The position numbers and the translations under genes were made by a program. The notes beneath the pieces are model-generated. The model searched no databases, was not told the DNA's origin, and was given only the letters and a program-made list of their open reading frames with translations. This document shows positions 1-36,800 of a DNA stretch of 36,800 nt, one piece after another. Location: positions 1 through 36,800 of the IMG/VR virus record IMGVR_UViG_3300034096_000409; one strand, written 5' to 3'. The number at the start of each line of letters is the position of its first letter. The stretch's first letter is position 1. Origin of the DNA: a virus.

Positions 1-25
1 GCGCGTATTTCGTCAATTCGTGCTT
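1..25. repeat. Terminal direct repeat (left copy), contig circularisation overlap
   Basis: These 25 bases are identical to positions 36776-36800. A reading frame on the minus strand continues without a break from the left end of the window into the right end when the two copies are merged, so the overlap marks a circular or circularly permuted molecule. A 25-base overlap is more likely an assembly overlap than a biological terminal repeat. Confidence 0.9.
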
Positions 26-202
26 AATGTTCGCAAGCGTGCAAAATTCGTCAGCAAGTACACGCGCATTGCTTGAGTTGAATTTCGTGCGCGCAATTTC
101 AGCAAGCGCATACGCATCACGCACGCATTGCGTCAAATTCGCGCCTTCGCCGTACTCACTTACGCTGTACTTGTTAATCCCGATGTGAAGCGAGTACACC
201 AT
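1..202 (-). CDS. Caspase/metacaspase-like cysteine protease, N-terminal part (continues at 36800)
   Basis: This is the first part of a 243-residue gene interrupted by the contig ends. The ATG at 202-200 follows the stop codon of the upstream secreted-protein gene by one base (TAACATG), so translation is probably coupled. The first 59 codons lie in 202-26 and the frame then enters the 25-base overlap. The N-terminus has the peptidase C14 layout: a beta strand followed by IGINKY (residues 7-12), a conserved Asp-Ala helix start (DAYALAEIA, about 29-37), and TLANIKHEL (55-63), the usual segment before the catalytic-His strand. No signal peptide or membrane segment is visible. Catalytic residues are in the other part. 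Confidence 0.85.
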   Translation of the reverse strand, partial: MVYSLHIGINKYSVSEYGEGANLTQCVRDAYALAEIARTKFNSSNARVLADEFCTLANIKHELTKYA

Positions 203-203
203 G

Positions 204-854
204 TTAATTGCGAAGCGCTTGAATGATGGCAGGCGGTGGTATAATCTGCTGCTGCAAATCTATCGTCACCCAGCGGCCATTTGGTGCGCGGTAAAAGTCC
301 AATGCGCGCCCCGTAGTTCCATAATTAGCCAGCCGAGTGACATTACCCAGGCAATACGCCAAACGCACCGTTTCAGAGCCGATTTTATACCTGAATGCGC
401 CTGTAGTTGGATTGAATGAGAATACAATGTTTTGGGCTGCTGCTGCACCGTCCTTGATAGTCCAGCCGGAAGCGGTAAAGTATTTGCCCTCCACAGTTGA
501 CGTATCCACCTGCATGGCTATTTGATTAAGTGCCGACTTTCCTACCTGCGTTTGAAGTAGTCCATCCTGCCGGATTATTTCACGAATTTTCGCGCCGTTT
601 GCGGATAGTAGTATGGCATCTGATGCCATTGTGGATGCCTGACTTCTGTACACATTTATTGCGCCCTGTACGACTGCTGTTGTGTCGCCGACTTTCGTTA
701 CAGATAGCACGCTATTGCCATTGTCGTAGGTTTGCAGACGATTGGCGAAGTAGATTCCGGATGTTTGAGTGAGCCAGGATGAATCCTGAATGATGGTTTG
801 CGCCTGTGCGGTCGTGATGAATGCGAAGAAAAAAACGATGATTGTATTTTTCAT
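204..854 (-). CDS. Secreted protein of unknown function between tail fibre and caspase-like protease
   Basis: 216 residues. The N-terminus is a clear Sec signal peptide: Lys at position 2, a hydrophobic core (residues 4-14), and a TAQAQ-type cleavage region near residue 19. The mature part is predicted by eye to be beta-rich with no family I recognise and a Pro-Pro-Pro stretch near the C-terminus. It lies 33 bases after the tail-fibre gene and its TAA is one base before the ATG of the caspase-like protease. Position and coupling suggest a role with the fibre, in the envelope, or as partner or substrate of the protease; these are inferences from order only. Confidence 0.8.
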   Translation of the reverse strand: MKNTIIVFFFAFITTAQAQTIIQDSSWLTQTSGIYFANRLQTYDNGNSVLSVTKVGDTTAVVQGAINVYRSQASTMASDAILLSANGAKIREIIRQDGLLQTQVGKSALNQIAMQVDTSTVEGKYFTASGWTIKDGAAAAQNIVFSFNPTTGAFRYKIGSETVRLAYCLGNVTRLANYGTTGRALDFYRAPNGRWVTIDLQQQIIPPPAIIQALRN

Positions 855-887
855 GGTGATGTTTTTTGATTTTAAAGTTAGTGCAAA

Positions 888-3311
888 TCAATGTAAGTCC
901 ACCCAAGCACCTGCAGCCCTTACTTGCAATTTGTCGGTGCTGCTGTTATAGATAACAAGCCCGTTTGCGGGTGATGATATTGCGTCACGTTGAGTGGTAG
1001 TCATACGCGGGAATAGTACGCCCTGTGTGGTACTGCTTATATCAAGTTTTGCGGATGAATTTGGGGAAGCCGTACCCATTGCTACAATTCCATCATCGCG
1101 CACCATAAGCGCGTTGTTTGTTCCTGATGAATTATGTATTTGTGCAGACCATGTATTTGTTGTTGCTCCTGGCCCGCGAAGACGAAGAGCCCCATTCGTT
1201 GCAGATACAGCACCACCAGCATTAACATCAAGTCTGTACCCGCCATCTGTATATGTACTCCCATTCTGTATTGTTGCATTTCCTGTTACCCATATCCTGA
1301 ATACAGACCTTCCGGTAAGTATTCCTGATGGAGCATAGTTAGCAAAGTCGTATAAAGGCCCAGTTGGAACAAGTCCATTTGCGTACCTGGCCATAAATTG
1401 ACAAACAGGTATATTCACATCGTTTTTTGAATCAACTATAAACCCTCCCTGATAACCATCAGAGGCGCCAGCGTTAGATTTCATCCAAAATAAAGGCGCA
1501 AAAATGCCTGTTGTGCTTGTTGATATTTGAAAGAAAGCATCTGAAGATGGGGTTCCACTTCTTAATATTTGGAAATATGGAATATTATTAACTGTTGGTA
1601 TTAGTTGTAAGCAAGAGCCAGGAGAAGAAGTGCCAATACCAAGCCTGCTATTTGTATTGTCCCAAAACAAATTTGCGTTACTTGACAACGTACTACCTGC
1701 ACTCCAAAATGCAACACGGGTAGCCGTTCCGCTGCCTCCGACTTTGTTGTTAAACGTAGTCCAATCCGCACTACTTAACGCCCCCCTGTTTGTTGCGCTG
1801 GCCGTAGGCAGGTTGAACGTATGCGTTGAGGTGGCAGATGATATATTAAAATCAGAACCTGCCGTTCCTGTCGCAAATGTTTGTGTGGAGGCGGTCAGGC
1901 CATTTAGTGATGTGATGCCACCACCGCCACCTCCGGACGAATTAATTGTGTACACGCCCGATGATTCACTCACCGTCACATTCGTCCCCGCCGTAATCCC
2001 CACCACCGGAAGCGTCACGGTTTTTGCCGCCTGGTTGTCGTTTGATAGTGATGCGCGTAAGGTTTGCCCTGAAAGACTGAACGTGTCAATGGTTTGTATT
2101 TCGTTGGTTACAGAGCCGTCAACCTCCGTGCCTGTGACGGTTATCGTGCTTCCGGCTGTTGATGCGCTGTTGATGCCACCGCCCGCGATGGTTACTGAAC
2201 CGCCTGAATTGGATAGCGTAGCGGTATTGGTAGCCACCGATAGCGTTTGCAGTTCATTGGTCGCGCTCTGATCTGCTACTGTTGCCGCCTCCCATCGTGA
2301 ATTGCCGGACACATAGGTAAGCACCTGGCCATTGGTCGGCGATGGTGCGTACACGTTGTGCAGTTCATTCAGTTCGTAGCCATTTTGCACATTCACAAAG
2401 ATAACCCCTGTTGATGCGTGCTTTCTAACGCAAAAGCCGATGAACACGCCGTGGTTCGGCGCTTCGGGCCTTACGGCTGTCATTGCTCCGGCTGTATCCT
2501 TTGATAACCACACAGCGCCGCCTTCTGTCAGGTTTGACGTGTTGATGTTACGCACAAGTCCGAATGTCGTACAAAAGCCTTTGTTTCCACCTGTGACAGT
2601 TTCAGTCATTACGCCGAGCGTTTTGGAGCTTGTCGCTTCATTGTTTGCGCGGGCGTATAAAACCGTTTTATTGTCGCCTGTAGAGCCTGTAATGTACACG
2701 ACCTTACCATTATCAAGCCCGCCGTTTGTAGCGTGCTTTACAGGCTGCACAAGCTCCTGCCCTAATTGAAGTGTTACATTACCGCCCTTCAGGCCCAGGT
2801 CAAGTGTGCCATCGTCACTATTCCACCGCATTGCACCCACGCCACCGGAATAGGTTTGATTTGAATAGAATATCAGGCGTGGCACCGTGTCAATACTGAT
2901 AGTGTCGTTTGCGTCAATGTCAATACCCGTACCTGCGTAGTATGTAGCACCACCGCCACCACCGCCTGCAACCTGCTTCCATTGCGTGCCGTTGTAATAG
3001 TACAGTTCGGGTGTGGAGCAGCCATTTACCGCAAACACGGATTGAGCGTAACCGGGCGTGTAGGCAGGTGCAGCACATCCGGCTACAATGTCAATGCCTT
3101 GACCGAGCGTGCGCCATGTGGTGTTTGCCGCGCTCCATTGGTAGACGCGCCCAGATGCAAGGTCAACCCGAAGGCGTGAACCCGTTGATGATGGTGCGCC
3201 CGATGGCACGCCGGATTCGTAATTGATTCCGGCTGTAAATTGTATTTGGGCGCTTGATGCTGTTGTAATCAGCGCAAGTGCGGCAAATAAGATGATGTGT
3301 TTATATTTCAT
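888..3311 (-). CDS. Tail fibre / receptor-binding protein carrying a Sec signal peptide
   Basis: 807 residues. It has Gly-rich linkers (for example residues 116-121), short Ser/Thr/Asn-rich beta repeats, and a C-terminal GVLFPRMTTTQRDAI motif followed by LVIYNSSTDKLQ. That motif is common at the ends of Bacteroidota phage fibres and of host surface proteins. It lies 14 bases after the tail-tip gene, as expected for a fibre. The odd point is a typical signal peptide at the N-terminus (MKYK, hydrophobic core, cleavage after ASSAQ near residue 22), unusual for a structural protein assembled in the cytoplasm. A start further in would remove it, but I see no better start. Confidence 0.75.
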   Translation of the reverse strand: MKYKHIILFAALALITTASSAQIQFTAGINYESGVPSGAPSSTGSRLRVDLASGRVYQWSAANTTWRTLGQGIDIVAGCAAPAYTPGYAQSVFAVNGCSTPELYYYNGTQWKQVAGGGGGGATYYAGTGIDIDANDTISIDTVPRLIFYSNQTYSGGVGAMRWNSDDGTLDLGLKGGNVTLQLGQELVQPVKHATNGGLDNGKVVYITGSTGDNKTVLYARANNEATSSKTLGVMTETVTGGNKGFCTTFGLVRNINTSNLTEGGAVWLSKDTAGAMTAVRPEAPNHGVFIGFCVRKHASTGVIFVNVQNGYELNELHNVYAPSPTNGQVLTYVSGNSRWEAATVADQSATNELQTLSVATNTATLSNSGGSVTIAGGGINSASTAGSTITVTGTEVDGSVTNEIQTIDTFSLSGQTLRASLSNDNQAAKTVTLPVVGITAGTNVTVSESSGVYTINSSGGGGGGITSLNGLTASTQTFATGTAGSDFNISSATSTHTFNLPTASATNRGALSSADWTTFNNKVGGSGTATRVAFWSAGSTLSSNANLFWDNTNSRLGIGTSSPGSCLQLIPTVNNIPYFQILRSGTPSSDAFFQISTSTTGIFAPLFWMKSNAGASDGYQGGFIVDSKNDVNIPVCQFMARYANGLVPTGPLYDFANYAPSGILTGRSVFRIWVTGNATIQNGSTYTDGGYRLDVNAGGAVSATNGALRLRGPGATTNTWSAQIHNSSGTNNALMVRDDGIVAMGTASPNSSAKLDISSTTQGVLFPRMTTTQRDAISSPANGLVIYNSSTDKLQVRAAGAWVDLH

Positions 3312-3325
3312 GGTTGATGTGTTGT

Positions 3326-6300
3326 TTATCTGCCAAAAATAACAAAGCCAATATCATAAGCAGTTGATGCCGATAGCGCTGTCGTTATTTTTAGCGTGAT
3401 TGTAGTGGTTGTCGGGTCTGTGTAAAAATTTGTCATTTGCCCTGCTGCGTTGGCGTTATAAGCCGACAGAACCGGACATTGCTCATTCAAAAACGCCACA
3501 GGTAATGTTATCTGAAAAACATCTGCTGATGCTGATGGACTTGTTCCGGTCGTGAATTTAACCCTTACAAAATTGCATCCTCCTGAAATATCCGTTAGTG
3601 TTGGTGATGTTCCGGCTCCTGTTCCAAATGTCACGGTAGTATATAGGTCACTACCTGAGTTGATATACATTTTTGCGCCTAACCTGTCGCTTGCATAAGT
3701 CAGGTCTGCATCTGTTGATATTGTTTCTGCTGCGGTAAATATTGGTATTCTATCCGTAGCTCCAGTAATACCCAAAAATGAATATACTTGAGTTTTTGAA
3801 AGATTTGACATACTTCCACTACCCGCAGTAACTCTTCCTATTAATGATGGAGCACTATTCAGTAGTCTTGATGGTGATATTGAATTATCATTAAAACTAC
3901 TTGGAGAAAGCGTTGAAAATGCTAATGTACCTGCATTTATTAGTACCTGACCAATTGATGAACTTGTTATGTCTGCTACGTTTCCTGTTGTTGTATTAGA
4001 CCTTCCAATAACAGACAATCCGGCACTTGTCCTTAACTTCGCATTGCTCACTACATTGCTGTCAATCGTCCAAACAGTACCCGATGAACTGACCGTAATA
4101 TCTCCCTTGTCACCATCAGCCACGCCACCGCCTCCTGCCTGTGGTGTCAATTGCACAAACAAGCCCGCGTTTTGCGGTATGTCAAAAGCGGCCGTTGCGC
4201 TGTTGACTGATATTGCAGTCGCTCCGGCCGATGGCGCTGATGCCACCGTAAACGTCTGAAATTGGCCTGTGACCGGATTGACAATTTTAACTTTGTCTCC
4301 GGCTGCAAATTCGTTGCCGGCAAGCGCTGTACCCACCGAGATAGATGTGACAGTTGCGCCTTTGGTTATGGCTGTATTCAGGCTGTTGAATGACAGCGGA
4401 TTCAGTATTGCCCCCGGCGGATTGGCCATAAAAGGCGAATTACCGCCTGTGGTGGGGCTTGTTGATGTGGGATTGATTACGGTCGGATTATTCGTGCCAC
4501 CGGACAGAATTTTAACTTTGACGGGTGTTTTTACATCCGATGTGGTGCCGTAGTCCATTTCCAACCACGTGCCATCTATGATGTTCTCTGTCGGTGACCA
4601 TACCACGCGCATATCCAGCCAATCAATGCCATCTGAAGTGCTTAACAGCTTTCTAACGCTGTTACATTGATCTCCGTACAATTGACCATTGAGGCGCTTT
4701 TTAACACGCAACCTGCCATCCTGCACCCGCTTTGTCAGCAAAGCACCGAGCGCCTTATTTCTTGTTCCTGAACCCTGCCCCCAATCTGAATAAGATACCG
4801 TTGCGTTTGAATTGAGTACAGCGCCCAGGTAGTTAAGGCTTCCGGAGCCTACACGCAGTCTTGTTTCCCAAATATCAGTTCCCTCGTCCGGATTGTCGGA
4901 TTCATACAGTACCTCATCCTCCTGCACATTCGGCGTGCCTGCGTCAAATACCTCCATATAAAGCCCTCCGGCATCCCACGATATGCCAAATTCACTTAGC
5001 GGAACCGATACGCCGTCATTCTTCCTTATATCAGATATAAACGCCGATACCTGATTGCTAAGTCCGTCATTAGGCAATGATGGAGTGATAAAATCAAATG
5101 ACTGTATAAATGTGATTGATTCACCAAGTCCGGCAAATGTTTGCCCCGGTGCAACCAACTTAAACCTGTTCGTACTTGTCGGACTCCATTCGGCATCTGA
5201 ATAGTAAATACTGAAATTGGAGTATGTGATGTCTCGCTTCAGATAGTTGCTGCCAACCTTGATTATCATACTGATTTCAGGCATGATAATATCATTTGCG
5301 CTACCCGAATACCCCGTGTTTTCAATTGTGATAAAAAACGTGCCACGTATGCGGGTTGTTAGCGAACCTGATTGGCTGCTGATAGTTTGATTGAAGTTGT
5401 AGGTTTGCCCTTCCTGAAGAATGATGTTTTGCCAAAAATTGCGCCTTAACCTTACTTCATATACAGCCTTCGCCTTTGATGTTTGTGTTTGATAGTCGTA
5501 TGTGACATACGTCAACTTTGCCGCACTCGCTTTAGTCTGATTGACATTCAGCACACCCGAATAAGCGCCGTATGTCTTTTGCGCTCCTGATTTTTTGTAA
5601 CTTCTCCAGTTGTACGCCGTGTTCGCCCTGTAGTCAATCTGCTCCACCACATAAACGGCATCGCGCATTCTAATGCGTGCGCCGAATGAAAGGCAGATGT
5701 ATTTCAGCACGTCATAGCACGACAATACATCATCGTCAATAGAGCCGTTTTTGTCAAAGTTGTAAAATGCCGCATGGTCTATATACCCGAGGTATAGCGG
5801 ATCGTTGGCATCGTTGGCTGTCATTCCTGTTGCCCACCAATCAAGCGAAGTTTCCAAGAACGCATCATCCGTACCCCAAAATGTTGAAACGTGCGCCAAT
5901 TTACCAAGCGCATTTACCAGGTGGGTTGTCAGCCTGTCCGTGCCATAATACAGCGCTCCCGCATTCAGATACGGTACTTTTTTCAGCATAGCAAGCCCGC
6001 AAACAGCGGTTATCGAACACCTGTAAACCGGACTTTCATCTGTTTCTGTACTTAGGGCATCCGGAGTTATAATGCCTCTCCAAACCTTAGCGCCTGATTG
6101 TATTTCAATTTCAAGCAGGAACCTGCCCTCTTTGGATGTTCGCACGTCATCCACAAAGGTATTCAGCGTGGTATTTGTGACCGGGATAAGCATATCAATT
6201 GACGCAATGGAGCCTAATATAGGGCTGTGTACGTCATTGTCATTGTCGCCTCTCCATTCTATTTTGATGCCACCTTTGGCAATGTCAAAGGAAGATTCAC

Positions 6301-6385
6301 TACCTGAATATGATATGTCGTATATCGCGGCGTTGTATTGAACGCCTGATGGTGATTTGCCGATGCCGTAAACCCTTAATGCCAT
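3326..6385 (-). CDS. Large tail-tip / baseplate protein with fibre-like C-terminus
   Basis: 1019 residues, starting 15 bases after the tape-measure stop. Gene order (tape measure, this gene, fibre) is that of distal tail and Tal-type proteins. Residues 1 to about 620 look like a globular baseplate domain rich in beta strands. Around residue 640 a Thr/Ser/Pro/Gly-rich linker begins, and from about 740 the sequence has a DGDKGDITVSSSG fibre motif and Ser/Asn/Thr repeats seen in Bacteroidota phage fibres. It probably joins the tail tube to the receptor-binding fibre. The exact family is not identified. Confidence 0.7.
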   Translation of the reverse strand: MALRVYGIGKSPSGVQYNAAIYDISYSGSESSFDIAKGGIKIEWRGDNDNDVHSPILGSIASIDMLIPVTNTTLNTFVDDVRTSKEGRFLLEIEIQSGAKVWRGIITPDALSTETDESPVYRCSITAVCGLAMLKKVPYLNAGALYYGTDRLTTHLVNALGKLAHVSTFWGTDDAFLETSLDWWATGMTANDANDPLYLGYIDHAAFYNFDKNGSIDDDVLSCYDVLKYICLSFGARIRMRDAVYVVEQIDYRANTAYNWRSYKKSGAQKTYGAYSGVLNVNQTKASAAKLTYVTYDYQTQTSKAKAVYEVRLRRNFWQNIILQEGQTYNFNQTISSQSGSLTTRIRGTFFITIENTGYSGSANDIIMPEISMIIKVGSNYLKRDITYSNFSIYYSDAEWSPTSTNRFKLVAPGQTFAGLGESITFIQSFDFITPSLPNDGLSNQVSAFISDIRKNDGVSVPLSEFGISWDAGGLYMEVFDAGTPNVQEDEVLYESDNPDEGTDIWETRLRVGSGSLNYLGAVLNSNATVSYSDWGQGSGTRNKALGALLTKRVQDGRLRVKKRLNGQLYGDQCNSVRKLLSTSDGIDWLDMRVVWSPTENIIDGTWLEMDYGTTSDVKTPVKVKILSGGTNNPTVINPTSTSPTTGGNSPFMANPPGAILNPLSFNSLNTAITKGATVTSISVGTALAGNEFAAGDKVKIVNPVTGQFQTFTVASAPSAGATAISVNSATAAFDIPQNAGLFVQLTPQAGGGGVADGDKGDITVSSSGTVWTIDSNVVSNAKLRTSAGLSVIGRSNTTTGNVADITSSSIGQVLINAGTLAFSTLSPSSFNDNSISPSRLLNSAPSLIGRVTAGSGSMSNLSKTQVYSFLGITGATDRIPIFTAAETISTDADLTYASDRLGAKMYINSGSDLYTTVTFGTGAGTSPTLTDISGGCNFVRVKFTTGTSPSASADVFQITLPVAFLNEQCPVLSAYNANAAGQMTNFYTDPTTTTITLKITTALSASTAYDIGFVIFGR

Positions 6386-6400
6386 GTCTTTTGATTTTGA

Positions 6401-9013
6401 TTAAAACACTCTTGATTGTCTTGCTTTGGCCCTGTCAAGTACCAATACCAAATCTGTACCCCTGACCGTGAACTCGCCCTGCATAACGCCGCCCGATTGC
6501 CCCATACCCTCAAGTAGTCGGTTTGTGCGCATATTGGATACAACCTGCGAACCACGCGGAATATTGACAAGTTCCGGCCCCTTTTCACCGACCAATGCCA
6601 TACCACCGGGCGCAAAGGCAGTACCACGTGCAAATCCATTAACGCCAATCTTTGAAATCAGGTTTGTAAATAGCACACTCGCCACCGATCCGGCCGCTGC
6701 TCCTGCTGCAATATTGAACGGGAACGGTACAGATGTCAGCGCCTTTGATACGGCACTTGCTACGCCCTGCTGAATGTATGAGCGTATTATTTTCAGTCCG
6801 GCTGATATTGCAGCCTGTGCGAGTTCGCGCATGGATGTTGCGCCTTCGGATGCGCTTTGAGCCATCGCATTGGCAATACCAAGCACGGTATTTTCAATCA
6901 TCGTGCCCTGCTCTGAAATCAGTTCAGCGGTGGTTGTGAATGCCTCTCCGAACTTCAGCGTGCCTTCTGTCAGCCCTTGCGTAATCTCTGAAATGCGTGT
7001 GTAGTAATCATCCAGCGGCTTTGTGTCAACCTGCGATATAACAGGCAGTATTCCCGCGCCTTCACTTTGTACGCCCGTTGGCGTTGGTAGTGTCGGGATG
7101 GTCGGTATTGTGCCAAATTCACTATACAGCCCTTTCAGTTGCTCCTTAAGGTTTTCAACCTCTGCTGATGTGGGGCTGAATCCGGCATCAATCAGGCGCT
7201 TCAGTCCTTTCTCAATCGTCTCTGCCTGCTGTACAATATCCTCCGCACCAAGTGCATTCTGATAGTCCTTTTCAGCCTGAATATCTGCCTGGACTTCTTT
7301 GTAAACATCTTTCAGTCGGTTTGCCGCTGCAATGGCCGCTTCTGATGCCTGCTTTCGCTTTTCATTTGCGGCTTTTACTGCATCTGCTGCTGCTACCTCC
7401 GCTGCTGTTTTAGCCTTCTCTGAAATCTCAACCGCTACATTGCCATCAACTATCTTTTTTAGGTCGGTTATTTGCTGATTTGTAACATCAAGTTGCTCCT
7501 TGAGTATCTTCAGCTTACCTTCCTCCGTTGTTGATAATTGAGCCGAAACAGCAAGCCCGCCGAGGGATTCGGTTTGTTTTGCTCTGTCAAGTGATCTTTG
7601 GGCCGCCTCAACCGCTTTTAACTGTTGCTCTCTTTTTGCATCAAGGTTTACAAGCTCCGTTTCTGCCCTTCTTGCTGATGCCGCCTTCAATATGCTTGCT
7701 GCGTATCCCTCATACGCTACTTTCAGTTTTTCTACTGAAGCATTTTCAATTGTCAATTGCCCGAAGTATGCCGGATTGATTGACTTCAGTTCATTAAGCG
7801 CCTCTATCTTGTCCTCTCGCTTCGCGTTCTCATCTCCGAGTATCTTGATAAGGGATTCAACCTGTGCGCGCTCTCCGGCTGTTTCTGCCTTCGCCTGTGC
7901 TGTCAGGTCGTTCACCATCTGCATGGACTTTTCCGCTGCTGTCAGTTGGCGGTTAAATAGTCCGAACTCGTTTGCGATGGATGCAACTGCTACTGCAAGT
8001 CCAATTGCAATAAATGCCTGTGTGGAAGGCGCAAGTGCTGTAAATGCTGCACGTTGAAGTTGCAACCACTTAACCGTATCTTTCAGGTACGGAAGCATTG
8101 CCTTCCATGTTCCAACCAAAAAAGACTGCACCACCTGGATTGATCCGATAACCTTTGCAATTGGCCCGATGGCTACCAAAAATCCGGCCATGTAAGCAAT
8201 GGCAGTTTTTGCTCCAGCACTCAAGTTGTTAAACGCGGCTGCTGCATCCGTGATGAACTTTGCGAACTTCTCAAGCCCGCCCTTAATGTCAAACGCATCG
8301 TTAATGGCCAATCCCACTTTACCAAGTGCGATTTTAACCGCATCCATCGCGTTTTCAATATTGTTCTTAATACCCGACTTTACACGTGGAAGTTCGGCGG
8401 CTGCTGCTGTGATGCCGGCAACAAATTCCTTTGCTCCGATACCCATATTTCTGATACCCTCAACTGATTGCGTGCCAAAGGCTTTTTGCATCAGTTGGGC
8501 AATATTGGGCATGGATTCCGATATGACGCTGATGTCCTCCTGAAGAACACGCCCTTTGGAAATCATCTGCGTAAATTGCCGCGTCACATTATCAAACTCC
8601 TGTGCTGTGCCTCCGGTGGATGCAATGGCATTACCGAGTTGCTTGATGATCTCCCGTGCGTCATTGGCTGCAATTCCTACGCCCTGCAATCGGATGGAAG
8701 CGCCGATCGCCTGCTCAAGTCCTAAACCTGGATTCTCTGCAATTTTCTGAAGTTTCTCTAACTCCTGCCCTGCCTTCTCCGCGCTTCCCAACTGCGACTG
8801 TAGAGCAAGGGTAAGGCTTTCCAAATCTCCGGCCGCCTTGATGGCAGCGCCACCGAATAAACCAAGTGGAGCGGACAAGGACAGCGTTAAGTCAGAGCCT
8901 ATGCGGGATAGTTTTTCGCCAGAGCGCCGGAGCGCCTTTTCGGTGGCTGCAAGTGTTTTTTCATCGAAAATTACGCCCAGCCTGACGTTTAGTGCTACTG
9001 CTTTAGATGCCAT
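6401..9013 (-). CDS. Tail tape measure protein
   Basis: 870 residues. The N-terminus has a helical, Ala/Gly-rich tape-measure domain with segments such as DISVISESMPNIAQLMQKAF, followed by a hydrophobic stretch around residues 270-300, long charged coiled coils (about 400-620) and a C-terminal GFARGTAFAPGGMALVGEKG block common in siphophage tape measures. The ATG at 9013-9011 overlaps the end of the frameshifted tail-chaperone gene by 11 bases. Tape-measure length scales with tail length, so this predicts a moderate-length non-contractile tail. Confidence 0.93.
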   Translation of the reverse strand: MASKAVALNVRLGVIFDEKTLAATEKALRRSGEKLSRIGSDLTLSLSAPLGLFGGAAIKAAGDLESLTLALQSQLGSAEKAGQELEKLQKIAENPGLGLEQAIGASIRLQGVGIAANDAREIIKQLGNAIASTGGTAQEFDNVTRQFTQMISKGRVLQEDISVISESMPNIAQLMQKAFGTQSVEGIRNMGIGAKEFVAGITAAAAELPRVKSGIKNNIENAMDAVKIALGKVGLAINDAFDIKGGLEKFAKFITDAAAAFNNLSAGAKTAIAYMAGFLVAIGPIAKVIGSIQVVQSFLVGTWKAMLPYLKDTVKWLQLQRAAFTALAPSTQAFIAIGLAVAVASIANEFGLFNRQLTAAEKSMQMVNDLTAQAKAETAGERAQVESLIKILGDENAKREDKIEALNELKSINPAYFGQLTIENASVEKLKVAYEGYAASILKAASARRAETELVNLDAKREQQLKAVEAAQRSLDRAKQTESLGGLAVSAQLSTTEEGKLKILKEQLDVTNQQITDLKKIVDGNVAVEISEKAKTAAEVAAADAVKAANEKRKQASEAAIAAANRLKDVYKEVQADIQAEKDYQNALGAEDIVQQAETIEKGLKRLIDAGFSPTSAEVENLKEQLKGLYSEFGTIPTIPTLPTPTGVQSEGAGILPVISQVDTKPLDDYYTRISEITQGLTEGTLKFGEAFTTTAELISEQGTMIENTVLGIANAMAQSASEGATSMRELAQAAISAGLKIIRSYIQQGVASAVSKALTSVPFPFNIAAGAAAGSVASVLFTNLISKIGVNGFARGTAFAPGGMALVGEKGPELVNIPRGSQVVSNMRTNRLLEGMGQSGGVMQGEFTVRGTDLVLVLDRAKARQSRVF

Positions 9014-9434
9014 CTTTGTTTAGTTTAGCCTCCATGTAACGGGCGTAAAGTTCGGGATTGGTTTTTTTCAGGATTTCATCTGCATCGCGGTCAAATTGGT
9101 CAAACTCTTCACGCTCCTTGTCGTTCATCTGTGAGCGTGTTTTCAGGTGTGACTTAATCGGAGCGTCCCAGGCAAACGGTAACAAATCGGCAGGCTTCTT
9201 TATTTGCTTTTTTGAATCTACCGTCTTTGCCATGATGTAGGCCACAAAGCGCGTCTGCTCCCATCCGTTCTTGAACTGCTCAAAATGCGCTTCCTGTCGG
9301 TACTTGAAATAGGCTGGCGTTGACAGGTAAAACTCCTCCTCATCCATGCCTATTTTGGCTGCCTGCCTTAACAGGTCGTGCCAATTGATTCTTACGCCCG
9401 TTTCTGCTTTGTCGGCTTCGCCGGGCTGTTCGCG
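9003..9434 (-). CDS. Tail assembly chaperone, frameshift-expressed C-terminal part (gpT-like)
   Basis: This frame is open from the slippery site at 9440-9434 to TAA at 9005-9003 and is one base behind the upstream chaperone frame. Read through -1 slippage it adds 143 residues to the first 101 of the upstream protein, giving a 244-residue fusion. The joined region contains INWHDLLRQAAKIGMDEEEF, a conserved-looking start of a gpT-type domain. That segment lies upstream of the only ATG (9347), so it would be lost if the ORF were translated alone. This argues that expression is by frameshift. It overlaps the tape-measure start by 11 bases. Confidence 0.8.
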   Translation of the reverse strand, partial: REQPGEADKAETGVRINWHDLLRQAAKIGMDEEEFYLSTPAYFKYRQEAHFEQFKNGWEQTRFVAYIMAKTVDSKKQIKKPADLLPFAWDAPIKSHLKTRSQMNDKEREEFDQFDRDADEILKKTNPELYARYMEAKLNKDGI

Positions 9435-9736
9435 TTTCCCGCGTCCGTCTGTGGGAATGAATCCTGAAACATCTGCATCATTTCAGCTATGGATTCATTA
9501 TCCAACCAGTCCGCAAGATCATCCTCCGTGAAGTCGGGCAACTTCTTGAATTGCCTGTAACCGCACGTGATGCCCGCATAGATAAGGTCTGCCACCACCG
9601 ACAATCGGGGCGCTCCGCCGGACATCGTTTGAAAGTCCTCTATAGCGGATCGCCCCGTTTTGCGTTCGTATTGAATGAGAGCGCCCATGCCAAATTTGAC
9701 AGGGTGCATTTTGCCGTTTAACTTGATTTGCGACAT
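9392..9736 (-). CDS. Tail assembly chaperone (gpG-like)
   Basis: 114 residues. It lies between the tail tube and tape-measure genes, the conserved place for the lambda G/GT chaperone pair. The N-terminal domain (MSQIKLNGKMHPVKFGMGAL and an acidic helix with LADWLD) resembles tail-chaperone proteins of HK97-like siphophages. The C-terminus is a short Pro/Lys-rich tail after the slippery codons Gly100-Asn101, ending at TAA 9394-9392. The unshifted product is this protein; a fraction of ribosomes should shift into the 9003-9434 frame. Confidence 0.82.
   Translation of the reverse strand: MSQIKLNGKMHPVKFGMGALIQYERKTGRSAIEDFQTMSGGAPRLSVVADLIYAGITCGYRQFKKLPDFTEDDLADWLDNESIAEMMQMFQDSFPQTDAGNANSPAKPTKQKRA
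9434..9440 (-). other. Programmed -1 ribosomal frameshift site (GGGAAAC)
   Basis: On the minus strand the heptamer is GGGAAAC, read in the zero frame as G GGA AAC. It fits the X XXY YYZ rule for tandem -1 slippage and differs only in its last base from the lambda G/GT site GGGAAAG. Slippage leads into an uninterrupted -1 frame encoding the gpT-like domain. It sits 40 bases before the zero-frame stop. Confidence 0.82.
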
Positions 9737-9767
9737 TTAGTGATGATTGATGTGATAAAAAGGATTA

Positions 9768-10178
9768 TTAGGAAATGGTTGTCTGTGCGAGCGCTCCGGT
9801 TCCCTGAAACTCTGCGGAGAATGTCACCGCCTCATCGTTACCGGAGGACTGGATTTGCAGGGATGATATGTACGCATTACCTGTGTACTTCTCTTCTCCC
9901 ACAGTTCCCGTTTGGAAAACAAGCGCTACCGATGTCTGACCGCTCCATGCGTCAAACAGTTCCTCTACGCCATTGGTAGCGGCAAAGTCCACGTTTCCGG
10001 TTACGGATGCTGTCCATGACTTCGCACCTGGTAGAAACTCTGAAACCGCGCTGCTGTCTTTGCAGGTGGTTTCAAACATATTGGTGGACATTGAGATGGA
10101 AGCATCTACCTGACAGGTCAAGGCGGCAGGCGTTGCTCCTGTGTAGAGCTTCATGTTCTTTGCTAATACTGTAGCCAT
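9768..10178 (-). CDS. Major tail (tube) protein
   Basis: 136 residues. A compact, beta-rich, Thr/Ser/Ala/Gly-rich protein directly upstream of the tail chaperones and downstream of the head-tail joining genes, the usual place of the tube protein. Features include an N-terminal VLAKNMKLYTG strand and internal SWTASVTGNVDF, comparable to TP901-1-type major tail proteins with their 'W.a.v.G..df' segment. It lies 2 bases after the preceding gene; 31 bases separate it from the chaperone gene. Confidence 0.82.
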   Translation of the reverse strand: MATVLAKNMKLYTGATPAALTCQVDASISMSTNMFETTCKDSSAVSEFLPGAKSWTASVTGNVDFAATNGVEELFDAWSGQTSVALVFQTGTVGEEKYTGNAYISSLQIQSSGNDEAVTFSAEFQGTGALAQTTIS

Positions 10179-10180
10179 TG

Positions 10181-10480
10181 TTAATCGTTGTTTTTGTTGA
10201 AGATGCGCCGCGCCTGTTGCTTTGGCGTTGTGTCGTTTGTATTCAAATCAGCCTCAATAGACGCGATAAATTGCGGCGTGGCTGTGATTGTCATGTTTTC
10301 AGCAAGTGGAACACACAGATTTTCAATCTTTGCTCCTAACGGATATTTGCGCGCCCGTGTGTCATCAGGCACTTGCTTTGCCGTTCCATTTGTCAGGAGT
10401 GGCTGTGCGTCACTCGGTGCAACATCCAGCACCGTACCTGCTCCCCAATTTTCGTAATCCTTCAGAAGTTGTATTTTCAT
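10181..10480 (-). CDS. Small protein of the head-tail region, unknown function
   Basis: 99 residues. The N-terminal 40 residues (MKIQLLKDY, then GAGTVLDV, then an Ala-containing helix and a GTAKQV end) have the pattern of small SH3/KOW-like phage proteins. The same layout is seen in the gene at 13038-13247. The C-terminal half is polar and ends in a basic and Asn/Asp-rich tail. It lies between the gp10-like and tube genes. No function can be assigned. Confidence 0.7.
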   Translation of the reverse strand: MKIQLLKDYENWGAGTVLDVAPSDAQPLLTNGTAKQVPDDTRARKYPLGAKIENLCVPLAENMTITATPQFIASIEADLNTNDTTPKQQARRIFNKNND

Positions 10481-10492
10481 GGTGTTGTCTTT

Positions 10493-10999
10493 TTATGTGA
10501 TGCCTTTCTTGTCGGCCTCTGAATTAACGCGCCTTGATAGCAGGCTTACAATGTTTTGCAGCGTTGCATCTCCTGCTGCTGCTATTGCATCCTCCACGAA
10601 TTTCTGTCCGGTGCGCACTTTGCCATTGCTCATTTTGACGTTGTTGTTTACCATGTGAACATAGTATCCGTCAACTGTTCTGCCTCCCAATAATGGCCCG
10701 ATAATAACGCCGGACTTCATTCTTCTAAAGTTCAATATCCGGTATGCTTTGCGAAGATTGCCAGGTCGGTAAGTTGCCAGTTTAACACCGAATCCTTTAG
10801 GCATCCGCTTTCCCTTCTTTTTGATACGCTTGTATCTGCTGTGCGGCTTCGATCCCACCGGAACACGGCCCTTGAGCGCCGAAACCAACAACCCGCCCGC
10901 CTCTTTTATGTCGTTCTTTGCGTCACGCTGCACATCCTTTGACATCCTGCGAAGTTTGCCACCGAGTAAGTTTATTTCCTGCTGTAACCTCGCATCCAT
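10493..10999 (-). CDS. HK97 gp10-like head-tail / tail-completion protein
   Basis: 168 residues. Strongly basic in the middle (KRIKKKGKRMPKG), with LVSALKGRVPVGSK near residues 37-51 and a C-terminal YYVHMVNNNV segment followed by a helix with FVEDAIAAA. This is the pattern of HK97 gp10-like proteins, which take part in head-tail joining. The ATG overlaps the stop codon of the preceding tail-completion gene by one base (TAATG). Confidence 0.8.
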   Translation of the reverse strand: MDARLQQEINLLGGKLRRMSKDVQRDAKNDIKEAGGLLVSALKGRVPVGSKPHSRYKRIKKKGKRMPKGFGVKLATYRPGNLRKAYRILNFRRMKSGVIIGPLLGGRTVDGYYVHMVNNNVKMSNGKVRTGQKFVEDAIAAAGDATLQNIVSLLSRRVNSEADKKGIT

Positions 11000-11406
11000 T
11001 AGTTAGCAGTTATGAACTGATAAACAGATGTGCGTGAAACAAACAGGACATCCTCATCCATACCATCAGTAGATGAAATGTATTTGCAGCCCTCCACCGT
11101 TACGCCTCCGGCTATGCCTGTAACAAAGTCAAGGGCATCTCTGACTGCCACATCTACATTATCCAACGCTCCGTATGCGTTTAATCCCTGCTTTGCTTCT
11201 GCCCAATAAGTGAAAGTTACGGTTGCTGTGTCGTGGTCGCTCTTCCTGTCCTTTTGGTTATCGGTCGGCACGTTTGACACCGTGAACACAATGGCAGGAT
11301 AAACCGCATCTTCAGGGATAAACACCGGATAAATACGAGTGCCAACAAGCGCCGTGACGGCTGCTGTTGCGCTTAATTTGGCGTAAACGTATTGACCTAC
11401 TTTCAT
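10999..11406 (-). CDS. Tail completion protein, DUF3168/gp17-like
   Basis: 135 residues. The N-terminus has VGQYVYAKLSATAAVTALVG followed by RIYPVFIPEDAVYPAIVF, the recognisable start of DUF3168 tail-completion (terminator) proteins. The rest is alternating strands and a helix with VAVRDAL. It is translationally linked to its neighbours by one-base overlaps (TGATG upstream, TAATG downstream), giving the HK97-type run connector, adaptor, gp10, terminator. Confidence 0.82.
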   Translation of the reverse strand: MKVGQYVYAKLSATAAVTALVGTRIYPVFIPEDAVYPAIVFTVSNVPTDNQKDRKSDHDTATVTFTYWAEAKQGLNAYGALDNVDVAVRDALDFVTGIAGGVTVEGCKYISSTDGMDEDVLFVSRTSVYQFITAN

Positions 11407-11738
11407 CAGTCGTGCCTTTGTGCTGTGATTAACAGCGATTGCCTGAAGTCAGGCTTTTGGATGTACATTATATCAAAAAGATCGCCTTCAAAGTTGATCC
11501 TCATTTTCTCGTTTAGTCCGTCACGATATGCAATATCGAATGTGACGGCTGTTTGTGTGGTGGGCCTGTCTGCCATCATCTCATCTGCATTGCCTCCCAT
11601 CTTGTATGTGACCTTTGCCCACACTTCAGTATATCGCGTCCAGGTTAACAACTCCTGTCCGGATGTTCCGCGTGACGTTGTAGGCTGCTCAAACATAATC
11701 CTGTGCCGCCTTTCGCCTATTTGTGTCTGCTTCGCCAT
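11406..11738 (-). CDS. Head-tail adaptor / head closure protein
   Basis: 110 residues. It has the signature of the phage head-tail joining family: GERRHRIMFEQP at the N-terminus, a central Trp followed by VWAKVTY, then TFDIAYRDGLNEKMRINF and a C-terminal strand. This family includes SPP1 gp16-like closure proteins. It starts 8 bases after the connector gene. Confidence 0.85.
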   Translation of the reverse strand: MAKQTQIGERRHRIMFEQPTTSRGTSGQELLTWTRYTEVWAKVTYKMGGNADEMMADRPTTQTAVTFDIAYRDGLNEKMRINFEGDLFDIMYIQKPDFRQSLLITAQRHD

Positions 11739-11746
11739 GTTTCAAA

Positions 11747-12370
11747 TTATATCCAGCGCCTAAGCGGTTGAAGCAGAACATCTGACATACTGAACTCCGT
11801 TTCGCGGCTGTCCTCCCTGTTGGTGTATGCTCTTCCAATGCGTGAAAGGATACCAAGTCGCACGGTGTCAGGTATATTGATTGAACTTGTGCCATATCCG
11901 GCTGTGTACGTGATTGTCACAGCGTCCGGCCTGATTTGCACATCCGAAGGGTAACTGTAATTTACTTTGGGCATGACGGTTGCGCCACCTGATGTTACTT
12001 TTACATCGTACTGATTTGATGGCCATGTGGTCAGCGTGCCGGAACTGTTGTAGTATTCAATCGCAGAAATTGACTGAATCGGAACAAGTCCGGCCAAAGT
12101 CATAGGCCGAAGGCTGTCATAAGGGAATTGCTTGTGGCATTCAGATACGACCTTGTTAAGAAGAGCGACCTGATACGACCTTTCAATCAGATCGCATTGC
12201 GCCCGAATAAGCAGCATCAGGTACTCATCATCATGACGCAGGTCATCCATGCGAAGTTGCGCCCTGGCATCCTCGATGGCTACGGGCAACTCTTCGCTGA
12301 TAGTTTCAGCATTGACCGTGTAGCCTGTGTAGTACGGGCTGTGTGTGGTATTGTAGTCTGATGCTATCAT
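11747..12370 (-). CDS. Head-tail connector, HK97 gp6-like
   Basis: 207 residues. The N-terminal half has ARAQLRMDDLRHDDEYLMLL followed by a helix with RAQCDLIERSYQVALL, the usual 'L..d...dd..l..lI.aA...iE' pattern of gp6-like connectors. A beta domain follows, and a C-terminal helix (RLGILSRIGRAYTNRED). These rings bind beneath the portal and give the platform for the adaptor. Start overlaps the preceding gene as ATGA. Confidence 0.82.
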   Translation of the reverse strand: MIASDYNTTHSPYYTGYTVNAETISEELPVAIEDARAQLRMDDLRHDDEYLMLLIRAQCDLIERSYQVALLNKVVSECHKQFPYDSLRPMTLAGLVPIQSISAIEYYNSSGTLTTWPSNQYDVKVTSGGATVMPKVNYSYPSDVQIRPDAVTITYTAGYGTSSINIPDTVRLGILSRIGRAYTNREDSRETEFSMSDVLLQPLRRWI

Positions 12371-12648
12371 GTGATATAGATGATTGTTCCTTTGGTTGCG
12401 CTGTCGTGTGCTGCTCCTGCACGATACGCTGTCTTACCAGCGGCTATTGCGGCATCGTTTGAATTGTATTCAGGTAACGCGCCTAAGATAGCGTTAATGG
12501 TTGTCCAACTCGTATCGTAATCAGTTGATGTGTCCTTTACTATCAGCTGCCCTGCTGTTCCTCCGGATGGCACACCAGCGCCCACCATAGACACAGGGAA
12601 CTGAACCGTGATGTTAGAGGAATTGAGTGTAACCTGAATATCTGCCAT
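12367..12648 (-). CDS. Small structural protein with fibre-type motif
   Basis: 93 residues. The middle contains GGTAGQLIVKDTSTDYDTSW, a motif repeated in phage fibres and decoration proteins of Bacteroidota phages, and the C-terminal half is Ala/Gly/Thr rich with two Ala-Gly turns. It lies between a beta-sandwich protein and the head-tail connector, so it may decorate the head. No catalytic motif is visible. Confidence 0.65.
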   Translation of the reverse strand: MADIQVTLNSSNITVQFPVSMVGAGVPSGGTAGQLIVKDTSTDYDTSWTTINAILGALPEYNSNDAAIAAGKTAYRAGAAHDSATKGTIIYIT

Positions 12649-12650
12649 GA

Positions 12651-13034
12651 CTATGCCGTGATTTTATCAATCAGCGTGATGGTGGCCCGAAAGAGGACAT
12701 ACACCACACCGGATGACAGGGTTAATTTCAGGTCGGTATTCAGCACGTTTGAAATTGGCAGCGTTCCGGTTCCTACCGCTTCCGGGCTGATTGTCATTTG
12801 CCCGCTTGTCGGATTGGTCAGCGCAATGCCTGCATTTGCTGTGGTTGTAAGCGTTAATAACACGCTACCGGACGCGCTCTTTATCTGCATGGTAGCAGTT
12901 GCACCTGTAAGGTTTACAGGCGTGCCGTTAGTGTCCTCCACAGTAACCGTGAAGGCAGTTGTGCGGCTTTTGTACCATTCTAACGCCACGTATGGCGGTC
13001 GAAGAGATAGAAGTTGCGCGTCCGTTGTAGCCAT
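12651..13034 (-). CDS. Beta-sandwich structural protein, possible head decoration or neck protein
   Basis: 127 residues. The pattern TTAFTVTVEDTNGTPVNLTG, TATMQIKSASG, a short turn and GQMTISPEA is that of Ig-like beta-sandwich domains found in phage decoration and baseplate proteins. It lies 3 bases after the small gene that follows the major capsid protein, where decoration proteins are often encoded. The exact role is not shown by sequence. Confidence 0.65.
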   Translation of the reverse strand: MATTDAQLLSLRPPYVALEWYKSRTTAFTVTVEDTNGTPVNLTGATATMQIKSASGSVLLTLTTTANAGIALTNPTSGQMTISPEAVGTGTLPISNVLNTDLKLTLSSGVVYVLFRATITLIDKITA

Positions 13035-13037
13035 GTG

Positions 13038-13247
13038 TTATTTCTTACGCTTTTCGCTTGTCGGTGGAAGTCCGGCCGCACGTTCTACTTTGGGCTGCTC
13101 TTCTTGTAACGCGATAGCAAGGCCACCACGAATGAGGGAAAGCGCACGGTTAGCAGGCATATCAACTTCCTGCCCTTTACCGTAACTGAACGATTGCTTT
13201 GTGTCCGGATCGTTACCGACAAGCGATTCAAGAATACGTACCTTCAT
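13038..13247 (-). CDS. Small protein after the capsid gene, unknown function
   Basis: 69 residues. The start at 13247 is chosen because it overlaps the capsid stop as TGATG and because a longer start would run into the capsid gene. The layout (MKVRILESLVG, GKGQEVDMPANRAL, GGLAIAL, basic tail) matches small phage proteins with a KOW/SH3-like core, and resembles the product of 10181-10480. It may be a capsid-associated or connector-accessory protein. Confidence 0.68.
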   Translation of the reverse strand: MKVRILESLVGNDPDTKQSFSYGKGQEVDMPANRALSLIRGGLAIALQEEQPKVERAAGLPPTSEKRKK

Positions 13248-14467
13248 CAGGATGCGGCTGTGATAAGGTGCTTGATTGCTGCTGTGTTGATGCATTCGCC
13301 ATCGAAGCGCATCCATCCCTGGAAGCCGACAAGTCCGTTCTCGCTGTACAGTTCATCACGGCGTGCGATAATCATATCCTGCACCATGCGGACAATGTAC
13401 TTGCTGAAGTCACCCACAAGAATCAATTTGGATGAAGCGTTGATGCTGCTATCCATGTCCTGATTGATGTAGTAGCGCGTGCCGTCAATCAGGTCGGGCT
13501 GACCTGCTACGTATGAAGGCATCCACAGCGGGCGGTTTTGGCTGTCAACGAGCTTCTTGATAGCAAGCAGAACGGCATCATTGAACATGAATCCAAACTG
13601 CGGGCTGTTGCGATATGCCGGGTCAATGCTGTGCTTCAGGTCAAGGATTTCCAGATACGTGAAGGCGGTTGCAGACGCGGCTGTCTTACCGAGTGTGGAA
13701 GCGGTCACAATGCCGTTTGGATCGCCGGAACCGTCACCCGTGGTACACTCCTGATTCAGGATACGACCGAAGCGAGGTGCAAAGGCGTTGCGCACTTCCT
13801 GTTCGATGTTGTACGCATTGTCCTGAAGCAACTCATAGGACACCTTTACGAGCGTGCCGTACTTGTATGCGTCAAGCTGCTTTTGGCCGAATGTCAGGTC
13901 TTGCACGGTGAAAGATGCTGCCTCACCAACCTTTACAGCTTTGGTGGTGGTGTCATCTTCAGTTGGCCAATACAGAGTGCTGCCTGTTGCGGTGCGAAGC
14001 ACACGACACGCCTGAAGGATGCCGCTGTAATCGAGCATTGCGCGCTCGATTTCGGGCTGCCATTCATCAGGAACCAAGTAGCCACCGAGCGAATCGGTAC
14101 CTACAAGCTGATTGCTTGTTCCGCGCTTTTCGATCAGGATACTGCGCGTTTCGTTGTCCAGGTTACCCCATCCTATGCGCAGGAAATCCGTGTAGGCGCT
14201 GCGATAATCGCGCTCTTTGCCTTTGTCGGCTGCCTTTGGCGCATTATCAAATTTGGCTTTGACGTTGCGCGCCTCAAGCGCCTCAATCGCTTCATTTGCC
14301 TGAATAGACGCTGTGAGTGCTGCCTCATCAGCCTCCATCTTGCGCCATGATGTGAGTTCTTCCTCACTCATAGCACGCCCTTCTGTGGCTGCTTTGGTGG
14401 CGGTCGCTTTCATCTGTTCGACAATCCGCGCCCGTGAATCGTAAAGGGTTTGAATACCAGTTACCAT
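13247..14467 (-). CDS. Major capsid protein, HK97 fold
   Basis: 406 residues. Residues 1 to about 105 form a charged, helical delta-domain-like region that in this family acts as scaffold and is removed by the prohead protease. The mature part begins with SLGGYLVPDEWQPEIE and includes LTFGQKQLDAYKYGTLVKVS and RRDELYSENGLVGFQGW, segments of HK97-type capsid proteins. The gene directly follows the protease gene with a one-base overlap (TAATG). Confidence 0.94.
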   Translation of the reverse strand: MVTGIQTLYDSRARIVEQMKATATKAATEGRAMSEEELTSWRKMEADEAALTASIQANEAIEALEARNVKAKFDNAPKAADKGKERDYRSAYTDFLRIGWGNLDNETRSILIEKRGTSNQLVGTDSLGGYLVPDEWQPEIERAMLDYSGILQACRVLRTATGSTLYWPTEDDTTTKAVKVGEAASFTVQDLTFGQKQLDAYKYGTLVKVSYELLQDNAYNIEQEVRNAFAPRFGRILNQECTTGDGSGDPNGIVTASTLGKTAASATAFTYLEILDLKHSIDPAYRNSPQFGFMFNDAVLLAIKKLVDSQNRPLWMPSYVAGQPDLIDGTRYYINQDMDSSINASSKLILVGDFSKYIVRMVQDMIIARRDELYSENGLVGFQGWMRFDGECINTAAIKHLITAAS

Positions 14468-15366
14468 TAGTTAGTTTGTTTGCGTTGAAAGATAGCTGCT
14501 TTCCGGTCAAGAGCGCGGATTAGCAGATTGTAAGTTTCTGTAAGTTCGGCATTAACCGACCTTTGATTTTCAGTTGTGCTTAGCGCCTGTATAGCTGCTG
14601 CGAGCGTTGCAACAAGCGCTGTATTTTCATCAGCACGCGCATTCAAAAGCGCTGCCAGGTCATTGGCTGCTGACAAATCAGGATTGACTGATGCAATCAT
14701 GGTCATCTTGTCAGCGTATCCTTTGAGTTCAGCCACCGATTCATTCAGGCATTCAATTGTGCCTGTGATTGCCTCAATAGCCTGTGCCTTTGGCGGCATC
14801 TCTTCATAGCCTTCGCCGTTGCGCTTTGCCATCTCCAGCGACCGCATCGCAACTGATGTATCCGGATTGGCAGGATAGGTAACGGGTGAAGCATCGAACA
14901 CGCGCTTTACTTTGGTAATTACTCGATGCTCTTTGCCGTCTTTCATGCGCCACTCGTCACCGACTGACATACCCGCCTCATTGCGCGCAATTTGGAACGA
15001 CCACGAACTTTGATCTATGTCACCGCGCTTGAGCGCTTCAATGAGATTCTGTCCGGTCGGGCTGTCCGGTATGGATGCCCTGTACCACATTCCCGTCTCA
15101 TCCGTGCCAACTGTGGCTGTGCCTGACTTCGTGCGACCAATAATCAGATTGGGATCGTGGTTAAACAGGATGCGCACGTCTGACATATCAGCCTCCGAAA
15201 GTGCAGAGCGCTGTATCTCTTCGGTGAAGTATCCCATGTCGTAGGATTTACCCCACTTCAGCGCATAGCCAAAAACAGACGGTTTGCCGTCCTCCGTCAT
15301 CCGGATTTCCACGCCTTCAGTAAAGGAACGTATTTCAGGCTGTAGCGCTTGCTTGCTGTTGTCCAT
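14467..15366 (-). CDS. Prohead maturation protease, HK97 family (S78), with long C-terminal extension
   Basis: 299 residues. The protease core has the catalytic His in ILFNHDPN (about residue 70) and the Ser in the SSWSF segment (about 138-142), equivalent to the family's S-F motif, followed by VFDASPVTYPANPDTSVA. It would cleave the capsid delta domain inside the prohead. Residues from about 185 to 299 form an extra helical, Ala-rich and acidic region that could serve as a second scaffold segment. The start overlaps the portal gene by 32 bases. Confidence 0.9.
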   Translation of the reverse strand: MDNSKQALQPEIRSFTEGVEIRMTEDGKPSVFGYALKWGKSYDMGYFTEEIQRSALSEADMSDVRILFNHDPNLIIGRTKSGTATVGTDETGMWYRASIPDSPTGQNLIEALKRGDIDQSSWSFQIARNEAGMSVGDEWRMKDGKEHRVITKVKRVFDASPVTYPANPDTSVAMRSLEMAKRNGEGYEEMPPKAQAIEAITGTIECLNESVAELKGYADKMTMIASVNPDLSAANDLAALLNARADENTALVATLAAAIQALSTTENQRSVNAELTETYNLLIRALDRKAAIFQRKQTN

Positions 15367-16627
15367 TGTCTTGTATGTTGTCAGCCTGCACTACGTCCGG
15401 CTGTTCGTTATTCAAAGTAGGGTTGTACACAGTATCGCCGGATGTCACCGGATTCATGTTCTCCAACCTCCGCACTTCGTTAGGTGTCATCCAGCCCGGA
15501 GTTGAAACAGAGCCGAGCGCACGGGCGAAGTATTCAGAACGTGATTTGGTGTCGCCGCGAAGCAGGGCATCAACATTGAAGCGAAAGAACATTCTGTTTT
15601 TCTCTGATTCAAACAGTAACTTTCTGTTGAGTTCCTGCTCCCAATTCTTTAGCCAGGGGCGCAACGTGTCGCGCACGAACTCAAGGCTTTGGTGTTCGAT
15701 GTTGTTGTTGGTTGATCGCTCAAGGTCACCGACCATGTGAGGCGGTATGCGGTATATCCGGCAAACATCGTGCAGCGATAACTTTGCCGTTTCAATGAAC
15801 ATGGCATCTGCGGGCTTCAGCGTCAATGGCACGAACTCCATACCCGCTTCCAGTACAGGCGTTTTTCCTGCGTTGTCGCGGCCTGTGTACCTGCTCTGCC
15901 AACTGTCACGCAGATTCTGTGCCTGATCCGGCGCAAGCCTGCCAGGGTGTTTCAGGTAGCCATTAATCAAAGTGCCGTTTTTCCACAGGCTTCCCTGCGT
16001 CTGTGTGGTGGCTATACCAAGTCCTACATTCTCCCTGAATAGGGTAATAGGGGATTTGCCCTCAATGCCGTTGCTGCTGATGCCCTTGACGTGAATAATG
16101 TCACGTGCGCGAACTGGAAGAGTGCGCTCTACATAACCACCTGCCGTGCTGCGTTGGTCAAATATGCGATACCAAAGGCGGCCTTCAGGGTCAAGTTCAG
16201 GCTTTACCCAGTTGGGGTTTTCTATGATGCGGAGTTCGACCGGGCGGCGGTTGCCATCGCGGATGATGTCTGCATAGAAGTTGCCATGAAGCGCAAGGTG
16301 CAGCATAGCGGTTGACCGAAAGTCAAATGACGTGTACAACTCCGAAGGCTCCGCGCCTATCAGGCGTGTACGTGTGTCGTTTGACAATTCGTTAACAACT
16401 TCACCCGTATCTATGTAAAGTGCGACAGGAAGCGATGCGACTGATTCGGATAGAATCTTTGCGCACGCGAATACACCCGCGTGTGTCAGGGCTGTTTCTC
16501 CGTTCACATTTACGCCTGAACGGGTAGGTTTTCCACCCATCCACGTGTACATCCATTCTGCTGGATGCGATAGGCTGTTGCGTTGTTCGCTTTGAAATAT
16601 GCCGCGTATCTGTGAGATAATGCCCAT
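15335..16627 (-). CDS. Portal protein, HK97 family
   Basis: 430 residues from the start at 16627. The sequence has THAGVFACAKILSESVASLP, the LHGNFYADIIRDGNRRPVEL segment, DIIHVKGISSNGIEGKSPI, and IPPHMVGDLERSTNNNIEHQ near the C-terminal third, all typical of HK97-type portals. The longer frame starting at 16720 is rejected because it would translate through a rho-independent terminator and the promoter. The promoter places the transcript start within a few bases of this ATG. It is the first gene of the late operon. Confidence 0.93.
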   Translation of the reverse strand: MGIISQIRGIFQSEQRNSLSHPAEWMYTWMGGKPTRSGVNVNGETALTHAGVFACAKILSESVASLPVALYIDTGEVVNELSNDTRTRLIGAEPSELYTSFDFRSTAMLHLALHGNFYADIIRDGNRRPVELRIIENPNWVKPELDPEGRLWYRIFDQRSTAGGYVERTLPVRARDIIHVKGISSNGIEGKSPITLFRENVGLGIATTQTQGSLWKNGTLINGYLKHPGRLAPDQAQNLRDSWQSRYTGRDNAGKTPVLEAGMEFVPLTLKPADAMFIETAKLSLHDVCRIYRIPPHMVGDLERSTNNNIEHQSLEFVRDTLRPWLKNWEQELNRKLLFESEKNRMFFRFNVDALLRGDTKSRSEYFARALGSVSTPGWMTPNEVRRLENMNPVTSGDTVYNPTLNNEQPDVVQADNIQDNGQQQASATA

Positions 16628-16634
16628 TGCAATA

Positions 16635-16663
16635 CAAAGGTATCGGATATGCAAGCGGGCAAA
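16635..16663 (-). promoter_or_regulatory. Late promoter for the portal/structural operon
   Basis: On the minus strand a TTTG (16663-16660) is followed after 17 bases by TACCTTTG (16642-16635), an exact match to the Bacteroidota -7 box TAnnTTTG with a -33 TTG. It lies just after the terminator at 16688-16711. Only 7 bases separate the -7 box from the portal ATG, so the transcript would be leaderless or nearly so. Confidence 0.78.
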
Positions 16664-16687
16664 TAAAAAACATGATGAAAATAAAAA

Positions 16688-16711
16688 GCCCACCTGATTA
16701 ATCAAGTGGGC
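16688..16711 (-). terminator. Rho-independent terminator before the portal gene
   Basis: On the minus strand a 10-bp stem (GCCCAC arm, one G-U pair) with a TTAA loop is followed by TTTTTATTTT. It separates the terminase/accessory transcript from the late operon. Confidence 0.85.
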
Positions 16712-16746
16712 CGGAACCAAAATAACATGAAACGATCTCTAACAAA

Positions 16747-17004
16747 CTATGCGGTAGCGGCCTTTACCGCCCACATTGCAGCCTCTTCATAAGCAGTTTG
16801 GGCTAAAGAGGCAAGCCTTGCGTCTTTTTCTTTCAATTCTTCGCATAAATCAATCAATTCAGCCGTTTTTTGCTTAATTAAATTGATTTCGCTTTTGTCC
16901 ATTGGATTAAAAGAAGCCCTAACCCTTCTTTGCCCAATCGAACCAGGTTGATCTGAAAAACTTACTGATGCAGGACTTTCATCTTTGTTTTTAATTTCGC
17001 TCAT
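16747..17004 (-). CDS. Acb2/Tad1-hairpin-like protein, possible cyclic-nucleotide sponge
   Basis: 85 residues. After a polar N-terminus (1-24) come QRRVRASFNP (25-34), a helix (38-58: INLIKQKTAELIDLCEEL) and a second helix ending in EEAAMWAVKAATA (73-85). I recognise this arrangement, especially the final Met-Trp-Ala-Val-Lys-Ala, as that of small phage proteins of the Acb2/Tad1 hairpin family. Acb2 binds the cyclic oligonucleotide signals of CBASS and Tad1 binds the cyclic ADP-ribose signal of Thoeris. It lies between terminase and portal, a typical accessory spot, and is followed by a strong terminator. Call rests on recalled family pattern, not a search. Confidence 0.6.
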   Translation of the reverse strand: MSEIKNKDESPASVSFSDQPGSIGQRRVRASFNPMDKSEINLIKQKTAELIDLCEELKEKDARLASLAQTAYEEAAMWAVKAATA

Positions 17005-17053
17005 TGTGTTTTTGATTTAGTTAAAAAAAACATTGCCTAATCAATGTATTTTA

Positions 17054-17275
17054 TCATTGTTTTTTGGGGTTAATTTTTCGCTTGTTGTACCTGGCTTTGT
17101 AATTGTGGAAGTGCATGAAGTTTTTAAAGATTCTCATGCCGTGTTTTTTTGAGAACTCCAATTCAGCTACCTCATACGTTTCTTGATAAGTCGCTGAAAC
17201 TTCATGCAAGGTATGAAACAATTGTAAAAACTCCTCAAAGTTTTCACGCCTGAAATCTCTTAGTTCATCATACAT
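17054..17275 (-). CDS. Small AT-rich accessory protein, unknown
   Basis: 73 residues, starting 8 bases inside the terminase large subunit gene. It is helical and charged, with a Phe/His-rich middle and a basic C-terminus (KARYNKRKINPKKQ) that could bind nucleic acid. The gene is visibly more AT-rich than its neighbours. Together with the next gene (16747-17004) it forms a two-gene accessory island between terminase and portal, so a counter-defence role is possible but unproven. Confidence 0.65.
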   Translation of the reverse strand: MYDELRDFRRENFEEFLQLFHTLHEVSATYQETYEVAELEFSKKHGMRIFKNFMHFHNYKARYNKRKINPKKQ

Positions 17276-18953
17276 AGAAAAGTCCTGTTTGGCTGTAAAC
17301 TTCCGGTTGTGGATTCTTCAGGTATTCACCGAGGGCGATGATAGAAGCGACAATGCCGTCAATCTTTGCCCCGCGCGTTTCTTTCATCTTCCTGATCTTC
17401 AGATTTTCGTTAAAATCTGTGTATGGAACACAGTTCTGCAGCATCCAGCGAAGCACCGGATTACCTCCGTGATTCATGCGCTTACTTCTGACAATCCGCT
17501 CAAATTCCTTGCTCGGTGGTGACATATTCATAATTCCCTGACTAAATTTATCCATAGGCAGCCCGTCTGCCTCCAGCTTTGATATTGTCTGCCACGCGTT
17601 ATGTGGGTCGTAGCCTATTGACCGGATGTCGTACAGACTCCGCAGGCGGTGCACTTCGGCTGTCAGGTAGTCGTAATCCGTCACGTTTCCGGGCGTTACC
17701 GTTACAAGTCCATCCTTTTGCCACCGCACAATGTCAGGCAAATCGCGTGATCTGATTTTCAGCACCTCTTCAGGAATCCAAAAGTGCGGGATAATGATGT
17801 AGTGGTCATCATCCGAAACAGGCGGGAAGAGGACAACAAGCGCTGTAAAGTCAGACACAGCCGCAAAGTCAATACCTGCGTAGCATTCGCGGCCCTGTAG
17901 TTCGGCGTGGTTTATCTCATTTGGGCACGCCTGCCAAAGTTCATCAGGTATCCACACTTCAGAAACGCCTACAGGCAGATTCAGGTTCTTTGTTTTGAAC
18001 TCTACCTCCGATCTACCGCCTTCGTTTACCGCTTTGGTGTATTCAGACTGCATAAACTCCCATGTGGGAGTAGTTCCGATCTGTGGGTTTGCTTTTACCC
18101 ACGATGTTTTGTCGTTCCAGTCATCGCCATCATCCAGCGTGTAGATGATTCCAAAGAATGTATCATCGTGCTTCAGCCCTCGCAGGATGTCAATGCAGTT
18201 CTGCCTCATGTGGTACCAGGGACTTTCAAAATTGAATCCGGCTGTAGTGATGATGTACGTTAGTGGCTGCGTTCGCGCACCCATGCCTGTTTCAATTACT
18301 TTCAGCACTTCGTTTGTCGGGTGCGCGTGGAACTCGTCAATGACAGCGATATGAGGGCTAAGTCCGTCAAGTGTTCCGGCTTCAGCGCTCAAGGCTTCCA
18401 TGAAGCTGTCATTTTGCTCAAAGATTACCCGGTGCTGCATAACCTTTAACAGGTCGCGTATTGTTTCGCTGTCCTGCTTCAGTTCCCGCCCCATCATCTT
18501 TGCGGCATTGTACACGATTTTTGCCTGATGCCTGGTTGTTGCAGCGCTGTAAATCTGTGCCGTCTGTTCGCTATCTATCAATAGGCCACCGAGCATGATA
18601 GCTGCCGCCTCTTCTGTCTTTCCCTGTTTACGGGCCACCTCCACAAAAGCACGCCTGAACCTGCGTCCTTTACCGTCATTGCGCTGCCATCCAAACAGCA
18701 CCGCCCACCGGAAAGCCTGAAAGTCCTGTATGTTGAAAAATTGTCCTTTCCACTCTCCGGAAGTGTGGCGAAGAATGGAAATAAAGGAAATCCAGCGCTC
18801 TGCTTCCTGTTCATCAAAGTGGTACGGGAAGTCGGGCGTGCCTTGTCGCTTCAGGTCATTTAACTGCCTGGCAACTGCGTTTTTAACATATTCACAAACA
18901 GGCACTATTCCGGCCTGCACCGTCTTGATGTATCGGTTGTATCCCTCCAGCAT
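17268..18953 (-). CDS. terL: Terminase large subunit
   Basis: 561 residues. The ATPase half has Walker A ARKQGKT (107-113), Walker B AVIDE (203-207) and the coupling motif TYIITTAG (232-239). The nuclease half has the RNase-H-like acidic residues Asp362 (AGIDFAAVSDF), Asp449 (IGYDPHNAW) and Asp532 (KIDGIVASI). It is the packaging motor and headful/cos nuclease. The ATG directly abuts the small-subunit stop (TAAATG). Confidence 0.96.
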   Translation of the reverse strand: MLEGYNRYIKTVQAGIVPVCEYVKNAVARQLNDLKRQGTPDFPYHFDEQEAERWISFISILRHTSGEWKGQFFNIQDFQAFRWAVLFGWQRNDGKGRRFRRAFVEVARKQGKTEEAAAIMLGGLLIDSEQTAQIYSAATTRHQAKIVYNAAKMMGRELKQDSETIRDLLKVMQHRVIFEQNDSFMEALSAEAGTLDGLSPHIAVIDEFHAHPTNEVLKVIETGMGARTQPLTYIITTAGFNFESPWYHMRQNCIDILRGLKHDDTFFGIIYTLDDGDDWNDKTSWVKANPQIGTTPTWEFMQSEYTKAVNEGGRSEVEFKTKNLNLPVGVSEVWIPDELWQACPNEINHAELQGRECYAGIDFAAVSDFTALVVLFPPVSDDDHYIIIPHFWIPEEVLKIRSRDLPDIVRWQKDGLVTVTPGNVTDYDYLTAEVHRLRSLYDIRSIGYDPHNAWQTISKLEADGLPMDKFSQGIMNMSPPSKEFERIVRSKRMNHGGNPVLRWMLQNCVPYTDFNENLKIRKMKETRGAKIDGIVASIIALGEYLKNPQPEVYSQTGLFYV

Positions 18954-19421
18954 TTACACGGCTTTCTTTGGCTTTGTGAGTATTGCCAGTATCGGGTCTT
19001 CCTTTTTGACCTCTTTCTTTTTCACGTGGATAGATTGCCGTGCGCGTGGCGTGAATCCGAACTGCTCGCGGAGCGGTTTGATTACCGCTTCCATCTGTTG
19101 ATAAATTTTCAGATTTGGGTTTGGGTAGCCATCAACTTCAAGTCCATCCGTTATGATTGATACATATGCCATTTTTTGAACAATGATTGAACTGACGTAT
19201 GTTTCAATGCTATCCGCATCTTGGTCTGCAAGTATGCCAAAATCACTTAAATGTTTTACCACCTCATTCCATTTGCGCAAATGCTCTCCCTTGAAATAAT
19301 CAGGGGCTACAATTGTTTCAACTGGGTCTGCTTCAATTCTTGTGCCATGCCTGTCCGGTCTGTATGTTCCGGACGCCTTGTGTTCTGATGCCGATTTGCT
19401 TCGGCGGTCTCCTCCTCTCAT
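18954..19421 (-). CDS. terS: Terminase small subunit, P27 family
   Basis: 155 residues. It follows the P27-type pattern: a basic N-terminus, YFKGEHLRKWNEVVKHLSDF, ADQDADSIETYVSS, then PNLKIYQQMEAVIKPLREQF and GFTPRARQS. It recognises phage DNA and recruits the large subunit. Its start lies 8 bases after the run of A following the terminator at 19441-19473, so it may be read from a promoter I cannot identify or by readthrough. The stop is adjacent to terL. Confidence 0.9.
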   Translation of the reverse strand: MRGGDRRSKSASEHKASGTYRPDRHGTRIEADPVETIVAPDYFKGEHLRKWNEVVKHLSDFGILADQDADSIETYVSSIIVQKMAYVSIITDGLEVDGYPNPNLKIYQQMEAVIKPLREQFGFTPRARQSIHVKKKEVKKEDPILAILTKPKKAV

Positions 19422-19440
19422 TGGTCATTTTTTTTAAAAA

Positions 19441-19473
19441 GGTGCATCAACGCCGGGCGTTGATTGCTGCACC
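19441..19473 (-). terminator. Rho-independent terminator between the PLD-like gene and terS
   Basis: On the minus strand GGTGCA and TGCACC enclose an inner stem TCAACGC/GCGTTGA with a GCAA bulge on one side, followed by TTTTT. The 130-base region 19422-19552 otherwise shows no gene. Terminator activity is expected in the direction of all genes here. Confidence 0.8.
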
Positions 19474-19552
19474 CCTCTCGTTGGTTGCCTTTTGTTTTTT
19501 CCTTGCCTTCCCTTGGCTTTTGTTTTTTGTTTGCGCCAATTTGCAATGCGCT

Positions 19553-20233
19553 TTACTTTTGATCCTGAAGTGTCTGCCATAACTTGGTTCGTCTGATTGG
19601 TTTGTTAATTGTTTTGTATTTATTCAGGATAGTATCAAACATATCCTGATTGAATTTATACAAAATCTCCGACTCTTCAATCATTATATTTTCAATATTC
19701 CCTGAAGAGCGAAGATTGCTGCTGCCATGTATTGTTACATACAATCCGCAATGGGTTTGTATGTTTGTTATTTTACAATGCGTTCCAGCTGCTGCAAACT
19801 GAAACTTATCATCAATATCAAGTTCTTCATATATATACTTTACAAGGCTATTTCGTTCGTGGGCATAAAAGTATGCGGAAACTATTACATTTAACTCGTC
19901 AACATAATTTCCAACTATCAGGTTTTTCAGGCTATCCACATTTCCATTGTGCAATGACAATGTAGATATGGTTAACTTTTTGACGTGCCAATTATTGCGA
20001 ACAATCAGCGCTTCAATAAAGTCACCTGCAATGAAGTTACCAGAAACTATCACGAATTGCCTGCTATGCTTTTCAATTGATATGTTTTCAGCCAATTGTT
20101 CAGCATACTCATACTTGAGCATACGCTCTGTGATTTCCTTCACTCTTGGCGGTTTTACTATTCTTGCTATCTCTTTTTTCCTTGTTCCCGCAAAGGCAGA
20201 AACGTCAATAGTGAATTTTTCAAGTTCGTTCAT
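19553..20233 (-). CDS. PLD-like (single HxK) phosphodiesterase-family protein
   Basis: 226 residues. The C-terminal half carries THCKI (151-155) followed by IHGSSNLRSSGNIE (168-181), matching the HxK ... GSxN ... E signature of phospholipase-D-superfamily nucleases. The Asp usually four residues after Lys is not evident. Only one such motif is present, so a dimer would be needed for a full active site. The N-terminal half has no signature. The gene is much more AT-rich than the HNH and terminase genes on either side, which suggests separate acquisition. Possible roles are DNA processing near packaging or an accessory nuclease. Confidence 0.65.
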   Translation of the reverse strand: MNELEKFTIDVSAFAGTRKKEIARIVKPPRVKEITERMLKYEYAEQLAENISIEKHSRQFVIVSGNFIAGDFIEALIVRNNWHVKKLTISTLSLHNGNVDSLKNLIVGNYVDELNVIVSAYFYAHERNSLVKYIYEELDIDDKFQFAAAGTHCKITNIQTHCGLYVTIHGSSNLRSSGNIENIMIEESEILYKFNQDMFDTILNKYKTINKPIRRTKLWQTLQDQK

Positions 20234-20320
20234 GTCAGAATTTTTTTTGATGATTGCTGTTTGTTTGCCGTGGCGTGTGTGCGGTTAGCGGCAAGGATGT
20301 TGAGCGGATAGGGCTGTGGA

Positions 20321-20659
20321 TTATGCCCCACCCCCCTCTTTGGACTTCCTCGCCCGCGTTTGCGCGGCCTTTTGCATATTGTGCCACTTGCACAGCGTTT
20401 GCCTCGCTCCGTTCCAGAACTCATCTTCGGTGGTGAAACCGTTGATATGGTCACGCTGTAGATTGTCGGTTGTCACTATCCCTTTCTGCTTGCACAGCAC
20501 ACAGTATGGCTCCTGCATGATCTCATACTTCGCCAACTTACGCCACCGCTGACTGTTGTACAGCGCCTGTGACCATGCCCTGTTTTTGATACTCTCAAAC
20601 ATCGGTGCTGCCTTTGGCTTCCAGGGATATGACTTTGACTTCTTGTTTACTGTTGGCAT
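20321..20659 (-). CDS. HNH endonuclease of the packaging module
   Basis: 112 residues from the start at 20659 (the upstream start would run through the hairpin at 20682-20711). It has a zinc-type CVLC (53-56), QRDHIN with the first catalytic His71, and LCKWHNMQKA with the last His93. HNH proteins next to terminase genes assist cos cleavage in HK97-like phages, so cos packaging is plausible. A gene-free 87-base stretch (20234-20320) follows. Confidence 0.87.
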   Translation of the reverse strand: MPTVNKKSKSYPWKPKAAPMFESIKNRAWSQALYNSQRWRKLAKYEIMQEPYCVLCKQKGIVTTDNLQRDHINGFTTEDEFWNGARQTLCKWHNMQKAAQTRARKSKEGGGA

Positions 20660-20681
20660 CGTGATTGCTTTAAATGCAAAC

Positions 20682-20711
20682 GCCCGACACACTATTCAAA
20701 GTGTGCCGGAC
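20682..20711 (-). terminator. Terminator-like hairpin before the HNH gene
   Basis: A 10-bp stem with a 6-base loop (arms CCGGCACACT and AGTGTGTCGG on the minus strand, one G-U pair). Only a weak T stretch follows (GTTTGCATTT), so termination may be partial. Confidence 0.6.
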
Positions 20712-20719
20712 TTATTGCA

Positions 20720-20890
20720 TCAACTGTTAACTGCTTGCTTCTTGAGCGTTTCGACGCGGCGTTCGGCTTGTTGCCTGTTCGCCGCTTTGTTCCGCTCCTC
20801 TGCTTCGATGGTAGGAAACATCCAACATTGGTACTTCTTTACATCGAAGTATTCAACGCCTGCTACCTTCTTTTGTTCTTTCTTTGCCAT
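20720..20890 (-). CDS. Small charged protein, unknown
   Basis: 56 residues, too short for routine detection. The sequence starts MAKKEQKKVAGVEYF, contains CWMFPTIEAEERN and ends in a basic, Gln/Arg/Lys-rich helix. The ATG lies inside the upstream 29-codon gene (28-base overlap), the stop lies 9 bases before the hairpin at 20682-20711, and the frame is free of stops throughout, which supports it as the last gene of the envelope block. Confidence 0.55.
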   Translation of the reverse strand: MAKKEQKKVAGVEYFDVKKYQCWMFPTIEAEERNKAANRQQAERRVETLKKQAVNS

Positions 20891-20952
20891 GTATCAATTG
20901 AATGAGCGTAAACAATGAGCGACAAAGCAACTACTACTGCAAATACAATCAT
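20863..20952 (-). CDS. 29-residue single-pass membrane peptide
   Basis: MIVFAVVVALSLIVYAHSID followed by a basic end (TWQRKNKRR). One hydrophobic helix of about 15 residues at the N-terminus and a strongly basic C-terminus, so the C-terminus should face the cytoplasm. Its ATG overlaps the stop of the secreted-protein gene as ATGA, which is why I take it as real. It may modulate the neighbouring membrane or lysozyme proteins. Confidence 0.55.
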   Translation of the reverse strand: MIVFAVVVALSLIVYAHSIDTWQRKNKRR

Positions 20953-21449
20953 AATTGCCTCACGTTTAACTGAACGCCCCAATACAGCGCCCTGCGTTTG
21001 ATTTCCTCAATGCTGTACCCCTTTACCTTCCCTGCCTTTGTTATCGCTGTTTCAATCTGATCTGCGTATTGTTCAGCAGTCATATTCAACTCAAAGAATC
21101 TGATAGGATTGATAACTTTTAGGTCAAAGCCGTATCCGGATGCCATGCCTTTGGCGGTCTGCTCCGCCTGATACCACCCCTGAAGCACGCTATACGTTTG
21201 TGCTGCTGCCTCTTCCTGAATCGCTACCTCATCCATGCCGTCGTCAAACTGCCTTAATGCAGAGATGGTTAGGTAGTAGTTCGTTGTCAGGTTGTCACGC
21301 GCTTCTGCCTGTTGCGCTGCCGGGATGGTTGTAGGTACGCAATCCAGTACGGCGTTGATGGTCATTGTTTCAGGTCGTGCAATGACGGTCTGTGCGCTGA
21401 TTGAGGATGCTGTGAAGATGAATGCAAAGAGAATGATGATGTGTTTCAT
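20949..21449 (-). CDS. Secreted protein of the envelope block, unknown function
   Basis: 166 residues. The N-terminus is a Sec signal peptide (MKHI, hydrophobic core to residue 12, cleavage after SISAQ near residue 20). The mature part is mostly helical, with Gln/Ala-rich stretches and no recognised motif. It follows the lysozyme-like gene after a 27-base spacer rich in GT repeats and is linked to the next tiny membrane gene by an ATGA overlap. Confidence 0.75.
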   Translation of the reverse strand: MKHIIILFAFIFTASSISAQTVIARPETMTINAVLDCVPTTIPAAQQAEARDNLTTNYYLTISALRQFDDGMDEVAIQEEAAAQTYSVLQGWYQAEQTAKGMASGYGFDLKVINPIRFFELNMTAEQYADQIETAITKAGKVKGYSIEEIKRRALYWGVQLNVRQL

Positions 21450-21476
21450 GTTGTGTGTGTTGTGTGTGTTAATGGT

Positions 21477-22268
21477 TCAATAATGTTTCAAGTCACCGCG
21501 TCCAGCAATGCTGTTGTATGCCTTGTCCGCGTATTTCTTTGCCTCTTTGAAGTCTCCAGTATAAAGCGCCCACTCAAAGCGCCTGCTTGTTTTATGGTTA
21601 TCGGTGGCTGCGTGGCACTTCATCCAGGCGCGGCGTGCATCACCCGTTTTGTTTCCTGCTTTCAGGTGCTGATACAGGGCTGATTTCTTGACGTTACCAT
21701 AGCCCCAATTGAACGCAAGGCTTTGAACCGCCCAAAGTTCGTGCCGTTCAAGATGTGGCAGGTCGGCGCTGATGGTCTCTTTGAGGCTATCAAAGGTGTC
21801 GTACATCATTGCCCTCGCTTGTGCCTCCGTTACTTTGTACCCCTGTTCATCTACCACCTGCTTCCATTTTGGAGGCAGGTATTTGATACGGTTGCCGTAC
21901 CCGATGGCAGGTGAATCACCATCCATGTACGATTCCAGTTCTTTACCGCGCCTGCCTAACGCCTCACGGCGCTTTGTCTCCAGCATCACATACTTAAACA
22001 AGTCGTGGCTGTTTGTATGCTCCGGCACTTTGGCCGCTGCCTTTGCTTCAGGCGCTGTTGCCATCAGTCCGAACTGCGTATCCTCTTCGGGCTGATCGGT
22101 GAATGCAAGTACATCGCGGCTTTCGCGCTCTTTGGTGGCGTAGTTATATGCGAGTGCTGTAATTGCGCCCACAATGACAAACCTTTTATTAAGGAATGGT
22201 GGCGGCTCTGATTTTTGAACCCGCCCGCCTATTTCTTCATAGTGGGCATCTTCGTAATGCTGTTTCAT
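21477..22268 (-). CDS. Membrane-anchored GH24-like lysozyme
   Basis: 263 residues. One Ala/Gly-containing membrane segment (29-44) precedes a linker and a C-terminal lysozyme domain (about 90-263). The domain has YMDGDSPAIGYGNRI (114-127), equivalent to the T4-lysozyme 'Y.D..G..TIGYG' region, and LWAVQSLAFNWGYGNV (178-193), the GH24 'L.sfaFN.G' helix. The Thr of the Glu-Asp-Thr triad is Ala here and the catalytic Glu is not at its usual spacing from Asp116 (Glu97 is the best candidate). The weakly hydrophobic anchor recalls signal-anchor-release endolysins. It is linked to the upstream membrane-protein gene by ATGA. Confidence 0.7.
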   Translation of the reverse strand: MKQHYEDAHYEEIGGRVQKSEPPPFLNKRFVIVGAITALAYNYATKERESRDVLAFTDQPEEDTQFGLMATAPEAKAAAKVPEHTNSHDLFKYVMLETKRREALGRRGKELESYMDGDSPAIGYGNRIKYLPPKWKQVVDEQGYKVTEAQARAMMYDTFDSLKETISADLPHLERHELWAVQSLAFNWGYGNVKKSALYQHLKAGNKTGDARRAWMKCHAATDNHKTSRRFEWALYTGDFKEAKKYADKAYNSIAGRGDLKHY

Positions 22269-23017
22269 GCGTCCTTTTTTATGATTGAATGAACTGACAC
22301 TACCGACATTGCAGCGATTGCCGCTGCCATCATAAGTGCCAAAAACAAGGCTGTTCCGCGTGCGCCCGTTCCTGCCATTTGCATGACCATGTTCAGGAAC
22401 TTACCAGGCGTGATGATGTCGCTGCCTACTGTGATAGACAAAAGATTGCCGTAATAACCCGCTGTATTGGCGAATACCTCAATGGCGATTGGGATGAACG
22501 CTGCAATGCGCGCTGTTCGGTTATCGGATGTAAGCAGCAACATCGGGCTGATTGTGAACGTGGCGGTTATCGCCATTGCTAAGAATGCGCTGTCTTTCAT
22601 TTGCAGCGCTACCGAGTACATATTTGGTACGCTGCAACCGAGTGAGAATACCAGTACAGCCCACAGTTGCCAATTCAGCGGCTCCGGTTCGTATGGCTGA
22701 TATTGTTCAAACTGTTGCGCTTCAGGCTTTAATTCAGGATGCACTTCAGGCTGCACTTTGGTTGCTTCCAAAGGTTCAGCCGGAACCGCTTTTGATTCCG
22801 GCTGTTGCCGATGGGAATAGCTAACCTTTGCTTTCGTATGAATCCTCTTTGCGCTTGCTGAAAGAAGCGCGTTTATCTGATCGGGCGTAGCAATGGCGTT
22901 GCCATCATAAGCGCCTGTGATTTTCTTGACCTTGACCTGCCAGGCACGCAGCCCGATATTTGGCGCTGCCTGATAGTGAAGTTGTTTGAATGTGATAGAT
23001 GTGGCTAAAGTTCCCAT
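22265..23017 (-). CDS. Four-helix membrane protein, unknown
   Basis: 250 residues. A soluble N-terminal domain (1-70), a Pro/Glu/Gln-rich linker (71-113) and four likely membrane helices (115-133, 143-163, 169-187, 221-245), then a short basic end. No family is recognised. It is followed by the anchored lysozyme gene with a start-stop overlap (ATGA), so it could be a pore, an anchor or an exclusion factor working with that enzyme. Confidence 0.7.
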   Translation of the reverse strand: MGTLATSITFKQLHYQAAPNIGLRAWQVKVKKITGAYDGNAIATPDQINALLSASAKRIHTKAKVSYSHRQQPESKAVPAEPLEATKVQPEVHPELKPEAQQFEQYQPYEPEPLNWQLWAVLVFSLGCSVPNMYSVALQMKDSAFLAMAITATFTISPMLLLTSDNRTARIAAFIPIAIEVFANTAGYYGNLLSITVGSDIITPGKFLNMVMQMAGTGARGTALFLALMMAAAIAAMSVVSVHSIIKKDA

Positions 23018-23031
23018 CGTTTAAGATTTGA

Positions 23032-23451
23032 TTACATTAAGTAATTAGCGCGATATGATGATACGCTTTTCAAGCGCTCTGCTTCATTCTTTGTCAGTCG
23101 CTTTGCTACTTCAGGGTCAAATTCGATGCGCGCAATCATCAGTTCTTCAGATGTGACAGCAAACTGCATTTCAGTTCCAGCGACAAACGGAACTTTTTTT
23201 GCAGTTAAATTGCCGCCTGTTCCAAACTTCGGATATGTCAAATAAAAGCAGTCAAGGCTGTAAATGTCATTGTAATATTCAATTGCAATGGCCTTAAATT
23301 CCTGCTCGTCAAATATTGTAGCGTTCTCTTCAGGAAGTGAATCATTGTCATCCTGAAGGTGCTGCCAAAATGCGTTTGCGTAGTCGCTTGCGTTATCTGC
23401 ATCTGTTACAACGTAAGGCGCTGTGTAGTTGATGTATTGTCTGATATTCAT
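23032..23451 (-). CDS. First gene of the envelope block, unknown
   Basis: 139 residues, acidic, mixed helix and strand, with no membrane segment and no recognised motif. It starts 54 bases after a good Bacteroidota promoter (23506-23535) and is followed after 14 bases by the membrane-protein gene. Its position makes it the leading gene of a five-to-six-gene transcript that continues through the lysozyme-like and secreted proteins. Confidence 0.7.
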   Translation of the reverse strand: MNIRQYINYTAPYVVTDADNASDYANAFWQHLQDDNDSLPEENATIFDEQEFKAIAIEYYNDIYSLDCFYLTYPKFGTGGNLTAKKVPFVAGTEMQFAVTSEELMIARIEFDPEVAKRLTKNEAERLKSVSSYRANYLM

Positions 23452-23505
23452 GTCTTAGAAGTTTTGAAATTGAATGTTTGTGTGTGCTGTTGTCGTTTGA
23501 CCTTA

Positions 23506-23535
23506 CAAAGATACGCGCCTTTATTTATTTGTCAA
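23506..23535 (-). promoter_or_regulatory. Promoter of the envelope block
   Basis: On the minus strand TTGAC (23535-23531), a 17-base spacer and TATCTTTG (23513-23506). This is an exact TAnnTTTG -7 box with a TTG -33 box in an AT-rich gene-free region. Confidence 0.82.
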
Positions 23536-23554
23536 GTTTTTTCTTTACTTTTTT

Positions 23555-24031
23555 TCAGAAAGTTTCTGATTTTAACATTTGCTCAAAGTATTCGATAAAC
23601 TGATCGGTTGACCTGGCTACAAAATACATTCCTTTGGCCTGTTGTATATTCGCTCCGAACTGCTGTTGATGGATGCTTTCTTTGTCTTTTCCTGCCTTTA
23701 CTTCGATACACACCATCTTACCGCGAATGCACGCAATCACATCTGATATTCCGCGCTCCGTGTTGCCTTTGCGATGTATCTGCTTTGCTGCATCCCATAC
23801 GCCCACATTGTTTACCCTGAAGGCGTAGCAACCGGACTGCATATTGATTAACCGGATGATGTTTGCGGTTATCCGGTTTGCGCTTTCCGGCTTCGGCTTC
23901 AGTTGACCAGCAGCGCGCGCCTCCCATTGCGCGCGCCGCTTCTGCTTCCGTTCTTCTTGCTTTCGCCAAAGTTCCTTTAGTTCAGCAGGAGTGGCGGTGG
24001 TGTACTTAATTGCTTTAGTATGCTTTGCCAT
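23555..24031 (-). CDS. VRR-NUC domain nuclease
   Basis: 158 residues. A basic N-terminal extension (about 1-50) precedes a VRR-NUC domain: GISDVIACIRGK (94-105) supplies Asp97, CIEVKAGKD (108-116) supplies Glu110 and Lys112, and the following Gln residues (122-124) complete the PD-(D/E)XK-type site. The family cuts branched or ends of DNA and is common in phages. Its start overlaps the MazG-like gene by 17 bases. The last gene before the promoter at 23506. Confidence 0.88.
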   Translation of the reverse strand: MAKHTKAIKYTTATPAELKELWRKQEERKQKRRAQWEARAAGQLKPKPESANRITANIIRLINMQSGCYAFRVNNVGVWDAAKQIHRKGNTERGISDVIACIRGKMVCIEVKAGKDKESIHQQQFGANIQQAKGMYFVARSTDQFIEYFEQMLKSETF

Positions 24032-24587
24032 GTTTGATTGGGCGTGTTGCGTTGTATTTCATTTTTGCCTCCACGTGAAAGCAGATGTCAATGTTGTATT
24101 CATCGCAGATTCCGATGATTCGGCGTATTGTATATCCGATACTATGTTTGGCCATGTTTGGATTATCGGTTATTTCACCTAATGCAACAAAACAGTTAGC
24201 GGCAAATGATTCATTGATTACAGGTATAGCATCAAAAGAATACGCTTCAGTAAATACCAATCCTTTGTGTTGCGCATAATCCAGTATCCGTATCAACGCA
24301 TCAGCCATTTCATCTTCCACCGTATCTTTTACCCATGCCTTGAAATTGGCCTCAAATTCCTGCGGGTATTTTGCCAGTTCTTCAGGGATGATTCCTTGCC
24401 TGCCATCCATCCATTTGTTCTCTCTGTGCGCTTCCACCGCTTCAGCGAGTTCGCAGATTACCAACATCAACATCTCTCTGTCGTTTCTGTCCTTTGGGTT
24501 TTCAGGATAAAAGCCTTTGGCAATGGCGTTTGCGTGGATGTCCTTTGCCCACGTTTGCAGTTGTGCGGGTGTGATCTGATTCTTCAT
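24015..24587 (-). CDS. MazG-like nucleotide pyrophosphohydrolase
   Basis: 190 residues from the start at 24587, which overlaps the preceding stop as ATGA. It has the acidic helix pairs of the all-alpha NTP pyrophosphatase family: MLVICELAEAVEAHRENKW (Glu residues of an ExxE pattern) and VEDEMADALIRILDYAQ (ExxD). Such enzymes hydrolyse nucleoside triphosphates or, in some phages, alarmones. It could adjust nucleotide pools or dampen stringent responses. Substrate cannot be read from the sequence. Confidence 0.78.
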   Translation of the reverse strand: MKNQITPAQLQTWAKDIHANAIAKGFYPENPKDRNDREMLMLVICELAEAVEAHRENKWMDGRQGIIPEELAKYPQEFEANFKAWVKDTVEDEMADALIRILDYAQHKGLVFTEAYSFDAIPVINESFAANCFVALGEITDNPNMAKHSIGYTIRRIIGICDEYNIDICFHVEAKMKYNATRPIKHGKAY

Positions 24588-24829
24588 CGTGTGTTGGTTG
24601 TGTATTTGTTGAAAAGAGATTGTGCTGCGTCTGCCTGCTTTGGCCACTTCATAAAATGACCTATCAGTTTTGTTTCTGCGTCCGATTGCCCGGCACGCCT
24701 GCCGCAGATGTGGTTTTCCATTAAGTCAGTTTGGTGGGCTGTCAGGCCTTGTTCAATGCACTCTGCTGTGAATTTTTCGCGCTCATGTTCTGACATCAGC
24801 CTGAAACGCGCTGCTACTTGTTGTTCCAT
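24584..24829 (-). CDS. Small helical protein, unknown
   Basis: 81 residues from the start at 24829; the longer frame to 24967 would overlap the preceding gene. Mostly charged helix with HICGRRAGQ in the middle and WPKQADAAQ near the end. It overlaps the MazG-like gene start by ATGA, as do several neighbours, and no motif is recognised. Confidence 0.65.
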   Translation of the reverse strand: MEQQVAARFRLMSEHEREKFTAECIEQGLTAHQTDLMENHICGRRAGQSDAETKLIGHFMKWPKQADAAQSLFNKYTTNTR

Positions 24830-24857
24830 GTTTCCTTTTTTGTGTGACAAATTTAAT

Positions 24858-25391
24858 TCAAATTGCTGAAATGGCAGCTTTCGCCTGTTCTTTTTCGTAA
24901 GACACAAATGTACGCAGGTGGTCGCACCTGTGCGTGATGGCAGCGCACAGCCTCTCTGATCGCTCAAACAGCGCCTCCCATTCGGCTATTCGTGCAGATA
25001 CCCATCGTTTGCGCTCGCTGATAGATAGTACCTTGATGTCATCGGGTATGGCAGACATAACAGCATCCACAGCGACAAGCAGGTAAAACTTTGCTGATGC
25101 CTGGCACTTGCCTGCTTCAGGCAACCATGCGGACAGTTCATTCAGCAGGTCAAGAACTGCGTTTATGTCTGTGTGGTCAACGTGCGTACTTGCAAGTGCA
25201 TCCAGGTGCTTCACACGGTCAAATAAATCCTGTTCGGGCAGAATATCAAACGTGCGCCGGATGTCCATTGCAGGCATGATGGTAATAAGTACCTCCGTGT
25301 TCTTGCGTTCGTTCAGCGTCTGCCTGATGGCTGTGATTGCCTCCGCGCTTGTTATGCGGCCTTCATCGTTAACGTGTGTCACCGCTTTCAT
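24858..25391 (-). CDS. Protein of the replication block, unknown
   Basis: 177 residues, predominantly helical and charged, with no catalytic motif that I recognise. Linked to the small membrane protein upstream by an ATGA overlap. A 28-base gap separates it from the following small gene. Confidence 0.68.
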   Translation of the reverse strand: MKAVTHVNDEGRITSAEAITAIRQTLNERKNTEVLITIMPAMDIRRTFDILPEQDLFDRVKHLDALASTHVDHTDINAVLDLLNELSAWLPEAGKCQASAKFYLLVAVDAVMSAIPDDIKVLSISERKRWVSARIAEWEALFERSERLCAAITHRCDHLRTFVSYEKEQAKAAISAI

Positions 25392-25615
25392 GTCCTGCGT
25401 CTTTTTACACCCAGTATGATTTCACCGAGTATGTAAGCAAAGCCGATAACGGCAACTGTGGTTGCAATGATGGCGGCATAGCGCTTGAATAGCATGACAA
25501 GCCACACGATGAAGATGATAAGCAGGACAACCGCGCCGCCGATTGCAAGTTTCTGCAAATCATCGCGTAACCATTGCGGGAGTTTCGATGTGAGTTTCTG
25601 AAAGATGTGTTTCAT
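25388..25615 (-). CDS. Small two-helix membrane protein
   Basis: 75 residues from the start at 25615 (a start at 25648 would overlap the helicase gene). An amphipathic N-terminus (KHIFQKLTSKLPQWLRDDL) is followed by membrane helices at about 26-45 and 49-70 and a basic end (VKRRRT). It lies directly after DnaB. Its role is unknown; membrane tethering of replication proteins or an envelope function are both possible. Confidence 0.7.
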   Translation of the reverse strand: MKHIFQKLTSKLPQWLRDDLQKLAIGGAVVLLIIFIVWLVMLFKRYAAIIATTVAVIGFAYILGEIILGVKRRRT

Positions 25616-25631
25616 GTTTTGTGATTTACTT

Positions 25632-27092
25632 TTAAAACGGTATTTCAACGTCCAAATTTGGCCTGTGCTGCGATATTACAGGCGCATCGTGTATAGCGTT
25701 GCCCCATGCGTTAAAATCGCTCACAGGCGCTTGTTGGATGCCTTTAAAGTCGTCCGGATGGCGGTAATCTGTAAACCGGGTAAGTTCGCCGATGAACTTG
25801 ATTGGTATGGTCATAGTCGGCCCATGACGGAACTTTGCCACATCCAATTCCACGTAACCATCTGACATATCGTTGCCCTCTGCATCCTGTGTAATGCCGT
25901 AGTATTCTGGCCGCCAAAGAAACAGTACCATATCTGCCTCCTGTTCGATTGCTCCCGATTCGCGAAGGTCTGAAAGTATCGGTTTTTTGTCGGCTCTGCT
26001 TTCAACGGCCCGCGAAAGCTGTGACAAGCAGATAAATGGCAGCTTGAGTTCCTTTGCAATATTCTTCAGGCTCTGCACATTGTAATTCACTTCTGCCTCT
26101 CTATTGCCTGCGTACTGCTTTGGTGCTGCCATCTTTTGCAGGTAATCCAAAAACAGAACCTGCACTTTGTTACGCTGCACCATTCGGCGCGCGCGCGATC
26201 TTACGGCGCTTGCCGATTGCCCGCCCTCATCGTCAATGTACAGCGGCATGGCAGATAGTTGCTCTGATGCCTTCATGAGTTCGGGCCATTGTGACTCTGC
26301 CATCATGCCCTTTTTCATGTTGGCCGATGGAACGCCCGAAAGCATTGAAAGCAGGCGCATAACAAGTTCGTCCTTTGTCATCTCCAAAGAGAACACGCCG
26401 ACAGGCACGCCCGATGCCGCGATGTTAAGTGCCCACGAAAGCAGAAGCGCCGTTTTACCCATGCCGGGGCGCCCTGCAAGGATGTACAGTTCGCCCTGCT
26501 GAAAGCCTCCGGTGTGGCGGTCAAATTGCCTGATGCCACCTTCAATACCCGTGATGCCTTTGGATTGCGCGGCTTTCTCAATGCGCTTGAGTATTTCAGG
26601 AACCGCCTGTCCGACCTGTACGGCGTCTGTTGTGATTATCCCGTGTCCAATGGCGTATATTTCGCGCTCTGTTTTATCCAGTAATTCAATCGGGTCTGTT
26701 TTTTCCTGCAGCGCATCTGTGACGGATTCAATGCCTGTGCGTATGATGGCACGGCTGATCTGCTTCTGCGTTAAAATGCGAGCGTAGTATTCAGCATTGG
26801 CCGTGCCGGTCAGCATCATAGCAAGTTCGGACACATAAAACGCATCTACTTTGCCGGACTTCTTTACCTCGTTTGTCACAGTCAGCATATCAATTGCGCT
26901 GCCTCTGCTGTACAGCATGGCAATGCAGTTGTACACCTCCCTGTTTGTGTCGCTGTAAAACGCGTCCGGAGTTAAGATGTCCATGATGTTGGCGGCTGCG
27001 TCACGGTCTGTCAGGAGCGCTGACAGGACAGAGCGTTCCAGTTCCTCCGAAGATGGCGGCGTGCCCTTTACGATGATTACAGGCTCTTTCAT
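25632..27092 (-). CDS. dnaB: Replicative DNA helicase, DnaB family
   Basis: 486 residues. The N-terminal domain (about 14-105) has the DnaB primase-interaction fold (SSEELERSVLSALL and DAFYSDTNREVYNC). The RecA-like domain has Walker A AGRPGMGKT (206-214), VFSLEMT (233-239), Walker B VLFLDYLQ (312-319) and a LSQLSRAVESR segment. It unwinds the fork as a hexamer. It starts by ATGA overlap with the kinase gene and probably works with the initiator encoded at 28361-29314. Confidence 0.96.
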   Translation of the reverse strand: MKEPVIIVKGTPPSSEELERSVLSALLTDRDAAANIMDILTPDAFYSDTNREVYNCIAMLYSRGSAIDMLTVTNEVKKSGKVDAFYVSELAMMLTGTANAEYYARILTQKQISRAIIRTGIESVTDALQEKTDPIELLDKTEREIYAIGHGIITTDAVQVGQAVPEILKRIEKAAQSKGITGIEGGIRQFDRHTGGFQQGELYILAGRPGMGKTALLLSWALNIAASGVPVGVFSLEMTKDELVMRLLSMLSGVPSANMKKGMMAESQWPELMKASEQLSAMPLYIDDEGGQSASAVRSRARRMVQRNKVQVLFLDYLQKMAAPKQYAGNREAEVNYNVQSLKNIAKELKLPFICLSQLSRAVESRADKKPILSDLRESGAIEQEADMVLFLWRPEYYGITQDAEGNDMSDGYVELDVAKFRHGPTMTIPIKFIGELTRFTDYRHPDDFKGIQQAPVSDFNAWGNAIHDAPVISQHRPNLDVEIPF

Positions 27093-27568
27093 GCTTTGGG
27101 CTGATTCAGCGTAAAGTTGGAAATCTCAACATCAAAGCGCTCCTGCTCCGAAAACATCGCATAGTCTTTGTAATCGCGTGTTATGCGCTCGTCAACTCCA
27201 TCGGCTTTGTCATCCCTGAACTTCAGGCGCATTCTTCGCAGGTTTTCAGGCGCATTCAGGAAGATAACCAGGCACTTGTCAGCCCCAAAGTAATCCTGAA
27301 GTTTGAGCGCCATTTCAGCGCCCGCAATGAACACATCCGATGCAAACAATTGGGCCTTTGTGAATCCGTAGTACCAAGTGTTGTACACGTGGTATATCTC
27401 GCAACTACTTTTAACATCTTCGGCGCTTGCAAAATTGTATTCCCTGTCAAGTGGCCCGCGCTTCGGCCGTGTGGTCATTGCCTTTGCCAGCTTTAAACCT
27501 TTGGCCTCTAAAGTGGCTGCAAAGGTTGTTTTGCCTGATGCGGCAGGCCCTGTGATTACATATTTCAT
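27089..27568 (-). CDS. Guanylate-kinase-like nucleoside monophosphate kinase
   Basis: 159 residues. P-loop GPAASGKTT (7-15) is followed by MTTRPKRGPLDREYNF, matching the guanylate kinase GMP-binding motif 'TTRxPRxGE', and a C-terminal helix-strand pattern with LRRMRLKFRDDKADG as a lid-like arginine region. It would phosphorylate (d)GMP or a related nucleotide and so supply the phage with precursors. The protein is somewhat short for the family (usually about 190-210). Confidence 0.75.
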   Translation of the reverse strand: MKYVITGPAASGKTTFAATLEAKGLKLAKAMTTRPKRGPLDREYNFASAEDVKSSCEIYHVYNTWYYGFTKAQLFASDVFIAGAEMALKLQDYFGADKCLVIFLNAPENLRRMRLKFRDDKADGVDERITRDYKDYAMFSEQERFDVEISNFTLNQPKA

Positions 27569-27580
27569 ATCGTTTGTGTT

Positions 27581-28339
27581 TTAATCGCCGCAAAAGCAGC
27601 TAAGTTCAATTTCGTTTTTGTTTTCAAAAAGTTCCGGCTGCTTTGCAAGTTGCAGCAGGTCGCGCATGGTGTATTCTGTATTAAATCTTGAACCTATCAA
27701 CTGCTCCATGTCAATCCACCATTCAACGCGCTCCGGCATTAACTTCGCTTGTGCAACTTTCTTTGCCATTCCTTTCATCATACAAAAGTCGCAGTTACTG
27801 TGCGCTGAATTGATTTTCAGGTCAAATCCTTGCCCCCCCCAAAACCTCAATACATCTGCTTGTGTAACTTTAAAATCAACCAAAGGAAACAGATACGTAA
27901 AAATATCCTGCTTTGCCTGTTTTAGCCTCCTATATCGGCTCTGCTCATCGTATCTTATGCCAATAGCTGAATAGTATGTTTTTATTCCAATACTTTTAAG
28001 GTAGCGTTGCATAGGAAGTACTTTCAGATCAGATGTGCAAAAACGGGTAACCTTGTTTGGCAGGTACTTCTTCTTTTTAATCAGCGCCTCAAATGGTTCT
28101 CCTTTTCTCGATGCTGTTTCGTAACTGACAACCTTAAACTTATCTTCCGGGCAATATTCTACCCAAACCATATTAAGGCTCCATCGCACATCGCACTCAT
28201 TAACGAAATCAAGCGTTTCAGGCATTTCTTTGCCTGTGTTGGCAAACATAAATATCAGTTCGTCACGGTCGTAATTGTCCAGCATAATCCTTGCCATCAT
28301 TGCGCTGCTCCTGCCGCCTGAAAATGATACCTGTATCAT
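27581..28339 (-). CDS. PAPS-reductase/ATP-pyrophosphatase-family protein
   Basis: 252 residues. The PP-loop SFSGGRSSAMM (5-15) and FANTGKEMPETLDFV (32-46) define the family, with RFCTSDLKV (99-107) as in phage members. Five cysteines look functional: Cys101, Cys183 and Cys186 (NCDFC), Cys248 and Cys250 (CFC near the end), possibly an iron-sulfur site. Members activate a substrate with ATP for sulfur transfer, DNA phosphorothioation (DndC) or tRNA thiolation. No dnd or tRNA-modification partner is nearby, so the reaction is unknown. A run of eight G occurs in the coding strand near residues 167-169 (27833-27840). Confidence 0.78.
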   Translation of the reverse strand: MIQVSFSGGRSSAMMARIMLDNYDRDELIFMFANTGKEMPETLDFVNECDVRWSLNMVWVEYCPEDKFKVVSYETASRKGEPFEALIKKKKYLPNKVTRFCTSDLKVLPMQRYLKSIGIKTYYSAIGIRYDEQSRYRRLKQAKQDIFTYLFPLVDFKVTQADVLRFWGGQGFDLKINSAHSNCDFCMMKGMAKKVAQAKLMPERVEWWIDMEQLIGSRFNTEYTMRDLLQLAKQPELFENKNEIELSCFCGD

Positions 28340-28360
28340 ATCGTTGTTGTTTTAGGTCGT

Positions 28361-29314
28361 TCAAATGAAATCTACTGTTTTCTTCTTTACAACCGGAGCG
28401 GCTGCACCTCCTGCCTGTTTCATAGACTTTGCGCTGTACTGCGATTCACGCAATATCCACTTCTTAAGATCAAGGTGCAACTGATGTGCCGTTCGGTTGT
28501 ACTTGTTGTTTGCGATGGCGTGTGCGGCCCACATGACTGTGAAGTCTTTGATCTGTTCAGGTGTGAAGCGTGCGCCCTTAGCGTCCTGCAGGATGCCGAC
28601 CTTGTATTCCTGTGGGTTATTCCGGTAATAGTTGGCCATCACAGCAACTAAATCTGAATCGGTCGTGTACTTCTCTCCCTGCTGAATAACATATTGTGAA
28701 TTTTCGTAATATGTGGCGGCCCGCTCTCGTTCATTAAAAGGATTCTCCGAAGGTAAAGGTTCAACGGGCATCAATTTAGCGCCCGCAAAAATTACCTGAT
28801 CCCACGTTGGACTTGAAAGCATCGGGTTTACCGTGTCGTTCTCCGGTTGATTTGAAAAGTTGGATTTCGGTTTTTCAGAGAGCCTTTTCTCTCTTATTTT
28901 ACTTGTATTATTAGTTATATTATTATTATCGGTTTTTTTCGTGTGACCTTGCGGTTTTTTAACCGATAGGTTTTTTGGGTTTTTCCTGATAGTTGGTACC
29001 TGTTTTGGTGCTGAATAGTGGTCAAAACGCGCATAAATACGCCGCTTGTTGCCTGCTGCCTTGTCAATTATGACAGTTATGTAATCAAACTTTTCAAGTT
29101 CAGCGATTACCCTTGAGATGGTGTCTTTTGTGCATCCGTACAGGTCGGCAAAGTAGGCGTTATTTGCCCAGCAATAACCTTCTTTATTGGATAGCGCGCT
29201 TACCTCTGCAAAGATCAATTTTGCAGTAGATGAAAGGTTTTTATCATACCTGACCTTTGCAGGAATGACGGCAAACAGGTTCGGATAATTGTCTTGCTCA
29301 AATTGTGGATACAT
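28361..29314 (-). CDS. Replication initiator, winged-helix O-protein-like
   Basis: 317 residues from the start at 29314; an upstream ATG at 29392 lies inside a hairpin and is rejected. The N-terminal 90 residues (NLFAVIPAKVRYDKNLSSTA, then KDTISRVIAELEKFDYITV) form a helix-turn-helix of the phage replication-protein type. A polar, Asn-rich linker (about 130-165) is followed by a helical C-terminal domain. In lambda-type phages such a protein binds iterons inside its own gene and loads DnaB, which is encoded three genes downstream. Confidence 0.75.
   Translation of the reverse strand: MYPQFEQDNYPNLFAVIPAKVRYDKNLSSTAKLIFAEVSALSNKEGYCWANNAYFADLYGCTKDTISRVIAELEKFDYITVIIDKAAGNKRRIYARFDHYSAPKQVPTIRKNPKNLSVKKPQGHTKKTDNNNITNNTSKIREKRLSEKPKSNFSNQPENDTVNPMLSSPTWDQVIFAGAKLMPVEPLPSENPFNERERAATYYENSQYVIQQGEKYTTDSDLVAVMANYYRNNPQEYKVGILQDAKGARFTPEQIKDFTVMWAAHAIANNKYNRTAHQLHLDLKKWILRESQYSAKSMKQAGGAAAPVVKKKTVDFI
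28868..28986 (-). other. Possible replication origin inside the initiator gene (iteron-like repeats and AT-rich tract)
   Basis: On the minus strand five AAAAACC-like repeats (starting near 28984, 28976, 28960, 28939 and 28875) flank a TAATAATAATA-type AT-rich stretch (about 28895-28929). The repeats lie in the linker-coding part of the initiator, as in lambda O. Repeat sequence is seen; origin function is inferred. Confidence 0.45.
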
Positions 29315-29332
29315 GGCTTTTTGCAAATAAAA

Positions 29333-29413
29333 AAACGCCTGTGACGGTGGGCGGCTTTGGTTTGCCATTGCGCAGAAACTATAAAAGCGCATACCCGCCC
29401 GTCACAGGCGTTT
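29333..29413 (-). promoter_or_regulatory. Long hairpin with T tract just before the initiator gene (terminator or attenuator)
   Basis: The arms 29333-29347 and 29399-29413 are a perfect 15-bp inverted repeat (AAACGCCTGTGACGG). On the minus strand the second arm is followed by seven T, as in a rho-independent terminator. It sits downstream of a -7 box at 29477-29484 and ends 19 bases before the initiator ATG, so it could terminate the upstream transcript or attenuate the initiator. Confidence 0.7.
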
Positions 29414-29476
29414 CTGAATTAATGAATTATAGTTTGATACGCCGGATTACCAGTTCGGCGGCCTCTGAAGGCAGTA

Positions 29477-29484
29477 CAAAGATA
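29477..29484 (-). promoter_or_regulatory. Possible promoter -7 box for the initiator gene
   Basis: TATCTTTG on the minus strand is an exact TAnnTTTG match, but I find no TTG at the expected -33 position. It lies right after the small membrane ORF stop and upstream of the 29333-29413 hairpin. Confidence 0.55.
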
Positions 29485-29492
29485 CGGGAAGT

Positions 29493-29624
29493 TTATAAGT
29501 CTTTTCTGTTTTTTCGTTTGCAAAAAAAACTATCAAATGCTGCTTGATATACTATTGCGACAATTGGGATAAGCACAATAATAAAAAAAACGTACGCAGT
29601 CCAGTCAATTATTCCTCTTGTCAT
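29493..29624 (-). CDS. 43-residue single-pass membrane protein
   Basis: The peptide starts MTRGIIDWTAYVFFIIVLIP, has one hydrophobic segment (about 11-27) and ends in a basic tail (CKRKNRKDL). It is too short for routine gene finding. The ATG overlaps the preceding gene stop as ATGA, matching the coupling seen in the two upstream genes, which supports translation. Function unknown. Confidence 0.6.
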   Translation of the reverse strand: MTRGIIDWTAYVFFIIVLIPIVAIVYQAAFDSFFCKRKNRKDL

Positions 29625-29845
29625 TGTTCAATTTTGTTTTTAATTCGTTCAATTTCATCTGCTTTTGCTTCCAAATACCCAAATGCGCGCATATCTTTTC
29701 CATGCCGGAATGCTGCATCTTTGAATCGGGATGTGGCTGCTTTGGTTGTGTCGTTGTACACGCCTGATTTGTCAAGTATTGTGACCATAATCATATACTC
29801 TTCTGTCAGGTCATCGAGTGACTGTTGTGGTGTGAGTTTTTTCAT
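29621..29845 (-). CDS. Small helical protein, unknown
   Basis: 74 residues, helical, with a QQSLDDLTEEYMIMV N-terminal segment and a Lys/Glu-rich C-terminal coil (LEAKADEIERIKNKIEQ). Joined to its neighbours on both sides by ATGA overlaps in the thyX transcript. No recognised family. Confidence 0.65.
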   Translation of the reverse strand: MKKLTPQQSLDDLTEEYMIMVTILDKSGVYNDTTKAATSRFKDAAFRHGKDMRAFGYLEAKADEIERIKNKIEQ

Positions 29846-30210
29846 TGGCCAAGTTCTTTTAAAATCTCTTTAATCAAATTCATGTGCATCTTGTTTTCCA
29901 TCGGAAGCTCATGAAGTATTCTAAATATTTCTTCTCCAATAAGCATATGCCTGGTTTCACAGGCTGAACTTTCATATCTTTCCACCTCATCAAAAAGTCT
30001 TTTTGATAATCTATCCCTGTAAATTGCGGATGACTCAATAAACTTTACAAGCAGCCTTATTTTTTTTGTGTCAATATTATGAATGTACGGATAAGCATCT
30101 TGTAATTTTTTTTGAAATTTCTTTTTACTCATCAACGTTCCCGGCTTTTTAAATAGCCTATCCATTTCGTTGATAGCTTCTTGCTCTTCTTGCTTTTCTT
30201 TGGTTGTCAT
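29842..30210 (-). CDS. Helical protein downstream of thyX, unknown
   Basis: 122 residues, highly charged and helical with basic patches (SKKKFQKKL and YRDRLSKRLFDEVERY). AT-rich relative to thyX. ATGA overlaps on both sides place it in the same transcript as ThyX. No function recognised. Confidence 0.65.
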   Translation of the reverse strand: MTTKEKQEEQEAINEMDRLFKKPGTLMSKKKFQKKLQDAYPYIHNIDTKKIRLLVKFIESSAIYRDRLSKRLFDEVERYESSACETRHMLIGEEIFRILHELPMENKMHMNLIKEILKELGQ

Positions 30211-30848
30211 TGCGCAATCGCTTTTAGTGTGTGTTGAAACGGGTTTCCCTCAATGCTTTGCACAGCATCCCACATAAGTATGCCGACCTGCTGAATCTCT
30301 TTTTGCGCATCATGCGCTGTTCGTAACTTGATGAAGTTGGCAAAGCTGGACATATTGAACATGACATCAGCCGTTATCTGACTGTTGTACGACTTGAAAT
30401 AACGCGCTACCTCCTTTGCGCGCTTGCGTCCGATTACGGGCGTCATCTCTGCAAGATACTGATGATAGAGTTGATTACCGCGCTCCGTGTGTTCAATCAG
30501 CGCATCCGTCCAAAAGTCGTGCTGTTTGCCTCCTGCAAAGTCATCCGGTACATAATATTGATCGTGTTTTATCTCCTTGTACCTCGCTGATTCAGCGTTG
30601 ATAGAAGCAATGCGGTGTTTCAGCAGGTGGATGTGCGTTGCGATGTCGGTAGTGACAAGGAAATGAACAACGCCTTTTTCAAACGGCGTTTTATGCCCCG
30701 ATGTCCAAAGTTTTTGTATGAGTTCGGGTATCCGGTCGCGTTTCTCCGGTGTCAGGTCGCGTGATGTGGAAGTCCAGGCACTTAGTGCGATTATTTCGTC
30801 ACTTCCGTAATGGCCTATGAGTTCCACCTTATTAGGTTGTTGTGGCAT
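30207..30848 (-). CDS. thyX: Flavin-dependent thymidylate synthase
   Basis: 213 residues. The family marks are SGHKTPFEK (50-58) and KHRIASINAESARY (77-90), the ThyX motif RHRx7S in which the first Arg is Lys here; Ser87 is the conserved serine. It makes dTMP from dUMP with FAD, NADPH and methylenetetrahydrofolate. It starts after a rho-independent terminator (30880-30901) and continues in overlapping genes. With the kinase and MazG-like genes it supplies or edits nucleotides for replication. Confidence 0.93.
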   Translation of the reverse strand: MPQQPNKVELIGHYGSDEIIALSAWTSTSRDLTPEKRDRIPELIQKLWTSGHKTPFEKGVVHFLVTTDIATHIHLLKHRIASINAESARYKEIKHDQYYVPDDFAGGKQHDFWTDALIEHTERGNQLYHQYLAEMTPVIGRKRAKEVARYFKSYNSQITADVMFNMSSFANFIKLRTAHDAQKEIQQVGILMWDAVQSIEGNPFQHTLKAIAQ

Positions 30849-30879
30849 GATACTATGCGTTGTTTCATGTTAAAAAATA

Positions 30880-30901
30880 CCCGAAAATTTACATCTTCGG
30901 G
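30880..30901 (-). terminator. Rho-independent terminator upstream of thyX
   Basis: On the minus strand CCCGAA and TTCGGG form the stem, with further A/T pairing in the loop, followed by TATTTTTT. A second, perfect hairpin without a T tract lies at 30926-30947. The gene-free region 30849-30967 holds only these hairpins. Confidence 0.75.
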
Positions 30902-30925
30902 CTGATCTAAACAAACCTCGTCCTT

Positions 30926-30947
30926 CCCGACCTGCTTTCAGGTCGGG
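30926..30947. repeat. Perfect 9-bp hairpin without T tract
   Basis: CCCGACCTG and CAGGTCGGG with a 4-base loop. It lies just after the stop codon of the gene at 30968-31342. It shares its arm sequence with the terminator at 34431-34456. It may protect the 3' end of the upstream transcript. Confidence 0.65.
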
Positions 30948-30967
30948 CGTATGCAAAATAAATCGAA

Positions 30968-31342
30968 TCAGTCACCTGTGATGGCACGGTCAACCTTTGC
31001 CTGTTGGATGCGCTTGTGTTCTGATTCCAGCACCATGCAAAAGTGTTCCACCAGTCTATTACTGTACGGGCATTTGCGCATCAAATCAAGTTCATGTATG
31101 ACGTATTGTTGTCCGTCAATAAATGCTCCATTTTTACGCAGGTAGTTCACCCTGGCAGATGCCGTGCTTATTTGAGAAAGTCCGTCATGCCCGATTTTAT
31201 CGGCGTGTACGGCTATCTTGCGTATCCAGCACGGGCGGCCCGCTTTGGTTTCAGCGATAATAAATCGGGCCACATCGTTTGACTGCGACTTCGCTGCTTG
31301 CTTTTCCTTTCGCCAGGAAAGGATTGATGAAATTTTTATCAT
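30968..31342 (-). CDS. Putative winged-helix-like protein, unknown
   Basis: 124 residues from the start at 31342, one base after the stop of the helix-turn-helix gene (TGATATG); a longer start would overlap that gene. A segment SARVNYLRKNGAFIDGQQYV looks like the recognition helix and wing of a small DNA-binding domain. The C-terminus is basic and helical. A regulatory role together with the preceding gene is possible. Confidence 0.6.
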   Translation of the reverse strand: MIKISSILSWRKEKQAAKSQSNDVARFIIAETKAGRPCWIRKIAVHADKIGHDGLSQISTASARVNYLRKNGAFIDGQQYVIHELDLMRKCPYSNRLVEHFCMVLESEHKRIQQAKVDRAITGD

Positions 31343-31343
31343 A

Positions 31344-31622
31344 TCATTGTGCGTTGCTTTGTGGCACTTCACAGAAACGCGGTGCAAAAAACTTTTTGCC
31401 GGATACAGTTTCGATGGCTGCAATAATGGAAGCAAGTTCATAATAGGATGCTCCGCGCCTCTTGTCGGTTGACAACTTTTCGCCTACGTTTTGCGGCGAA
31501 GTGCCAAGCACTTGAGCAATTTTTACATTGGTCACTTTGTGGCGCTTCTTTGCCTGCTCAATTTGCAGTATCAATTCCTCGGACATTTGTTTTGCCCTTG
31601 TTTTTATTTGCTCTGTGTCCAT
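31344..31622 (-). CDS. Helix-turn-helix transcriptional regulator
   Basis: 92 residues from the start at 31622. The pattern KVTNVKIAQVLGTSPQNVGE (about 28-47), followed by SYYELASIIAAIE, fits an XRE/Cro-type helix-turn-helix with the usual LGTSPQNV turn. The start at 31679 would code through a strong hairpin (31635-31664) and is rejected. It may control the early genes; no repressor-integrase switch is visible. Confidence 0.72.
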   Translation of the reverse strand: MDTEQIKTRAKQMSEELILQIEQAKKRHKVTNVKIAQVLGTSPQNVGEKLSTDKRRGASYYELASIIAAIETVSGKKFFAPRFCEVPQSNAQ

Positions 31623-31634
31623 GTTTTTGGAAGA

Positions 31635-31664
31635 GGAAGCGCCCGCGCTTGTGCAGGCGCTTCC
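31635..31664. repeat. Strong hairpin between the ssDNA-binding and regulator genes
   Basis: A perfect 9-bp inverted repeat (GGAAGCGCC and GGCGCTTCC) with a GC-rich 12-base loop, but no following T tract in either direction. It lies 13 bases before the regulator start and could slow transcription or stabilise the upstream message. Confidence 0.6.
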
Positions 31665-31688
31665 GTTTAATGATCTCATGAAAAAGTT

Positions 31689-32627
31689 TTAGAATGGCAG
31701 ATCGCCGTTAAACGGCTCTGAAGTCGGGAACCCATCATCGAATGATGGTGCAGGTACATCAACCTGCTTTGCGTTGCTGTGTTGTGCAGGCTGTTTGTAC
31801 TGCTGCTCATATAGCGGTTGCTGTGGTTGCTGCACCTGTGTTGTGTCGGTGGATGGCATCATGGCGGCTGTGGTGTTCTTCAGGATGTCCAAAGATAACC
31901 AGTTCTGAAACTTCTCCCCTTCGGCTTTCAGGAACTCCACCTGCTTTGCGTCTGTGATGGTCATCACCTTGACACGCGGATAGAAATAGGCTTCACCTTG
32001 CAACCAGTCGCTGCCTTCCTTGTCCACCTTGATAAACTCGTTTTGGAACCGGAAGTAGTAAAACCTGTTTTCCATAGTTAGCAGGTCAAAGATGTTCACC
32101 CGGTCGGCTCTGACTTTGCGACCGCCCGCCGATGCTGCCTCTGCAATGGCCCGCTTGATGTGGTTTGACAAGCCGACTGTCAGTTGCAGCGCTTGTATTT
32201 CTTTGGCTGCTACATTCCACACGATGAAGTAATGCTGAAAGCCTACGCCCATAGGTAATTGAGGTTTGATGTCCTTGTACACGCCCTGATGCTGTGGCCT
32301 GTTGATGCCTCTACAGAACACGCGCATGATGTCTGTTCTTGTATCGCGCACAATGTTTGAGTAGTAGCCCTCAAACCGATCTGCAACTTTGGTAACGCCC
32401 GCCACACCAAATGCCTGGCCAATTACAATCAGGTCAAGTGGCAGGTCAAACTGAAGCCTTTGTTCGGCTTCCTTGTCGTAAGCGCTGAATCCAGCGCCCG
32501 CCTGATGCGCTGTTGCTGTTGCTGCAAAGTTTGAAGGCGTTTTGCCGCCTTTGTACTCGATAAACAGCCTGAACGGGCGGCCCTGCTGTTCCGGTACTTC
32601 TACTGTGTCGGTTGGTTGAAAATTCAT
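31689..32627 (-). CDS. Putative single-stranded DNA-binding protein
   Basis: 312 residues. The body (about 20-255) is mixed strand and helix. It is followed by a Gln/Pro-rich linker (about 262-292) and a short acidic-hydrophobic tip ending in GDLPF. That tip resembles the DDDIPF-type tail through which SSB proteins recruit partners. Its place after the RecE-like nuclease and before replication genes fits an SSB or annealing-related role. I do not recognise the core fold, so the call is tentative. Confidence 0.5.
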   Translation of the reverse strand: MNFQPTDTVEVPEQQGRPFRLFIEYKGGKTPSNFAATATAHQAGAGFSAYDKEAEQRLQFDLPLDLIVIGQAFGVAGVTKVADRFEGYYSNIVRDTRTDIMRVFCRGINRPQHQGVYKDIKPQLPMGVGFQHYFIVWNVAAKEIQALQLTVGLSNHIKRAIAEAASAGGRKVRADRVNIFDLLTMENRFYYFRFQNEFIKVDKEGSDWLQGEAYFYPRVKVMTITDAKQVEFLKAEGEKFQNWLSLDILKNTTAAMMPSTDTTQVQQPQQPLYEQQYKQPAQHSNAKQVDVPAPSFDDGFPTSEPFNGDLPF

Positions 32628-32638
32628 GCCTTGAAAGT

Positions 32639-32992
32639 TTAGTTTGTTATGAATAACGGGCGCTGATGGCGTCCGGCTTTGATTCCCTTGATAATCCAGC
32701 GTGCTACCGTTTGCGCTTTGTGGCTGTTCGGGTCACGGTAAAGTTCGCGCCACCATCCATCATCGAGTAAGCCCCACCACAACTTTGGGTCAAGGCGCAA
32801 ACCGCTCGCGGGCGGCTCCGGCTTAATCATGCTCCACGCCTTGAATCCTACCTGAATACGCATGATAGTGCGTGCATCCTCATAAGGTTCATCCTGAAGC
32901 TGATTGATAAACTGGATTGCATTGTCAGCGCCCACAGCGGATGCCAACTGCCTGAATGCCTCGTAAATGGTCGGATTGTCGTTTTGTTCCAT
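32639..32992 (-). CDS. Protein of the recombination block, unknown
   Basis: 117 residues. A helical N-terminus (YEAFRQLASAVGADNAIQF) and a Trp-rich, basic C-terminal half (LWWGLLDDGWWREL, then ARWIIKGIKAGRHQRP). It starts 6 bases after the previous stop and ends 11 bases before the putative ssDNA-binding gene. Not recognised. Confidence 0.65.
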   Translation of the reverse strand: MEQNDNPTIYEAFRQLASAVGADNAIQFINQLQDEPYEDARTIMRIQVGFKAWSMIKPEPPASGLRLDPKLWWGLLDDGWWRELYRDPNSHKAQTVARWIIKGIKAGRHQRPLFITN

Positions 32993-32998
32993 ATTCGA

Positions 32999-33307
32999 TT
33001 ATTTGATATGAAAAAAGAGGGCCTTCATCTGCTTTACGTGTTCGCACATTTCATCAATCTGCTTTTGAAAAACAAAGTGCTTTGACCGTACGGCATCCGA
33101 ATAAACTGAAATTTTTTGCATGGTCTTGTCTTTGTTTTCAGATTCAAAAGCCGATAATGACATATTTTTAATATCCTCTAAAAGGTTTCTTTGCTCCCAG
33201 TACAGTTTTTCAATGCTATCAACGTAGCACTCTATCAGGTTAATTCTTCTTTGCGCGGCTGCTATATCTTCCGCTCTCTTTGTCTCAAAATAACTGCCTT
33301 CCATCAT
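32999..33307 (-). CDS. Coiled-coil protein, unknown
   Basis: 102 residues from 33307 (Met at 33304 is equally likely). The longer start at 33358 overlaps the promoter and is rejected. The protein is almost entirely charged helix, with heptad-like spacing in about 15-50 and 60-95. First gene after the promoter at 33356-33385 and AT-rich. No function recognised. Confidence 0.62.
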   Translation of the reverse strand: MMEGSYFETKRAEDIAAAQRRINLIECYVDSIEKLYWEQRNLLEDIKNMSLSAFESENKDKTMQKISVYSDAVRSKHFVFQKQIDEMCEHVKQMKALFFHIK

Positions 33308-33355
33308 GTGTGTCAATTTTGTGTGTGAATGTTTTTGTTTGTTCGTTTCATGCTG

Positions 33356-33385
33356 CAAATATAATGCACTTTATTTAATATTCAA
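33356..33385 (-). promoter_or_regulatory. Promoter of the recombination/ssDNA-binding genes
   Basis: On the minus strand TTG (33385-33383), a 19-base spacer and TATATTTG (33363-33356). Exact TAnnTTTG match in a gene-free AT-rich stretch. Confidence 0.8.
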
Positions 33386-33415
33386 CAAATTTATTTATCA
33401 GTTAATAAAAAAAAT

Positions 33416-33440
33416 GCTGCCAATCATTACGACTGGCAGC
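33416..33440 (-). terminator. Rho-independent terminator (second of a tandem pair)
   Basis: On the minus strand a 10-bp stem GCTGCCAGTC/GATTGGCAGC (one G-U pair) with loop GTAAT is followed by ATTTTTTTT. It lies upstream of the promoter at 33356-33385. Confidence 0.88.
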
Positions 33441-33500
33441 GGCTTTTCAACTTGTTTTCCTTACTTTCTTACCCCAAAGGTACTGATTTCAAACAAAAAA

Positions 33501-33524
33501 GCCCGACACTTTGCAGCGCCGGAC
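33501..33524 (-). terminator. Rho-independent terminator (first of a tandem pair) after the exonuclease gene
   Basis: On the minus strand GTCCGGCGCT/AGTGTCGGGC form a 10-bp stem with G-U pairs and a GCAA tetraloop, followed by TTTTTTG. Together with the hairpin at 33416-33440 it closes the exonuclease transcript. The 33308-33580 region holds these two terminators and one promoter, no gene. Confidence 0.85.
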
Positions 33525-33580
33525 TAATTGTCAGAATGAAAACCGATTTGATGGAAAAAAACGCAAAAGTATCTTTTGGC

Positions 33581-34348
33581 CTATGTGTACAGGTAGAACT
33601 CCCCATCTGGAGCGTAAAACTCCGGCCCTTGTTTGAAATTCGTTCCGTCAATCTTCTTTGCAACCGAGCAAAGATACTCCCATTGCCCACGTGCACGTTC
33701 CCGCGCTTCGGGTGTGATAGTGTAAGGCGTTACCATGCCGTCATTATCCACCGCAATCAGGTGGTAAATACACTCTTCGCCCTGGCTGTCAAATTCATGG
33801 CAGTAGATGGCTGCCTGAAGGTCGTACCCGCCTGTCCTGATCTCAAAGCCGACCTGAACGCCCGACTTCGCCCCGAACCGTTTCAAATCCCAAATAACGC
33901 GGCGCCCTTTGGTGTCAATCCCGATGGCATCGCGGTATCCCACATGACGGAATCCTCCGAACTCAAAGTCCGTGAAGTCCTGAAACTTGAATAGTTCACG
34001 GTTAAGCAGTCCATGTTTTTGCACGGTCGCGGATTCTTTCACAGCGACTGCAAGTAGTGAGGCTTCGGTAACTTGTGAGGATGTCACGATGGACAAGCCC
34101 TGCTCTGCTGCGATACCCGTAATGCGGGCATATTCCGCTTTGCCCTCCTTTGTGCGCCTGTCCAGCGATTCAGGCAGCGTGATATACTCGCTGTCGAATT
34201 GATCGGGCGTGAAAAGGATGCAGTCAAGCAGGCGGCCCTCGATCATGGATGGCGTTTCTGCTTTCTTTTCGGAAAGGTAATTGTACAGCTTGCGCGGGCT
34301 GTGTTGCAGCGCTTTTAAGCGGCTGAATGATAAATGGTTGATGTTCAT
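33581..34348 (-). CDS. RecE-like PD-(D/E)XK exonuclease (DUF3799-type)
   Basis: 255 residues from 34348; the upstream Met at 34405 overlaps the promoter. The N-terminus MNINHLSFSRLKAL and EGRLLDCILF (37-46) match phage RecE/lambda-exonuclease-like proteins. Catalytic residues appear as Asp140 (GYRDAI), Asp154 and Lys156 (WDLKR) and Gln178 (YDLQAAIY). It would degrade one strand of duplex DNA for recombination. A single-gene transcript with its own promoter and terminators. The acidic residue of the (D/E)xK motif is Asp rather than Glu. Confidence 0.8.
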   Translation of the reverse strand: MNINHLSFSRLKALQHSPRKLYNYLSEKKAETPSMIEGRLLDCILFTPDQFDSEYITLPESLDRRTKEGKAEYARITGIAAEQGLSIVTSSQVTEASLLAVAVKESATVQKHGLLNRELFKFQDFTDFEFGGFRHVGYRDAIGIDTKGRRVIWDLKRFGAKSGVQVGFEIRTGGYDLQAAIYCHEFDSQGEECIYHLIAVDNDGMVTPYTITPEARERARGQWEYLCSVAKKIDGTNFKQGPEFYAPDGEFYLYT

Positions 34349-34374
34349 AGCGTGATGTTTGTGTAAGTTTGTTG

Positions 34375-34405
34375 CAAATATATAAACCTTTTTACTGTTT
34401 GTCAA
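34375..34405 (-). promoter_or_regulatory. Promoter of the exonuclease gene
   Basis: On the minus strand TTGAC (34405-34401) with TTG 20 bases before TATATTTG (34382-34375). Strong match to the Bacteroidota consensus. The start codon is 26 bases downstream. Confidence 0.83.
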
Positions 34406-34430
34406 TACGTTTTTCAGGCATTAACAAAAA

Positions 34431-34456
34431 TGCCCGACCTGAAATCAGATCGGGCA
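34431..34456 (-). terminator. Rho-independent terminator after the endolysin gene
   Basis: On the minus strand an 11-bp stem (TGCCCGATCTG with CAGGTCGGGCA, one U-G pair) has an ATTT loop and is followed by TTTTTG. It separates the endolysin from the exonuclease transcript. Confidence 0.87.
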
Positions 34457-34491
34457 AGTGGAACCTACACAAAAAAAAGAAACACCTACAT

Positions 34492-35040
34492 TTACAAAAC
34501 AGCCTCTATGGCTTTGGCTGCTTTTTCTATGATGTCGGCATGGAACACGCCGTTAACTGTGCGCCTGGCATTGAAATAATCGCACCTTTCAGTATTAATA
34601 TACTGACTTAAGCGCTTACCTGTAAACAGCCCCTCGTTCATGCCTTTTACCAAAACAAAGGCAGCGATAGTTGGTTCAAGCGCTCTATCAGGGAAATTCA
34701 CCAAGTCAGCGCCCGTAATGTCGCTCCAAATTTGGTAATTCTTTTTCCACGTCAATTGAACGTAGCCACGCCCAAAGTACCCGGTATTCCAGTACCTGTC
34801 TTGCATCGCCCTTACCGGATGGCCTTCAGCCGCTCTAAATTCGCGTATAGGCTTGAATCGGGATTCATGCCAACAGGTAGCAAGCATATAGGCAAACATT
34901 CGCTTGTCGGTGATGCTGAAGCGGTCACAGTTCTCCGCTATCAATTTAGGCGCCTGCTCCTGCACAGGCGTAAACCTGGCAGACTTCAATGCCTTTGCGA
35001 GTGCGCGGTAAAATTCAGGCGTGATCTGTTTTGCAAACAT
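34492..35040 (-). CDS. Endolysin, GH19 chitinase-like
   Basis: 182 residues from 35040; the in-frame Met at 35076 overlaps the promoter. The GH19 marks are CWHES (56-60, catalytic Glu59), YFGRGYVQLTWKKNY (88-102) and NARRTVNG (157-164). Phage GH19 enzymes cleave peptidoglycan glycan strands. No signal peptide is seen, so release depends on the holin at 35175-35639. It has its own promoter, separate from holin and spanins. Confidence 0.9.
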   Translation of the reverse strand: MFAKQITPEFYRALAKALKSARFTPVQEQAPKLIAENCDRFSITDKRMFAYMLATCWHESRFKPIREFRAAEGHPVRAMQDRYWNTGYFGRGYVQLTWKKNYQIWSDITGADLVNFPDRALEPTIAAFVLVKGMNEGLFTGKRLSQYINTERCDYFNARRTVNGVFHADIIEKAAKAIEAVL

Positions 35041-35073
35041 GGTTTCTTGTTTCTCATTCTTATTTGTGTCGGA

Positions 35074-35081
35074 CAAAGATA
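35074..35081 (-). promoter_or_regulatory. Promoter -7 box of the endolysin gene
   Basis: TATCTTTG on the minus strand matches TAnnTTTG exactly; the -33 region is only T-rich. The ATG lies 33 bases downstream. Confidence 0.65.
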
Positions 35082-35108
35082 CGCCTTTTCGATTGATAGA
35101 AAACAGTT

Positions 35109-35132
35109 CCCGCCCATGCTGTCACAGGCGGG
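35109..35132 (-). terminator. Hairpin at the end of the late operon, possible terminator
   Basis: CCCGCC and GGCGGG form a 6-bp GC stem around a 12-base loop on the minus strand, followed by AACTGTTTTC. The T tract is weak, so some readthrough into the endolysin gene is likely. It shares CGCCTGTGAC and GGGCGG with the hairpin at 29333-29413. Confidence 0.55.
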
Positions 35133-35174
35133 CCTGTCGTTCATCATCAAAAACACGCATCAAGTGCCTTTAAC

Positions 35175-35639
35175 CTACCCTTCGGCAGGCTCAATATTTT
35201 TTACATCCTTCAGGAAGCGGATAAACGGATTGAGGATGTTAATTGCCAGCACCGAAAGCAGTACGCCCCAATCTTTGGCGTATAAGGCAGATACAATCTG
35301 TTCGGCTGTGCCATCCGGTACGGTGAATCCGTAAAGCGCTGCAAAGCCTAAAATAGCAGTAACAAGTGACACCCAAAAAGTAGTGTTTGATAGAATCAAC
35401 TTTGCGTTGATCTTCCCGCCTTTCTTCGTGAAATTCCATATCGGGAACACGATGGCTGAAACCAGCAGGCCCGTGACGGCAAAGATGCCACCGGATGAAA
35501 GCGTGGTTTCAAAATCGCCCGCAATTACAGACGGGTCTTTGGGAAACTCAATGCCTGTGGCTGCGAAGGCTGCCAGGATGGCATAGGTGATGGATGCGAT
35601 GAATCCGGGCGATTTTGGATCGAATTTAGTTTTTGACAT
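35175..35639 (-). CDS. Holin-like membrane protein
   Basis: 154 residues with four likely membrane helices (about 13-30, 50-70, 86-106, 122-142), a basic N-terminus and a short acidic end. It is the last gene of the late operon, directly after two spanin-like genes and before the endolysin, which makes holin the natural reading. The sequence itself has no signature that I can name. Confidence 0.72.
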   Translation of the reverse strand: MSKTKFDPKSPGFIASITYAILAAFAATGIEFPKDPSVIAGDFETTLSSGGIFAVTGLLVSAIVFPIWNFTKKGGKINAKLILSNTTFWVSLVTAILGFAALYGFTVPDGTAEQIVSALYAKDWGVLLSVLAINILNPFIRFLKDVKNIEPAEG

Positions 35640-35650
35640 GATGTCGTGAT

Positions 35651-35971
35651 TTACTGTGTTAATGATGTGTCACAGGTCGCACTACACGCGCCTGCCTGTT
35701 TGTTCATTTTTGCTTTGCGAAGCTCCAGCGCAATACGTGCGCGCATGGCATCATTCGCGCTGTCTGCCTGCTCCGCGATTGCGCGTATCTCCGGTGTGCT
35801 GAATATTTGCGCCTGTTCGTCATTGCGTCTGTTCGTGCGTTCATTCGCGTAAACATTCGCGTAATCGTCTGCGTGTGGATCGGTCGGATGCCTGTAATTT
35901 TCTTTCGCGCAATTCGTTATGAAAAACGAAAGAACGAAAGCGAACAAAGTGGAAAGAAGTATGTATTTCAT
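35651..35971 (-). CDS. Outer spanin-like lipoprotein (Rz1-type)
   Basis: 106 residues. The hydrophobic N-terminus ends in FITNC with Cys21 as likely lipidation site (Asn just before Cys is atypical). The mature part is charged, helical and has few hydrophobic residues. The ATG overlaps the stop of the inner-spanin-like gene as ATGA, an arrangement common for Rz/Rz1 pairs. It would link outer and inner membranes in the last lysis step. Confidence 0.7.
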   Translation of the reverse strand: MKYILLSTLFAFVLSFFITNCAKENYRHPTDPHADDYANVYANERTNRRNDEQAQIFSTPEIRAIAEQADSANDAMRARIALELRKAKMNKQAGACSATCDTSLTQ

Positions 35972-36234
35972 TGCGTGCGAACTTTGGTTAATAATTCGTC
36001 ATACTTTGCGCGCTGTTCGCTTACGAATTGCAGCATTTCATTTCTGATTTTTTCGTTGTTCTCTCGCTCTGCTGTAAATCTTCGCTCCCAATATTCGCGC
36101 TCCTGCTGTAACGCCGTGTCACAGTCGCGTTCAATTTCCACTATCCTGCCATACAGCACCCCAATTGCAGCGCACAGGCAAAATATAACCCAATAGGGTA
36201 GATTTTTGGAATTTGGCAATTCGGCTAATGGCAT
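35968..36234 (-). CDS. Inner spanin-like protein (Rz-type)
   Basis: 88 residues: one N-terminal membrane helix (13-29, PYWVIFCLCAAIGVLYG) and then a continuous charged coiled coil (33-85), the topology of inner-membrane spanins. It starts 11 bases after the caspase-like protease stop and overlaps the outer spanin-like gene. Assigned from topology and context. Confidence 0.7.
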   Translation of the reverse strand: MPLAELPNSKNLPYWVIFCLCAAIGVLYGRIVEIERDCDTALQQEREYWERRFTAERENNEKIRNEMLQFVSEQRAKYDELLTKVRTQ

Positions 36235-36245
36235 TTGGCTTTATT

Positions 36246-36800
36246 TCAGGTTAAAAACTTCTTTGCCTTATACTGTCCGGCATTGTGCGCTTCCAGTCGT
36301 GGTGTCTGTGGGTATTTCCACGCGCTTATTTGCCCTGTGGCGAACTTATGCAGTTCGTTGTAGGTTGGTATAGCGTCTTGCTTGAAAAGCTCCTCCAGCG
36401 CCAATGTGAACACGCCGCCCCGGTCGTTCTCATAGGACGGTTGCTTTACCGTGCTGCTGCTCACAGATATGATACTGCATCGAACTTCGGCCATCTTGTT
36501 GGTTGTCGGCTTTATTACAGGCGCTTTGGGCATCTGAATAAAACGCGTTCGGCCTAATGGCTGTGCAGTCCTGAAGCTGGATTCAGAATAGCAGGTATCA
36601 ATTAACCGGACAATCCGCGTGCCCGATCTAAACTGTTTCCAAAATGGAAATAGTTGGAAGTCCCAAAAGACACCATCATACGCACATACGCCTGTTGCGC
36701 GCGTGCCCTGATAATCGTGATACGTGCCGTGTCCGCTGTGCGTGTAAAGCAGCACATCGTTTGCGTTCATCAGGTGCGCGTATTTCGTCAATTCGTGCTT
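36246..36800 (-). CDS. Caspase/metacaspase-like cysteine protease, catalytic part (begins at 202)
   Basis: This part encodes residues 60-243, the overlap 1-25/36776-36800 counted once. It has the catalytic His in YTHSGHG (His83), the Cys in LIDTCYSES (Cys129), then GGVFTLALEEL and a C-terminal YPQTPRLEA, the order and spacing of clan CD peptidase C14 (caspases, metacaspases). The Cys-His dyad is intact. There is no added pro-domain, so it is a minimal 243-residue form. Read alone, the ORF seems to begin at a TTG (36791), which is an artefact of the contig end. Its stop TGA lies 11 bases before the inner-spanin-like gene, so it belongs to the late operon. Confidence 0.88.
   Translation of the reverse strand, partial: KHELTKYAHLMNANDVLLYTHSGHGTYHDYQGTRATGVCAYDGVFWDFQLFPFWKQFRSGTRIVRLIDTCYSESSFRTAQPLGRTRFIQMPKAPVIKPTTNKMAEVRCSIISVSSSTVKQPSYENDRGGVFTLALEELFKQDAIPTYNELHKFATGQISAWKYPQTPRLEAHNAGQYKAKKFLT
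36776..36800. repeat. Terminal direct repeat (right copy)
   Basis: Exact copy of positions 1-25. Merging the copies restores one continuous coding sequence across the joint. Confidence 0.9.

Follow-up and report, generated by a model that had tools for sequence, protein, structure and literature searches.

The window analysed here is a stretch of viral DNA of 36,800 nucleotides whose termini are identical, positions 1-25 being an exact 25-base repeat of 36776-36800 (GCGCGTATTTCGTCAATTCGTGCTT), and the contig closes on itself through this repeat. When minus-strand positions 202-1 are joined to 36775-36246 a single frame of 243 codons is obtained; it begins with ATG, is preceded by a stop codon in the same frame and terminates normally, and it encodes a protein of 243 residues in which IGINKY, SGHG (His83), DTCYS (Cys129), GGVFT and QTPRLE all occur. 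A preliminary description of this DNA had proposed the overlap, the joined frame and these motifs, all of which were found, and had named a break of the frame at the joint as a possibility; this is excluded, as is an assembly artefact, by four other viral contigs (L001, L002, L003 and L006) that carry the gene in one piece with 97-98% amino-acid identity to the window copy. It was also correct that a linear annotation misses the true start, but what is lost is the first 59-67 of the 243 residues, about a quarter of the protein rather than a third. Comparison of the copies within the window family gave dS values of 0.28-0.43, dN values of 0.010-0.017 and dN/dS values of 0.027-0.059, which are comparable to those of the i-spanin (0.02-0.04) and endolysin (0.04-0.08) genes and below those of the neighbouring 216-aa gene (0.11-0.14). 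A chance open reading frame is therefore ruled out and the gene is real and under purifying selection.

Upstream of the protease gene lie the gene for a 216-aa protein, a fibre-like gene and tail genes, and 11 bases after its stop begins a probable lysis cassette (Table 1). The terminator-like hairpin behind the endolysin gene is probably the end of the late operon, although the consensus scan that detected it gave a number of hairpins not above the shuffled expectation. A second lysozyme gene (PF00959, 2e-11) is located at 21477-22268, well away from the cassette, and signal-peptide-like N termini, unusual for a tail operon, occur on the products of 888-3311, 204-854 and 20949-21449 (166 aa). 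No tyrosine integrase or resolvase was detected in the window phage. The C-terminal domain of the fibre-like protein was present in 86 of 149 genomes of Bacteroidia but in one of 143 from the Granulosicoccus class, which served as the control, and the host is therefore probably a member of the Bacteroidota.

Table 1. Positions of the protease gene, its aligned active-site residues and other features of the window
Feature	Position	Strand	Remarks
Protease gene, 5' part	1..202	-	ATG 200-202, first 67 codons; joined frame
Aligned S1-pocket residues Cys26, Asp29	125-127, 116-118	-	Alignment and PMC4357240
216-aa tail-module protein	204..854	-	Signal-peptide-like N terminus; stop 1 base before protease ATG; precedes the protease in both groups of phages that carry it
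Tail-fibre-like protein	888..3311	-	C-terminal domain common in Bacteroidia
Prohead protease, Peptidase_S78	14467..15366	-	The window phage's own
Intrinsic-terminator-like hairpin	34431..34456	-	11-pair stem, T-run, after endolysin; consensus scan
Endolysin, GH19-like	34492..35076	-	PHROG endolysin 2e-23, Pfam Glyco_hydro_19 3.9e-5
Holin-like protein	35175..35639	-	Weak: PHROG holin 1.1e-3, Pfam Phage_holin_1 0.011
Likely outer-membrane spanin lipoprotein	35651..35971	-	By layout; lipobox-like FITNC; 4-base overlap with i-spanin gene
Likely inner-membrane spanin (i-spanin)	35968..36234	-	By layout; membrane helix at the N terminus followed by a charged, coiled-coil-like stretch
Protease gene, 3' part	36246..36775	-	Joined frame
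Asp127, catalytic Cys129	36597-36599, 36591-36593	-	Joined frame and alignment
Ser81, catalytic His83	36735-36737, 36729-36731	-	Joined frame and alignment
25-base terminal repeat	36776..36800	.	Identical to 1-25

Family C14 identity and active site

The assignment of the window protein to peptidase family C14 (caspase/orthocaspase), made in the preliminary description from motifs, is borne out and is well supported, the protein being a divergent member. A phmmer search matched it to GSU0716 (PDB 3bij), a solved C14 fold, with an E value of 1.2e-9, and a PADLOC profile named caspase, for which no defence system is stated, matched residues 3-98 only (3.5e-9). There was no match for the window protein itself in Pfam, NCBIfam or PHROG scans, including none to the prohead protease Peptidase_S78 (Pfam and PHROG), and the homologues and structure show that the family was missed because of divergence. 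The suggested comparison with PF00656 thus gave a divided answer, in that the window protein had no match whereas a phage relative 47% identical to it, in contig L107, matched over its full length with 52.2 bits (8.5e-14; cut-off 21.4). The alignment search returned 189 bacterial relatives, and 48 of the 52 members of the alignment match PF00656. An AlphaFold2 model built with bacterial relatives (pLDDT 71.6) aligned best with 3bij (Z 27.2, rmsd 2.6, 233 residues), followed by metacaspases, MALT1 and caspases. Since a deep alignment could have steered this model a second one was predicted from five phage sequences only and, although it is of low confidence (pLDDT 53), Foldseek and VIA-align again put 3bij first (best Z 14.4) and all the top 50 matches were C14 enzymes; the structural check therefore returned only C14 folds for both models. 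Orthocaspases are prokaryotic C14 enzymes with p20 only and no p10 domain; in the window protein, residues 160-243 can be aligned to the C-terminal halves of 3bij and the metacaspases, in a region where model confidence is low. In a phylogenetic tree the phage proteins form a clade with support of 100/100 on a very long branch (about five changes per column); the tree does not place the origin of the clade, the bacterial set being biased by the search patterns. No close protein was present in the 295 Bacteroidia genomes searched (best E value 2e-20).

The intact Cys-His dyad previously described is confirmed by the alignment, in which His83, Cys129, Asp127, Asp29, Asp74, Asp101 and Asp106 fall in columns invariant across 80 bacterial relatives, with Cys26 and Ser81 in nearly invariant columns. 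His83, Asp127, Cys129, Cys26, Asp29 and Ser81 are kept in both phage lineages, which are only about 50% identical, and the first three are also invariant in 28 further viral C14 proteins. Four residues have been proposed to form the S1 pocket of TbMCA2, namely Cys92, Asp95, Ser156 and Asp211 (PMC4357240), and to these Cys26, Asp29, Ser81 and Asp127 correspond by motif spacing, and also in alignment with Yca1. Cleavage after Arg or Lys is predicted for the window protease because the characterised C14 enzymes other than the animal caspases all prefer these residues (PMC5756287).

The phage branch departs from its relatives at three places around the active site. The acidic DE pair after SGHG is replaced by A-T (columns 94-96 read A-T-G as against D-E-x), columns 106-108 read D-F/Y-Q/E as against D-D-E, so that the second Asp of DDE is lost, and the Gly of CHSG has become Glu (C-Y/F-S-E). 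The lost acidic motif is near-invariant in the bacterial relatives, and the DE pair and CHSG are kept in the 28 other viral C14 proteins and in a protein from a huge phage described below. Under a strict definition a metacaspase has acidic residues after SGHG together with DDE, which are linked to the metal site; the window protein lacks this combination and, judged on its sequence, it is not filed as a metacaspase and its metacaspase type is not assignable. Loss of the acidic motif suggests that metal dependence may differ in the phage branch, and this loss, together with the missing Gly after CysxSer, could have altered activity. With the dyad and S1 residues kept, the protein is nevertheless predicted to be a catalytically competent soluble cysteine endopeptidase.

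Distribution among related phages and other viruses

Absence of the protease from a related phage was observed in one fragmentary relative, a 29-kb contig designated L106, in which the i-spanin gene directly follows the 216-aa gene with no protease between them, the interval of 788 bases in the window being reduced to 59 bases, and no C14 gene was found elsewhere in the fragment. Its proteins are 70% (i-spanin), 72% (holin), 54% (endolysin) and 77% (216-aa protein) identical to those of the window phage. A different pattern was found in two 38 kb contigs, L099 and L107, which encode a tyrosine integrase and are otherwise different from the window phage; of the genes compared in their 16.7-kb loci, only the protease, the 216-aa gene and a segment of the fibre are shared with it. 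Here the protease again lies behind the 216-aa gene, but what follows it is different and there is no lysis cassette; in both protease-bearing groups the two genes are separated by 1 base or overlap slightly. Over 701 bases running from the 216-aa gene into the first bases of the protease gene (L099:5988-6688) the DNA is 89% identical to the window, which in an otherwise different phage is a sign of recent exchange or recombination. The pattern of presence and absence indicates that the protease tracks the 216-aa gene more faithfully than it does the lysis cassette. Its earlier placement in a lysis operon thus holds for the window, where it heads the cassette, but not for the cassette of L106, which lacks the gene, or for L099 and L107, which have the gene and no cassette. 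The protease is an accessory, dispensable gene in a late operon of phages whose hosts are probably Bacteroidota. In contig L007 (1064-1537) about 97 N-terminal residues of the protease are in frame with a C-terminal part similar to that of the 216-aa protein, with head-tail genes next; this fusion may have arisen by natural recombination or be a chimera of the assembly, and is not used as evidence of function.

A scan of IMG/VR with bacterial-type motifs yielded 32 loci, and profile matches confirmed the C14 assignment for 28 of them, so that at least 28 further contigs carry C14 genes (one of them, L132, is the same contig as L011), some of which may be provirus or host-derived. Their products have the canonical SDSCHSG and DE...DDE forms and are not close to the window family. 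Individual genes adjoin those for a portal (L145, L011/L132), a large terminase (L146) and a minor-head/DarB-like protein (L151), and most of those examined adjoin head, packaging or replication genes, with some near transcription genes. The portal protein directly before the C14 gene in L145 (1807-4765) has an ADP-ribosyltransferase-like C-terminal region. In L138 (1065-5729), from an unrelated phage, a tail fibre gene, a 102-aa ORF, a canonical C14 gene and an amidase endolysin gene lie in a row, the last two overlapping by 5 bases. A tblastn search of 50,697 phage records, an isolate-rich collection, gave no match to the window protein, and with four relatives as queries only LR745208 was matched. 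This record (LR745208.1; L092) is a huge phage of 485 kb with an unannotated metacaspase-like C14 gene whose dyad is intact. Searching BFVD returned giant-virus caspases and no significant phage protein.

The preliminary description knew of no characterised phage protease of this type, and none was found in the literature searched, but C14 genes in phages are not without precedent, given the 28 or more viral contigs and a 2012 survey mentioning eight Clostridium strains with metacaspase operons that looked phage-related (PMC3501461). The fold and the chemistry are already known; new, as far as the searches extend, is a phage-specific C14 branch that lacks the acidic motif, is under constraint and lies outside present phage families.

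Possible roles of the protease

To our knowledge caspase-like enzymes, familiar in bacteria and eukaryotes, are almost undescribed in phages, and bacterial caspase-like proteases have been studied as cell-death and antiphage effectors. The interpretation that we prefer, and to which we give about an even chance, is that the accessory late gene encodes a catalytically competent, soluble C14 endopeptidase that acts on a host protein. The enzyme would be made late, together with the 216-aa tail-module protein, and would act in the cytoplasm because it has no signal peptide, cutting after Arg or Lys as do other non-animal C14 enzymes, and it may cleave itself in a low-confidence basic loop at about residues 132-157. 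The target would be a defence component or takeover target of the host rather than the capsid. A host target is preferred because the gene is dispensable to the adjoining tail and lysis modules, because the capsid has its own S78 protease and because patchily distributed phage peptidases have been interpreted as host-directed (PMC7824862). An essential capsid protease was considered and ruled out by the accessory pattern and the S78 enzyme, with which capsid maturation has no need of the C14 protease. Several points count against this interpretation: counter-defence genes are not usually placed late, the gene's place at the head of the lysis cassette and the gene order in L138 also fit a role in lysis, the lost DE...DD motif and Gly could have altered activity, and absence of the gene was seen in a single, fragmentary relative (L106).

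Lysis and the virion are indeed serious rivals, and position alone cannot separate them. That the protease times or completes lysis, by cutting a holin, spanin or endolysin precursor or an envelope or cytoskeletal protein of the host, is rather unlikely; the i-spanin start codon so close behind its stop, with holin, endolysin and terminator-like hairpin beyond, and the C14-endolysin pair of the unrelated L138 speak for it, but L106 keeps i-spanin, holin and endolysin without a protease, L099 and L107 have no lysis gene behind theirs and the C14 genes of other viruses mostly adjoin head, packaging or replication genes. It is likewise unlikely that the enzyme is linked to the virion, either processing the 216-aa protein or fibre or entering the cell with the infecting particle as a packaged early effector. 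In favour of such a link, both protease-bearing groups have the 216-aa gene immediately before the protease, C14 genes elsewhere adjoin portal (L145, L011/L132), minor-head/DarB-like (L151) and tail fibre (L138) genes, and packaging is frequent among effectors whose genes lie next to those of the virion (PMC5512222). However, L106 has the fibre and a 216-aa protein without any protease, by eye no extra segment is present in the 216-aa protein or i-spanin of the carriers, and a signal-peptide-like N terminus is present on the fibre and on the 216-aa protein but not on the protease.

Homology to bacterial C14 proteases, the match to the PADLOC caspase profile and the tyrosine integrase of L099 and L107 would fit a bacterial suicide or defence protease captured in order to kill the host or to act on competitor phages, and the orthocaspase MaOC1 arrests growth and cleaves an antitoxin (PMC7935541). 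Such a cell-death effector is very unlikely, since no sensor, NACHT, gasdermin or toxin-antitoxin partner was recognised beside the protease (nor were TPR or CRISPR parts among the neighbours in the window or in L099/L107), and the window phage, with no integrase or resolvase detected, probably has no lysogen to protect. A pseudo-protease that keeps the fold for binding, without catalysis, is also very unlikely. The missing DE/DD acidic residues and the replaced Gly behind CysxSer would be in keeping with it, and a 2017 review warns that a dyad alone is no proof of activity (PMC5756287), but dyad and all four S1 residues are retained between lineages about 50% identical and dN/dS is low (0.027-0.059).

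More broadly, C14 proteases might have been taken up by phages on repeated occasions to serve as host-takeover effectors that are made late or associated with the virion, the window branch without the acidic motif being aimed at bacterial cell-death or defence proteins, a generalisation that we consider doubtful. A constrained phage C14 family, together with C14 genes beside virion and lysis genes elsewhere, suggests that viruses also make use of the caspase fold. Current annotation misses the family, as Pfam (for the window protein), PHROGs, NCBIfam and tblastn of an isolate-rich phage collection gave no match. The existence of related phages with and without the gene at the same site makes its role directly testable, and with it a new means by which a phage may control its host.

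Of the known systems, GSU0716 of Geobacter sulfurreducens (3bij) and the 80 bacterial relatives share with the phage branch the C14 fold, the GxN...Y start, CxxDA, SGHG, D-x-C-x-S and what may be a p10-like end, but identity is 21-28%, the phage branch is about 30 residues shorter and neither the DET and DDE acidic motif nor CHSG is present in it. The metacaspases Yca1, TbMCA2 and AtMCA9 have the fold and the S1-pocket residues in common with the window protein, which differs in lacking acidic residues in the metal-site region. MaOC1 of Microcystis aeruginosa is also a prokaryotic C14 enzyme in which the S1-pocket Cys is kept and a basic P1 preference is expected; it is a cellular enzyme with a connection to a toxin-antitoxin pair (PMC7935541), whereas the window protease is a late phage gene. 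The eight Clostridium operons (PMC3501461) are alike, by description only, in placing C14 genes in phage-related operons. The 28 IMG/VR proteins and that of LR745208 resemble the window protease in dyad and S1 residues, and several lie near virion genes, but they retain the canonical SDSCHSG and DE...DDE motifs and are not close to the window family.
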